DNA from: Linnemannia hyalina
Taxonomy: Eukaryota > Mortierellomycota > Mortierellomycetes > Mortierellales > Mortierellaceae
NCBI GenBank assembly: GCA_019671135.1
Contig: JAHRHY010000016.1
Coordinates: 310,001-374,000, forward strand
Direction of reading: 5' to 3'
Length of the DNA: 64,000 bases
Shown here in pieces: positions 1-64,000 of this stretch (its first letter is position 1; each line of letters starts with the position of its first letter). The notes under the pieces were generated by a model that was not told where the DNA came from, ran no database searches, and worked only from the letters and a program-made list of their open reading frames with translations. Both the position numbers and the translations under genes were made by a program.

Positions 1-311
1 TTCTGCCTTAGCTTGCAACTCTTTTTTTATTTTTCATGGTGCAGCACAACCCTGCAGGAGCCGAATCGCCATTGTTTTCTTACCATCCCCGCACATTTAC
101 CCAGACGTACAAAGGAACATATAAAGGAGCGAATCCTCCCTCTTCGTTAACCCCTTTTTCCCTTTCCCTTTTCTCTTTATCACACTGCCTGCACCTCCCG
201 TACTCCTTTTTTCCCTTCCCTCTGCTCATACTTTTTTTTTCACAATCCTGGCACCCATACACACACACAATTCGCTCACCCACGCCCACGCACAGCAACA
301 ATAACAACAGG
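1..311. other. Upstream region of the FAD monooxygenase gene
   Basis: No gene is supported here. The stretch is pyrimidine-rich, ends in CA-rich sequence just before the ATG at 312, and looks like promoter and 5' leader. Similar CT-rich then CA-rich leaders precede several other genes in the window. The open frame running through it continues into the first exon but has no protein-like composition. Confidence 0.5.
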
Positions 312-3310
312 ATGTCATTCGAGATATACGGACCCGACCCAACAGTCCTCGACACCTCCGGTCGCAAACCTCACGTCCTCATCATTGGAGCTGGTCTCGC
401 CGGTAATACTCCCCAACCACCCCCTACTCTCTCTCTCACTCTTCAGCTCTTCCTCTCATGTCCACTCACGTCCACCCCACTTTACCCTTACCCACCATGC
501 AGCACACACAAACGGGCAGACAACAAAACAACAATAAAGAAGAGTACCACTTATCTAATCGCACATCATCCCCCTCTTATTTACTTCTCCGCCCTTGTGT
601 TACCATCGTTCATGCACATATGCGTCTCGCTATGCTCATGCTCCTCTTTACCTCGCTTCCCACTTTCCTTTCAATGTACATGACACAACACATAAATAGG
701 CCTGACGTTAGGGATCATGCTCCAGAAGGCTGGCATCCCATTTGACATCTTCGAGAAGTTACCCGAGGCCCGTGCCGTCGGTAAGTGTATAAACATACTG
801 ATCGTTTCGCTGATTTGGTAGAAAGCAGGTACCAGACGATGGTGTTCGGATATTTGGTCATGGGACCACAACGGATCTCAACGCAGGTCGTGTGCAGTAG
901 GACACTAGACAGCTGACCCATTTCTATTTTCTTTTACACTTTTCTCTCCCCATCTACTCCATCCCTCGATCTCATCCTTCCTCTTTCACCTCTTCATCCC
1001 CTCCTTCTCGCACCTCCTTCAAACAACCCCTCACACAACCAACACCACCAACCGATCACCACGACGAAAAACAACCCAATGAAAAACAGGCTCAGCACTA
1101 TTCCTAGCCCCACAAGTACACCCAATTCTCGAAGACCTCGGCATCTTCGACCAATACCTCCACCACTCAAATCTCTGCACAACCATCAACTTCTTCAACC
1201 AAGACATCCAACCTGAATCCAAACTCGATTTCCAACTCTACAACGAACTGTAAGTCCCTCTTTACGTTTCTAAGCTGCTCTTTACTCCTCCTCCCCCCCC
1301 CTGGTGTTTTCTTTTGCTCTTTTGAATTGGTCCAAAACTTTAACAAATACCATCACTTTACATTGTAGCACGACCTGTGAGGGAAGGGTCATTCCGCATG
1401 AAAAACTCCACGCCATCCTCCTCTCCCAAATCCCATCCTCACGGATCCACACCTCAAAACGCCTCCTCTGGTTCACGCAGGGCGAGAATGGTGTCCAAGT
1501 TCGCTTCTCCGACAGCAAGACCTTTGACGGAGATATCCTGGTAGGCGCAGATGGACCTGCCAGTGCGGTGCGACAGGGTTTGTATGAAAGTTTGAGGAAG
1601 CGAAACAAGCTGGCGAGGAAGGATCGTGGGGCTGTTAGGGAGGGACGAGAGAGTGGGATGATGGTAGATGGAGGTGGTGGGAAGAGGAGTGTGTGTTTGG
1701 TTGGGCAGACTGAGCCGTTAGACCAGCGGGTGGTATTGTCTGGGACATCTGAAGGTGTGAAGGAGGATGGGGAGGAAGAATGTAATATCAACATAATTCG
1801 GGCAAACGACAAGCCCTACTCTGTAAGTGTCACAACCGCCAGAATATGCCCGTTTTGCTAAAGTATCCATCCAATCCCATCTTTGGGTGGGGGGTTTTTT
1901 CTCATTCTCACCACTTACTTGACCCTACTCCTGGTACCTTTTTCTTTCTTTCTCTGGGTAACTAGTGGAACACGATGACGTGCAAGGGTGGATCGATAGC
2001 CTGGTCCATCACCCAACACTCCCCCTCTTCCCCCTCTCCCTGCACCAATGCCCAAACCACACCTTCCTCCGGCTCCTTTATTTCAAACCTTGACTGGAGC
2101 AGTGACGGCGTGGCGATCGAGACTATTACTACCCAAGTCCGCGACTTCCTAATCCCTTGCCCTCTCAAAGCCAACATCGGCATCAGCAACAGTCACGGCG
2201 ACAGCAACAAGACAAAGGTGACGATGGGAGACTTGATCGACAAGACACCCCGGGACAAAATCGCCAAGGTGGTGGTTGAGGGGCGAATGTTTGAGACATG
2301 GTATTATTGTCGGACGATCCTTATTGGCGATGGTAAGTCGAGGCTATACATACCGTGTATGCCAATTATTTTTTTTGGTGTTTGTGATGCTCGTGTGTGT
2401 GTGTGTGTGCGAGTGTGCCATGCAACCTTTTCCTTACTAAAGACTCTTCCTTTTTTTCTCTTTCCACTCCTGGTTCCATTTGGCTTTATCTTTTTTTTTT
2501 TTTTGAATGAAGCATGCCACAAGGTGAGTTATCCTATAACTGATCAAAATAAGCTATGATGATCATCATTCAACAACCTCAGGAACAAACAAAAACAAAA
2601 ACAAAAAAAAACGCACAGCCGTTTACATCTAATCTAATCTAAATCAATATCATTCACTCACTCTCCCTTTGAACCCAAAATAGCTAAACCTAGCAGGAAA
2701 CCAAGGAGCACACTTCGCCTTTCTCGATGCACACACCCTCTCCCATCACATATCCAACTTGACAACCACACAACTGAAACATCTCACCCCCGCATTCAAG
2801 GCCTACAAGTCTGCCCTTCTTCCAACGACCCAACGGGCCTGGCTTCTTTCCAGGGCACTTGAGACGCTGAGAGGTGGAGGTGGTGGTGGAGTAGGAGGGA
2901 AGGTGTTGAGGAAACTGCCGTCTTGGGCGTGGAGGAAGGTGTTTGGGCGTTTGGCCATTGGTCCAGGAGATAAGAAAGGAGCTAGTAATGGTGGTGGTGG
3001 TAGTGCCAGGGGGTTGAAGGCGCCTTCGGGATCGACGGTTTCATTGGATGACGAGAAGGATGATGAAGATGACGAGAAGGGGATTGTGAAGGCTGTGCGG
3101 TCTATCAGTTTTGAAGATGACGACCGAGACGAGGACGATCTCGAGGGTGACTATGATGATGAGGACGGTGACTATGATGACGATGGTGATGATGAAAGTC
3201 GAGATGGAAAGAGTAGTACGTCAAGCGACCAACAACTGACTACTATAATCGCCGTGTCCCCCGACAACTACAGCACAACAAAAAACCACAAACAGACATT
3301 AGAGAAATGA
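312..3310 (+). CDS. FAD-dependent monooxygenase, 7 exons, acidic C-terminal tail
   Basis: Exons 312-402, 700-780, 1090-1249, 1369-1822, 1966-2332, 2513-2523 and 2684-3310 join to 1791 nt, 596 aa. It belongs to the PHBH-like flavin monooxygenase group: dinucleotide motif GAGLAG at about residues 26-31, GADGPAS at 170-176 for FAD/NADPH contact, and the GD motif (GDACHK) at 383-388 followed by LNLAGNQGAH. Such enzymes hydroxylate aromatic or polyketide-like substrates with NAD(P)H and O2; the substrate cannot be read. Exon 6 is only 11 nt and encodes part of the GD motif. The last 100 or so residues after the flavin domain are low complexity: glycine-rich, then a run of Asp/Glu ending in Ser/Thr. 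The family usually ends soon after a short helical segment, so this tail is an oddity. All junctions are GT-AG and in phase. The next gene is convergent, with its stop about 155 bp away. Confidence 0.88.
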
Positions 3311-3465
3311 AAATTCGATTGGTATTTATTTTTTGTTCTTTGTTTAGAGTTTGTTGGTTGTTTGTACAAAATGCAAAAGAAAAAGGGGAAAAAAAACAAC
3401 ATATCCCACCCCCTCTCCTTCCCGTCTTCACCTTCTCCATGACTCGGTCAAGATCCTACTCCGCC

Positions 3466-6259
3466 TTAGATCTTGGCCTTGACGTCGTCATAGACAAGAA
3501 TGTCCTCATACAACAAGGACGTCAAGAAATCGGCATAGTCCTTTCCAGTAATCTGGGTCGAAAGCCTCTCCTTGGCCAAGGTCATCTTGGAAGCCTTGAA
3601 CCTCTGGTCTCCCATCTCCTTGGCCAACTTGTCCGTCTCCTCATCGAGCACCTTCAACAAGTACTCTGCCGTAACAGTAACGCCATTGTCAGTCTTGGCA
3701 TGGTGCTTGGCCCACTGCCACAACTGGGAGCGGGAAATCTCGGCAGTGGCGGCATCCTCCATGAGGTTGTGGATGGGGACACATCCGGCGCCACGGAGCC
3801 AAGCCTCCATGTACATGAGTGCGACAGAGACGTTGGCGCGGATACCGGTTTCGGTGATCTTGCCGCCCTTGACGGTGGTGTTGAGGAGATCTGCAGCGGT
3901 GACTTGGACCTCTTCACGACGGACGTGGAGCTGGTTGGGCTGAGGCATGTGCTCGTTGAAGACGATGAGGGCGAGCTTGACGAGGTCGGGGTGAGCGACC
4001 CAGGTACCATCATGTCCTGCCTTGACCTCACGCAACTTGTCGTTCCGGACCTTGTCCATGGCCGCCTTGTTGGCGGCCTCGTTGTTCTTGATGGGGATCT
4101 GAGCCGCCATTCCTCCCATGGCGTGGACTCCACGCTTGTGGCAGGTCTTGATCAACAGACGGACATAGGCATCCATGAACGGCGTGGTCATCGAGACATC
4201 TGAACGGTCAGGCAAGACGAACTTGGGGTTCTGACGCAACTTCTTGATGACCGAGAAGATGTAATCCCATCGTCCACAGTTAAGTCCTGCAGAATGCTCG
4301 CGCAACTCATAGATGAACTCTTCCATCTCGAAGGCAGCCATGATGGTCTCGATGAGACAAGTACCACGGATGGTTCCACGGGGCATACCGATGTAGTCCT
4401 GGGCCAAGTTGAAGACATCGTTCCAGAGACGGGCCTCGAGGTGGGACTCCATCTTGGGGAGGTAGAAGTATGGGCCGATGCCGATCTCGACGGATTTCTT
4501 GGCGTTGTGGAAGAAGTAGAGGGCGAAATCGAAGAGGGAGCCGGAGGTGACCTCACCGTCGATCAGGACGTGCTTCTCATCCAAGTGCCATCCACGGGGG
4601 CTATTTTGGGATGGAGGGGGGGGAATGGAATGTTAGTAAAGTCTTTAGAGGTGATACATAGGAAGAGCATGTACTAATTGCAGACAATGAAAGAAAATAG
4701 GGAGGGCATACCGGACAATGAGGGTGGCGATTTTGCCGTCTTTGCGGATGTTGTATTGCTTTCCGTTGGGGGCGGTGTAGGAGATGCGCTGGTGGATGGC
4801 GTCCTTCATGTTGACGAGACCGGACAGGTTGTTGTCGAAGGTGGGACTGTTCGAGTCTACATTCGTTGCAAGAGTAGTAAGAGACGGGGCGTGAGAAAGA
4901 CTGGCGTTGTTAGTTTCATTTGAAGTATGCAACACTAGGACTAGTGTCATTGCACCGTGTGTTCCGACGGGGGGTCAAAGTCAAAAAGAAACGATGCGGG
5001 GTGCATAAAGGAGAAAAAAAATTAAAGATTTCTTTCACGTGCCATTCGAATACAGTCGGTTCTCTCTTTGTCAGCCCGTGGACAGAGGAGTCACTTCAGT
5101 CAAGGAGTCAAGGAGGGAGACAGAAGAACCCGATTACACCCTCTTCTCCTAGCCCATCCCCCTCTTATAGTCATGGTGCCGGGGGGAGTGGGCGTTGTTG
5201 TTGTCTTTCGAACCGGATGTGAGAATGAGAATGACCCACGGATACACAGAAAATACAGAAAATACAGAAAATGTATTTTTTGGAGATCGGTCCCGTTGAC
5301 TCCTTTTCGAAAGGAGTGGGTGGACTCGTTCCTGATTCGCTGATCCATCCCATCATCCACGCCCCTTGTCATTCTTAACCTTCTTTCCTCCTTTCCTTCC
5401 TTCCTTCAGGAATAGCTTCTTCTATTATTCACACACTCCCCTCCGTTATTCCCCACTGCCCTCCCTTCCCTCCTTTGAAAAAGGAAAAACCTGGGGTCCA
5501 GTTTCTTCTTTCCAATTAGTGTTCCATCAACCTACACGACTGCTCCGCTTCTCGTCCTGCTCGTCCTATCGTGTCTTACTTCCTGCATTGTTTGCTACGC
5601 CTGGTCCTTGTTCATAGTGTTTGCGTGTGTGCGTCCCTTAATCATCTTTCTTTTTTCCCACACCCTTACACACCCCTTCTTTTCTTTGCTGTTGAACAAA
5701 GACAAAAGGTCGCAGAGGATGAAACGATGTATCACATCCAATGCCAAAAAAAACACTATCAACAAACACAACTACTTCCTCGTGTTGTGTCGTGTCCCTC
5801 TCTTTCGACCTATTCCCGTGTTTCTCTCTCTCTTCCTCATATCCTCGTGTATCCCTCCTTTCGAAACAAGAAAAACAACTACCAAAAAAAGAACTAACCT
5901 TCAAAATCGGCCATAAAGGTAGCAGCGCCAGAGTTCAAAGCATTGATGACCATCTTGCGATCCACAGGTCCCGTAATCTCAACCCTGCGATCGGCCAACC
6001 CAGGCGCAGGGATAGCACCCCTCCACGAGATATCATCCCTAATAGCCTTGGTCTCGGGAAGGAAATCGGGAAGATGGCCTTGATCGATTTGTTGTTGACG
6101 GAGAACACGCTTCTGGAGGAGAGTCTTGCGGGTGGCATTGAAGGTGCGGTGGAGGGTGGCGACGAAGAGAAGGGCTTCGGGGGTCAGGATCTCCTGGGCC
6201 TGCTGGGGGGTGACCTTTCCGAGGATGGTGACACCGGGAACCTTTGAGTCGAATGGCAT
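3466..6259 (-). CDS. MLS1: Malate synthase (glyoxylate cycle), peroxisomal
   Basis: Exons (minus strand) 6259-5899, 4856-4712 and 4600-3466 join to 1641 nt, 546 aa, the normal length of malate synthase A. It condenses glyoxylate with acetyl-CoA to malate, allowing growth on acetate and fatty acids. Diagnostic stretches are MADFEDSNSP across the first junction, LIVRPRGWH across the second, and [16 protein letters not shown], which fits the family signature around the conserved H-x-x-GLN-x-G-x-WDY. The protein ends in AKI, a known variant of the PTS1 tripeptide, so peroxisomal import is likely. Intron 1 is 1042 nt, several times longer than the other introns here. The long upstream region (6260-8226) is probably its promoter; glyoxylate-cycle genes are usually repressed by glucose, but no specific site was recognised. 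Confidence 0.95.
4857..5898 (-). other. Unusually long (1042 nt) first intron of malate synthase
   Basis: Minus-strand donor GTTAGT at 5898 and acceptor TGTAG next to 4856; the two exons join in the conserved ADFED-SNSP region, so the boundaries are firm. The intron holds pyrimidine tracts and three tandem 9-bp copies of AATACAGAA near 5249-5275. No reading frame inside looks like a protein and no RNA gene was recognised. A regulatory or nested noncoding element is possible but unsupported. Confidence 0.8.
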
Positions 6260-8226
6260 TGTTGAATTAGTTTTCTTGGGTTGTGAGGGAGAGAGGAATG
6301 AGTCGAGTTAGGTGAGGGTTGGTTGAATGGGAGAGAGAGAGAGAGAGAGAAACAGCAATGTAAGAAAGAAGAGAGAAGAAGAGAAGAAGAAAAAGAGGAG
6401 GAAGTTCCTTTTATTACTTCACGAGGTCAGTCGATTCGTCTGTCAGGATAGGCTGAATTCGATCCGTTGGTGTTTTGTTCGCGTCTTTGACACGCGGGGA
6501 GGAAATGAGTGGTGCGCGAAAGAGTGACATCAATTGAAAGAAGAAGAGGAAGGAAGAACTCGGGAAGTAATGACAGAGAGGGAGAGGGAGAACCTTCATT
6601 TCACTCTCTCTCACTTCCTTTAAAGTTACTCTGGCACACACACACTCATCTCGGTTGATGATCGGCTACCATAGTGGCACTAGCGCTAGCATCGCGGAAC
6701 AAACACAAAGCCATCGGTCCTGGTTCCCCGTGGTCCACTTTCATCCCTTGTAGTTGAAAAGTAATGTCGTATTCTGATGTCATGCCCCTCCCTCTCTCCT
6801 GCACACATTCATGTGAGTGAGTGCACCTACTTACTATGACCAAGAGGAAGAGGAAGGGTGAAATCGGAGCTCTATTGTTCACGATTCCCAATGCACACTG
6901 ATCAGACACACCAATAGGCGATTTTTTTGATTCATCACTTCTATGATTTGATCACTTTAACGTGTCTCCCTCTTCTTTCTTTTTGCACACACATACTTCC
7001 TATGGTAAAGTGCACGCTTTCCTCTCCTTTTCTCTCTCTCTCACCTTCTCTTTGACGCTTTACGCTATATACACACACACACACACACACGCATACACAC
7101 TCGACATAGCGAAGAACCTCTGTTAATAGTTACTTTACTCTCCCGATCACTGACGTCCTATTGTCAAAGAGGGAGAGCGGCCTACCTGCTTTCCCATGAA
7201 CACCTCTCCTCTCCACCTTCCTTCGTCCGCAACATCTTCTGAACCCAGCCAGCCAATAATGCCTTTCATTCCGACCCTCGAATCTATACACACAAGGGGG
7301 TACGACCTTTCTCTTTCTGCCTAAAACACCGCAACGCGGAGAAAAAAAGTGGGAGCCAGGCCTTGGTTATCGGTTGATGGTCTTTGAAGGGTTGACTTTG
7401 TTGTTACCTGCTCGTGCCACTTTCTTGAGTTGGGAATGTGCATGAATGAGGCAGAGAGTAGCACGATGAGCGAAGATGGTTGACAGGAAGCGAATCAGTT
7501 CATGTACCCAAACAAGAATCCTACTCTTGTACTCGAAGTTCGCTACATCTACTCATGGCTGTTAGTTCCAATGCAAATTGATCCTTTCCATCACTTCAAC
7601 CTTTTGAATCCCCTCAAAACCAAAAGGTTCGAAAGAGAAGTGTTTGTCTGCCACTCTGCTCTGAATCCCTTCAAAAACAACAACCCACAGAAAAGGGCTT
7701 GAGTCAGTCTTCACTCTTTCCCTCCTTCCTCAGGACCAGCCAACTCGACCGCCCCAGTGACCAACCCCTGAACTCCCTTCTGGCCGCAGTGCAATAAGGA
7801 TGAAGGAAAGAAGTGTGGAGTAACGTACAAAACGTCCTTCTGTACGGGCAATTAACAAAATGATTCACCGCGGTTTGCAACAAGAAAGAGCTGTGAATTG
7901 AACACAAGGGATCATCACGGCGATCAAGGTTTCTCCCCCTCCCTCATCCCCACATCCATTCCTCCAGGACAATAATAGCACATCCCCCGCAAAAAAACGG
8001 GCATCGATCGTTTTGCTCCCTTTCCTCTCTCGACGTTATCTATTCGATCTTATCCTCTCGTCCCCGCACTCTTCCATCGCTATCATCCAACCCTCCTCCC
8101 CTCTCCCTTCAGCAACTCGTCCATGTACATCAACAAATATTAACAACAACAATAAAGATAAAACACCCAAAATCGTCGTCTACAATGCATACACTCTGGG
8201 TTTCTACTTTCTATCTGCGAAATCAC
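6260..8226. other. Intergenic region between two minus-strand genes
   Basis: About 2 kb with no supported gene. It contains a GA microsatellite near 6331-6351, a CA microsatellite at about 7070-7090, and many CT-rich stretches. The right-hand part must include the terminator of the GTPase gene ending at 8227, and the left part the promoter of malate synthase starting at 6259. The open frames inside are short and low complexity. Confidence 0.5.
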
Positions 8227-10949
8227 CTACTCCTCAGGCGAGGATGAAGGAGAGTGAGGAAGAGCCTGAAAGACCTTTCTCCCCTGCTGCCCCTTCCCAC
8301 GAACTCCACCTGAAGTCTTCTCAATCTGCTGCCCCGCCAAATCAGGCAACAACGCCGGTTCGCGGACCATTGCCCCCTGACCCTGTGGAGTCCACACCTT
8401 CAACCGCACGGCCTGGTCGTCACCATGGAATTTTCCAGAGATCATGACCCAGCCGATGCCGGAAAAGACTAGGTCGCAGATCCCGTATTGACCGGCGTAT
8501 TGCAAGGAGGCTGTTTCGCGTTCTCGGCGGGTTAATGATGATGATTCCTGGTCAATGCGGGAGGAGGGAGAAGAAGAGTCACCACTGAGGCGCGCAAAGG
8601 GATCTGAACTGTCAGAGGAAGACGAGGAGGAGAAAGAGGAAGGGGAGGGGGCCCGGTTGACGATAACGATGTCCTTGGACGAGACGGGTTTCAATCCCGG
8701 AAAGGCGGCCAGACGTTCGGGGGTTCCAAAGGGTGGTTGGAGGATGGTGAGTTGGCCAGAGTTGATCTTTTCCAGGAACTTGTCGGCTCCTGTGGTGGAT
8801 GTCTTGTGGAGGGGGAGGGTTGTAAAGATGGTGAGTTTGGGGGCTGGGTTTGAGCCCCTTGGACGACGGGGTGGTGGTGTTGTTGGGTCCTGGGATGTGG
8901 TGGATGGTGAGAGGGTTGGTTCCCCGATGGAGAGGCAATCGATCCTGACTAGACCTCCCAAGAAGAACGATTTCCCTATTGCATCAACGTGGAACCAAAT
9001 TGTTAGCAATTGACATCGTAGCCACATTGGCGCAAACGAACATAAGCCATATCAGACAAAAGCGAAAAGGTACCTTCTTCAAGGGTAAAGCTAACGGGCT
9101 TGAGGACCTTCTTGGGCAAGGCAACCTTCAACTCCTCAAGGGTCAACCAACTGGTCAACTGGCCCGCGGCAGGTCGGATGCCTGGTGTATCCATCAACCA
9201 TTTCGTCTGAACCTCCTTATACGTGGCGCCCATGAATCTTGACAACACACTCAGAGGGACCTTGATTCGCTCCAGTGTTGTCCCTGGGACGTTTGAGACT
9301 GTGGTCTGGTACTTTGCCAATTTCTCCTGTCCGCGGTCCTTGTAGAGGGTCTCGTATTTGTCCATGTCCGCACCGACGCTGTCCTTCCCTGTCATCGCCG
9401 CCCATTCCTTGTCCTCCTCGTTATCCTTGTCGGTATCCTCCTCGGGGGCACTGGTGGCGGAAGAAGTGCCAAGAAGGAGACTCAACTTCTTCTGTCGCTC
9501 TGCCTTCTCCGCTCCAAACTTCTCCCTCTCGACCTGAACCCCACTCGCCCTCCACCTCCCACCCTCCTTCAGAAACGCATTCACTAACTGCGATTTCCCC
9601 ACATTCTCCCCACCTACCATCACCACATTCCCCTTCCCGGATTTGGTCCACGCCGTTCCAATGCTCTTCAACAGCATCCGGATCTCGTCTCCCTCTGGGT
9701 TCTTGGCACTGACAAGATGAATCGCTCGGATGTTATCGTCCAGTCCGTGGGAGGTGAGGTAGGATTGGATGATTTGGATGATGGTTTGTTTTCGGGTGCC
9801 AGATGGCATGACATCGAACTTGTTGCCGACTAGAATGATTGGCGTTGTTGGGTAGTCCTTCTTCACTGCCCCTCCTGCTCCAGCTCCCGTTCCTTTATGC
9901 TTCTTGGATTTGAGGAGCTCCTGGATGATGGGTTGAGGAAGGGAGAGCGGGAAGTCGATAAGGTCGACGACGAGGACAACGGTCGAAGTCTTGGACTGGG
10001 CTAGGGTCTCGAGGTGTTTTGGGACGGGTGCTGGTGGGGATGGAAACATTGACGAAGGGAGGATGGAGGAGTTTGCCAATGGTGAGGCGTGGTGGGAGAG
10101 GGAGTGGCAGCGGTGACAGACGATCCGTGCTGGTTGGGATGAAGATGCCCGACTTGGTTTCCGGTCCAACACTTCCACAGACTGCTCCGCCTCTCCTGCT
10201 GCTGTAGTAGTTGCTTCTGACGATCCCGATCCCGATTCCGATCCTGCTCCAGCGTCCATAGCACCTACAGCTCCTTCTTCTCCCCCTTCCGCAACAGGAG
10301 CCGAAGGAGAAGGTGGAGGAAGGATGCCCATCTCCTGTAAGAGCTTGGGGTCCAATCGCTCCAGGTAGGCTTCGTACTGCTCATGACTCATCGTCGTCGC
10401 ATCCTCCGCCACCGCTGGAGCCGTCTTCTTCCCCTTCTTGCCCTTTCCCTTGCCCTTCTCTAAAGAGGCAGAAGAGGAAGAAAGGGGGCCGTCGAGGAGT
10501 CGAGTAAGGTACCCCGGTTCTTGCGGGTGAGAGATCTGGAATGCGGACCCGCAGCCCGGACAAGGGAGTCCGACCAGTGCCTTCAGTTCCTTGCTGTGTT
10601 CCTCAGAGTTATGTTGTTGGTCGGCAGAGGTGGAGGATTGGAGTTGGCGGAGTGCGGGGTGTGTGCAGAAATATGCAGAGGGTTGTATCCGGGTCCTGGT
10701 GGGGAGATGCAGTTGGTGTCGTAGTGTTGAGGATGTGGATGTGAGAAGCGGAGTGGTTGGGTATCGGTGCGAGGAGGGTGTGGAGGTGGATGTGTAGTGC
10801 CGGGAAGTAGGTAATACGCGTCGTGTTGGTATCGTCGAAGAGGACTTGTCTGTGAAGATATAGATAGGGCAATTGCTGTTCCTTGCTGCAGCGCCTAGAG
10901 TCCTGCTGCCAGTCCTTGTGAGCCTGAGGGCGTATGCGCGCGAAGTCAT
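8227..10949 (-). CDS. Mitochondrial circularly permuted GTPase, YqeH/NOA1/MTG3 (GEP3) type
   Basis: Exons 10949-9074 and 8975-8227 join to 2625 nt, 874 aa. The GTPase motifs come in the permuted order typical of YqeH-type proteins: G4 NKFD (376-379), G5 SAK (414-416), G1 GGENVGKS (446-453), a VPGTT switch motif (about 554-558) and G3 DTPG (587-590). A treble-clef zinc finger precedes them, with CPGC at 130-133 and CHRC at 278-281, split by a long low-complexity insert. The N-terminus is rich in Arg/Ser/Thr and lacks acids, as in a mitochondrial presequence. Relatives assist assembly of the small mitochondrial ribosomal subunit (bacterial YqeH, human NOA1, yeast Mtg3/Gep3). The C-terminal third has Ser-rich inserts and is poorly conserved. 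It is transcribed divergently from EFL1 across a 423-bp gap. Confidence 0.88.
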
Positions 10950-11372
10950 TTCTGTTTTAATAAGCGGGCGCGTCCGTGTCCTTGCTGCGTGGTCTGGAGT
11001 TGTTGTAGTTTAGAACAACAAGAAGAGAAAAAGGTATGTCCCTTCTTTCATTTCCTTTCTCTGAGTATGTTTGTTTACGGTGACTGTTTTTCAGGTAATT
11101 TTGCTTCTAATGCGTGTGAATAATTTGTGACTCTGCGGCCGCAGTCAGGAGGAGACCTTATTTTTTCATGCCCACAGAAGGGGCACACGAGACACGCATA
11201 TAAGAGAGAGCGTACGCGGTGGTAACTTCTTGTACTTCCTTCTTTTGCATTACTCATCAGCACACATTCAACACAGGACACACTACAACACACACGCACA
11301 AAGGACACAAAAAACACAAAGGACACCCCCAACAACCACCTACATCACCAACCTAACAAACCAAAAACAAAC
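10950..11372. promoter_or_regulatory. Bidirectional promoter between the mitochondrial GTPase and EFL1
   Basis: The two start codons face away from each other across 423 bp. The gap contains a perfect 12-bp palindrome CTGCGGCCGCAG at 11133-11144, whose CGGCCG core resembles an inverted half-site pair of the kind bound by fungal Zn2Cys6 factors (inference only). Near EFL1 the leader is CA-rich and contains the repeated phrase ACAAAGGACAC around 11298-11328. No clear TATA box was assigned. Confidence 0.55.
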
Positions 11373-14300
11373 ATGCCATCCATCCCCGAGGCAGAACTAA
11401 TCCGCCTCCAGGCGACCCAAGCCCACGTCCGGAATATCTGTATCCTGGCCCACGTCGACCACGGCAAGACCACACTCTCAGACTCTCTCCTCGCCTCCAA
11501 CGGAATCATCTCCTCAAAGCTTGCAGGAAAAGTCCGCTTTCTGGACTCTAGGGCGGACGAGCAGGAGAGGGGGATTACGATGGAGAGCAGTGCTATCTCG
11601 TTGTATTTCAAGATTCGGCGTCGTGTCGCGGCTGCTTCTATTGCTGCGGCTGCTAACAAGGCGGCCGCGTCAGCTGCGGTGACTTCGGGAAATGTCACGG
11701 ATCAGAGCAACGATACCACCACCGCTACAACAGCAGCAGCAGCAAAGGAAGAGGATAGTGCGGCAAACAGTGGGACGTCGACACCTGCAGACTCGGTTGC
11801 GGAGGAGTACTTGATCAACTTGATTGATTCGCCAGGACATGTGGATTTCTCGGGAGAGGTTTCGACGGCCTCCCGGCTCTGTGACGGAGCCCTCGTCCTC
11901 GTCGATGCCGTCGAAGGTGTTTGCACCCAGGTACCTTTTTCTTCTTTGTCCTTGTCTTTTAAGGACCCGTTCCTTGTCAGGGTATCAGTGGTCACGGTAA
12001 TGCACGCTATCTTTCAACTTGCCTACTAACACCTTTGTCATTGTAAATAACAAAATAGACGCATACGGTGTTAAGACAGGCATGGAGGGAGTCGGTACGT
12101 CCAGTACTGGTAATCAACAAGATCGATAGGCTGATTACAGAATTGCAGTTCACACCCTTGGAGGCCTACCTCCATCTCAACAAGATCCTTGAGCAAGTCA
12201 ATGCCGTCATGGGAACCTTTTTCTCTGAGAACGTCCTCGAAGAAGACTACAGGAAGAAGGCCGAGGTACTTTTTTGCTTTTCCTTTTTCAGTCTGTTAAC
12301 CTTGCCGTACACGAGTATGAAAGTATAGAAGCTAATGACCATGTTTTGTAACAACCTTTTGACGAGTAGAAGAAGAAAGATCAGGAAGGAAAGGAAGAAA
12401 AGGAAAGCACGACGGGATTAGAGGACATGTTCTCGGACTGGCACGTTGAGACCCAGGACGATTCACACATCTACTTCCACCCATCCCAGGGCAACGTCAT
12501 CTTTGCCTCTGCCATCGATGGTTGGGCGTTCAGAGTGGACCAGTTTGCGGCGATATATGCGCAGAAGCTTGGGATGAAGGAAGGGGTGTTGCGCAAGTGT
12601 TTGTGGGGTGATTTTTATCTGGATCCCAAGACGAAGCGGGTGATCGGGTATAAGGGTCTGAAAGGCAGAGCATTGAAGCCCTTGGCGATTCATCTTGTGC
12701 TGGATAACGTCTGGAAGGTCTATGATGTCGTTGTTTGCAACCCGTAAGTTCTTGGAGTTCTTTGCTGTCGGGGCTCTTTATTTAAGGAATGAACATGTTG
12801 ATATTAATACGATCTCGTTTCTTGCACCGATACATCATAGGGACAAGGAAATGACGGAGAAGGTGGTAAAGTCGCTGAACTTGAAGGTGCTGCCGAGAGA
12901 CATGAGGTCTAAGGATACCCGAGCAGTGTTGACAACCATCTTTTCACAGTGGCTCCCTCTCTCGACATGTGTCCTCTTGGCAGTCGTGGAACAACTCCCC
13001 TCCCCTGCAGCAGCACAAAAGATCCGGATGCCCAAGATGTTGCACCCCTTCGAGACTACACCCCCTGAGCCCACCGAGGATTGGGAGAAGGGTATGGTCA
13101 ACTGCGACCCTGCCTCGGGAGTGGTTGCCTATGTCAGCAAGATGGTCAGTGTGCCACTGGATGTCTTGCCCAAGAACAAGCGCAAGACTTTGTCGGCCGA
13201 GGAGATGAGGCAGCGAGGACGTGTGCAGCGGGATCAGCTGGTAGCGGCAGCCAAATCGGCCGAGTTGGGTGAGGTCGGAGTGCATTTGGATGTGGATGAG
13301 GTGATTGCTAACAGGTTGCAGAAGGAGGCGGAGGACAAGGCCGCGGCTGAGGAACTTGAGGGTAAAGAGGTTCTGATTGGATTTTCGAGAATATATTCTG
13401 GAACTGTCCGTGTTGGACAGAAGCTGAAGGTTTTGGGACCCAAGTACGATCCTGCCAACCCGACCCAGCACTGTAGTGAGGTCACTGTCGACAGTCTGTT
13501 TATGATCATGGGACGGGATCTGATTGGACTGGACCAGGTGCCCGCAGGAAACGTTTTTGGTATTGGTGGACTGGAGGGCCATGTGTTGAAGTATGGAACT
13601 CTTTGGAGTGCCGAGTGGGAAGGCGGTCAGAACTTGGTCGGAAAAGGTTTGGAGACGACGCCTATTGTCCGTGTTGCCCTGGAGCCCGAGGATCCCTCAC
13701 AGATGGCGCAATTGGTCAGAGGTCTGCAGTTGCTCAACCAGGCAGATCCCTCGGTCCAGGTGTTGACTCAGGAGACAGGAGAGCACGTTATTCTGACCTC
13801 GGGAGAGGTGCATCTTCAGCGGTGCATGGCTGATTTGAGAGAGCGGTTCGCCAGGATCGAGATCTCGATGAGTGAGCCTATTGTTCCCTTCCGTGAGACT
13901 GCTGTGAACGCACCCGCACAGATTGTGACCTCGAGCGCGATGGCTGTCAACGAAGCTCAGGCCAGGGACCAGGGCGAGAAGTTGATTGCCAAGAGCGATA
14001 CGGGAGCCCGTGGAACCATTGTTGCGACAACCGCTAACCGCCATGTTAGATTCGTCGTCCGAACAGTCCCCATCCCTGAAGATCTCAAGAAGTACCTATT
14101 GGACCATGCGGAGCAAATCCAGACCTATGTCGAAGACAACGGCGGCAACGCTAACGCCAAGAACAACTCTGGAGCAGCAGTTTTGTTGGGAGAAGTCGAG
14201 ACTGGAGAGAAGGCCAAGGCACAAAAGAAGCTGTTGGATGGGCTGACACCGTTGTTTGCGCAGGCCGGCGAGGACTGGAAGGGTCGTGAGAAGGATATCC

Positions 14301-15182
14301 TGGCGTTTGGACCTCGTCGTGTCGGACCTAACCTGTTGATCAATCAGCTCGGATTCGACTTTTCTCGTAACCGCGGCAACAACTCTAACACTACCGATGC
14401 GGAGGAGGGCGGTAGCAATGGGGGAATCACGGTGCAGGATATGGCCGAGTCGATTCAGACCGGGTTCCAGATTGCGACCAACGGAGGACCTCTGTGCGGG
14501 GAGCCCATGCTCGGAATGGCGTTCTTCTTGCAGGAGATTGAGATTCTGGATTCTTCACAGGAGGTTGGAGGTGAGGGACGATCCAAGATGGCGGTGTCGA
14601 GTGGACAGGTGATCACGAGTATGAGGGATGCCTGCCGACTCGGCTTCCTTGAATGGAGTCCCCGTCTCATGCTCGCCATGTACTCCTGCGACATCCAGAC
14701 TACCGGTAAGTTATTTTGATAATGAGGTGCTGCTCTTTTGTGTTTGAAGTAGAAGTACTAACTAGACTTTCTTCCCCACTCTTTTCTTCCCTACGATAGC
14801 TGAGGTGCTGGGTAAGGTGTACGCAGTCATCGCGCGCAGAAAGGGCAAGATCCTCCACGAAGAGATGAAAGAAGGCACACCGTTCTTCTCCATCCAAGCC
14901 CTCCTCCCTGTTGTCGAATCGTTTGGGTTCTCGGACGATATCCGCAAACGGACGTCTGGTGCCGCGTCCCCGCAATTGATTTTCTCGCATTTCGAGGTGT
15001 TGGATATGGATCCGTTCTGGGTTCCTAATACGGTTGAGGAGTTGGAGGATTTGGGAGAGAAGGCGGACAGGGATAATGTTGCAAAGAAGTATATGGATGT
15101 GGTGAGGAAGCGGAAGGGTCTTTTTGTGGAGCAGAAGATTGTTGAGCATGCTGAGAAGCAGAGGACTCTGAGGAAGAATTAG
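11373..15182 (+). CDS. EFL1: EFL1/Ria1 elongation factor-like GTPase (60S ribosome maturation)
   Basis: Exons 11373-11930, 12059-12265, 12370-12743, 12841-14705 and 14800-15182 join to 3387 nt, 1128 aa, as expected for EFL1. EFL1 is an eEF2-like GTPase that works with the SBDS protein to release eIF6 (Tif6) from cytoplasmic pre-60S subunits. Motifs: G1 AHVDHGKTT (26-34), switch I RGIT (67-70), G3 DSPGHVD (152-158) and G4 NKID (206-209). The family-typical C-terminus runs [13 protein letters not shown] and ends with a [14 protein letters not shown] tail. Two EFL1-style insertions are visible: an Ala/Thr/Asn-rich stretch between switch I and G3 (about 83-145), and a charged insertion before domain II. 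All four introns are GT-AG and phases agree. Long antisense frames over domains II-IV are shadows. Upstream is the shared promoter with the mitochondrial GTPase. Confidence 0.95.
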
Positions 15183-18100
15183 AGGATTCAGGATGGTGTT
15201 TATTTTTGTTTTTTTGATAGATTAAAGAAATGGATATCTACCATGTGTTGAATTGAATCGTGAAACGGTGGAGGTTATACGCGTTTTTAGTAAAAAGTGT
15301 GTGTGAGAAAGAAAAAGAACAAAAAAAGGTTGCGCTCATACATGTGGAAAACAGGACAACGAGTGTGGCGATGAATGAGGCGTCGTGTTGAAAAAGAAGG
15401 GCGCTGTGCATGCATGTATGTATTGGCAGTCACCCGCCCATACCCTGCCCTTCCCATTCCGTCTCATTGCCACACACACACACTCTCTCTCTCTCTCTCA
15501 ATAGACGATGGCGTATTTTCGTCCTCGCCTAGTCGGCTCTCCTCTTTGTGTTATCTATGCTCTCCGGACGGACCGTCTCTTGTTCCTGCAAGGAGATAAT
15601 CCCGGGTATTAAAAAAAAGAGGCAAACGCAACATTCAGCTAGCCAAATGCATAGAGATTAGAAAGAGAAGTGGGGCTAAAAAAAGAATATGAGTTTTGTG
15701 GAGGGGATGGTTTTTTTTTACTAGTTCAAGCCGACAATGCATTGTGCTCCGCGTTTGCCTGCGTTTTGTGAGCGCCGCGCATGCCCTCTTCCCGCCTAGG
15801 ATTATTTTTTTTTCTTTGCAGGATGGTGAATCGTTCTTCCTTCTTTCCTCCTTCACATTTTGTTCTTTCCCTTCGTATTATTTTCCCTTGTCTGTCTTTT
15901 TTTCCGTTCGTTCTGTTAGTTTGTCGTCAATGTCACTTTTGCGTCGTTGGAAAAAAAAGGGGGAGAAGGGGGGGGGGGGAAGGGAACAAAGGATTCAGCC
16001 TCAATTTTTGGGCTTGCGGCACAGATAAACTGACAGATTAGGGCTCTTTCTGGACCCTTTTTTGGATCCGTTGCGTGCATCAGCTGTCGAGTATGCCTCC
16101 CCTTATAGGTACAACAACCTTGAGACAGATCGTAAATCCCATCCATTTCCATGTGGTTTACTAAGAATACGCCAAGAGGTGTCCCCACCCCTCCTCTACC
16201 TCCTTCTTTTAGCGTACTCCAGTAATTTGACAAACGACATTAGCCACGAAGAGGGGGAGAGATAACATGATGGATAGATGACGAAAAGAGGGCTATCGTG
16301 GTTATAAGTCCGCATGAACGGACACTATGTCATATACGTTCGTGTCGCTTTTTTGCCCCTGTTATTGTTAAGCTAATATTGTTTGGGGCTGCTGGGTGTA
16401 GTCGGGAGCTTGTGTACAGCACAAAGTACGAGTGGGATAAGGAGGACACAGAAATGGCGATATGCATGAATATGGCATTTGTCAACAGCCCTAGAAAAGA
16501 ATAATCAGGACAGCCCATTGTATTTTTGTGCACGTAGGAAACAAGTGGTCCTGTCTATAGGAGAGAGAGGGGAGCTGACAAAGATCTGCCCCCCCCTCTC
16601 TCTCTCTCCAGCCCCATGTTTTTGTCTCTTGACGATCGATAATACGATATGTCTTGACAACTCGCGAAAACAAAAAAAGGGTAAAAAGGGTAGTTAGAGA
16701 CATCCATTCCATCCTCTGATTACCCGATTCTCTCCTCCCTCCCCCCCCTTCCTCCCTCTAGTGGGTCAAAAAGAGAGCACGGATGTGAGAAACATGTCGG
16801 GGTTCTGGCTCTTGTGTCCATATGATGATCATCTGAGACAGATCCAAGAGGTTATTTGGAGAGGGGAACGGGAGAAGTAATCGGAGCGAAATCGACTGTT
16901 TTTACCTTCTCTCTGTCTTGAACCTTTTGTGTGTACCAGAATCACAAGAGGAGGAGGAGGAGGAGGAGTGAGGAGCAGTAGCAGCGGAAAAAAGGGTCCA
17001 CGGAAGGAGGGGGACTAAGCAAGGACATCAAGTCCTGTACTAAGGTGACAAGGGTCGTGCTAACAAAACGTGAGTATCAGGTACAAGGGAGGGAGGAAGT
17101 TCAGGAACCATTAACTGATAGAGAGCAGAAAGACGCGGTTGGCTGTGTGTTTGGTATATCAATCAGCTATTATATCTCTTAAGCGGAGGGAAGTGTTCAT
17201 GATTTGATTTTTTTGTTGTGTCGACTCCTCGCCACCAGGAAGTGTCGTACGGGAGATAGATACAGACACAGCCATGATGGCTGTGAAGGCGCGGTGGTGG
17301 CGAGGTGGAGTGGAGTACGAAGCAAAACAGAGAGAACGAGTGACAAACACAGGAGAATCGCGCCTCCTAGAGGGCACACAAGGAGTCGAGTCGACTTACC
17401 GACACTTTTTTCCAACGAACAACAAACAAAACTTTCTTTCTATTTTTCTCTTTTTCATTCTTTTGATGTAAACAAAAAAGAAATGGAACAGTGGGACCAT
17501 GCATATGCTGGCTGTTTGGCTGGGCATTGTTATTTTTACTTCTATCTTTCTTTCCTGTCCATGTGTTCACATATCCACGACAACAAATGATGCGTTGCTG
17601 TTTGTTGTTTGCTTCCTTCCGCTTGCTTGTTATTCATTACATCGCCACAAAGCAACAAAAAATGTGAATGATCCAGGCACACACACACAGACACAGTCAG
17701 AGGAATGCCAGAAAGTAGATTTAAAAAAAAAAGGAGGTCCATTGTACGCGAGTGCTGTTGTGTAAAATATGAGCAAAAAGCATTTTGCCCTTGTTGACCA
17801 ATCGTCCCCCTTTGATCCCATTTCTGTTTAAATACCGGCTATTTGTGAGCACTTTTTTTTCAATAATTCCACACACAAACTCTCGCAAGCAAAACCAACC
17901 AACCAACCAAACGAAATCAAAAGCGAACCATCTCTACTCTCACTCTCAACTGCTCACCACTTTCTCGCCTCTAACGGACACTCTTACAACCGCCAGCCAG
18001 TCAGTTTTACCAGCCAAACCAAGAAAGAAAGCCACCAATTCGCATTGCCTTAAATACCAATCCCTGCCCCGTCTCTTCTTGATTTTTTCTTTTCTTTTTT

Positions 18101-18185
18101 TCTTCATCTGATTCCACATCTTATCCCCTTCCAACAACAACAAACACCAACAACACACCTACTTACCCACCTCCTCACAACAAAC
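15183..18185. other. 3-kb intergenic region
   Basis: I see no gene. The stretch has many homopolymers, short CT/GA tracts and CA repeats (for example near 15471-15483 and 17680-17692). The open frames are all short and of low-complexity composition. The right end, with CT- and CA-rich sequence from about 17860 to 18185, is the leader of the GPI-protein gene; a TTTAAATACC motif near 17826 could be its TATA-like element. Confidence 0.45.
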
Positions 18186-18788
18186 ATGAAGACCACCGCC
18201 ATTCTCGCTATCGCCGCCTCGACCGTCGCCACCGTCGCCTCTGCCGAGCTCCTCAAATACGGTGCCCCCATCTCCTCGACCGTCTGGACGGCCGGTTCGG
18301 ATGCCACCATCTCCTGGACCAACACCTGCGCGGACCAGACCACCACCACCTTCCCCGTCATGCTCCAGACCCAGCGTGCTGACGGTGTCCAGATCCCCGT
18401 TGCCGGTCTCGCCTCCCTCGGCGACTTGGACTGCGCTAAGGCCGGCTCGCTCTCCGTCAAGGTTCCCACCACCGTCCCCTCGGGCAAGCTCTACTCGATC
18501 TTGGTCACCAACGGCAACCAGTCCTACTCGGCCCTCTTCACCATCGAGAACGCTGCCATCCCCGACCCCTCCGCCAACGTCACCACCACCACCGCCTCCG
18601 GTGTTCCTACTTCCACCGCCTTGCCCACCGGCACCAGCACCGTTAACGGAACCGCTTCTGCCACCAAGCCCTCCGTCACCGCTCCCACCACCTCCACCAC
18701 CACCAAGCCCAACAACGCTGGTGCCCTCAAGACCGGCTCTGTCGCTGCCTTGGCCGTTGCTGCTGCCGTCGCTGCCTTCATCTTCTAA
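18186..18788 (+). CDS. Kre9/Knh1-like Ser/Thr-rich GPI-anchored cell-surface protein
   Basis: Single exon, 200 aa. An N-terminal signal peptide (about 1-20, ending ASA) precedes a small beta-sandwich domain (about 21-125) with a YSILVTNG-type strand and a closing FTIENA. This resembles the Kre9/KNH family of fungal wall-associated domains. Residues about 130-175 are Ser/Thr/Pro-rich with N-glycosylation sequons (for example NVT and NGT), and the C-terminus is an Ala/Val-rich hydrophobic tail ending AAFIF, typical of a GPI signal. Expected location is plasma membrane or wall; the function is structural or unknown. Codons are very strongly C-ending, unlike most neighbours, which suggests high expression. 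Long frames on the other strand and frames are shadows of this GC-rich codon use. Confidence 0.85.
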   Translation: MKTTAILAIAASTVATVASAELLKYGAPISSTVWTAGSDATISWTNTCADQTTTTFPVMLQTQRADGVQIPVAGLASLGDLDCAKAGSLSVKVPTTVPSGKLYSILVTNGNQSYSALFTIENAAIPDPSANVTTTTASGVPTSTALPTGTSTVNGTASATKPSVTAPTTSTTTKPNNAGALKTGSVAALAVAAAVAAFIF

Positions 18789-20900
18789 GCGTCTTTCTCC
18801 CCTCTTTTTCGACTTGCTCTGAGTTGATCTTGGAGCACTTTTTAGATGTATAAAAAAATAGTAGAACACCAACAAAAAAACACAACAACAATGCACTTCA
18901 TAATAATACCTTGATACCATCCCTATGTTTTATCTCCTTTTATTTCGTTTTATGATGCTGGTCTGGTCTGGATGAACCTCAGGACATGATGGACATAACA
19001 AGGCGAGAATGTGTATATCTCGGTACGCTAGTAATGGCCGCCTTTTTGGCTCTTAGATGAGCCTTTTGAACTTGACAGACAGACATAGTGCTAACAGCTA
19101 GCAATTGCACTAAGGGGCTGCCTTAGCTCCATTAGCCGTTGTCATAAGCACGCGCATAAAAGAGTGGAGAAGGAAGAAAGGAACCATGACGGTGAAGGAG
19201 GTCCTTTTAGTCCAGGAACAAGAAGGACAGCCTTGCGTACACCGAAAGGTTCGTCCTTCCTCTCGCGCCTTTGTTGTCTCTGTTGATGCTTCTCTCTGGA
19301 TAGGGTGAGTGAATGAGAACGTACATTCTTTTTGTTCGACCGTTGAGACAAGCAAACAAACAAACCAAGTCTGGTGTGCGGCACCTGTGGGACAAAAGAC
19401 AGATGCCATTTCCCTTTTTAATCCAATCTCCAGTTTTGTACCACTTGCACAGTTGTTTTTCCTCTCCCTCTGCCCTTCATATTAATTTCATTTCTAACTC
19501 CCTCTGTGTCTCTTTTCCCCTGCCCCTGTGTCTGTGTGGTGGGCCAAAGTTCAGCCGCGGGCTCTCTCTCTTTCGATCCTTCAGCTGACAGGGGGTCTTT
19601 TGATTTGTCCCTTCTGCTCTTTTTTGCAGCCAAAGAATTCAGAAATGCAAGACTTCACACGCATTCAAGTGCTCATTTTTTTTTTTTTTTTTTTTTTCCT
19701 GAGGATACGAAAATAGCATTCCTGATGGCATTCTCACTTTTTTTCGCATTTGTTTGTATTTGTTTGTGCTCACACGTACCAAAAACCTTTTTTTTTTTTT
19801 TTTTTTTGCAGGGGAAGGAGTAAGGTGTACGAGAGGGGGGGATCATTGGTGATCGGGAGATATATGGAGAGAGAGAAAGAAGGAGGTAGATTGATAGATA
19901 GATGAGGGGCCAGCAAGGCGTCTTTCAACATCTTCGTTCCTTCTTGCCTTTTTTTATTTATTTTTGTTACACTCCCTTTCACATTAGGAAGTGAGTGGTC
20001 CTTTGGATCTTGCTTCGTTTTGCTTACGATATTGTGAGAGTCTGCTCTGCTAAGTAAGTAAGGTCTGTTCTGCCAAGTAATTTAGTGTGTAATGTGCTAG
20101 GTCGGTGGATGAAAGACAAGTCAGAGGGGGAAGAGGATCTGCACTTAGTTAATGCTCTCTTGGCACTAAAAATAAACACACATACACATAGCCTATCTCT
20201 TGACCTCGGTAAACCAGACGTGCTTGTTTTGAAGAGCGAAAAAAAAAGGCTTGGATGCTGTGTGTGGTGTTTAGGACCGAGGGATGGGGAATGAAAAAAG
20301 GCGATGAAGGAAGGAAGGGAAGAATGAAGGACGGAGAGGAACGGAAGGAGAGGAAGGGAAGGAGAGGAAAGGAAGGAGAGGAAAGGAAGGAGAGGAAGGG
20401 AAGGAGAGGAAGGGAAGGAGAGAGGGAGGAATGTAAAAGGTAGCTAGCTAGGATATGTATGTAATATCTCCAAGAGGACCGTGTCGTTTCATCAGTAAGT
20501 GAGACCGATACGGTTGGCCAGATGAATATGTGATACTGATCAACCAGTCTAGTTCCAGGAATGAATAGAAAGGAGAGATAGCCCCAGAAAAGTGGGACCA
20601 CGGCATCGACTCATCCTTGACCTTCTGCTAGAGACAGATGAAAGAGTTCATCTCGGACGGATTCACAAACTGATCGCTGTGAACAGGAAGGCAGAGATGA
20701 CAAACCCCTTAAAGAAAAAGCGTTCTTTTGACAAAGCCACCCACGACAATTTGTGCTTTTTCATTCCAGAGCAAATCCTAACAACAGTACTGCATGCACT
20801 CCTCTACTTCTGTCGTACTCCACAACAGTAACATTAAATAGAAGTTCGCCCTCTTGATTTGCCCATCTCACCCAATCCTTTCAAATCAATTAACTACAAG
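18789..20900. other. Intergenic region with homopolymers and purine repeat
   Basis: No gene supported. It holds poly-T runs of about 17-20 bases (near 19677-19697 and 19789-19807), mixed A/T-rich sequence and the purine-only repeat listed separately at 20338-20421. Open frames are short and low complexity. Confidence 0.45.
20338..20421. repeat. 14-bp purine minisatellite, about six copies
   Basis: About six head-to-tail copies of a unit close to GGGAAGGAGAGGAA, with A/G exchange at one or two positions between copies. One strand is purine only, so the tract could form triplex DNA. It lies between the GPI-protein gene and gene debris and is not coding. Confidence 0.75.
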
Positions 20901-21229
20901 ATATCTGTTATGGACGAGAGGGTACCTTGAATGGGTTGTTGAGACTGGTGGGCTGTGGAACCATCTTTGCTGTATCCGTCTTGAGTTGAATCAGACGCCT
21001 TACCCTGTTACACACGGCCTGACCTTCCATGGCTATAGTGAGGTCTAGGTGCATAGCATGGTCCTGAACTCCTACCTGGCCCAGGAATCGAGTGCGAATA
21101 GGATTTTCCAACCTCGATATAATTCCCACCATATTTATTGGTGCTGTGTTTGATGGGTGCTGCATTCACGAGGGTTCAAGCAGGGGCTCAATGCGAGTGT
21201 CATGTAAATGTTCATAATGTTGGGTTTCT

Positions 21230-22192
21230 GGGAGGAGCAAGGTAAGTACACTAGCTTAGACAAATATGCAACCATCATGATATCCATAGGACATATCAAA
21301 TCAAGTCAATCGCGGACACCATGTTATGGTCCAAGATCAACCCCAAGGGAGCCAAGAAGCAACTGCACGCCGAGGACTTCAAGCTACTAGAGAAGCAGGA
21401 GACCGAAGAGACGGGCAAAGACTATGAGCGCAAGCAGGCTTGGGGCTATCCTGCCGAGAATGTCGAGCGTTGGAACGAAAAAGAGGAGACCAGAAAGGAA
21501 TGGGGGAAGAACAAGTTAGTGGATAAGTTCCTCGTTCTTTTTCAATCATAGAACCGTCATTTCGATGCCCCCATCTCTACCAAAAGACATGGCGCAAACT
21601 TCTAAACTCTCTCCCCCTGAATGATGTCAACCACAATCGCGCCTCGGTGAATTCAAGGCAAATGGATCAACATACAACGCTAAAAAGATCAGGCACTTCG
21701 ATCACCCAACGGCCGTGGCAATGGCGGCGATGATATAAGTGGTTCAGAGCAGACTGGCGGCGGAATTTTGCGCGACGCCCACTCAACCACCTTTCTGACG
21801 GACGCCCAAGCCCGAGAAAATCCTGTGGACCGGATGGAGGCGGATGTGGCCAAGCAGATGCCATAATCTACTTGAGGTTTAAACAGGTACAGACATTGAA
21901 AGAACGAGGAGTATGATGAACAAGATTTATTAAAGGACGTGATTGATGTCTAGTGGGGATTGCTGGCCTTTATGTTGATTGGATTATTTTATCCCTGATT
22001 CCTGGCTCAATGCCCTTGTCCAACGTTCTCTGTTCTGGATCTTGCATCCGAATTTCTGACCAAGACTACGATGTCAACATTATCAACGATGCCAACCTGT
22101 GGTTCAACCAAAAGCTGTCGCGATGCTATGACCGCTTCGCCAAGGAGATGCGCGACGGCTTTGAACGTGACGGAGCATTATTGAGAAAATAA
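21230..22192 (+). pseudogene. Remnant of an unrecognised multi-exon gene
   Basis: Several separated pieces read like real protein, but I cannot join them into one frame. One exon-like piece runs about 21290-21514: preceded by TCCATAG, followed by the donor-like GTTAGT, with charged helical sequence around LWSKINPKGAKKQLHAED. A second piece lies near 21686-21867 and contains GGDDISGSEQTGGG before a stop. A third, ending at the TAA at 22190-22192, contains DANLWFNQKLSRCYDRFAKE. Stops and frame changes separate them and no start was fixed. Family unknown; it converges with the next pseudogene. It may be a transposon-borne gene. Confidence 0.4.
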
Positions 22193-22259
22193 AAACTAAA
22201 TATGATTTTCTTGCAACTTGATATTGTTTTTATTTATGGGTGTTGCCTAACGCACAGGC

Positions 22260-23381
22260 TTATTCGTCTTCCTCATATTCCCCTACTTCATCTTCGTCCA
22301 CGTCAGAATCGCTGTGTTTGGGCCTCTTCTTGTTCGACTTGGGGGGGAAAGACGACGAATGGTCATGTCTGTTTCCTCGGTGGGGGAGTTGTGCAGCGTG
22401 GCGGGTTGTCGAAGAGGATAGGAGGGTTGGGGGTGAAGACAGCGATGTGGCATCATTTGGTGGCGATGGTTGGATGATGTGAGGTAAGGTAATGGTGGCC
22501 CGAGGCTCAATTGAATCCATCGCCAGGGCCGGCCGCTGCCAATATTGAGAAGGGGGTGGCGGTGGTGCTGTAAGGAGTTTTGAGGCTTCGCTGGCGTACT
22601 TTAACGAATGGCTCTATAAAGTATGCGAGAGAAAGTCTATATGTTAGAGCATGCTATCACGCGAATGAAATGTCTTATTGTTGCTAGCAATTTCACATCC
22701 TTACCCGGAACCCCAGTAAGACTTGTGGCGGATCCGAACGTAGAAAGGCTTTCATCTGTTGGATGTGCAGAGAGCCAAACTCGTCGCTCGGTCGCCCTAC
22801 CGGCACCAAAGACGTCACCTTGTCTTTTAAGCGTGTAGAAATTGACGGCAAGCGCACGGGTCTCGGCAATGACGGGGTATGTCTTGCTGGTATCCAGAGG
22901 CCGATCCTCCAGGTCGTCGATAATAGCTGCGTTGAGACGCACAGACTTTTGTTGTTGAATTCGGCAAGTCTTATCAGAAACTTGTCGCTTTCCTTCGAAG
23001 ACTGCCACCCCGCCTTCCCATACACCGCCTGCTACCATGATGTGGAGGGTCAAATCGACCTTCCGACGGCCCACGTCATTGATTAGGGAGTTTCAAACTT
23101 TGACATGCCCACATTTAAATCGAGGCGTATTTCGAAATACATCAGCCCTCGAGGAAACGTATTTCCGTGGCGGATTTCCTTGACGGCGCATTTGGTTCCC
23201 ACGCCGTCAAATGTCAAGGCTTGAAACCCCCTATTATTTCTGTCCGGGCGTTATAGAAGCTGAATTTGTCGTAGAACGCTTGGGCGCAATCCATCAGTGA
23301 CTCCCACTTTCCCTCTGCCAGAAAAGCTTGTTGTGCCGCAAGCTTGTTGTCTGCGGTGCTGCTGCTCGTACTGGTGCTCAT
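22260..23381 (-). pseudogene. Decayed gene with a PD-(D/E)XK-like motif
   Basis: Reading the minus strand from ATG at 23381, coding sense continues through three frame changes. The first is in the C5/G5 run at 23227-23231, the second near 23085-23088, the third near 22770-22800. A normal intron follows (donor GTAAGG next to 22705, acceptor TATAGAG next to 22611). The last exon ends at 22260 with an acidic tail, VDEDEVGEYEEDE. About 300 aa would remain if intact. Central sequence KVDLTLH, then about 10-15 residues later VAVFEGKRQ, gives D..E-x-K, the pattern of PD-(D/E)XK nuclease folds; this is suggestive, not proven. I do not recognise the family by name. Single-base lesions suggest loss of function. 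Confidence 0.6.
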
Positions 23382-25865
23382 TGTAATCTTGCCATTGTGA
23401 AGGTGAGAGGAGGAAGAGTTGAGCCAATGGAGCTGACGAGCTAATGGAATACCGAGTTACTGGAAGGTCTGCTAGAGCGAACTCCGAATTCGGTGACGCA
23501 ATTCTCGCGCCCATTATCGGTCGGGTTTAGTGACATCACCTACACCTGTGACCGATGCTTCTCTTTTTCATTGATGCACTTCAACGAGTTCTCCACTACA
23601 CTCTCGACTGCCTCCATCCCTTCTTCGTCCGCCATCACCTCCCAGGACCTGTTTCGTTGATGCAGCGCTACACCGTCGATTCGTTCTGCGATCACCATTG
23701 AGATCTCTCCGGGATTGCAATTCGCCGCGGCAGCGTGAATCGAAGTGCTACATCGATGGAGCAGGGAAGGAGCAGATGCAGCTCTATACCCGATTCTCTC
23801 TGCGAACACCGTATCGAGGTCTCCTCCGAGTTGCATTTCACCGCGGCAGAGTTGAGTCGATGTGCTGCCTCTGTCCCTTCCTCCTCCGCCGACATACGTC
23901 CATCAGTTTGTTGTGTTAATGAACGCGTTTGCGATGTACTATTCCCATCAACTAATCAGCACTTTACCGATGAGAGTAATAGGTCATAAATCTTGAATGG
24001 ACGTCCATGCCCTGTTTATACGCGAGTAGCCAAGTGTCGTCAGTTTCTGGACATCGAGCCACGAAAAGGTTGAAACGGCTCTGGGGGTTGACAGGAGAGA
24101 GGTGAACGCGGAAAACGACTACCTCCCCGATCCTACTTTGCTCTTCCTTCTTTTCTTTTCGTCCAGATCTTCATAACCTTTCATGGCCAGCCCCTCCAAA
24201 AAAAAAAAAAAAAAAAAAAAAAAGAGGGTATCAGGAACTAGCCGCTTACCTGTAACGCATCTCGGACCGTTCGCTCATCTTTACTGGCTCCTACCCTCGC
24301 TCTCACGGGTGAAATTCCCCTTATGTTTTTCGTCACTTTTTCCGCTCAATGCACGGAAGCAGTCAAAGTACGAGAGGCTAGGGGATTTTAGATATGTTCG
24401 CTGCTATCAGCCAAATGTTCTACAGTTCAACCTGTTCTCACATCAGCCCAAATCTTTGGCAGCTCCAGATCAAGGTTGTTCTTGATAAGAAGTTGCATTT
24501 GAGCTAACACGTTCTCCTACAATCGTGTATGTCGTGGTGCATAAAACAAAAAAAATGACTTCTCGTTCATGACAATTGACACCGTTCCTCTTCTTGTTCT
24601 CAGTCCTGTTTAGTTTGTCCGCATCTTTTTTCTTCACTCCTCTTGACACGCATAGAAGCGGAGAAATCTTAAGGAATAAAAAGGCGGACTATCGAAAACA
24701 AATGACAAAAATGCGGAAGTGAACCTAGCGCTAAGGGTCTCTCGAGCGAAAAAAACGCCTGAAAGAGCACCAAAAAAAAGACTGTTTTTGCCACCAAACT
24801 GTTAATTGTTTCAGGTCCCTCAAGGAAAGAACAACGACTCGCAGACACTCATCCTTTTGAATCTTTCTCCTCATCCGAAATCTCTCCATTCCTCCTTGTT
24901 TCTTACAACCTACAGTCACCAGCACAAAGTCTTTTAGTGTTCGCAATGTCCGGCACTGGGCTGAAGTGACATTTTCTCGGATCACGAACAATCAAGTCCC
25001 TCAGTAAACGTGCTTGGGTTTGAAATAGTTGTGTCCAAGAGTCGAGATCCAAATCTGTTCTTACTATTGAGAAAACACGTGCATTTCATGGGTCACCTTT
25101 GCTCTTCACCTTTTTTTTGATGGGGCATGCATGCACGAAATATTGCACAAAAGAAATCACAGCGCCATATGTGTCCTTTCTGTTTTCTGTTTGTTAACTC
25201 ATCCTCGCATACTCTGTCGTAGATGTTGTCCCGCAAAACAAAAAAAACAACTTTACCAGGCATCCATCGAAGGCTTCCGCTGAATGGTTTTTACATTGTG
25301 CCCCTACCCTTCATGCCCTCTGTCTCTTCTGTTTATTATCTGTGCTTGTTTTTAACACGCCAGAGGTCCAAGAAAAACTGGCTCAGAGACAGAGAGGGAA
25401 TATTCAACACCTACTTTACTCGCTATTGGCCTTCCTCAATCCAATGCTCCATCTCTCATTTTACATTGTTTACATGTATTAGATGCATGATTTTGCTTTT
25501 CTTTACCAAGGGTCGACCGATCATGCATGGATGCATAAGAGGAACCAATCGCTTTGCTATCTTTGCCACTCTGCAGCCAAAACTTATTCACAAGGACATG
25601 TAACTTCATCATCGTGTCCCTTGAACACATCCTTTCCTTATTCTTCTATTTTGCTTCTCTCGATTTCTCAAAGACCATTCGTAATCGACAGGTATCGCCC
25701 TCTCCCCTTTTTAAAGCACCACATCAACATTTCATATTTTCCATTGACACCCTCTCACTACATTCCATCTCTTCAATTTCCCCTTTACCCAGCCGTTGCA
25801 CCTCACCGCTCACACCCACCTCTTTGCCTCCCTCCTTGGTCCAATTCACCCGTACGGGCCTACAG
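23382..25865. other. Intergenic region before the orphan membrane-protein gene
   Basis: Apart from the diverged duplication, no gene is supported. A long A-run of about 26 bases at 24198-24223 could be a retroposed tail or plain slippage; no coding element precedes it. The last 250 bp (25620-25865) are pyrimidine-rich and act as leader for the gene starting at 25866. Confidence 0.4.
23600..23890. repeat. Diverged tandem duplication of about 125 bp
   Basis: Two adjacent blocks, about 23671-23740 and 23791-23865, share the same order of words: CGATTC, TCTGCGA.CACC, GAG.TCTC, GAGTTGCA/GGATTGCA, CCGCGGCAG and TCGA.GTGCT. They differ at many sites, so the duplication is old. On the minus strand both halves read similar short protein phrases (AERIDGVALH versus QRESGIELHL), hinting at a former repeat-containing coding exon, but no intact gene is visible. 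Confidence 0.5.
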
Positions 25866-27683
25866 ATGCACACCAAGACAAAAATACACCTTACGGTCGC
25901 TTTTGCACTAGCGATCCTACAAGTCGTTGGGTCAGCTCCTCCCACCGACTGCCCCGACTTACCCCTTGCTTCCGCGGCCGCCCTCGACACGGAAGACAAA
26001 TCAGGACGGGTCTACCGCTGGATCGCAATCGGCTGCGGCGCGGTCATCAACATCATCATTGGTGGCTACGCGGGCCTGACCAACATCCTCGAGACCGAGG
26101 GCCGATGGACCCAACGACTCGAGTTTGTCAAGGACGAGAGCAAATGGTGGACTGGGATGAGCACCATTGTCCTTGTCGCATTCGCAATGGACCTGGTGGC
26201 CTTCTCGAAGGGCGAGAGCGTGGATGCGACGATCTTATTGCTGGCTGCCGAGGTCGGTATTGTCATCTTTATTTATGTGGTGCAGGGCACGTTGCATGCC
26301 GAATTTCGCCATTTGCTTTGGTTGGCATGGACGGGGAACAGTCGGACTGGGTGTGGGGGTTTGGAGGCGGCTATGATGACGGGTCTTATTACTGATAGAC
26401 AGAGGTTGAGTTTGATGACCATGACGGAGAAACGGCAACGGCAGCAACCGGTCGCTCAGTTCGAGTCCAGTGTCGATATACCAGGCTACGGTGCTGTGCT
26501 CTCGCCCAAGATAAAGCAGGACCTCGTCGCCGTCCTCAAGCATAGAGCAGAGAACATGACAACCACAGGAAACGACCATAAAACAGCCCCCGAGGTTGTC
26601 GCCGAGATTTTCACCGAGATTGGATCCACTCCATCTGCCAAGAAATTTATCTACCCACCACATCAAGTTGACCAGACAAAAATGAGCATCCTGTGGGGAG
26701 GTAGGAACTGCGGTCTATTCTCGCCACGAGTCTCCAGAGGCATTACGGGATATACACTGGACAGGATTCGGTCGTCGTATTCGCTCGTGAACGTTGACGA
26801 GTCGAAATGGATGTTTGTCGCTGGTGGTATCGTCGCACGGAACAAAGGGTTGAATCCTGCGAGAATGATCTGTGGCCTGACAATAACCACTGAAGGAGCC
26901 ACAGGAGGAGGAAGAGGAGGAGGAGAAAAAGAAGGAGGAGTTTCGACGGCGGCTGTCAGGACAACCGTCCCCGAAGCAGCAGCGACAGCAACGACGACCC
27001 TAAACATCAAGCTGATTGACGAGGTCGAGACAACCTCCAAATGGCGACCCCGCCAGGCGAAGTCGAGCAGGAGTCGATACGCTCAAGAGTCCAACGCCCA
27101 ATTCTCAGGGCTCGGTCAACCGTTCTGTACTTCAGTCGTCGAGATTGCGCTGTTGATGCAAGACATCCCGAACCGTATCGTCGTCAAAGCGCTTCTGGCA
27201 AACGTCGAACAACAGTCGTGCGAAAAGATGTGGAGGATCCAGGCCCTCTTCGATAGTGACAGCAGCAGCAACAGTAGCAGCATCGTCATTCAGGACGCGA
27301 TGTATGTATGCCAGTACATGACATTCTGCGCCAAGCTCAACTGGTACGGCAAGAACGACGAGAGACCGGATCTGATTATGGGTCTGTTGTACGCGTCTTT
27401 CAAGAACTTGGACTGGGCTATTGGCCACGCGGACGAGGGACAATTATCGATTATTCTGAGGGAGGAGCTGAGGGGGCTGGACCTTGGAGTGATGGGTGAA
27501 AAGACCGTCAACATCCTCGTCTGTCTTGGGGCGTACCTGGGAATCGAGGCAACCCTTCGCCAACGAGTCATAGATAACTTGTTCAGCAAGTTCGCCACCG
27601 ACGGTGCCGTTCAGATAGTGCTTTCCGAGGGCACAACCTCGAGTACGGTGCAGACATCTAACGCGGTACATTTATATATCTAG
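25866..27683 (+). CDS. Orphan membrane protein, 605 aa, single exon
   Basis: The ATG at 25866 is preferred over upstream in-frame codons because a signal-like hydrophobic segment begins there (about residues 8-24, followed by a short Cys/Pro-containing region). Three further hydrophobic segments follow at about 52-73, 98-113 and 121-140, then a soluble part of about 450 residues. The soluble part has a Gly-rich stretch (GGGRGGG near 365), Ser-rich loops and otherwise ordinary globular composition. No catalytic motif or named domain was recognised. Codon use resembles the core genes, so it is probably a real gene. It looks lineage-specific: a short N-terminal membrane anchor carrying a large cytosolic or lumenal domain. 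No intron was needed. Confidence 0.7.
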   Translation: MHTKTKIHLTVAFALAILQVVGSAPPTDCPDLPLASAAALDTEDKSGRVYRWIAIGCGAVINIIIGGYAGLTNILETEGRWTQRLEFVKDESKWWTGMSTIVLVAFAMDLVAFSKGESVDATILLLAAEVGIVIFIYVVQGTLHAEFRHLLWLAWTGNSRTGCGGLEAAMMTGLITDRQRLSLMTMTEKRQRQQPVAQFESSVDIPGYGAVLSPKIKQDLVAVLKHRAENMTTTGNDHKTAPEVVAEIFTEIGSTPSAKKFIYPPHQVDQTKMSILWGGRNCGLFSPRVSRGITGYTLDRIRSSYSLVNVDESKWMFVAGGIVARNKGLNPARMICGLTITTEGATGGGRGGGEKEGGVSTAAVRTTVPEAAATATTTLNIKLIDEVETTSKWRPRQAKSSRSRYAQESNAQFSGLGQPFCTSVVEIALLMQDIPNRIVVKALLANVEQQSCEKMWRIQALFDSDSSSNSSSIVIQDAMYVCQYMTFCAKLNWYGKNDERPDLIMGLLYASFKNLDWAIGHADEGQLSIILREELRGLDLGVMGEKTVNILVCLGAYLGIEATLRQRVIDNLFSKFATDGAVQIVLSEGTTSSTVQTSNAVHLYI

Positions 27684-28513
27684 TTTACTAATTCATAAAC
27701 ATAGAAACGACTTTCCAAAAAGAAGTCAGCACGTAGAGGAAGGAGGGGTTCTTGAAGAAAGGAAGCAAGTAGCAAGTTACATCAACAAAAAAAGGTTCAA
27801 CACTGCACTACTTGTGGTGGCTGGGTATATAAAAAAAAGTAGAAAGAGGTGTCCGAAAAAATTCCGCGAAAGAAGTATAAGGAAGAGAGGTATGGTACGC
27901 AGCACAAAATCAGGCCAGTCGAAAAATATGCGAGGAGAAAGTGTGAAATTCGAGGCAGCGGCGTGAGAATATGTTCGGAAAGCTGTTATCATCGATACCG
28001 ATGGACACACGCTGGAAGACCTCAAGTTCGGGCGCGGGATTAAGCTGAACAACGCAACCTCAGCAGGGTAAGTGATTACCATGCTCATCCACTGATGGAG
28101 GTAAATCTGCTATCCCACCTGGGGTGACTGTCTACCGACACCCAAACAGACCCTCTCCTCAAGCGGAGATGGCAAATGCGCAAAAACACATTGAAACCTG
28201 GCTAGCTGATGGGGTTATTGCTCCAACCCTGGCCGCGTGTCATATTTGAACCAACTTACCCTTGCGACAAGAAGAGACTTAGAGGGGCATATCCTAAGGA
28301 CAGGTCTCTGTCTTTGCCCAAGAAACATGAAAGCCACCTGATCAACTGCGACAACCTTCCGATGCCGCATTGAAAAATTCTAGAGAAATATACTGGCCAT
28401 AAATGTCTTTTTTACTGTTGACCTGAGACATGAGTACCCCTTCCAACTCGCTGAGAAATGTCATCCACTTACCACCTGGTCGACTCCACTGATTCAGTGC
28501 TCGACAACGATAA
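27684..28513. other. Intergenic, no gene seen
   Basis: AT-rich after the orphan gene. Short open frames only. The sequence at 28458-28513 contains an ATG and TAA upstream of the decayed coding stretch and may once have been part of that gene. Confidence 0.4.
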
Positions 28514-28945
28514 TCCCACCCTCGTTGGGCTGAAGAGGGGTTTTCCCTCACACTTCCAAACTTCCCGGCACCAGGACCCTCCCAGTCAGGACCCGCTTCC
28601 GCCGCCCGAGACCCCCATAGCTCAGCATCCCTTAACCACCTTGAGCGTCACCTTGCTCAGCTCGGGACCCAATGGAACGAGACTTGCAAGGAGTTACAAA
28701 AGGTTGCCAGAAAGGCGGAAGACGCGTTTAGAAAACCGGAGATGTTGGAGTGGCAGAGACAACGCTGTCAGTGGCTTCAGGGTCAGGGACGAAGTCTGCG
28801 CAGGGATATACAACGACTGATTCCGCCCCCCTTAGATTCCAATCTGACACCGTACTGTACTATGTTGCTTGGACAAGATACAATGAGACACTTTGGTCGT
28901 ACTGGGTGCAACACTCCGCCAACAACCTTGAACCATCACCACCAT
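28514..28945 (+). pseudogene. Decayed gene with coiled-coil segment
   Basis: From 28514 to about 28820 one frame reads a convincing protein: a Pro/Ser-rich start, then an amphipathic charged helix (HLERHLAQLGTQW, KELQKVARKAEDAFRKPEM, ending in a QWLQGQGRSLRRD-type segment). Coding sense then moves to another frame from about 28755 to 28945 (SDTVLYYVAWTRYNETLW, then HSANNLEP). No good splice pair links the two and no start was found, so a frameshifted remnant is the best reading. The family is not recognised. A pyrimidine-rich non-coding stretch follows. Confidence 0.45.
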
Positions 28946-29627
28946 GTTTTGCAGTTCTGGTCTTTTGTCTCCGACCCCCACACTCTCTCTTGTCACTCTG
29001 TTCCCTTTCTTCTTCCTCCTTTCTTCATCTGTCTCTTCATTCTGTCTCTTCACCCTGGCTCTTCTTTTCTCTGTCGTTCTTTTTCTCTCGTTATTTTCTC
29101 CCTCTTTTCTTTCCCTATTCTCTCTCCCCTCTCATATCCTTCATTCTTCCTTCGCCACCCTTACTCACGACTTTTTTTTAAGGGTAAGGATGATCCCCAA
29201 GTTCCTTGCATCTGCTGCGTCTACCTCGGCTTCACGCCCCTTGTGTGTGTCGCGTATCCCCTGCCCCCATGCCCTTTCGTGTTCCACGTCTCCCCCATCT
29301 CATGTCTTTGGTCGCCTCCCTTTGTTTATTATTTTAACCAAGCCCAAGCCCAATCATGGCCTCAAAACTTGATGAATTTTTTTAAGAGGGAAAGGTGCAA
29401 CATGTTAGGTTTACTATTGCACTCTAGTTAGTCATTCTCTGTCTTACGTTCTCATCTTTGACGCTTCATGACACTGCACCTAGAAACCTAGTTAGCGACT
29501 TGTATATGTAGCAGTAGCATAATAATACCAATCATCAGTAATTGCTCCAACTCTCGTCCCCATCCATGGACTCACTATCTCTGACTTCTGCTATTGCACA
29601 ATGGCAGAAGTAGCAGCAGGGGAAGCC
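28946..29627. other. Pyrimidine-rich spacer, no gene
   Basis: Largely C/T sequence (28980-29180) whose open frames are low-complexity Ser/Leu/Phe and not protein-like. AT-rich sequence follows until the end of the next, minus-strand pseudogene. Confidence 0.4.
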
Positions 29628-31316
29628 TCAGTGAAAAAAGAAGGTGGATACGTTAATATGTAAGAGTACATTACATGAGATGTGCCAACCGGGAGAGCTA
29701 GTGGGAGTGGTAAGGGTTGTTGCCCAGAAATCTCTAATGCCCCGGTTGGAGGTCTTATGGGGAGCTTTGGTGGCATCCGCAATCTGGTCGGCAGTCTCAG
29801 AGAACTCCTTCTTGTATTCGTATTCAAGGAGTCTCTCAAGTACGGAGAGGATGTGGGTTGTGGTGGAGCCTCTCCACCATATCGGGAACATGACGGTAGA
29901 CTCTGCATACATCTGATATAAAGGCGTCCTCGGCGCTGGCGAAGGTTGTAAAAGGTGATCGAAGGGCCAGATATGCGCAAGCCAATAGTCTTGAGGCTAC
30001 TATGGATATTTCGCGTGGATCTTGCACGAATCAAGTCGTGCATGTCCTTCATGGTCTTCGCCATTTTCCGCGTATCCGTCAGGGCCTTGGTCGACGTAGC
30101 CCCAGCGCTCTTCTTGGCGGCCTCGATGATGCAGATTCAAGCCGGGTGTCGGAGGTCACAATCAACCCGTCGGCCATCCGACCCAGGAACTGCCTGTCGT
30201 CGAAGTTCTTTAACTTGTTCCTCCGTAGGGCTGATGCTTGAGATGAGGTCTCTCCTGGCTGATGGTCGAGCCTGGTCGAGCCTGGTCTCGCTGTCAAAAA
30301 AATGCTAATGACGCTCCACCTTGTGCATAAACCATACCTCTGATTGCTCGCCAGGAAGGATGAAGTTTCCCTTGCGGTATATGAAGTAGAGTTGCTGCAC
30401 GCAGTGGTGGACAAGTCGACGGAATTCCTTGTTGAGGAGAGCACCTGCAGCAGTGACGAACATACTGGTCCATCCACCCGCTAGAAGGTCGTCCATTTCG
30501 CTCGGCGACTTGTCATACAGGGAGAGATAATCCAGTTCCTCGGGGGAAAGGCTCGCCATTCGTCCTCCTGACTGCTGTCCCAATGCCTCTCGCAATTCAA
30601 TCTTGTCCGACTCCTCGGGAAACAAGTCAATGATGGCTTCGATACCCTCAATAACAAAACCATGAAGGGCCAACTCGTACGGCAGCATCTTGATGTGCTC
30701 AGCAATCACTTGATCGGCCACCGCACCAGAAGTCAGCATCCAGGCCTCATCCCTGAACGCATTGTAGTGCTTTAACAACTCCTCCTGCATCTTGGCAAGT
30801 CCGATTGCGCTAAGGGCGCTGTTACTGCGGTTGCTATTGCTGTTGTTGCTTCTGCTGCTGTTGCTGCTTCTGCTTCTGCTTCTGCTGCTGCCTCTGCTGC
30901 AGCCTCTGCTTCTGTTGCTACCACTGCTGCGTCCTGAGTGAGTTGATGCTGACGATGAGGTGCAGGCAGAAGGTGGTGACGTGGCATTGGCGGCGGCGGC
31001 TGTGGTCGACTCATGGATCTCCATATACGGAGCGCTCTTGAAAGCAGTAGCGAACCCGATCACGTCTATCAGCTCCTTGATAGACTCGTACGCAGTCATG
31101 TTATCGTCCCTGAAAAAGTCCTTGACTTGCTTCCATCCCTTGCCATCGCCTCCTCTGTTGCCGAACGATGTCGTGCATGAAGAAACTTGAGAACCTAATG
31201 GGTTGAGGCGACGGGGTACTTCTCATGGCGACAATGTAGTGGACACAGTATCCTTCGAGTTTCTTGGGTCGGGCACAAAAGATCTCCATCGTCAGAATAT
31301 CTGTCAGGAGGGCAGC
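29628..31316 (-). pseudogene. Decayed multi-exon gene of unknown family
   Basis: An exon starting after ATAG at 31316 reads ALLTDILTMEIFCARPKKL. A frame change lies between it and the long frame ending at 30305, which starts near FFRDDNMTAYESIKEL. That frame carries an Arg/Ser/Asn-rich low-complexity patch and a globular stretch (EELLKHYNAFRDEAWML to FILPGEQSE). A donor GTATGG after GEQSE precedes a piece with DLISSISPTEEQVKELRRQ, which meets an in-frame TGA at 30137-30139 and continues in the same frame as IIEAAKKSAGATSTK. A 1-nt shift near 29915-29922 is then needed to continue into LYQMYAESTVMFPIWWRGS. At least three lesions mark it as decayed. No domain was recognised, although WWRGSTTTHILSVLE looks like a conserved core. 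Confidence 0.55.
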
Positions 31317-31827
31317 CTATGAAAGAATCTAAACAAAGTCAAGGTCCACTGCATGAATATACTGCTCTAGTTATTGCCATCTCCATCAAGCACTGGCTGC
31401 TTTGATAGCCGAGGCTCCTCCTGATGAAGGTTTAAAGAGAGAGAAAGGATGGAGGTGGGAGGATCAGTGCCGCATCACGAATTCTTCATTCTTCTTACCA
31501 TTTGTCAATCTTGTAGCAAGGTACTCACCTCCCCTACTGCTCTCGGTGACACTCGCTTTGGCTTTTTCGTGGTACGCGGGGATGATGCTGGCGCGGGCGA
31601 TGGCGACGTTGGCATTGCCTCTGGTGGTTCACTGATGCTATTATATAAATCCAGCGGTCGCAATCCATTCTATTACGTCATAAATCGCGTGGGTTCCGGG
31701 GACAATGGGCCAACCCATTCTGGGAAAAGTGGACTGCAATTCTCATTTCCTAGTCAGGACCTAAGACACTTTCCATTTGACAGTGCATTTGACAGCAACA
31801 ATTGATTTGACATTACTATCTTTTTAT
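31317..31827. other. Left flank of the MULE-Fanzor pair
   Basis: No gene supported. It contains ATCGCGTGGGTT-CC-GGGGACAA at 31684-31705, which recurs without the CC on the far side of the Fanzor gene at 39672-39691. Three copies of ATTTGACA lie at 31775, 31787 and 31805, just before the end of the transposase gene. A plus-strand frame here (31449-31805) was not accepted as a gene. Confidence 0.45.
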
Positions 31828-34819
31828 TCACATGCACTTTCGACCGGCATGAACCGTGTTCAAACCCTTCACCCCAAGAAGAGTGCACTCAAGGTCTGCT
31901 ACCGTGCTCTGAAAGTACTGAAGAGTGCACTTTCTTCTTTTTTTGGCGCGTGCCTCATCACCCATCGACTTCAATAAGTGTAACAGTCTTTTCTCGCACT
32001 CGTTGAACTCAATTGCTCGCTCAGACTCCCTTAATTTCATCCGCTCTGCTTTCTTCTCAGCACGGGCTAGCTCCATTTGAAGCACAACAAGAGGTACGAT
32101 AACACGCCATGCAGCTGGGATTTCATCCTCGCTAGACTCATCATCGTCTACCTCACCGCCATTGCTGATATCGTCGTCAGTCACGCCTTCATCCCGGACA
32201 AACATGCCACTTCCGTCATAACTGATATCCATGCTATTGTAAATCCGGGAGACCAAGTACATATGCTTGCAGGGCATTTGGTGCCGGACGTAGTCGGGGC
32301 ATGTGCAAAAAAGAAGTCGAGCTGCTTGTGCGTCTGCGCTGACGGCGTACTTGACATCAGGCGTAGTGAAAGAATTGACAAAGAACTACAAATGAATAAA
32401 AAAGTCAGAGGGATGTAATAATACTTAGAGAGTATTTTCAAAGGTCAGCACACATGCAAAAACAGGTTTCTTACCTCATTGTTCTCGTCCAGTTCGGCAA
32501 CCATGTCCTTGGAGGCAGCGAGTGACAACACCGCTGCCTTTTTCTTTATCGCCTTATCGTATTCTGAGAGTACAATAGGCTCCAATCCATGTACAACCTT
32601 GAAGTGATGCGTCCTGAAGTCAATGTCAATTACGCCTGTCAGCAAATGAATCAGATCATCTCCACGCATATCACGGATATGTTCCATATGTTGCCTCTTC
32701 AAAGTTGCATGCCAGCTTTCTACAAGATTGTTTGTGTTGATATGCTGGTAGTCCTGTTGACGGAGAAGGAAAAAAAGACATAGGTAAATATCTGCATTTT
32801 CTTTTGGTTATTTGTAACGATCAATGATCAAAAGACTCACCTCTCGTTGGTAAAGTACCCATCTGATTATTTTCTCTGGCTTCATCCAATTATTGTTGAT
32901 ATAATCGATCATCGAGGTTTGACCCGGAAACAAGCGCTGAAAGTTGACCCATTTTTCCTGTAGCTCGGCTTCTGAGTTCGCATACCGAACGGCATTCAAG
33001 GCCTTGCGCATATCACGGAGGCCCGCCGTCTAAATCGAACAAACCAAAAACAAACATGCATAATTTAGCCTTTGTGTGATTTGAAAAAACAACAACACGG
33101 TAACTCATCCTTTATAGGTCAAAGTACGTACGCCTCAATTCGATGTATATGTTCACATACCCCAAGCACTTCGAGAAATCCGCGCGCTTTTCGCTCCCAT
33201 GCTTGTCCCACATGAAACAAGCAGTAGTAGATCTCCAAGGTCGGAAATACCTGCTTTAGTGTTTCTGTCTCCGCGACGGAACAGTCGACCATGAACTTGG
33301 TAGCTTGTAGGCCGCAATCTGTCTTGAGCCAAGTCAGCCACTTTCTCAGTAACATGCTATAGTAGTAAGAAGAAAATATTGTGAGTACAGATGGATCGAA
33401 TTATTATTAGTAAAAAGTAACGGATGAACGAACGAGCGAACGAACGAATGAAACATAATAAATCGCGATCACTCATGAACCACATTTATTATTTTCCACT
33501 TTCCAACGGCCCATTCGACGTTCACCCAACAAGACTTACATCGACTCAGAGTTGCAAACCATAAAAGCGATCGGTATTCCCGAGCGCGATTGTCGATCTT
33601 TGACCAGAATCGTAAACAAGTACGCGGTTCCGTTGGCCTTCGGATTGTTGGGGTCCGGTCTCAATGACTTGACTGTTCTATGGGTTGAGTCCATACACAC
33701 AATCCCTTTGTTGTTGGCCATAATCTACAAATGAAAATGAACCAACGTTAGCAGCAGTGGATTGATGAGCAGATGAGAAAAACACGTAAATGAGACAACA
33801 GATCTGCTCCACTTGCCCTCATCTGGAACACTGTGCACCAAGCAAACACATAAAGGTGTTCGAAACCTTTGACCCCGTCCATAAACATGGATTTCCCTCC
33901 TTCTTGTTGGATACTGTCAAGCCAGAGCTTGACGCTTGCCGTAGCATCATCATGCTTACGAGAATCTGCAATCTTGTGTCGGTAGGCGGCTGTCCGAACA
34001 CCGCCGTAGTGCATGTAAAGGCATGGAGGCATGGGACCGAGAGTTTTTTGTTTCTCAAGCTTTATGCAGAACGAGCAAAGTACAAGAATATCGTTAGAAA
34101 AGCCATTAACAAGTAAGTCAGATGAGAGAAGTGTCGTCCAGGCAAGGAAAAATAAAATGGCAAGGAATAGAATACCGTATCCATTGTTTTTTTGTCCATC
34201 CGCAGTTGCGCCTTGATCGCCTTCCAGCTCGTTCTTGGCCATGGGTAGTTTCGCTCTCTCTTGCGGTGTATCCGGGTGATTGTGGATGCGGGTATACTCT
34301 ACTTCCACCCTGTCTTGAAGCAAGATCTTTCGAATCCTGATCATGGCAGGACAGTTAACGCCAACAGAATCCCGTTTGAGGATCAATTCCTTGGGAGGGC
34401 GATGTCTCCTGCACCTGAATAGAAGGCTCCAGTCGTACAACCGTGGTGAACCAGGTGCACCTGGCGCTGTTGCGTTTTTGATGGGGAGAAGTTGGTCGAT
34501 GTCGAGCTTTGTTTGTATGATATCCCCTTTTTTTCTGCCCTCCTGACGATGCTCAAACTGCATCGCAACTCGTTCGTTGCGCCAGAACGTCCTATGTCGA
34601 GGAATATGCGAATGAGAATTTACTAGGATCCAAGCTTGAGTTTGCAAATGGCGTACTGTGGCTGTACCTGAACTCTTCGCCTTTGAATACATGTGTCCAT
34701 GTCGCTTGTCCGTCTTCCCATACCATGTCCTCCGGGGGTATATGATGTGGTGCGACCGGGAGCAACGGGTCAAAGTCCTCAGGGTAAAGGAAAACATCCC
34801 CAGCCCTCAATGCAGTCAT
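31828..34819 (-). CDS. MULE (Mutator-like) DDE transposase with SWIM zinc finger
   Basis: Exons (minus) 34819-34668, 34591-33817, 33724-33540, 33356-33161, 33029-32841, 32753-32475 and 32385-31828 join to 2334 nt, 777 aa without a stop. The DDE core is readable: D321 in CMDSTHRT, D395 in KFMVDCSVAE followed by YYCLFHVGQAWERK, and E511 in NNLVESWHATLKRQ. A SWIM finger follows: FCTCPDYV (C619, C621) then MPCKHMYL (C631, H633). The N-terminal part has a basic segment (RCRRHRPPKELILKRD) resembling the DNA-binding region of MULEs. The tail is acidic then coiled-coil. The intron between 33817 and 33724 uses a GC-AG pair (donor GCAAGT). A possible 5'-splice GTATTC near 34175 lies inside exon 2, but the frame is open through it. 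The gene is divergent from the Fanzor gene, so both may belong to one element. Confidence 0.85.
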
Positions 34820-35220
34820 GCCTGGGAGGAGTTAGGGGGTTCAGATATGAAGGAAACTGGGAAAGGCAGCAAAAGGGGTGTAGTGATGATAAGAAGTCTT
34901 TTGTTTTTTTTGTTCTTTCAAGGGACGGCTGAGCGCGGAGTTTGATTGGATGGGAGGAGTGAAACTTTTCCCGCTCTGATGTAACATGCACGGTGGCAAA
35001 AACATAAGGAAATGATTGGTGCAAAGTCACCAGATGCTCATAGAGGAACTGGGAGGACAGAGACATTGGTCATCAAAGGAGGGTGACGGTGAATGCACCC
35101 TAATGAATATGTAGCTCGTTGTTGCTTCTTTTTCTTTTTTCTTTTTTCCTTCTTTACACTTCCAACACACACACCCACAACACACCTTACTCACCCTACT
35201 CACCCTACTTTCTCGCCCTC
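34820..35220. promoter_or_regulatory. Divergent promoter between MULE transposase and FEN1-Fanzor gene
   Basis: A 401-bp gap separates the two start codons. Its right half is a pyrimidine-rich leader with tandem CTCACCCTA words around 35187-35205, ending directly at the ATG 35221. The left half is A/T-rich. If the two genes form one mobile unit, this is its internal control region. No binding site is claimed. Confidence 0.5.
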
Positions 35221-36425
35221 ATGGGAGTTCCCTTGCTGTGGCCTCACATACGGCAGGAGGGTCATGAGGCAACTCTGCTTTGGCAGTTTCCTCAAGGCCC
35301 TTTACCCCCTGATGCCCTTTATCGTGTCGACCTCCTTGCCTCCTTCTTTCCTTCCATCCGACGAATTTTCTCTTCCAGCACTCACGACTACCTTACCTCC
35401 AACGTCATCTTCGAGCGACATCTGGTCTCCAGTCGTATCCCCAAGGCATCCTCGGTGCTTTATATTGACGGTCCATCCCCTGAGGAGAAGCGAGAGACAC
35501 GGCAACTCAGGGAGGAGAAGCGCATTATTGCATTGCAAAAAGCCCACATCTGGCTCTGCAACATGGAGACCCGAGTTGGTGGTCGGAGGAGGGTCAGGAA
35601 ACGTGACTTCACCAAACTCGACAAGCTCATCAGAGCCGCCTTTTATTGGACTCCGGATGCCCGCGCCTCCTTGGCCATTTACCTTCGCGTGCAAGGATGG
35701 ACGGTTGTCGAGTGTCCTTCTGAGGCAGACATTGCAATCGCTATCGACTCTCAACCCCAGGATATTGTAGTATCGGGAGACAGCGATATGCTCATCTATG
35801 CCACCGTTCATACCATATGGAGACCTATTTCGCGAGGCAAATACCTGGTGTACGATCTTCCAAATGTGCTGAGTTATCTGGGCATCTCAAGACTGGCATT
35901 GACGGTTCTAGGCATCGTTTGCAAGAACGACTACACGTCCAACTTGACTCGAATGGGGTTATCGACCAACATCAAGATTCTCAAATCCCTAGAGGAGATG
36001 AAAGGTAAAGCTCAATTGCCTTGTATGTTTTTTTTTGAAGATATACGCTAATGGGGGTTTTCTGATTCAATAGCTTTTGCTTGACCTCAGTACCTTGCTA
36101 ACAACGCTTCTGTCCATTTGTCTTTTACTATGATAGATCCAGCAGCTGGAGTAGAGCCAGTCACCGAAGCAAATGTCGAGACAATGGTCAAGCGGTACTT
36201 GGCTCATCCGGAAGTAGTCAGGAGGAACCCTGCCGCGACTCACTTCGAGGCAGCGGTGAGGGTTTTTGCTGGCCGGCAGTTCAAGGTCGCGGTTGCTACA
36301 ACACCATCACAGCCATCTGACCATACAAGCTCAACCAACTGCTCGACCCAAAAGTCTTCCGATCTAGCAGCGTTGCTTGAAAGGCTGCGTGTTCTTCGCC
36401 AGCGATTAAACGAGAACAAGAAAAG

Positions 36426-36517
36426 ATAAGGAGTTGTTCCAACGGCGATAACTTAACTGTAATTAAATGAATGAATTGTATTCTAACCTTTGTTTTTCTT
36501 CTGTGATTCTTTTGTAG
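36426..36517 (+). other. Intron with mutated 5' splice site (ATAAGG)
   Basis: The 92-nt segment has a branch-like TTCTAACC, a pyrimidine tract and the acceptor TTTTGTAG. Phase 2 at 36425 matches phase 2 required at 36518, giving a continuous protein across the junction. Only the first base differs from a perfect GTAAGG donor. Unspliced, the frame meets TAA at 36427-36429. It lacks the ATATCCTT donor of U12 introns. Confidence 0.7.
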
Positions 36518-37145
36518 TCTCGTTGCCGATCAACTGGTGCAACAGACGGATGTATTTAACCGGTACGCCACCGTGGACCGTCCGCCAGATCAGCGGCCTC
36601 CTCCTCATTCATCAGGGAGAAGATACAAGCACCGCCAACGATATGCTATCAAGACCCGCTCTCAGGTTGTGAAGCATGAGCCACCAGAAGCCATGAAACA
36701 GAACCAATGGAAACCATACAAGTCGGCCCCTGATTCTCCGTTGGAACCGCAGTCAGCCGTCTCTTCATCGAAACCCAAGTCACCGAAACGTCTGCCGTCT
36801 GCGGAGGGTATGGACAAGAAGGATCTGGTTAATGCCATGGCAAGGGACCACCCCATGCGAACACTTGACATTGGCACCGTCAATGCCAACGCAACCAGAG
36901 GCCTGAACAGGGAATTTGGTCCAGAAGGCTCGTCTGTTTATCTTCCGAGGGTCAAGATCGCCCTTCGAGATATTGCCCATCAGTCGTCTCATGTCAAGCG
37001 GGTTTGCCAGAGGGCTATTGGCTTGTATCTGGAGCGCCTTGCACTCTCCATAAACGAGTCAGTGGTGCCAGCGGTGCCAGCGGTGCCAGTGGTGCCAGCG
37101 TTGCCAATGGTCATGGATGTGGTGGGGACCATCGAGTCCGTCCAG

Positions 37146-37205
37146 CCCCTTCAACAGCAACCCCTTCAACAGCAACCCCTTCAACAGCAGCCCCTTCAGA
37201 AGCAG
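37146..37205 (+). repeat. 15-bp minisatellite encoding (PLQQQ)3-PLQKQ
   Basis: Four consecutive 15-bp units (CCCCTTCAACAGCAA and variants) in frame within the linker between the FEN1-like and Fanzor domains. Just upstream, 9-bp units GTGCCAGCG encode VPA/VPV repeats (about 37063-37106). The linker is therefore fast-evolving and probably disordered. Confidence 0.85.
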
Positions 37206-39580
37206 GCGAGTAAGCTTCATGCTGAAGATCGCTTAATTCTCGATAAGCTATGCCCAAAGTTCACCGCCAAGGACATTGCTGACGGCAGAAACATCAACGA
37301 CGGCACAACAGAGGATCTCACCAAGCCCGATGATTCAGAGCACGATGAAACATTGGACAAAAAGAACGAACCCCTCCAGTTCTTGATGTGTCTGTTGAAT
37401 GCCGTGTACTCTGGCAAACTGCCTAAAAGGCAGAAGGGGAAGGAAAAGGGGGGTGCACCCTCAATTGACAGTCCAAGCGCAGTCTGCACCTTTATCGAAC
37501 GAGCCCGGGATTTTCTGCCAGCAATCACGAAGGACGGGGACGGGTTAGAAAGGGACTTTGCGGGTTCGAGCTTTTTACGATCAACCGCCTTGCAACTGTC
37601 GGTTGAGCTGAAGAAGCACTACAGGAATGGTTCGACGGACCTTTGCGAAAAGGTAAAGATCGTTTGAATGCGAAAAAAATTACTATTGAATCCTTTGTTT
37701 AGACTTGGACGAACGCTGTTATTGACGCTCTTCCGTTTTTTCTATAAAAAAAGTTTGCCCTCCTCAAGACGAAGAAGCTCCTGCCACTCGAAGCAAGGGA
37801 TTGCGTCGATCCCGACATCACTGCATTTGAGAATTTCGTCCTTTTGAACAGGGTATGCGGCTGCCCCCGTTCATTAGTGCCGATGTCGTCTTTTGAAAAC
37901 AAGTTTATCACTGTCTCCGAGTTGGAACTTACAAGGATCTTTTGGCGGGATCCGATGTTAAAGACAGTGCTTCAATCCTACGCATGGCCCGACTTTCCAA
38001 GTATCGAATACGCCGACCAAGTGTCTCAGACTGATGTCGGAATGTGGCTCTCTAGAGCAGTACCCGGTTGCCTTATCACGAAGTTACTCACTGACATTGG
38101 GGGATACTCGGAGGTGGAACGGAAAAAGCTGCGGAACTACTCCCGGTCGACTCGCCTGATGCCTCTTGAAGATACAAGACGACACATACAACAAATCCGA
38201 CACGCTGACTTCCAGCCCACATCATACACGGACAAGGGCTATGTCCTCCATGGATCCATTCGGACTGATGGTTTCCGTCTCCAGCTCATCGCCTTCAAAA
38301 TGAACGAGCTGCATTCCGTCAAGTACCGACAGTTACCGGCGGATCGACTCCCGAATCGTCTCACTTCCACTGTTGCCGGCACGGACTACTTTCTGACGGA
38401 GATTCGGAACGTGGTGTCTACCCCGCAGGACGTTGTCGACCTCTGGGGATGTGATCCGAAAAGAATCAAGATTCTCGGTATCGACTTGGGACAGGCGTTT
38501 GTGGTGGGAGCAAGCGCTTTATTACCCTCTCGCAACAAGCACCTTGACGCGGAAGGAGGTCCAGAGGGAGCCCAGAAGGATCCATTGGTCAAGCAACCTA
38601 CGACAAAGTATTTCAACCTCGCAGTCAAGCAGAAAGCGGTGTATCAACCTACCCTCAAGCACCGGCGTTGGTTAGAGCAGAGAAAGGCACAGCCGCTCGA
38701 GGGGGGAGGATCCATCTGCCAGATTGAGACCAGTCTGCCCGCTCGCTTTGGTCCTGATGCGAGTATTGCCGAGTACACAACAAGGATGCAGGAGGTGGAG
38801 GCCCAGCTGGGTTCCTTTTATGGTAGTGTTGTCTTGAAGAAGCATCGGTGGAACGCCAGGAAGGCTCGCGACGAGGAGTACCGTCTGATTGCCAATCGTT
38901 TGCTCGAGATGGTTGGAGGATCATTGGGAGCCAAGAGAAAGGAGAGCAACAAGATCGTCATTGGAGTTGGCCTGGGGCAGTTCTCTTCCAGGATCAGGCT
39001 CTCGTCGCTGCACGAGTCTTTTGAGTCGTACTTTATTCAAAAAGTAAGTACGCTGAACTATTACTCTTAGTCTTCTGTTATCGTTGGGAAATGCAGCATG
39101 CGGAGACTAACTATGTTATATTTTGTTCTTTTTCTCTATTAGGCACGATCGCTTGGATACATTGTTGTCGGTGTAAACGAGTATTACACTTCAAAGAAGT
39201 GCCCAACTTGTGGAGGGTTCGTTGGCCAAGTGGATCTCCGGCGCCTGTACTGTTCAGAGTGCAAAAAGTACATGCATCGAGACGTGATGGCCGGTCACAA
39301 TATCTGTAATGTCATTCGTGGCCACCTCCTCAAGCAAGAGCGACCGCGCTACCTCCAGCCCAAGGACATTGATGGCAATTATCCCTGGGAAGAGAAACAG
39401 AGTTTCAGGCCCCACCCTGGGGGGTCTGGTGCTGGTGGGCACAAGGGCAAAGGGGTCAAACGAAAGGCGACTGACGAGGGAACGGATTCCAGTCAATTCA
39501 GGAGAGTATCAGTGTAGTTTTCTATTTAGATCATTTGTGTATAAGCAAATACATATGATCGAGTTTGGGTTCGGGAGAAC

Positions 39581-39659
39581 GCACGACTACTCACTTCGGT
39601 GACGTAGTTTGCGTTTGGCGTACGACTTGTCACTTCGGTGACGTAGTTGTTGCGCCCAT
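39581..39659 (+). ncRNA. Tandem UUCG-hairpin repeat, candidate Fanzor guide (omega) RNA region
   Basis: Two units with a 39-bp period start about 65 nt after the Fanzor stop. Each contains TCACTTCGGTGACGTAGTT. Unit 1 folds as ACTAC-TCAC / UUCG / GTGA-(C)-GTAGT, nine pairs with one bulged C and the very stable C(UUCG)G loop. Unit 2 folds as GTCAC / UUCG / GTGAC. TnpB and Fanzor guide RNAs come from the region next to the nuclease gene at the element end, so position fits; no transcript evidence is available and the guide boundary is unknown. Confidence 0.4.
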
Positions 39660-40010
39660 TGTCCTGGAACCATCGCGTGGGTTGGGGACAAGACCAAGAA
39701 ATGGCCCGTGGTTTCAATGTTTGGTACATCACTTTCCATCCATCGCAACAACCCGATCGCCAAAAAATCTCTAAAGTAGCCCAGAAGTTAAGGTAATGGT
39801 GGTGTCCTTGAAGGCAACATGCATGGCGTCGTATACGGATTTCGAGAATAGATGCGAGTAGGGTCCTCCTTGGACTTTGCGCGTGGGTCCTTGAGGGAAC
39901 GGAAATGAAATGCATGAAGTACCCCCCTCCATACGGCCTCATCTATCCTTGTATCCTCTTCTCGTCAGGATGAGCAGGGATCCATGTCGCTCCAGTGACG
40001 GTCAACTCCT

Positions 40011-40202
40011 TGGGTCCATGAGTGATCATAGGCTTAGCCGGGCGCTGGACTGCCACTCCATATGACCTCTCCAGAGACAGGGTTTAACATCCTGGCTTTG
40101 ATGGTGCTGTTGATCTCGATCTGTTGCAGTTGGTTGGTTGCTTGTGGGTCCATGAATGGTCATAGGCTTAGCCGGGCGCTGGACTGCCATTCCATATGAC
40201 CT
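40011..40202. repeat. Pair of 58-bp direct repeats
   Basis: Copies at about 40011-40069 and 40145-40202, 134 bp apart. Both contain TGGGTCCATGA, CATAGGCTTAGCCGGGCGCT and TCCATATGACCTC, and differ at only about four positions. Non-coding. They could be a duplicated piece of element end or a relic of a nested insertion. Confidence 0.75.
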
Positions 40203-40512
40203 CACCCAGCCTCTCGGCTGTGGTGGAGCTGCAATCGATGCTGTTCCTTGGGATGGCTATGGTGACCGGAAGCCTCCTGGCTGCGGCTGTTTTCACCGCT
40301 GGGTGACTGGGGCCACCACGTTGTATGGGTTAATAGCATCAAGGGAGTTGTATGGTTGTGTTTGTTATCATCGAGGTCACCAGCCATTACCTACAGCGCG
40401 TATCTATATTAGATATCCTACCGCGAACCAAGGCCACACCAGCCCTTCAACCAAGGCGGAACCAAGTCGCATCAAGGAAAGTCACCATTTGTTTTATTTA
40501 TGGACCCGTTGA

Positions 40513-43015
40513 ATGTCTAGAGAGGTATCAAAATTGCATTGGGTGTTTTACCGGCTCGGACAGGAGTTCACCAAAGAGAGTGATTGCTGGATTCTGGGAA
40601 GGCTGCTATTCGAGGATGCCTCTGCGAAAGTTGCGTCTTTGTCCTCCGCGAATCCCTCGTTACTGGCGAGGGGGCCGTGTTGGCACGCTTTAGTATGTTA
40701 GGTAGAACACATAGTCCAACAAGGCGCCTCTCAGCTGGGGAGGGGTTGTCTTTGATATGAAAAAGGCGCAGGACTACATGAGTTATTTGCATGGGTGTTA
40801 GTTGTGAGCACGAGCTGTGGCGTCCGATATTGTCTACTCCATTGCTAACATTGTTTAACGTGTTGTGCTCCCCCTTAGAGCCCGTTATCATTTTTTCCTG
40901 CGATGGCGAAGTTGGTGCATCCCTTCAAGGATGTTGAACATATCCCAAACGTTTTCTATTGGCTGAATACCAAGCCATTCCGATATGATGCTGGCGACTA
41001 TTTCAAGACCTTCTCAGACCTACACAGGCCTAACAAGACCATCCTGCACAACCATTGGGGCCGTGCTATAAAAATTCTTCTCGCCAGCAGCTCTCTCATA
41101 TTCCAACATAACGGGTCTAGGTTATTGACAATATGGAAAACCCCCTGGGAAAGGATTGTCAGAATTCTGGGCTAAACAGGAGCTGCTAGAGTCTGAACAG
41201 GACGACCTCAAGGCAACTGCGACTATGTTCCGCAAGAGATCATATTGATCAGTCCGACATCACTTTTCTCAAGCATTCCATGCCGTTGACAACCATATGA
41301 CATTCGCATGCGCTACATATCTATATTATCAGTGCTGCCATTGGCCAAACATTGACATTTCGTCCCATTTTAAAAAAAAATGGACACTATCTATGATAGC
41401 GGAAGTTCGAAGAGAAGGCGTCAGTCAGCGGTTCTTACGGGGAACTACGACGTAACTAGATTCGGAGAGAAGCAAGAGGAGAAGGCGGAGGAGGAGGAGG
41501 AGCCAGAGGAAGAGCAACTGGAGGAGGATGAGGATGATGAAGATGATGGCAAGTCTGAGGAGGATGAGGAAGAAGAGTACGATGACAACGAGGAGAAACA
41601 AGGAGAAACAAGGAGAAACAAGGAGATGATAGCGATGTGTCAAAGTTAAGTGCCTCCCACAGCTCAGAAGGGTCGGAGTACTTGGCAGGTGGAGCAAAAC
41701 GTCAGCCAGCCATGTCTCCGTCATTTGTTTATTATCTTGCTGGCAAACGGCAGCGCAAACCACCCCAAAGAACTTTGGACCCCATGGGTCAATGGAGTGG
41801 AGGACCTTGCTGGCATGGTTTAGGGCTTTTGAGAGGTGATTTGCCGCAAGGCCAAAAACCTAGAGCCGCTTGGGACTGTGGAGAAACTGTAAGCGTATTA
41901 ATTAAAGTTCATCCAATGGAAACAGCAATTTTTGAAATACACGGTTCTATTTTTTTTTTTTGGGAGGGATAGGGCCATAAACCACATCTATCTATCCGAG
42001 CCAAAAGAAACGTCAAGTAGCATTTATCACGCCATTGGGACTACACACTGGGCTTCTGTCACTTCAGTGAGCTTGAAAAGGCTTCTACTAGAGGATGCAA
42101 TCATGGACTTGTCATCCTACGCCATTGATCTGTCCCAAATGCGCTACTCCGATGCTCAGGACAGTATTCTGGACCGAATGTGGAATCGGGATGTGAAAAA
42201 GCTCCTAAACTCTTTGTTGGCAGAAGATTTTCTTTGGAAAGGAGCCGATTTTAATGAGCTTAAAATGGTTAAACACTTGTTCGACCCTTTCCTCAAAACA
42301 CGTATCTCCAACCTCAAGGTAATGTTGGATGATGGTAAGAATTTGAGGCAGTTAAGAATATGCCGAAAAAAAATGTGCCTGAGAGTTTTTCTGTATGCGT
42401 CGTATCAATAGGGATAGAATGTTTTTGCCATCAAAAGAAGGAAGGAAGAACGCCCTTGCAGAGGGTAGAGGAAGGCGACCAGATTTTTTTTTTTGCAATG
42501 CAATTTCCCTGATCTGAAATCCTTTGTTCTCGTTATGGAAGCCAAGAAGACTGGGCAGAAGAAGGTCCTACATATCGATTTGGAAAAGGTGGCGTTCCTG
42601 CTTAAAGATGCCATCGATGACATGGCCCGGCATCGAGTTGATGTTGCCAAGCTGAAGGTGTTTGGGATGGTCATGATCGGTAAGTAACAAGAATGTGATA
42701 TGTGCTAACAAATTGTAGTGATAAACTTGGTGTATAGCTTGTTACTCTTTTTTTTGTTTAGGGACGGGGGGAGTAATATACTCCATGCAGCCGGTGGCCG
42801 GAGGCATATACTTGATGAAGAACTATGCCTTAGTGTATGCCCCGCAGTTTCAGTTCGACCTCTGCGTTGTAGCAGGAGCCATCAATACCTTCCTGAACTT
42901 GCGTGAGGAGCTGGTCACCGCAATGGAGATCTTTCGAGCGTCGCGTCTGGATAAGCCCACAAATCTGACAATGCCGAGTTTCGGAACCCCAATCAGAGGA
43001 GATGATTATATTTGA
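40513..43015 (+). pseudogene. Decayed multi-exon gene with ExK nuclease-like C-terminal region
   Basis: Exon-like pieces in order: 40513-40692 (FYRLGQEFTKESDCW), donor GTATGT; 40879 onward after CTTAG (HPFKDVEHIPNVFYWLN); then frame changes, a TGA near 41113 and another near 41246; 41380 onward (Glu/Asp-rich after SSKRRRQSAVLTGNYD). A 10-bp repeat at 41597-41631 throws the frame, and sense resumes as DDSDVSKLSASHSSEG. After a GTAAGC donor come 41973-42318 (YLSEPKETSSS to RISNLK), an exon around 42495-42679 with PDLKSFVLVMEAKK, and 42762-43015 (TGGVIYSMQPVAGG to the stop). The last two introns look normal. The PD..E-A-K pattern resembles PD-(D/E)XK nucleases, but the family is not identified. 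Confidence 0.55.
41597..41631 (+). repeat. 10-bp tandem repeat causing a frame change
   Basis: About three copies of GAGAAACAAG. Since 10 is not a multiple of three, gain or loss of one copy shifts the frame, and coding sense indeed moves from one frame upstream to another downstream. Confidence 0.7.
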
Positions 43016-44123
43016 CCGAAGAATAACAGGGAATGAGAGCTACGACTCTTCATATGTATTGACGAGACAGTAACACAGAGAAACACACAGAGAAAAAAAC
43101 ATAGCAGCCAGGCTAGGAACCCGCTCCACGGTCAAAAACCATCGTGAAATGAAGACCAAGCGTGGATCCACGTTGAACACATGCAATAAAATCAGGAGAC
43201 AGTACAATAGTGCAGCCACGAAAGCTTAGCTAAAAGCCCGAATCCTAGGCAAGATGGAATGGAGAAATCGCGGCCAATGGCGTCGCTATCGCAGAAACAG
43301 TTCGGCGTGCCGCGGGGCTCCCCAAGCAGGACCCCCGATTGAGGCGAAGGATCTGCTTACGCTTGTCACATAATTTTCTATGAACTTGGATATTACTAAG
43401 GTCAAGGGTCTAGTTACGCAGGAGTAACATGGTGTTTTCTTTGCCACTATGTTTGATTACTATGAGAACGACTGTTCCGTCCGTTTGTAGGGGATGATAC
43501 TATGCTTTTGTGTACTTTTATTCCTTCTAGTTTCGTGAATATATGCAACGTTTTCGTTTTAGTTCGGCTATCCAGGCATATGCGCTGTTGTCATTGTATA
43601 ATCCATCCTTTTTTTTTAGCAGGGGGACCTCTCATGTGCGTCTTGCTTGATAGGTGGGCGAAGCAAAACACGAGCTAAATTATTTATCACTGATATACTT
43701 TCATGATTAACCCTTTTGGTCTCAAAATCTTTACACTGCCTCCTGCATGTGAGCCAAGTCCGATAGGTTTTTTTGTCAAGGCCACGGGCCACCTTTTCTT
43801 CCCCCCTCTTCAACTAACAGATTCGACATGATTTATGTTTGGCAAGACGGCCATGTATATCCAAGCGCTTTATCATCCTTTCTTTCCTTTACTTTATCTT
43901 CCTCGGTCATCCCCCCCCCTCCTCCTTTGTTTGTTGTCAAAGAGAGAAAGCAAGAAAAGGGGGAGAGAGACAGAGTGAGAGAGTACTCTTGGTTCTCGTG
44001 CGTTATTTCCTCCGCCGTTCACTCCAACTCCTTTTGTTTTCATTCACTACCAAAATAATTAAAAAAACACTTCGCCCATTGATCAAATCCAAAATTAGGG
44101 TGTCTCACACATGCATTCATTTA
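43016..44123. other. Intergenic, no gene seen
   Basis: Mixed sequence after the decayed gene. Nothing coding is supported. The right end contains the 3' flank of the kelch gene. Confidence 0.4.
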
Positions 44124-46420
44124 CTAGTACTGAGCGCCTCCTTCCTGGGGATGATTCTGTCGTCTCCTACCAGACTCCTGTTCATGATAATAAAAATTCG
44201 CATCAGTTACTCCGTCGGTGATCGTTTGTGGTGCGCGACCAGTCGGTGAGTAATACTCTTGGGGTCCGCTGAGGGTTTGTACAGCTTGAGGACCGCCAGA
44301 CTTTTTCGTTAGTTGGGGGTCACGAGGGCTGTTGTTGTTGTTGTTGTTGTTGAGGAGGTTGCTGGTGCTGCTGTTGTGGTTGATGTTGTAGTTGTTGTAA
44401 TAGTTGTTGCTGTTGGTGGGGGATAATCCGGCAGCTGAGGAGGAGGACATGCTTGGGCTACCGATCGCTGCCGTGTACACCATTGGATTGTTGGGTGCAT
44501 GTGCAATCCCTTGTTTGTGAGGCAGATGTGGAGAAAACGCCGACTTATTGTCCTGCTGGTGGTGGGAGGTAGTTTTGTTGTTGCTATTGGGCGAGTAGGC
44601 TGGTGGTGTAGGATAAGTGATGGTCGTGCTGATGTTATCTTTGCGGCCGTTGTTGCTGCTGGTATAACCGCTACCGACACCAGCAACTGCGGTGGTGTAA
44701 GCGCCAGCGCTGCCGTCACCGCCATCGTTGTGATGATTAGAGCTGTTTTGAGCAACACCCTTATTGGATCGCTCGGCCTCGATGACCATCCTCTGCAGCG
44801 AGACCTGTTCCTTGACCTCATCGAATCTCCTGTTTTGCCGGCGTCGGTACACCAAGAACCCAACAATGGCTCCAATCACGACCAATCCGCCGACAACGCC
44901 ACCGATGATCGGCGCAAGTCCACTGTGTGTTGAGTCGGATCCTGGTCCTGGTCCGTCTCCATTGTTGTTACTGCCGCCACCACTGCCACCACCAGTTCCT
45001 CCTCCTCCAGATCCTGAACCGCCGTTACTTCCTGCACCTGAGCTTGGAGTTGGCTTTTTTGGTGGGTTGTCAATGTAGTACTGCGGAGGTTTATAAGCGT
45101 CAACCCATTTCTTCAAGGTGGTATCAAAGACGATGGGTTGAATCGAGGGCAGGGTGTTGTTGGCGTCGGCACTTCCGCCCCAGGCCACGAATTGGTCACC
45201 AACGAGTGTGCAGGCCATGTAGATTCGAGGAGTGGATTGGGCAAGTCCTGTAGACCAGACGCCTGTGGTGATATCCAGGAGGTAAATTGATCCTGTGAAG
45301 GTTGGCGTGACGACTGAGGTTCGTCCGCCAAAGACAATTAGTGTTTTACCATCATCGCCTTTGTTTTTATGTGATTATGGAGTTGAAAACAAAACAGAGG
45401 AAAAAGTCAGTGTGTGGTACATTTGTTGTGCGAGGAGAAAAAAAAGGGTTGTCACCAAGGCAGGGTCTTACTAATAGCGGAGCAATGGTCTGCTCTTGGA
45501 CTGGGAGGCGTTCCAGAGGTAGTCTAACATTGTTCATAATGAGAAGGAAAAAAAAAGGGTGGACTCACACAGAGAAGCAAACCAGTTAGCACGCTGAAAT
45601 ATACCTTCAAAGCGAACAATACCACCCGACAAACGTTCTTTCATCTCTTGCCGCCGCCAGAGATCACAGAATAAAAAAGCGCGATTTGCTCCCATACCAA
45701 AACAGTCCACGTGCTCGTCGAAGGGGAGAACTCTGTCACAGCCACTACCGGATCGAAATGGGATGGGGCAACTCCATAGTTGTACCCGCCCACATACATA
45801 ATCGTTTTTCTAGCAGTGTTGTACATCGCCGACCCAAAGTACCTCGCCGTCAGCCCAGATATAGGAGTCGGCGCAGTCCACAGCTGCGTCGTCGGATTGT
45901 AGACATTCATCCCCGCTATCCCTGCAATATACACCAACCCCGAAGTCGGGTCCACGACCGGTCTCAGTCCATACGTCAAGATATCTGTAACCGTCGTCAC
46001 CGGCTTGGGAAGCGACCAGGTATTCGATGTCACATTATAGTCGGTGATGGTATACTGCTTCGGATCCACATACTTGAGCGTGATAAAGGTCTTATTGGTC
46101 GGCAAGCTAACCCCATAGAAAGAGCGAGACGCAGTTCCATTGGCTAGCGCGCGCCAAGCGGGCGAGGTGACCCCCCACGGAGAAGACAAGTCGAGGGCAA
46201 CGAGTTGGGAGGAGACAGATTGGGAGACGCTGTTGATAGCCACATAGCCTCCTTGGATATAAAAGTCGGACCCGGATCGACCAAAGGCCATGTCCTGGAC
46301 TGCGGACGGTGTCACTTGGGCCATGGCAACGTTGACTGTTGTTGGGGTTATGGAGCAGCAGGTGAGGGATAAGACTGCGACGGTTGCGAGGACGAGGCGT
46401 CTGCTGCTCATGGTAATCAT
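44124..46420 (-). CDS. Kelch-type single-pass membrane protein
   Basis: Exons 46420-45698, 45523-45472 and 45358-44124 join to 2010 nt, 669 aa. A signal peptide (about 1-35, MSSRRLVLATVAVLSL core) is followed by kelch/galactose-oxidase-like blades with repeated aromatic and glycine motifs such as YVGGYNYG, SPRADHC and LIVFGGR. The ectodomain (about 36-360) ends in a Gly/Ser linker. One membrane helix at about 406-429 (APIIGGVVGGLVVIGAIVGF) is followed by a basic stop-transfer YRRRQNRR. The cytoplasmic tail of about 230 residues is low complexity, with poly-Asn from a CAA/GTT-type repeat. Expected location is the plasma membrane, with a surface-sensing or adhesion role; no enzyme residues were recognised. 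A second ATG at 46411 could also be the start. A candidate small exon at 45605-45644 was left out because it breaks the phase. Confidence 0.82.
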
Positions 46421-47738
46421 TTTTTTTGTGGCGGTCTGGATGTGCCAGAGGGTGGAAAGAGTGGAAGGTGGATTAGATAGTGCTAGTGTATGGTCAAGAT
46501 GGAGAGAAATGGAGGGACGAAGAAGGATGGAACGAGGGGAGTAGGGGAAGAGTTACTGAAGACGGCGAAAGGGGAAAAAGTGAAAAAGAGAGACGAGCTG
46601 ACAAAGAGTGAATTGAAGACAGAAGAAGATGAACCCCCTCCCCCAGCGGCACCAGAAAACACCAGAATACCATACCAAGCCGCAGGTGCTCTTGTGCTCT
46701 CATTTCATTGATATGTTGTGTCAACAAAATCAGCAAGGAAAGGAAAAAAAAGCGGCGTGCCATTTTAAGGTTTTTTGAGTTACTCTTTATTTCTTTTCTC
46801 GATAGGAAACAACCGATCATGTCTATACACCCCAATGGTGCATCAACAAATCGGGAGGCGAGCCTGACATTCTAATGAAGCAAGGGTTGAAAGAGCCGAC
46901 ATCGTGGGATCAAAAAGCCGCTTTGATGTACACGCACCATTACCTACTTTCCTTTACTACTACACCTACTGATTAGTACCCCAGTACCACCTACAACTAC
47001 TCCAACTGGGTCCAATCATGTGGAGGTGCCAAAGAGAGAGGTTGGAAAACAATGGTCCTCAAGGACACCGTCCTGGATGCATGTCTCGGTTCCGACCTGC
47101 CTCCCATGCAGACCACCCTACCACCAGAGACACCCGCTTCCCAGACTACTGCCCTACTGCCTTACTGTCAGCTTTTGTGCCCTCCAGTCCTCCGCCAAAT
47201 TCTCTGTCAACATCACCAATTTTAAGTCTTCGTCGAACTATACGCCTCTTCAATAGCAGTGGTCACGGTGAGCCACCAACCACCCTCCCTCTCGATCGCC
47301 TCTGGGGAGGATATGATTCCTCCAGCGACGTAGGCGTCGTTGTTGTCACAGGTGACAGTAATGACGTGAGGCTGGTAGGGGGTGATCGCATTGGTGGTGC
47401 TGGTGGTGATGGGAGGGGTTGGAAAAGACGAGCTCCTGGGTGGGTTGTTTGCTGAGGACAGAACGAGGAAGGGGTGTTGAGTTTCCAAAGCAGGACGAAC
47501 CCGAGAACAGGGCCAGACCTGTCTGGAACATCGCGACAGAGGGGTGACGGGACCGAGGCTCTTATCCACTACGCTACATCATGCACACAACCTCAAAAAG
47601 AACATAACAACAATAGAGGGCATCTGCTACCCATCGCTTTATCTGAAAGTAACACTCACATCTGCTCCCCATCTAAAAAAAAATATAGCCTCCAAACACC
47701 ACCACCGTCAGGAAACAACACCAACCTCCTTGTCCTCG
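46421..47738. other. Intergenic region with one possible small gene
   Basis: The left part is the promoter of the kelch gene. Around 47222-47569 a minus-strand frame of 115 codons ends with plausible sequence (VITVTCDNNDAYVAGG, WWLTVTTAIEE) and is listed separately. Otherwise nothing is supported. Confidence 0.4.
47222..47569 (-). CDS. Possible small gene or terminal exon, unknown
   Basis: The last 60 codons before the stop at 47222 have C-ending codon choice like the core genes and a non-repetitive sequence. Upstream a GTCCTCAG acceptor-like site near 47450 suggests this could be the last exon of a small secreted protein. No start or earlier exon was fixed and no family was recognised, so this is weak. 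Confidence 0.25.
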   Translation of the reverse strand: MDKSLGPVTPLSRCSRQVWPCSRVRPALETQHPFLVLSSANNPPRSSSFPTPPITTSTTNAITPYQPHVITVTCDNNDAYVAGGIISSPEAIEREGGWWLTVTTAIEEAYSSTKT

Positions 47739-50639
47739 TTAATCAATCTTGATGCTGCCATAGATCTTGCGGACGAACGCAAACGTCGAGAAGAATCCAA
47801 TGGCTCCAGAAAGAACAAAGAACATGATGCTCATGATCATCGTCCATCCAAAGTAGAGCACCACAGACGTGAAGCTCTTGATATGGAGTGTCGTAAAGTA
47901 GTACATGACCGAGTACAAGAAGATGTACACCGCAGAGGCGCCCGAAGTAAAGAACGCTCTCCACCACCAGTGATAATCCTCTGCGCACAAATGGAAGTAG
48001 CACATCAGGATCGTCACCTCGGCACAGGTCATGATGAGGATACCAAAGACCATGAAGAGGAAACCAAAGACGTAGTAGATCTTGTGGAACCAGATCGAGT
48101 TCAGGATAAAGTAGAGCTCAATAAAGATCGCGCCAAAGGGCAAGATGCCTCCAATGAGCATCGAGGGGATAGGGCGGAGGTAGAAGACCTGGTCGGGAAT
48201 CTGGCGAGGGATCTGGTTGGCACGGACAGGGTTCTCGATCTTGGGGCGCTGGAATCCGAGGTATGAGCCCAAAACTGACAGAGGGGTTGAGACAAGGAAC
48301 CAGAGGGCGATCAATCCGACCATGGTGCCAAAAGGAACCGCTCCCGACGACTTGGCTCCAATCAAGAAAAAGTTCAGCGCCACAAACGATCCGAAAATGA
48401 CCCTATAAAAGTAAAAGTAGATTGATTTGTCGCGTCGAATTAGTGAATCTTTTTCTGCCTTCCCTGTTCCATGTCCATCAGTTGCGTCAATGACAGTCAC
48501 GCATATAAGCGAATGATCACACAAGATAACTTACGCAGGGAACAGGAAGGCGGTGCCGATGACATTGGCCTTCCAAGCCTCACCACCAAACATCTTGTAG
48601 AGGCGGGCAGAGATGAATCCAGCAACGACGCCAAAGAACATGTAGAACACAATCATAACCGTCGCCAATGAGCCACGGTTCGAGGGGGACAAGAATCCCA
48701 GAGCCGCAAACAGGATCGTGACCGAAGCCATTAAGAACATCTGCGAGCCGTTTCCAACAATGATCGACAGCAACATGGGGTAGGAGGGTGTGCGGAAGAT
48801 ATCCCCATGAACCAGCTTCCAGCCAAAGTCCTCCTGAAAGTCCTCCTGAGCTTCCTGCTGATTATACCGAGAAATATCCTTGTGCAGAGCGCGGAGAAGA
48901 ACCATGGCGACCATGCCTGTCAAGAAGAGAACAATGATGATCGAGTTCACCAGACTGAACCAGTGGATTCTGGGCTCTCCGACGAGCAAGTACTTGTCCC
49001 AACGTGTCGCCCATGCCGTTGGCACCTCCTATTTTGTCAATTTAAGAGGAAGGTGTTACATTTCTGGTGCAGGGGGTGAAGAAAAAAAGCGGGGAGTTGA
49101 GAAGGAGCGCGGATCGGATCCGTTCATTAAACAAGAACAACATACGTTCCACTTGACAGTGTATGTGTAGGTGACCAAGGTAGTGGCCTTCTCGGACAGG
49201 ATCATGGGGGGCATCCTCTCTCCTGTCTTGGTACCGCACGACTCTGTATCCTCCACCGCCTCCAAAACACTAACAGGTTCATCAACGTAAGAAATAAGAG
49301 ATAATGTTAGTTCTCTGGTTTGCACGTACTGCCCCGTTGTTTCCTTCAACCAATAATTGCTCCTGGTCCTTTCTTATGTTGTGCCTTGCTATAATAAGCC
49401 TCGCTTATCTGTGCCGTTATCACATCACCACAATTATCCTTTTGTACCTTCCCTTCCTTCCTTCCTCCCTTCCTCCTCTTGATTCCTCGTAGTTGTTCCT
49501 TTTGGTTGTTCTTTTCTGGTGCTGTTGTTGTCCGTCGTGGTTGTTTTGATCCCTTTTTGCTGTCGCCCCTCTTCACCGCTTCCTATTAGTTGTCATTGTT
49601 CCTTGTTATTGTCCCTTTCTGCTGTCCGCCCACACACACACACACTCTCCATACCCACCCCTCTAATAAAGGCCTTACCTAATAGGATCAACAGTAATCC
49701 CAACTACGCGCAAGGTATCCTTCTGCAGATTATGGTGATAATCAATCTCGATCTCATAATGGTTATTAAACCAAGGAGCCTCATTCCCCGCGTCAACACC
49801 CAGCGGGAACCCGATCGAATACAACTGCTTCTCCTGGTCCTTGCTTCTTGATCCACGGAGGTGTCCTACTGGAAGGCCGTCGATCAACCAGTTTGTGACA
49901 TAATTCTCCTTGATCCTGGCGTTGATGAATTGTGCTTGGGCGGGGGTCACCTCGCGCTTGCAGAGTTCCCTGCACTTGTCTGGGGCGCGCATGTTGATCT
50001 ATAGTTTAGGGCATGGTGAGTGGGAGAAGGAAGGCGATGGTAAAGGAAAAGTGGAAGGGTAGTGTTGAATAATAAGGGGTGAGTGGACAGGTTGTTATGA
50101 TTCATCGCAACACGGTGAGCCATCAGTCTCTCTTTCTCCCTGTGCTCGCGTGTCTTCATCATCATCATCCTCGTCCTTCTTGCCAAGATCACGCGTCCAA
50201 ATAAAGCAAACAACGACACTGCAACCTCTTCCCTTCTCATCCCATCCCTCCCTCATCCCATCCCTCCCTCTTCCCACACCACCCACCCATCACTTCTCCA
50301 CCTCTCATCGACCTTTACCTTGAAAGCAGAATCCCAAATCCGATCACCAAACAAAATACTCCCCAAGCTCTCCGGCTGTGCCCGTGGTCCACCCTCGGGC
50401 TGACAGAAGTTAAACATCGGATCATAATAGTCGTAAGGGATCACAGACTTGAGTTCAGAATCAGACCCGGGCGTAAGGGCGTTGACCATAAGGGGCACGG
50501 CGTCCATGTCCTTGTACTCTGCGGGCGCGACTCCTGGGAGGTAGAAGGCTTGTGTGAAGGTTGAGGAGAGGAGGAGGGTGGAGAGGGCAGCGGTGCGTAG
50601 GCGCGCCCATCTGGAGGAGGATGACCTAGTTGGTGTCAT
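47739..50639 (-). CDS. TM9SF/EMP70 family nonaspanin
   Basis: Exons 50639-50319, 49998-49679, 49269-49146, 49028-48535 and 48402-47739 join to 1923 nt, 640 aa, the family norm. A signal peptide (about 1-31) precedes a lumenal domain with YCQPE-like FNFCQPEGG, then nine membrane helices starting about 277-300. Family hallmarks include [12 protein letters not shown], the LGSQ-like NGSQMF segment and PRQIPDQ. The C-terminus KIYGSIKID carries the KxD/E signal that binds COPI coatomer and keeps these proteins in the Golgi. Members act in endomembrane sorting, adhesion and metal homeostasis (yeast Emp70/Tmn). All introns are GT-AG in phase. The closest human relatives are TM9SF2 and TM9SF4. Confidence 0.95.
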
Positions 50640-51157
50640 CGTTGTAGATGTCTTTGTCTGTATGTGTCGCGAGCGTCGGTATAGTTGTTAGTCGATATGT
50701 GTGTGCTGTCCGTGTGTAAGTGCGTCAAAGTAGGGAATTGATGATGAAAGAAGGGCGCAAGGTTGTTCCTTCGTTGCTCAGAACAAAGGCTTGTTTTTTT
50801 TGGGAACAGACAGAGAGGGGCCAGAAAGCTGTACACATACGCCACATCCAAATCGTGCTTGCATCCTGATTGGCTGGAATGGGTCTTACACGGGTGCAGA
50901 ACTCCTTTTCACAATGAACCAGGAATGCTCCACGTCGCTCACATACAAATGCACACAATCACATACCAAGACACTCATGGTCCTTTCCCTTTTCGCCACA
51001 TTTTTTTAATTCGGTGCGTGGAATATGAGTATATGAAAGATTAGATGCTTTGTTTTATTTGATACAGTTGAACGACAACGAAAGAACAATGAAAAAGTGT
51101 GGAAAAAAAATGCAAGAGTAAGTGGTAATGAAGATCAAGGTCATGGCAACCTAGTCC
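50640..51157. other. Intergenic between TM9SF promoter and threonine dehydrogenase 3' end
   Basis: About 520 bp. The CA/GT-rich strand next to the TM9SF start is its leader; the rest has no coding sense. Confidence 0.5.
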
Positions 51158-54100
51158 TTAAGCAGCCATGGCAGCAGGTCCGTTGGTAACCTTCTTCTCA
51201 GCATCAACCTGAGCCTGGATCTTATCCAACATCAACTTGACCATCTTCTCCATACCAAACTCCTCCTTCCATCCGAAATCCCGTCTCGCCATCGAATCAT
51301 CCAATGAAGCAGGCCATGAATCCGCAATGGCCTGGCGGAAATCGGGTCTGGAAGGATCAGGGTAAGAAATTGTGAAGTGAGGCAAATACTTCTGGATTTC
51401 TGCTGTAAGCTCGGCAGGAGTAAAAGAACAAGCGGCGATGTTATAGACAGATTGGGGGAGAGGAGTGGGGTGAGTGAGGTGGTCGACTGTGCCCTTGATG
51501 CAGTCAGAGAGGTACATCATGGGGAGGCGGGTGTCCTTAGAGAGGAAGCAGTCGTAGTGACCAGTCCTGATGGCGTGGTGGAAGATGTCGACGGCGTAGT
51601 CGGTAGTTCCGCCGCCTGGAGGGGTATCTGCGCTCAGGACGCCGGGGTAACGGGCCGACCGGAAGTCTACACCAAACTTTTCTCTGTAGTACTGTTTCGA
51701 TGGAAGTTACACAGGGAGGAAAGAGAGAGAGTAAGGATGGGGAAAGTGAGAAAATAGGTTAGTACTTGACAAAGGAAATCAACGGGCAATTATTACCCAA
51801 TGCTATCTCATGGGCACAACACAACAACACAACAACAAAATAAAAAGAGAGATCCCTACCTCGCCGAGGAGCTCGTTGTGCAGCTTGGTAATACCATAAA
51901 TAGTATTGGGTCTCATAATCGTAAGATCAGGGGTGTTGTTCTTGGGCGTCGAGGGGCCAAATGCACCAATGGTCGAGGGTGAGTAAAGTCGGAGACGGTG
52001 GACCTTGGCCAGCTCGAGCATGTTCTGGAAACCAGTCATGTTGACGCTCAATGCCAGGGCAGGGTTCTTCTCTGCGACCGCCGACAACAATGCCGAGTAG
52101 TGCACCACCCAGTCTAATACGATTGATGTGAGAGCAAAAAAGGTTTGGTAGGTTAGTTATTCGTTTGGGGTGATGTTCCTGCGGGTTGGATGAGACCACA
52201 CCTTGTGCAGGTGAGGGAGGAATTTGCAATTGGAAGGGAGGGCATGAGGCAGAGGAAAACGTGCGAGTTTGACAATGCCTAGACTGAGTGCTCGCACAGT
52301 GGCATGAACAGCGAACAGGTCCAAATAGAGAAAAGAAAAAAAAGGGCAGCCTGTCTGTGTGGAGATTGAACTTTGGGAAGACAAGCAATCCATGTACGAA
52401 ATGTACGAAGGGCACACAAGGTTTAAAAAATTGGCGGGGTAAGAAAAAGAAAAAAAACATCACCGTGGAAAAATCATAACCGTGGAAAAAAAAATGAGAT
52501 GAAGGGACTGAGACTGGGGAGAACTGGATGAATGCACCACATAGAAAGAATTGAGAGCGCACAACAGAAAAGTTCCCAGGAAGAACAGGACTGAAAGTTC
52601 AACCTTGCTTTCATCCTGTGGTTCCTGAGTTTGTAGTCATCTGTCCTGTGTGTCCGTTGTGTTCTGTTTGTTCGGTTTCCTGTTCGGTCCTGTCCGAGAA
52701 AGTCCTGCCTGTCTGAGATGCGAGCTGAGCTGAAATGAGATGAGGAAAAAGGAGTGGGGAAGGGAAGGCGATGGCACGCCACATGGGCAAAGAGAGGGTA
52801 AACGAACAAAAAGGAGCCACCTTCGTTTTTGATGGAAGGACAAGAACAAAAAAAAACAGTGGGAAAAAGAACACAAGACAGGGTGAACAGAGAGATGACT
52901 TACCAATGCGCCAGTCGACAACGATGCGCTCGAGCATAGAGTAGTTCATAACGTCGGCATAGACAAAGGGACCCGAGGCCATGAACTCCTCAGGGGCCTT
53001 GCGGATATCCGAAGCAACCACGTTCTCGTTTCCATACATCGAACTAATGATTGAAAAAGATAGCAACGATGGATGTTAGATGGATATGTCAAAAGCACGA
53101 AACAAGAAGAGGTGGAGTAGTGTGTGTAGGACTGGGTTATGTTGAATTCCCTCCATTCCGAGAGTACTAGTGTAGCGGTGAATGGAGGGTGTGGAAGAGA
53201 GAGAGGAATGTTGTTGATTGTTGCTTCATTCCGGCGAGGACTGGCGAATACAGATGGCAGCATATCAGAACGATATTCTGCCATTTCTTCACCCTGACCT
53301 CTCCCCCTTCGCTCCTCAAACTCGATCCAATTATCTCTAACTCGACCTCAGTCCATGTCTCGACTTGTTCTTTTTTCTTTTGGCTGTTCTTGGAAATGCC
53401 GCAGGAACAAAGGGAGGGGTCGGGAAAAAAGAACAAATGACTGAGCTGAATTTCAGTAATGAACTTGTTCTCCCTCCTCTTTTTTCTTCTCCGTCCATCC
53501 CCTTTCTCCCATCGCTCTCCTGTTATTGCTCTCGCAGCCCTTTTGATTTGTTTGCGTCCGCTTGTCTCTTTTGTTTGTTGTGCAGCAAAGTAAGGAGGAA
53601 GGAAACTACCCAAATATTGTACTGTGGGAAGAAAATGGAATCATTGCCCCAAAAAGGTTATGACCCCCTTCCCCTTCTTTACACACTAAAAAAAACAAAC
53701 GAACGGCTTGCTGCTTGTTGTTATTGTTGTCGTTGTTGGGGGTATTTGTGCCTTGGTACATCGAAATGTTCTCTGCGTACGTTTAACGCTTTGTTGTCGG
53801 AGTGCATTGGTGCGACCAACAAACCACACAACACAACTGAGGAAAAATGAACGAAAAGAATGAACAACCACCGTCACTCTTTTCCTCCCTCATCACTTCT
53901 TCAACGGACAACTTTCTCTCTCTCCCCTGCACGCCAAAAAAAAATAAAGAGAATGCACAGCCAATAATAAAGGGTCGCCTGTTACTAGAGCTTTAAAAAT
54001 ATTCACTCACCGAAGCTCCTTGACGAGTCCAGAACCAAGCTGACCCAACGATCCTGTTTGTTGGGAAGAAATGAAAATAAAGGAGAGGTCAGGTCAGGTT

Positions 54101-54624
54101 CAATTGTTTAGGCATTAGGGCAGTCAAAAATACAAATTTCTCTCCTTTTTTCCCTCTCCGCGCAGTCAGCCCAGTCAGTCCATGCACGCCAAACACATGG
54201 ACACACAAAGGCGCATGTTTGTATACATATTTGACTTGCTTGTTTTTTTTTGTTCTCATGTCCATCCATATTAATAAACAAACAGCAGCAGATTACCATG
54301 GCAAAAAAAGCCAACAAAGCGACTTTGATCTGATGATAGCCTTGAACTGACGAACATACTGAACCAACTGCTATATCAGCCCTATTACTTACCGGTGACC
54401 AGAACCCTGGGGTGGCGAGGGGCAGCTGCGCTAGTAGTAGAGTTGTAGTGCTGAGGAGGAGGTGGTGGGGACGAGGCGGAGGCAGAGATGGAGAAGAGAC
54501 GGGCTGAGGCGGAGAGGGACGAGACGGCTGCGGTCCTGGAGAAGCGAGTTGTGGAAGAAGAAAGGGGTTGACGGAGGATCCTGGCGGAGGAGGCCCACAT
54601 GGATGCGGTTGTTGTCCTGAGCAT
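51158..54624 (-). CDS. TDH: L-threonine 3-dehydrogenase, mitochondrial (SDR type)
   Basis: Exons 54624-54393, 54053-54011, 53043-52904, 52113-51860 and 51691-51158 join to 1203 nt, 400 aa. It is an extended short-chain dehydrogenase that oxidises L-threonine with NAD+ to 2-amino-3-ketobutyrate, feeding glycine and acetyl-CoA. The N-terminal 50-60 residues are rich in Ser/Ala/Arg without acids, as in a mitochondrial presequence. The NAD motif GSLGQLG is at 78-84, split by an intron. The catalytic YxxxK is YGITK at 211-215, with the YSPSTIGAFG serine strand before it. The TDH-specific RYPGVLS..GGGTTDYAVDIF stretch separates it from UDP-glucose epimerases. Intron 2 (53044-54010) is 967 nt, long for this genome; exon 2 is only 43 nt. 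Confidence 0.93.
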
Positions 54625-56484
54625 TCTCTTGGGTATGTGTGTGTTGTGTTGGTTGGTTGGAGAGAGGGAAGGGTTGTTTTTGTTTGTTTGTTTACAGGTG
54701 GAAGGCGAAAGTTGAACAACCAAGTGCGATAAAGAGAAGGAAAGAACAAAGAGAGAGTATGAAGAATGGAGAAAGAAGAAAAGGCAAAAACGTGTCTGGA
54801 GTGGAGCCTTTAAATATGCGATAGGGACCGTGGAAAACAAGACCCTGTCTAAAATGGATGTTGTGTTACACTTCATCTTGAAGAGGTAAATGAAAATTTT
54901 TCTTTTACCTGCTGCCCTCAATAATTGAAGTGGACCTGGATCTGGACTCTTCCTTTGTCTGTGGAAGCAAAATCTATTTTCCTCTTTTCCTGTTACCCAA
55001 ACCCTACACAGACACGGGCGCAGAAGCCATGTACCTGCCCTTGTCATCTTTTAGTAATTCTCTCCTCCCAGTGGACCATTCGCACAGTTTTTAGTAATTG
55101 TCCCTCCAGCTGGCATTCAATCTCTGTCGGAGATCGCTTTTCCTTCCTCGTTTTCTTTTTTTCTCTTTCTTTTTTTCGGTACTTCCTTTTTCTTGGTCTC
55201 TATCGTCATTACTCACTGGTGCCTCGCAGGTACTTGGCGCTGGCTACCTGCTGTAGTCTTATTGCCATTTGTTGCACCATTCTCCGATCTTTTCAATTGA
55301 TGTTGATTATTCTTTCCGTGAAGAGACGGAGGGAGAGGAAGAGGAGTAGCCGGGATTCGTTTTCTTGTTATCGCTTCTCGACTTTTCTTTGCTTGGTGCA
55401 TACAAGCATCACTCACCTACTCCTTGTTGTTGTTGTCCTCCTTACATCTGCAATCTCAATCATCAGTCCACCCACACTCAAACAAACACGTTATCTCGAT
55501 CGAATTGAGCACGTCCATCCATCCCCTCCCTCCACACATACGCAAGCACACAATCAAGGTTCTGTGTTCTATCAACCAAAACGATCACAGAAAAAAAGTC
55601 TCCGGTCCCATGAGAGGGGAGGGGAGAGAGGGAAGAGAGGGAATAAGGAACATGACTACAACATGACTCCAAAAAGACGCACACACAGCCCTGGTATTCT
55701 TGTTTGCTCTATTTCTTTTGCGGTTCCTGTCTTTTGTGTTCTGGACAAAAGAGTCCATACGAACGATGGAGTACGTACCGATGCTATACGTCTTTATCGC
55801 CGTTTTTTTGATTGCCTTCAAGAAATAGTGTCAATTTTTTCGGTATCGAATGATTTGTCAACGGGGTGGGTTACGTGTGCCTTGGAAGTGACACATACAC
55901 AAAAGGGCTATCTCCACTCTTTTTCCTACCCTCTCTTTCTTAGACCCAGCCTCCATTAACTAAATCAAAGACAACGAGAAGGGAAATTCCAATTGAGATT
56001 TCTATATTGGATGGTGACGGGGCAGGCCTCGGTACCTGACTGACGCCATCCTGTTCGATCCCCGATGGGGTTCCCTCCTTCCTTCCTTCCCCTCTTTTTT
56101 CATTATGTTTTCCTTTTACCGTTCCTTGTTATGGTGCTATGCAACATAGGTCAACACCCTTCTTGTTACTCGGCCATGAGTCAGGTTTCGCTGAACGCAG
56201 TGTTGTGTATGTGTGTATGTGTGTATGTGTAACCGCAAGTAAAATAAAATAGGAGAGTGTGCTAAACGGAGCAGACAATGAAAAACCCATGTCTTCTACC
56301 TTGGCAAGATCACGTACATGGATGTATATTTTACATTTTGTCTCCTCGACTATGAAACTAGTGTATGCCATTTTTACTTGATTTTCAATCCCAACAGACT
56401 AACATGAAAACAAACAAGAAGACAAGAGGAAGTAGAAGAGGAAAGAGGTATCTATTATTCATGGGTTTCTGTAAGGATCATGGC
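54625..56484. other. Intergenic region, promoter side of threonine dehydrogenase
   Basis: A 344-codon plus-strand frame (54925-55959) covers much of it, but its sequence is pyrimidine-driven Phe/Leu/Ser-rich with no homology sense, so it is not called. GT microsatellites lie near 56200-56230. No gene is supported. Confidence 0.45.
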
Positions 56485-58827
56485 TTACACGATCGCATGT
56501 CCACCCTTAGGAGCCTCGACCTCATCATTCTTAACCTCCTCGCCAGAGGGGTCTACCACCTCCCAACCCATCCTCATCCTTGCGACCTCACGCTTCTCCT
56601 TATCCTTCTTCTCCTTCCCATCGCCCTTCTTCTTCTCTACATCCTTCTTGCCCTTCTTCCTTTTCTCCTTCTTTTCGTTGACGGACGATGACGACGACGA
56701 CGAAGAGGAGGGGGAAGGATTGCGATCAGCAAGTTTGAGGGGCGCTATCCCGACACGTTGGTGCTCCTGATCAAACACCACATAGTTGTTCTTGATGAAC
56801 ACGTCGCCGATGATCATGAAGTTTGCGCCGCTCGGTTGCACACCCGAGAAACATAACCCGCTCCCCTTCCCTCCTTCATCATCTTTGCCGTTGTCCTTGT
56901 GGGTGCCGCCGCTAGACAAGGAAGAGAGGGACTCGTCGGTAGTGGCAAGGCCAGAAGGCCGCTCAACAGGCTCACGAACCATATCCTCAAATGGAATCGC
57001 GAACCGCCTCCCCTCAATCTGCAACTCGACTTTTGAATCACCATGTGTCTGACCCAGGTTACAAGGCACCGTCCAGGACTGGCCCATGATCCTTGCATGT
57101 GGGATCTGTGCATGGATTGCGTTCGCCAGGCGGAAGGGAGTAATCATCAGTGTCGTCCCTGTATCGACGATCCCTGCAATATTGGATCTTTTCTCTGAGG
57201 AGGAGGGGGAGGCAGGAGGGGGAGGGGAAGGGGGAGAAAGCGGTGGTTTGGGAGTGAGGTAGGTCACAGTCTTGACGGGCATATAATCGACTTGATGGTC
57301 GGAGACAAAGACATTCTCGACATTGATCTGCCAGTACTTGGGTCTCGTCACATTCGTAAACACCAGCTCGTGCCCGTCCTCGATCCGGGAAGGGTCCCAC
57401 CCACCGAACATGACTTCTCCGCCTCCACCGCGGGAGGATTTACCGAGATAGAAACTGAACACCCCTCGGTCGACTAGTCCTTGCGCCATCATGTTCTCGA
57501 AGACCGTCTTTGTCGGCACCACCTTGGATGGAGTTGTCCCGCCGCTGGAAGAGGAGGAGAGGGTACCAAAGGCAAGCCCCATAATACCGTCGATGACTTC
57601 ATCAAAATTGGCGCTCTCACTCGTCACAAGAGCCAGTTCTTGGTGCTGCACCGTCAACCCTCCCTTTCCTCCCTTCTTCCCTCCTCCTGCTGTTGATGTT
57701 GATTCCAATGAAGCACCAAGTGTCACGTGATCTCGACCAAGAAACCCCTCTGCGTGGGACATGTCTCCATAAGTGATGTGCCATGCATTTGGGTCTTGAG
57801 GTGGTTTCGAGGATGAGTACCGAGGAAGTGTGCCTGCTGTTGATGTGGTGTTGGAAGAGGAAGAGGGGGTGTCCTCAGAGTTCAGACGGAAGGTCCTGGA
57901 GAGGGAGGAGTCGTAGCGGGTTGTTCCTGAGCACTGGGTGCAGTCCTTGGAGGAGATGATGAACCGTGAGGATCCTGTGTCGAAATCGATCTGTGATGGG
58001 GAGGGGAAAGAGAGAGGAAGGAGGGAGGGTGATTTGATCAACCAGTTGGGTAAAACGAACAAAGTTAGTGGCAAAAGAAGTGAAATTGTCAGATCACTTG
58101 TTGGAATTTGATCAGTGAACCTTTTTTTTTTGTGGGAGAGAAGGAGAGGGGAGAGGAAAGTAGGCTACCTTGAAGGACTGTGGAGGTTCGCCAACCAGGA
58201 CCGTACCATAGTACTATCATAAAATAAATGATCAACAACAGTAGCATGTAAGTCTGTTGGTCGAATCAAACAGGTAGAAAAACGTGGTTGCATGAAAACT
58301 CATCACATCTTTTTCTTTGTCCTTGTTTATGTTACCTCACGATCAAAATCAAAGTCCACAAGAGGAACCCTCGCAACATTCTTCTCCTGGTCCCCATCTG
58401 CATCCTCGATAATACGCCCACGTTGGCGCCCTTGTGGTCCACCGCGCTGGTTGGGTCCAAAGTCGGCTGAGAGCCCGTATTTGCGAAGGGTGTGTTCCCA
58501 CCGTCCGACTGTGGAGGGTCTTGTTAAGTGGGCGAGTGTTGTTATTGGGATCCTGTTTTTTTTGTTTTTATGAGAGAGGGAATGTGAGAGGGAGAGAGAA
58601 AAGATATCGAGGAGGAAAAGAACGGCAAGGAGGATGGATTAGTCGAAGATACAGGAGTGGGACCAAAAAAAAGACGGTGTGGAGTGTTTGTATAACGAGA
58701 AATGAACAACGGGACGAATTTCCGAGGGAAACGAAGAAAAGTCTTACCTGATCACATCGTCGGCCTGCACGATTGTAGTGTGTGCGAGCACCAGTAACAA
58801 CGCGGACGATATCCCAAATTTCAGCAT
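56485..58827 (-). CDS. Pepsin-family aspartyl protease with charged C-terminal tail
   Basis: Exons 58827-58748, 58552-58336, 58213-58169 and 57990-56485 join to 1848 nt, 615 aa. A signal peptide (about 1-22) and a propeptide-like region come before YYGTVLVGEPPQSF, the usual entry to family A1. Catalytic motifs are DTGS at 118-121 and DTGT at 390-393, with a flap-type WHITYGD at about 184-190. The closing region has NFMIIGDVFIKNNYVVFD. The core is interrupted by Ser- and Pro-rich loops (for example PPLSPPSPPPPASPSS). After the catalytic core comes a tail of about 90 residues that starts with poly-Ser (from a GAC/GTC-type repeat) and then is Lys/Glu-rich (KKGKKDVEKKKGDGKEKKDKE). Such a basic tail is unusual for a secreted protease; it could bind wall polyanions or be trimmed. 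Confidence 0.9.
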
Positions 58828-60099
58828 TGTGTAAAAGATCGAGGGAACGAGGTGTGGTTGTGTAAGCTGTTGTTGATTTTTAGATCTTGCGTCCGTGCAC
58901 CGAGCGTGTGTTTTATGCAGGAGGCGGTTGATTAGATAAAGTGAAAGAAGCAAGGAGAATTGAACAAGAAGGATATCAGATACGTTGATAAGACGAGAGG
59001 TAGATGAGAAAAGAAAAGACGGTGAAAAGAGAGAAGGAGAGAGAGACTTCTCCTGTGCATCTGCTTTTTTTTTGTTCGCCTGAGCAAGGTAAGGAGAATA
59101 GGAGGATTCGAAGATACAAAAACAACAATTCGGATGCATGCACGACCGTTAAATAGAGCTGTGATTCCAAATTCCACTCACAACCACCAACACACAACAG
59201 ACACATACGTGACGGACACACTACAACGGACTAGAGGGAGAGATATACTCAGTCTCTTACACATTCACAGCGCATCACTTTTCACATATCCCCCATCCCC
59301 CTCCCACTTTGTTTTTCCATGGAGGGAAAAATGTTGACCCCATCCCGTCGGTTTGGACTCGATCTATCTAAATTTTAGATCTATGTGTGGCGTCATTGTA
59401 ATAGGAACTGGGCGTTGAGAATAAATAGAAAAACAGAGAGAGGAACTCATAAAACACAGATACGAATGGACGATCATTGTGTGTGCATGCAGTGTCTTGT
59501 ACAAAAAGAATGGAGTGATGCATAGTCTAGTCGGCGACATAATAGTCTACCTGGCTTTAGTCCTGAGCGACCTGTTTGTTGTGATCTAGGCGAGTACTTT
59601 TTTTTGTTACTTTGGTCTTGTGTGTTGTGCCAATGGCCCATTGGTGTCCGTTGCTCTATGGTGCTTGGTGATATATCCAATGCTACCTCTTCACGTACAG
59701 ATACACGCGAAGATAAAATATACGTCCACTTTTCGAGTTACGACCGAGGGAAGAGTGTGTCATTTTTTTGTTTCTTAATACCAAGAAATCGCTGAGTACG
59801 CCGTGGATTCCAGCCTCTCCTAATAAGAACCGGCAATAACAGTACCTTTTCTTCCTTGAAGGGTTGGGCCGTGCACATGCGCACCTTTGATATGAATGAA
59901 AGGAATTATGGGTTGTTGCATGGGGACCTGATGATATAGCTCTGCTTTTTTCGTTTATTCCCCTGGAGAGTGTACATGCATGAATGGAACAATATTTTTT
60001 TTAAATTCCGCCTCATTTCTATGGCTCGACACACGGTGGAGGAACATTCGTAGAGGTTAATGAAAGGAAAGGCAAAGGGAGAATATAAAGGAAGGAGGA
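58828..60099. other. Intergenic, no gene seen
   Basis: Promoter of the aspartyl protease on the left, then A/T-rich sequence with short frames. Nothing coding is supported. Confidence 0.45.
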
Positions 60100-60640
60100 A
60101 CGAGGGTTGCTATTACTGCTCTGTTCGCTACAAGATGAGAGGGGGAGAAAAAAAATGGCGCCTGGTCAAAACAAATGCAGAGGAAGCAAACAGGCGAGAA
60201 TGTCGGGTCTCCAGCACAGATGGAGAACATTGCATCTTTGGCCCCATGCAACAAACGCACTGCCCCCCTCCTCCAACTACTCCTGACTCACCCGCAACAA
60301 CGTCCAACGGCTTCAGATCCGACTCCAATCTCGCGAAAGCATCATCTAACCCCTTCTATGCTGTATTCCCGATACTGCTCCGCCCAGGCAGAGTCCAGAG
60401 CGGCGCGGACGTTTTTCAAGTATGCATTCACAGCCGATAAAGTGCTGGCAAAGTGTGGAATGAGGATTGAATTGCCGGCGACCACCTCAAGGAGATTCTT
60501 CGTCGTCGCCGTTTTTCGAAGGAGTTGTTGGTATTGGATGGATGAACCTCGGCTTCGAAACAGTTTTAACGAGCCGAAAGCTATCTTTTCGGCAGACATG
60601 GCTGAGGATGTGCGCGCGTTGACCTCTATGGTTTAGGAGG
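60100..60640 (-). pseudogene. Gene fragment near the Crypton
   Basis: After an acceptor-like CATAGAG at about 60630 the minus strand reads a good helical protein (NARTSSAMSAEKIAFGSLK, then KNLLEVVAGNSILIPHFA and DSAWAEQYREYSIEG). At a run of four G (about 60352-60356) the frame shifts by one and sense continues as DDAFARLESDLKPLDVVAG. This looks like an exon of a decayed gene. The family is not recognised; the plus-strand frame over the same bases was judged a shadow. Confidence 0.4.
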
Positions 60641-61481
60641 GAGGTTCTTTTTTGTGTACAGCCTTGGAGACGAACAACGTTCCCCTTCTTTTTCTTCTGC
60701 TAACGTAAAGCACTGTGCACACAAACTAAAGAAAGCGCATTCCACAGAGCAATAAGGACAAGAGAAACATAAATCAAAACTCATTTATGAGAGACTGCAA
60801 CTGTTACTATAAAAGAGAGGAAGGAGAGTAAGAGAGGCGACGGCGACGACGAAGGAGGCCGGGGCCGTCGTTGGGGTAGCTTGGTTTGGGTCCAACGGCG
60901 GCCGCTGTGCCATCGGTATTTTGAGCAGAATCCTTCGCTGGGGCAGCTAGTTATTTTAAAAGAGAAGGATGAAAGTATTAGAGGAGCCAGCTATTCAGAA
61001 CAACATTTTTGTTCCACGTCCATGCAAACCCCGCTCGCAACTGGATTAGTGGTTAATTTTTTTTACTCATTTTGGTCTAATTGAGGTTTAGTGGCCAAAA
61101 CAAAGCATTTTATGTGAAATGCGCATTATACACAGATTAGCGGCTTATAATGGTTTATAGATTTTTTTATTCCGAGCACGATAGACAGTTATAAACCAGT
61201 CACATATGTGTGAATAGATTGTTTCATGTGCCCTCTCCTCTCGTGCCTGTGCCTGAACACATTGAGAACTGCGTTGCCCTCCTGCTTACATCACACTCTC
61301 TGCCCTCTATTCCTCTCTGCTCTTCCCTCCCTCTATCCCTAGGTCCTTCTATCATCACTCTCTCTACTCCCCTCTCTACTATCCTCTTCTCTCCTCCTTC
61401 CCTCAGCATTGCCCTCACCCTGCTCCTAACCATATGTAGAGCGAGCTGACATGTAACACTGTGATAGACCAAGGATGGTGT
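60641..61481. other. Spacer between gene fragment and Crypton
   Basis: No gene supported. It contains a CT-rich stretch at 61240-61440 and A/T-rich sequence with a NotI-like GCGGCCGC at about 60897-60904. It may include the 3' end of the Crypton element, but no end repeat was found, as expected for Cryptons. Confidence 0.4.
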
Positions 61482-64000
61482 TTATTCTCTTCTCTTTGGG
61501 TACTTTCTCGAGGGTGCTTTGGGAAGAGCCTTGTAGTATTTATTAATTGAACCAACAGTATCGATTTGCCCTCTTACGAAGGCAAGTGCATTGTTTACGG
61601 CGGACTTGTCAACCTGCAAGCCAGCTGGGATAGAGCGCAGAACCGAATGTACAATGTCCTTCTTCCACTTGTAGAGCTGTGCATCTATGCCTCGCCACGC
61701 TGAACCGAACCACCTATTAAGCTCTGCGATGGAGGGGGACCCATCGACGCCGTGGTAAACCCACTCTTGCCACAGTTGGTCGAGCGTATTCGGTCGTGGG
61801 ATCAGCTTGCACTCGGGCATTAGGGGCATATGGTGTTGGGTCTCTCCTCTCGCCCTCTTCTCGTCGGCGACTAAGGCGGCTACTTGTCGCATTCTGTCCT
61901 CGACATTGTCGCTGGGGTTGAAAGCGGCCAGAGCTGCGCGGCGGTGCGCATCCCTTGAAAGAACTGCAGTGGAAGAAGTCAGAGGTCTTGATTCTTGCTG
62001 GCCAGCGTCCGGCTCTGGAAGCTGAAGAAGAGCGATGGCGGTAGCCATAGTGGTACTCTGGCTTGCTACACTGCCGTTGACGTCGTCACTGACCTTCACC
62101 TCATCGTCCTCGCTAATCGCCACCACGGCTTCCACCGTTGACTTGAGAGCTTGCATCAACTGAGATCGAACGGCATCCTTGTTCAAACATTGTCGCTTGT
62201 TGCCTGCCAGTTTGTCATTGTTGCCAATGCACCGCTTCAAGTCCTTCAGCTCGGATGCTGTCCTATCATTCTGAGCTTGTAAAGTAGCTGCTAGAACATT
62301 CATACCGGCGTGCAAACTCTGAAGTCCGGCTTGCTGGCTTTGCTGCAGGCTCCGGATTGCAGCATCTTGGACACCGAGCCTCGCGCCGACCCTGTCAAAC
62401 TCCAGTTGGATGATGGGTGTGGCAGATGCGAGGGAATCCGTGAGAGGAGAGGGATTTCTCATGCTCTCGAGTAGGGTTTGCTGGAAATCTTGAAACGCAG
62501 GTGTTTTGAAGACAGGGTGATCGAAAACAGGGTGCGCGGCGGCAGCACCACCCCCGGACAGGATGACAGCTGCATCCTGAAGGATAACCTTTCGCAGGTG
62601 GGCGAGAAGGCTAAGATGGCGCTTTCTTGAAATGACCTCATTCGACAGAACGGTCTGCATATCCTTGTCCGTGTACACCTGCTTGACTTCCTTGCACTCG
62701 CCCCGTCGCAGCTTCTCACGCAACTCCTCGCGTCCGTGGAAAACGTCGCAGTCACGCATAATGTTGTCAATCGTGAGCCTCCAGAACGTGTCGGAGCAAG
62801 CATCCTCGATGAAAGGGAACAACTGCCTTTGGAGCTCAATGCTGGGGATCACAGTGTTCCGAGCCAACCAAAAGCGCTCTAGACGGTCGCGGTCAAATCC
62901 AGCCAATCGAAGGGCCACTGAAGGCTCTACACCCTCGAGATAGTGAGTTGAGAGACGGTTCGATGCCCAGTTCCCGTGCTTAGCGATAGCCTCTACCGTA
63001 GATCCACACATATGCGCGAATCTGGAGCCGTGCTTGCGCCCAAGGTGAGTCACTGTGCCCTTGTCCAATATCCCGCTCTCATGAAGAGCCTCCACCTGCG
63101 CCTGGAACTGGGAGTTGTAAGTCATCGGTGCATCCATTGGTTTGTTTCCAGCTAACAGATGGTAGTCGGTCCATTTAGGGTTGGTGAGATCAGGCGCCCT
63201 TTTGTTTTTGCTCTTAGTACAGCAAAAAAAAGGAAGAGGTGGGGGGAAGAACGCATTATTAAATGAGTGTTGAAATATGAGTGACACGACGCGTCGGCCG
63301 CCGACATTTACCACATGCACGCCACTTACCGACCAAAGCTCAAGCAAATAAAAGGCTAGCGCGCCAACTGGACACACATCTACTTCTTTGTTCCGAACTG
63401 CAACTCCATACTGAATCTTGCCGTCCTTGTTCGTCTTGCCTTGCCTCATCATCAGCACAACTCCAAGCACGAATTGGCCTTCTCTGCAGCTGGCATCGTT
63501 CGTATTTTTGTTGCGGTTGGGCTCGACGTCGTGGGCGAAAAGATCCGGGAGTCGGATCTGGCGTGTGACCTCGCTGCGGAACATCATAAAAAAGCAAAGA
63601 CTTACATCCGCACGGTCGCGTAACCCTTTCAAGCGGCGCTTTCTCAAGCTGGCTGCGCCCTCCACATTGCGCATCCAGAATCGCTTCATTAGCTGCCGAA
63701 CAATCGAAGTTGGGTTCTGGGTGAAGTCGATAGAGCCAAAGTCGGTATCTGTCGACCTCTTCCTGGCGGACATCCTCACGCGGTAAACGTCGATCAGAGG
63801 TTGAAGGTACGTCTTCGGGGCCGGAACTGTGCCATAATCCATCGCTAAATTGTTCCTGTCTTCACACTGATGCTTATAGAGGTCGCCAATGGCAGCGAGG
63901 TGCAAGAGAATGGTTGCCGTCGAGTACCACCGCTCTTCACTGTTATCGTTGTTGCTGTTGTGGATGTCAACGTCTCGACTGGCGTCCCCCTCGCAGTCGT
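61482..64000 (-). CDS. Crypton-type tyrosine recombinase with GCR1_C domain, 5' end beyond window
   Basis: The frame is open to the right edge (64000), so the N-terminus is missing. A probable 117-nt intron at 63213-63329 (donor GTAAGT, acceptor ACTAAG) lies inside and happens to be open. Recombinase residues are readable: Arg in MFRSEVTRQI, HxxR in VTHLGRKHGS, the HGNWAS segment and the tyrosine in STHYLEG (codon at 62940-62942). After a coiled-coil stretch the C-terminus contains NTLDQLWQEW..GSPSIAELNRWFGSAWR, the pattern of the GCR1_C DNA-binding domain, as in fungal Cryptons. It would cut and rejoin DNA by a 3'-phosphotyrosine mechanism to move a circular element. All readable catalytic positions are intact and no stop interrupts it within the window. 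Confidence 0.88.
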   Translation of the reverse strand, partial: DCEGDASRDVDIHNSNNDNSEERWYSTATILLHLAAIGDLYKHQCEDRNNLAMDYGTVPAPKTYLQPLIDVYRVRMSARKRSTDTDFGSIDFTQNPTSIVRQLMKRFWMRNVEGAASLRKRRLKGLRDRADVSLCFFMMFRSEVTRQIRLPDLFAHDVEPNRNKNTNDASCREGQFVLGVVLMMRQGKTNKDGKIQYGVAVRNKEVDVCPVGALAFYLLELWSVSGVHVVNVGGRRVVSLIFQHSFNNAFFPPPLPFFCCTKSKNKRAPDLTNPKWTDYHLLAGNKPMDAPMTYNSQFQAQVEALHESGILDKGTVTHLGRKHGSRFAHMCGSTVEAIAKHGNWASNRLSTHYLEGVEPSVALRLAGFDRDRLERFWLARNTVIPSIELQRQLFPFIEDACSDTFWRLTIDNIMRDCDVFHGREELREKLRRGECKEVKQVYTDKDMQTVLSNEVISRKRHLSLLAHLRKVILQDAAVILSGGGAAAAHPVFDHPVFKTPAFQDFQQTLLESMRNPSPLTDSLASATPIIQLEFDRVGARLGVQDAAIRSLQQSQQAGLQSLHAGMNVLAATLQAQNDRTASELKDLKRCIGNNDKLAGNKRQCLNKDAVRSQLMQALKSTVEAVVAISEDDEVKVSDDVNGSVASQSTTMATAIALLQLPEPDAGQQESRPLTSSTAVLSRDAHRRAALAAFNPSDNVEDRMRQVAALVADEKRARGETQHHMPLMPECKLIPRPNTLDQLWQEWVYHGVDGSPSIAELNRWFGSAWRGIDAQLYKWKKDIVHSVLRSIPAGLQVDKSAVNNALAFVRGQIDTVGSINKYYKALPKAPSRKYPKRRE

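Follow-up and report, generated by a model that had tools for sequence, protein, structure and literature searches.

The 64,000-nt window analysed here, from contig JAHRHY010000016.1 of the soil fungus Linnemannia hyalina (Mortierellaceae), contains a MULE-type transposon of about 8.0 kb with two genes on opposite strands, a transposase gene and a gene predicted to encode a FEN1/XPG-like nuclease followed by a Fanzor-type nuclease (table 1). The right boundary, at 39671/39672, is where the copies C1 and C21 cease to align, and recovery of the left end in C1 supports the boundaries of the element; in C21, a left end was looked for at the expected place and none was found there. C1 is flanked by its own, different duplication, GACATTG(GG), and a terminal inverted repeat (TIR) with a TSD of 8–9 bp is present at two different insertions. 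MULE transposons have TSDs of 8–11 bp. The transposase gene was recognized from a MULE piece (Pfam MULE, 22.6 bits versus a cut-off of 27.6, E = 1.5e-4) and from a SWIM zinc finger scoring above its cut-off (20.4 versus 19.6 bits). With its TIR, 8-bp TSD and MULE/SWIM pieces, the carrier of the Fanzor-type gene is a canonical eukaryotic DNA transposon. It resembles the MuDR-like Fanzor elements ROr-4, PBl-3 and MCi-4 of Rhizopus, Phycomyces and Mucor, which are Fanzor1-bearing, MuDR-type elements of early-diverging fungi with 9-bp TSDs (PMC3627910, in part); they encode no MuDR transposase, whereas the window's element has transposase pieces, and the excerpted text mentions no FEN domain for them.

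Table 1. The transposon and its FEN–Fanzor gene, in window coordinates
Feature	Position	Strand	Description
Left TSD copy	31684..31691	.	8 bp, ATCGCGTG; identical to 39672–39679
Whole transposon	31692..39671		7,980 bp; MULE-type; transposase gene on minus strand, FEN–Fanzor gene on plus strand; from TIR, TSD and copy alignments
Left terminal inverted repeat	31692..31709	+	GGTTCCGGGGACAATGGG; inverted match to right end GGTTCCAGGACAATGGG
Transposase gene	31831..34806	-	Several exons; MULE domain piece 33122–33400, SWIM zinc finger 31831–32385
Exon 1	35221..36004	+	FEN1/XPG-like nuclease domain; D37, D83, E168, D170, D187, D189, D237
Intron 1	36005..36136	+	GTAAAG...TATGATAG; frame, splice signals, homologous intron in relatives
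Exon 2	36137..36425	+	Helical C-terminal part following FEN domain; frame open; C1 protein 100% identical
Intron 2	36426..36517	+	Separates FEN and Fanzor parts; non-GT donor here; in-frame TAA 36427–36429
Exon 3	36518..37652	+	Linker and N-terminal Fanzor part; conserved FNRYxTVDRPP near start (36555), no preceding ATG
Intron 3	37653..37753	+	GTAAAG...AAAAAAAG
Exon 4	37754..39043	+	Fanzor REC/WED part and RuvC-I; TDG motif 38261, catalytic D codon 38483; alignment A2
Intron 4	39044..39142	+	GTAAGT...TCTATTAG
Exon 5	39143..39517	+	Alternative-position RuvC glutamate (codon 39179), zinc ribbon CPTC/CSEC, RuvC-III HRD (codon 39281), stop; Pfam Cas12f1-like_TNB 8e-13
Predicted guide-RNA (omega/reRNA) scaffold	39518..39671	+	Two UUCG-loop hairpins; closing stem from the terminal repeat itself
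Right TSD copy	39672..39679	.	Identical to left copy at 31684–31691

The first-pass annotation had joined the FEN1/XPG and Fanzor parts in one spliced reading. Comparison with other copies bears out the single gene, of which the FEN1/XPG-like exon and the Fanzor exons are collinear parts; the window copy itself is probably broken, because the 5′ splice site between the two halves is non-canonical. A cryptic in-frame donor restoring the reading was sought and seems unlikely: of 39 GT/GC sites, 12 are in phase with the acceptor at 36517, none of these matches the donor consensus strongly by eye, and the nearest to it is GTACTT at 36195. A sister copy, 98–99% identical to the window copy, is open. 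In C1, C25, C4a, C4b and C22 (five of the nine copies read), the homologous donor of intron 2 is GTAA, in the same phase and at the same place. In C25, C48 and C12b, the exon 3 alignment begins at residue 1 or 2 of the exon with no start codon there, which requires an upstream exon. Among the eight copies modelled end to end, a set leaving out C12a, C12b, C22, C48, L052, L055, L056 and L059, five (C1, C4a, L051, L053 and L054) encode an uninterrupted FEN–Fanzor protein of 1285–1405 aa and read through the homolog of intron 2, so that their FEN part does not terminate at the position of 36429; the models of C25, C4b and L057 are not open.

The same arrangement recurs across the genome and in other genera. 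A Fanzor locus lies downstream of 68 of the 80 FEN-like loci, on the same strand and at near-constant spacing, when about 0.46 such pairs would be expected, and chance adjacency was rejected on these figures; nine more neighbourhoods within 5 kb, in which the Fanzor match lies on the opposite flank of the FEN match, were not counted among the 68. We also rejected the possibility that the other multicopy XPG families of the genome belong to an unrelated transposon: of nine loci taken from them (L051–L059), eight reach the FEN gene, all with FEN and Fanzor matches, and the ninth, L058, begins at the FEN end. Protein searches, in which nearly 8,000 candidates with the most shared words were scored, retrieved 16 annotated relatives, and in 14 of these, which come from six genera, a single protein includes some or all of each half; homologs are therefore not always separate genes. 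One of them, P0014 of Entomortierella parvispora, is full-length, beginning with the FEN start and extending through the TNB zinc ribbon. A protein search with an 11-row alignment returned P0014 alone and missed the other rows of that alignment, so that it has no bearing on absence outside Mortierellaceae; in the viral collection, the FEN profile found no relative. It is highly improbable that the two nucleases are neighboring genes of one transposon, fused by a reading or gene-prediction artefact: the FEN frame of the window copy does stop at a TAA ahead of the Fanzor exons, predictors do merge neighboring transposon pieces (P0011 and P0012 have a piggyBac piece joined to the FEN–Fanzor gene) and P0001 is a chimera spanning a deletion, but the start-less conservation of exon 3, the shared GTAA donor, the open frames in divergent lineages (C1, C4a, L051 and L053/L054) and the complete protein of another genus all argue against it. 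Comparison of sequences shows that, in Linnemannia and five related genera, a transposon gene encodes an N-terminal FEN1/XPG-superfamily nuclease, a linker and a Fanzor-type nuclease. As the first-pass annotation had supposed, we found no description of such a FEN–Fanzor fusion in the literature.

Phylogenetic trees of the FEN and Fanzor parts, built from 14 of the 17 gathered proteins (P0002, P0005 and P0011 were left out), both recover a split between two clades, A and B, with supports of 100 and 100, and also agree on the groups ((L053,P0013),P0015) and (P0004,P0007); the FEN tree was flagged for the long branches of C4a and P0016. Both main clades have the fusion and, because the two trees share one deep split, it probably predates that split. 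Near-identical copies in clade B show recent spread. In L053, the gene is accompanied by a piggyBac-type transposase piece (2233–3024; E = 2.5e-20). The transposon backbones that carry it thus number at least two, the MULE and a piggyBac remnant.

The FEN half shares with the FEN1/XPG/EXO1/GEN1 superfamily an MG start, the metal-binding acids and the predicted fold, and has an NDY motif where FEN1 and Rad2 have DY. All seven positions initially listed as a FEN1-like active site are indeed acidic in the window copy. In an alignment of 11 sequences (A1), D83, D170, D187, D189 and D237 are invariant and D37 nearly so; where clade A has E168, each of the four clade B sequences has Q, as do L055, L056 and L059, and the six other acids are kept in both clades. 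Clade B, lacking one of seven metal ligands (presumably E158 in human numbering), may have an altered activity. All rows, the window copy included, have D at a position which, from alignment to Rad2 and archaeal FEN1, we take to be human FEN1 E160. Because E160D is reported, in the excerpted text of PMC9312813, to affect the exonuclease and gap activities of human FEN1, flap cutting would fit this residue better than resection. These two substitutions set the FEN half apart from the superfamily, as do its location on a transposon, its fusion to a presumed RNA-guided nuclease and, in the window copy, a Pfam XPG_I score below the cut-off (17.1 versus 24.9 bits); among eight scanned relatives, only P0003 exceeds an XPG cut-off (XPG_I_2, 29.0 versus 24.2 bits). 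The best PDB sequence matches are yeast Rad2 and archaeal FEN1, and structure prediction, proposed at the outset as a check, gives the domain a FEN fold, with EXO1 among the fold matches.

The FEN exon is under purifying selection, as tested in clade A. The comparisons listed are of pairs that span 90 codons or more and have a dS below 1.6. Wherever dS reaches 0.1 or more (18 comparisons, or 13 once three doubly entered loci are counted once), dN/dS lies at 0.17–0.35; L037 and L038, with three stops each in the FEN exon, take part in eight of these 13. The ratio is 0.17 for L041/L042, at a dS of 1.10, and ranges from 0.16 to 1.78 in close pairs (dS < 0.1). Exon 4 pairs of the Fanzor half give 0.15–1.22.

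Fanzor1 proteins are reportedly eukaryotic TnpB relatives carried by DNA transposons, an account associated with the names of Bao and Jurka (in 2013) and of Saito and Yoon (both in 2023). The second half of the fusion resembles them in its RuvC triad, its TDG motif of the WED domain and its TNB zinc ribbon, and in being carried by MuDR-like or other DNA transposons of fungi; the predicted fold of the element's right end, in which the terminal repeat takes part, would be a further likeness. The zinc ribbon scores well above the Pfam cut-off in the window (PF07282, 48.8 versus 26.3 bits), and the HRD supplying the RuvC-III aspartate follows CPTC/CSEC. As in Fanzor1, a glutamate lies six residues ahead of the first CxxC (NEYYTSKKCPTC in the window, DEYLTSTMCPTC in clade B), the alternative glutamate defined for Fanzors in PMC10711439 (in part). 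In alignment A2, the RuvC-I aspartate is found in all eight rows, and the alternative glutamate, the zinc ribbon and the last aspartate in the six that extend that far, from both clades; RTDG occurs in three clade A and three clade B rows, with TNG in L059 and SNG in L055. By these motifs, the catalytic triad (D980/E1179/D1213) and the CPTC/CSEC ribbon named in the first-pass annotation are kept. RuvC-I itself is not Fanzor-typical in the window: the DPG motif, near exclusive to Fanzors, is present in the five clade B rows, whereas the window and clade A have DLG (DGG in C4a). Clade B therefore fits the Fanzor1 fingerprint, and we class the window's clade as Fanzor-related, outside that fingerprint. 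Unlike Fanzor1, the fusion has about 260 aa of FEN1/XPG-type nuclease at its N-terminus, followed by a linker.

The right end of the element folds strongly as predicted RNA, with a minimum free energy of -61 versus -38.9 (sd 3.6) for shuffles (z = -6.2); z ranges from -2.3 to -4.05 at the right ends of five other copies, and within the window the hairpin motif is found at that end only. Covariation is weak, with three pairs showing two-sided change versus a shuffle average of 2.2, seven cells changed on both sides versus 3.6, and a covariation score above that of most shuffles. The RNAalifold consensus retains a 5-pair structure only; stems look misaligned, which partly accounts for this and for the weak covariation, and Rfam returned for the right end one match, far below cut-off. 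In Fanzor1 reRNAs, the scaffold is placed at the right end, with the terminal repeat and the TSD within it (PMC10711439, in part). The predicted fold is as expected of such a scaffold, and known Fanzors suggest that its guide would begin just after the right TSD copy.

Fanzors are known RNA-guided cutters, and the fusion bears on how such cutting could aid the survival of a cut-and-paste transposon in a eukaryote. A fused FEN-type nuclease that is under selection and occurs in both of the deeply separated clades suggests that cut-end processing is part of the Fanzor job, an idea that the fusion makes directly testable. Cas12-like cuts leave 5′ overhangs, and T5 exonuclease and EXO1 are members of the FEN superfamily. 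The role we tentatively favor as the most likely one is 5′-end or flap processing coupled to RNA-guided cutting, which would promote homologous repair and, through it, retention or copying of the transposon. The structured right end would be transcribed as a guide scaffold with a guide extending into flanking DNA; the Fanzor half would cut the matching site emptied by departure of the transposon, or else an empty allele on the sister chromatid or another chromosome, leaving 5′ overhangs and a displaced strand; and the tethered FEN half would trim the 5′ ends or flaps, hindering simple end-joining, so that repair would copy a template still holding the transposon and the element would be restored or copied. 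This may, with somewhat less than even odds, amount to a natural cut-and-resect, self-homing system: a transposon-encoded enzyme, RNA-guided and equipped with a 5′ nuclease of its own, would cut the donor site once empty, or the allelic one, and process the ends so that repair copies the transposon in, and, as part of the same guarded reading, evolution would have assembled it before the man-made exonuclease–Cas enzymes. These laboratory enzymes couple a 5′ nuclease to an RNA-guided one: in the excerpted sources, T5 exonuclease on the N-terminus of ErCas12a, the position the FEN half also occupies, gave knockout and knock-in at high efficiency in zebrafish without heat shock (PMC8945719); with an EXO1-based Cas9 "exonuclease editor", homology-directed repair rose and end joining fell (PMC11107001). 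They are built with Cas effectors, whereas the FEN–Fanzor fusions are natural, transposon-borne and present in six genera, and would be pre-evolved counterparts of such hand-built editing enzymes.

Other roles for the FEN half appear less probable. It could serve transposition, processing flaps or gaps left by the MULE or piggyBac transposase at transposon ends or target, with the Fanzor half bringing it there, as the company of a transposase gene on the MULE and of a piggyBac-type piece in L053 might suggest; we consider this unlikely, since the fusion is found in company with either of two unrelated transposases, which makes a transposase-specific step unlikely, and piggyBac excision is seamless. 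Maturation of the guide RNA or mRNA, with the right-end RNA, or an RNA/DNA hybrid, trimmed on its 5′ side in place of cut DNA ends, seems rather improbable: the candidate structured RNA adjoins the gene and FEN-family enzymes remove 5′ RNA primers, but they mainly cleave DNA flaps, and guide production in other Fanzors and TnpBs proceeds, to our knowledge, without a FEN-type domain. Primer excision is mentioned for FEN1 in the excerpted text of PMC9312813. That the FEN half is a non-enzymatic module binding DNA junctions, at least in clade B, where Q replaces E168, is more doubtful still, given the six acids kept in both clades and the purifying selection in clade A. As for the Fanzor half, it may also act, or have acted, without a FEN partner, because 51 of the 119 Fanzor loci, many of them fragments, have no FEN match within 5 kb.

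A gene joining an N-terminal FEN1/XPG-like nuclease (FEN) to a Fanzor nuclease (Fz) is almost certainly real, and the copy in the window is probably defective. The first-pass annotation had placed both halves of that copy in one spliced reading. Its 5' splice site between the halves lacks GT, so that the FEN frame runs into a TAA at 36427-36429. Among nine copies read, five (C1, C25, C4a, C4b, and C22, named after their contigs in the same genome) carry GTAA donors of matching phase at the homologous place, the reading being ambiguous in C12a, C12b, and C48; the C1 copy is 98-99% identical to that of the window. Conservation in exon 3 (36518..37652) starts at the first residues, with FNRYxTVDRPP shortly after and no ATG ahead of the conserved stretch, which therefore needs splicing to an upstream exon. 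End-to-end models were open in five of the eight copies tried: C1 (1295 aa), C4a (1285 aa), and loci L051 (1351 aa), L053 (1397 aa), and L054 (1405 aa), those of C4a, L051, and L054 relying on automatic splice-site choice, with one probably unnatural site each in C4a and L054. The others were C25 (stop at 538), L057 (stop at 476), and C4b (no join found). The single reading holds for the open copies and probably not for the window's, and termination of the FEN part at 36429 in intact relatives is contradicted by these open copies.

The two domains are not always encoded as separate genes either. Two protein searches retrieved 16 annotated relatives, all gene predictions and part of them marked partial, from Linnemannia, Mortierella, Podila, Entomortierella, Dissophora, and Modicella; in 14 of them a single protein includes some or all of both FEN and Fz (exceptions, P0001 and P0006). 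A complete protein of 1363 aa, P0014, comes from Entomortierella parvispora and shares 49% identity with L053 over the whole query. Open copies are found elsewhere in this genome as well as in a second genus. In P0011 and P0012, a piggyBac piece is glued onto the predicted protein. Clustering of genome search matches gave 80 FEN loci and at least 119 Fz loci (Fz counts are lower bounds, 97 of 187 candidates having been scored in one search). A same-strand Fz lies downstream within 5 kb of 68 of the 80 FEN loci (about 0.46 expected), and the paired matches mostly stand 1.5-2.0 kb apart (median 1630 nt). Twelve FEN and at least 51 Fz loci, many of them fragments, are unpaired. These Fz loci, L007 (G000:C23:1893282-1894553), whose exon is open, and 50 others, have no FEN match within 5 kb, and are either solitary Fanzors or copies that lost FEN.

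The window (G000:C8:310001-374000, in an assembly of 51.5 Mb) carries the gene on a transposon (see table). The copy in C1 is bounded by ends of its own and flanked by a different duplication, GACATTG(GG). Transposase pieces on the minus strand include a MULE domain (under the Pfam cut-off) and a SWIM finger (over it). Locus L002 (G000:C21) is an internal-deletion copy in which 33571 is joined to 36263 (window coordinates); its public annotation, P0001, joins a transposase piece and a Fanzor into one chimeric protein.

The stretch between stop codon and element end (154 bases) folds at -61 kcal/mol, against -38.9 (sd 3.6) for dinucleotide shuffles (z -6.2), ranking 14th of 3,452 equal-length window stretches (both strands, overlapping ones counted); the fold is strong and not unique in the window. 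The area of the two direct repeats past the transposon (see table) also folds strongly. In the closing stem, GGUUC pairs with GAACC of the terminal repeat, and the hairpin motif occurs, within the window, at the right end only. For the right ends of five other copies, z lies between -2.3 and -4.05. When aligned, 75% of cells pair (38-48% when slid). Covariation is weak: pairs changed on both sides number 3, inside the shuffle range (mean 2.2), while two-sided-change cells (7 vs 3.6) and covariation score (0.141 vs 0.107) are above most shuffles. Fanzor1 scaffolds include terminal repeats and target-site duplications (TSDs), according to a portion of Yoon et al. (PMC10711439). The right end is a likely candidate guide scaffold.

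The most likely mechanism, to which we give slightly less than even weight, would start with a guide RNA made from this right end; the Fz half would cut the empty donor site or allelic site, the tethered FEN half would trim 5' ends or flaps, and repair would copy from the element-holding template. That such coupling can alter outcomes is shown by two laboratory constructs: ErCas12a with T5 exonuclease on its N-terminus (PMC8945719), and a Cas9 editor based on EXO1 (PMC11107001).

Most of the acids proposed for the FEN active site hold: in 11 aligned sequences, D83, D170, D187, D189, and D237 are invariant and D37 almost so, whereas E168, present in clade A (that of the window), is replaced by Q in clade B. 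The site which we take to be human FEN1 E160 is D in every row. A review reports that E160D in the human enzyme affects exonuclease and gap activities (PMC9312813). In clade A, to which the selection comparisons are restricted, every one of the 18 listed comparisons with dS >= 0.1 gives a FEN exon dN/dS between 0.17 and 0.35 (13 comparisons once duplicate loci L029/C4a, L036/C22, and L041/C4b are counted singly, 8 of these involving L037 or L038, both with stops). Close pairs range from 0.16 to 1.78. For Fz exon 4 the pairs span 0.15-1.22, some of them containing stops.

The second half is Fanzor-related, Fanzors being a known kind of RNA-guided nuclease; with DLG, the window's clade departs from the Fanzor RuvC-I fingerprint DPG, which clade B retains. 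In the parts consulted, Bao and Jurka (2013; PMC3627910) place Fanzor1 on Mariner, Helitron, Sola, IS4, and MuDR elements, the MuDR-like ones in Rhizopus, Phycomyces, and Mucor having 9-bp TSDs; "flap," "XPG," "Rad2," and "FEN" are absent from its main text, as are "flap" and "Mortierell" from the texts of Saito (2023) and Yoon (2023). No description of a FEN-Fanzor fusion was found in the mostly open literature on Fanzor/TnpB with FEN1/XPG or Mortierella (few subscription papers or preprints covered), and the conserved architecture is, as far as searched, new.

Clades A (window, C1, C25, C4a, and others) and B (L051-L059) share about 22-29% identity. FEN and Fz trees (14 rows each) both recover this split (100/100), and the junction intron (36426..36517 in the window) lies at a matching place in both clades; both observations are most simply explained by a fusion older than the split, two independent fusions standing as a formal alternative. 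The trees concur on ((L053,P0013),P0015) and (P0004,P0007) and place P0003, P0008, P0009, and P0010 differently, the base of both clades being unsettled in the FEN tree, which was flagged for long branches. Near-identical clade B copies (L053/L054/L057, 99.6-99.7% over 6.2-6.6 kb; L051/L052, 99.4% over 5.3 kb) show recent spread of this clade.

Gene cassettes also seem to have been swapped among transposon backbones, because a piggyBac-transposase piece (L053:2669-2988, L055, L056, and L059) keeps 94-98% identity across elements that share only about 30% in their FEN-Fz proteins. Of the Pfam profile, 349 positions long, the L053 transposase frame covers only 8-115. Elements of this type (e.g., L053:2222-8829) start with TATCCC and end with GGGATA in three copies, in which no TSD was seen. 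Short fragments with stops, 74-84% identical to the clade B1 Fanzor and matching parts of residues 1-194 of that 475-residue query, are located upstream of FEN-Fz loci that belong to other subfamilies, at a distance of 0.2-1.3 kb.

Coordinates of the transposon and associated features (window positions unless a contig of G000, the L. hyalina assembly, is named)
Feature	Coordinates	Description
Transposon	31692-39671	7,980 bp; carries the FEN-Fz gene
Transposon termini		GGTTCCGGGGACAATGGG at one end, inverted GGTTCCAGGACAATGGG at the other (sequence match)
Target-site duplication		ATCGCGTG on either flank of the transposon
Direct repeats	40011-40072; 40145-40206	two of 62 bases, 94% identical, a little past the transposon
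Clade B1 Fanzor fragment	C5:1607085-1607619	
Clade B1 Fanzor fragment	C1:300629-301164	
Clade B1 Fanzor fragment	C23:2621441-2621972	
Clade B1 Fanzor fragment	C48:1494227-1494809	
Clade B1 Fanzor fragment	C12:3162052-3162611
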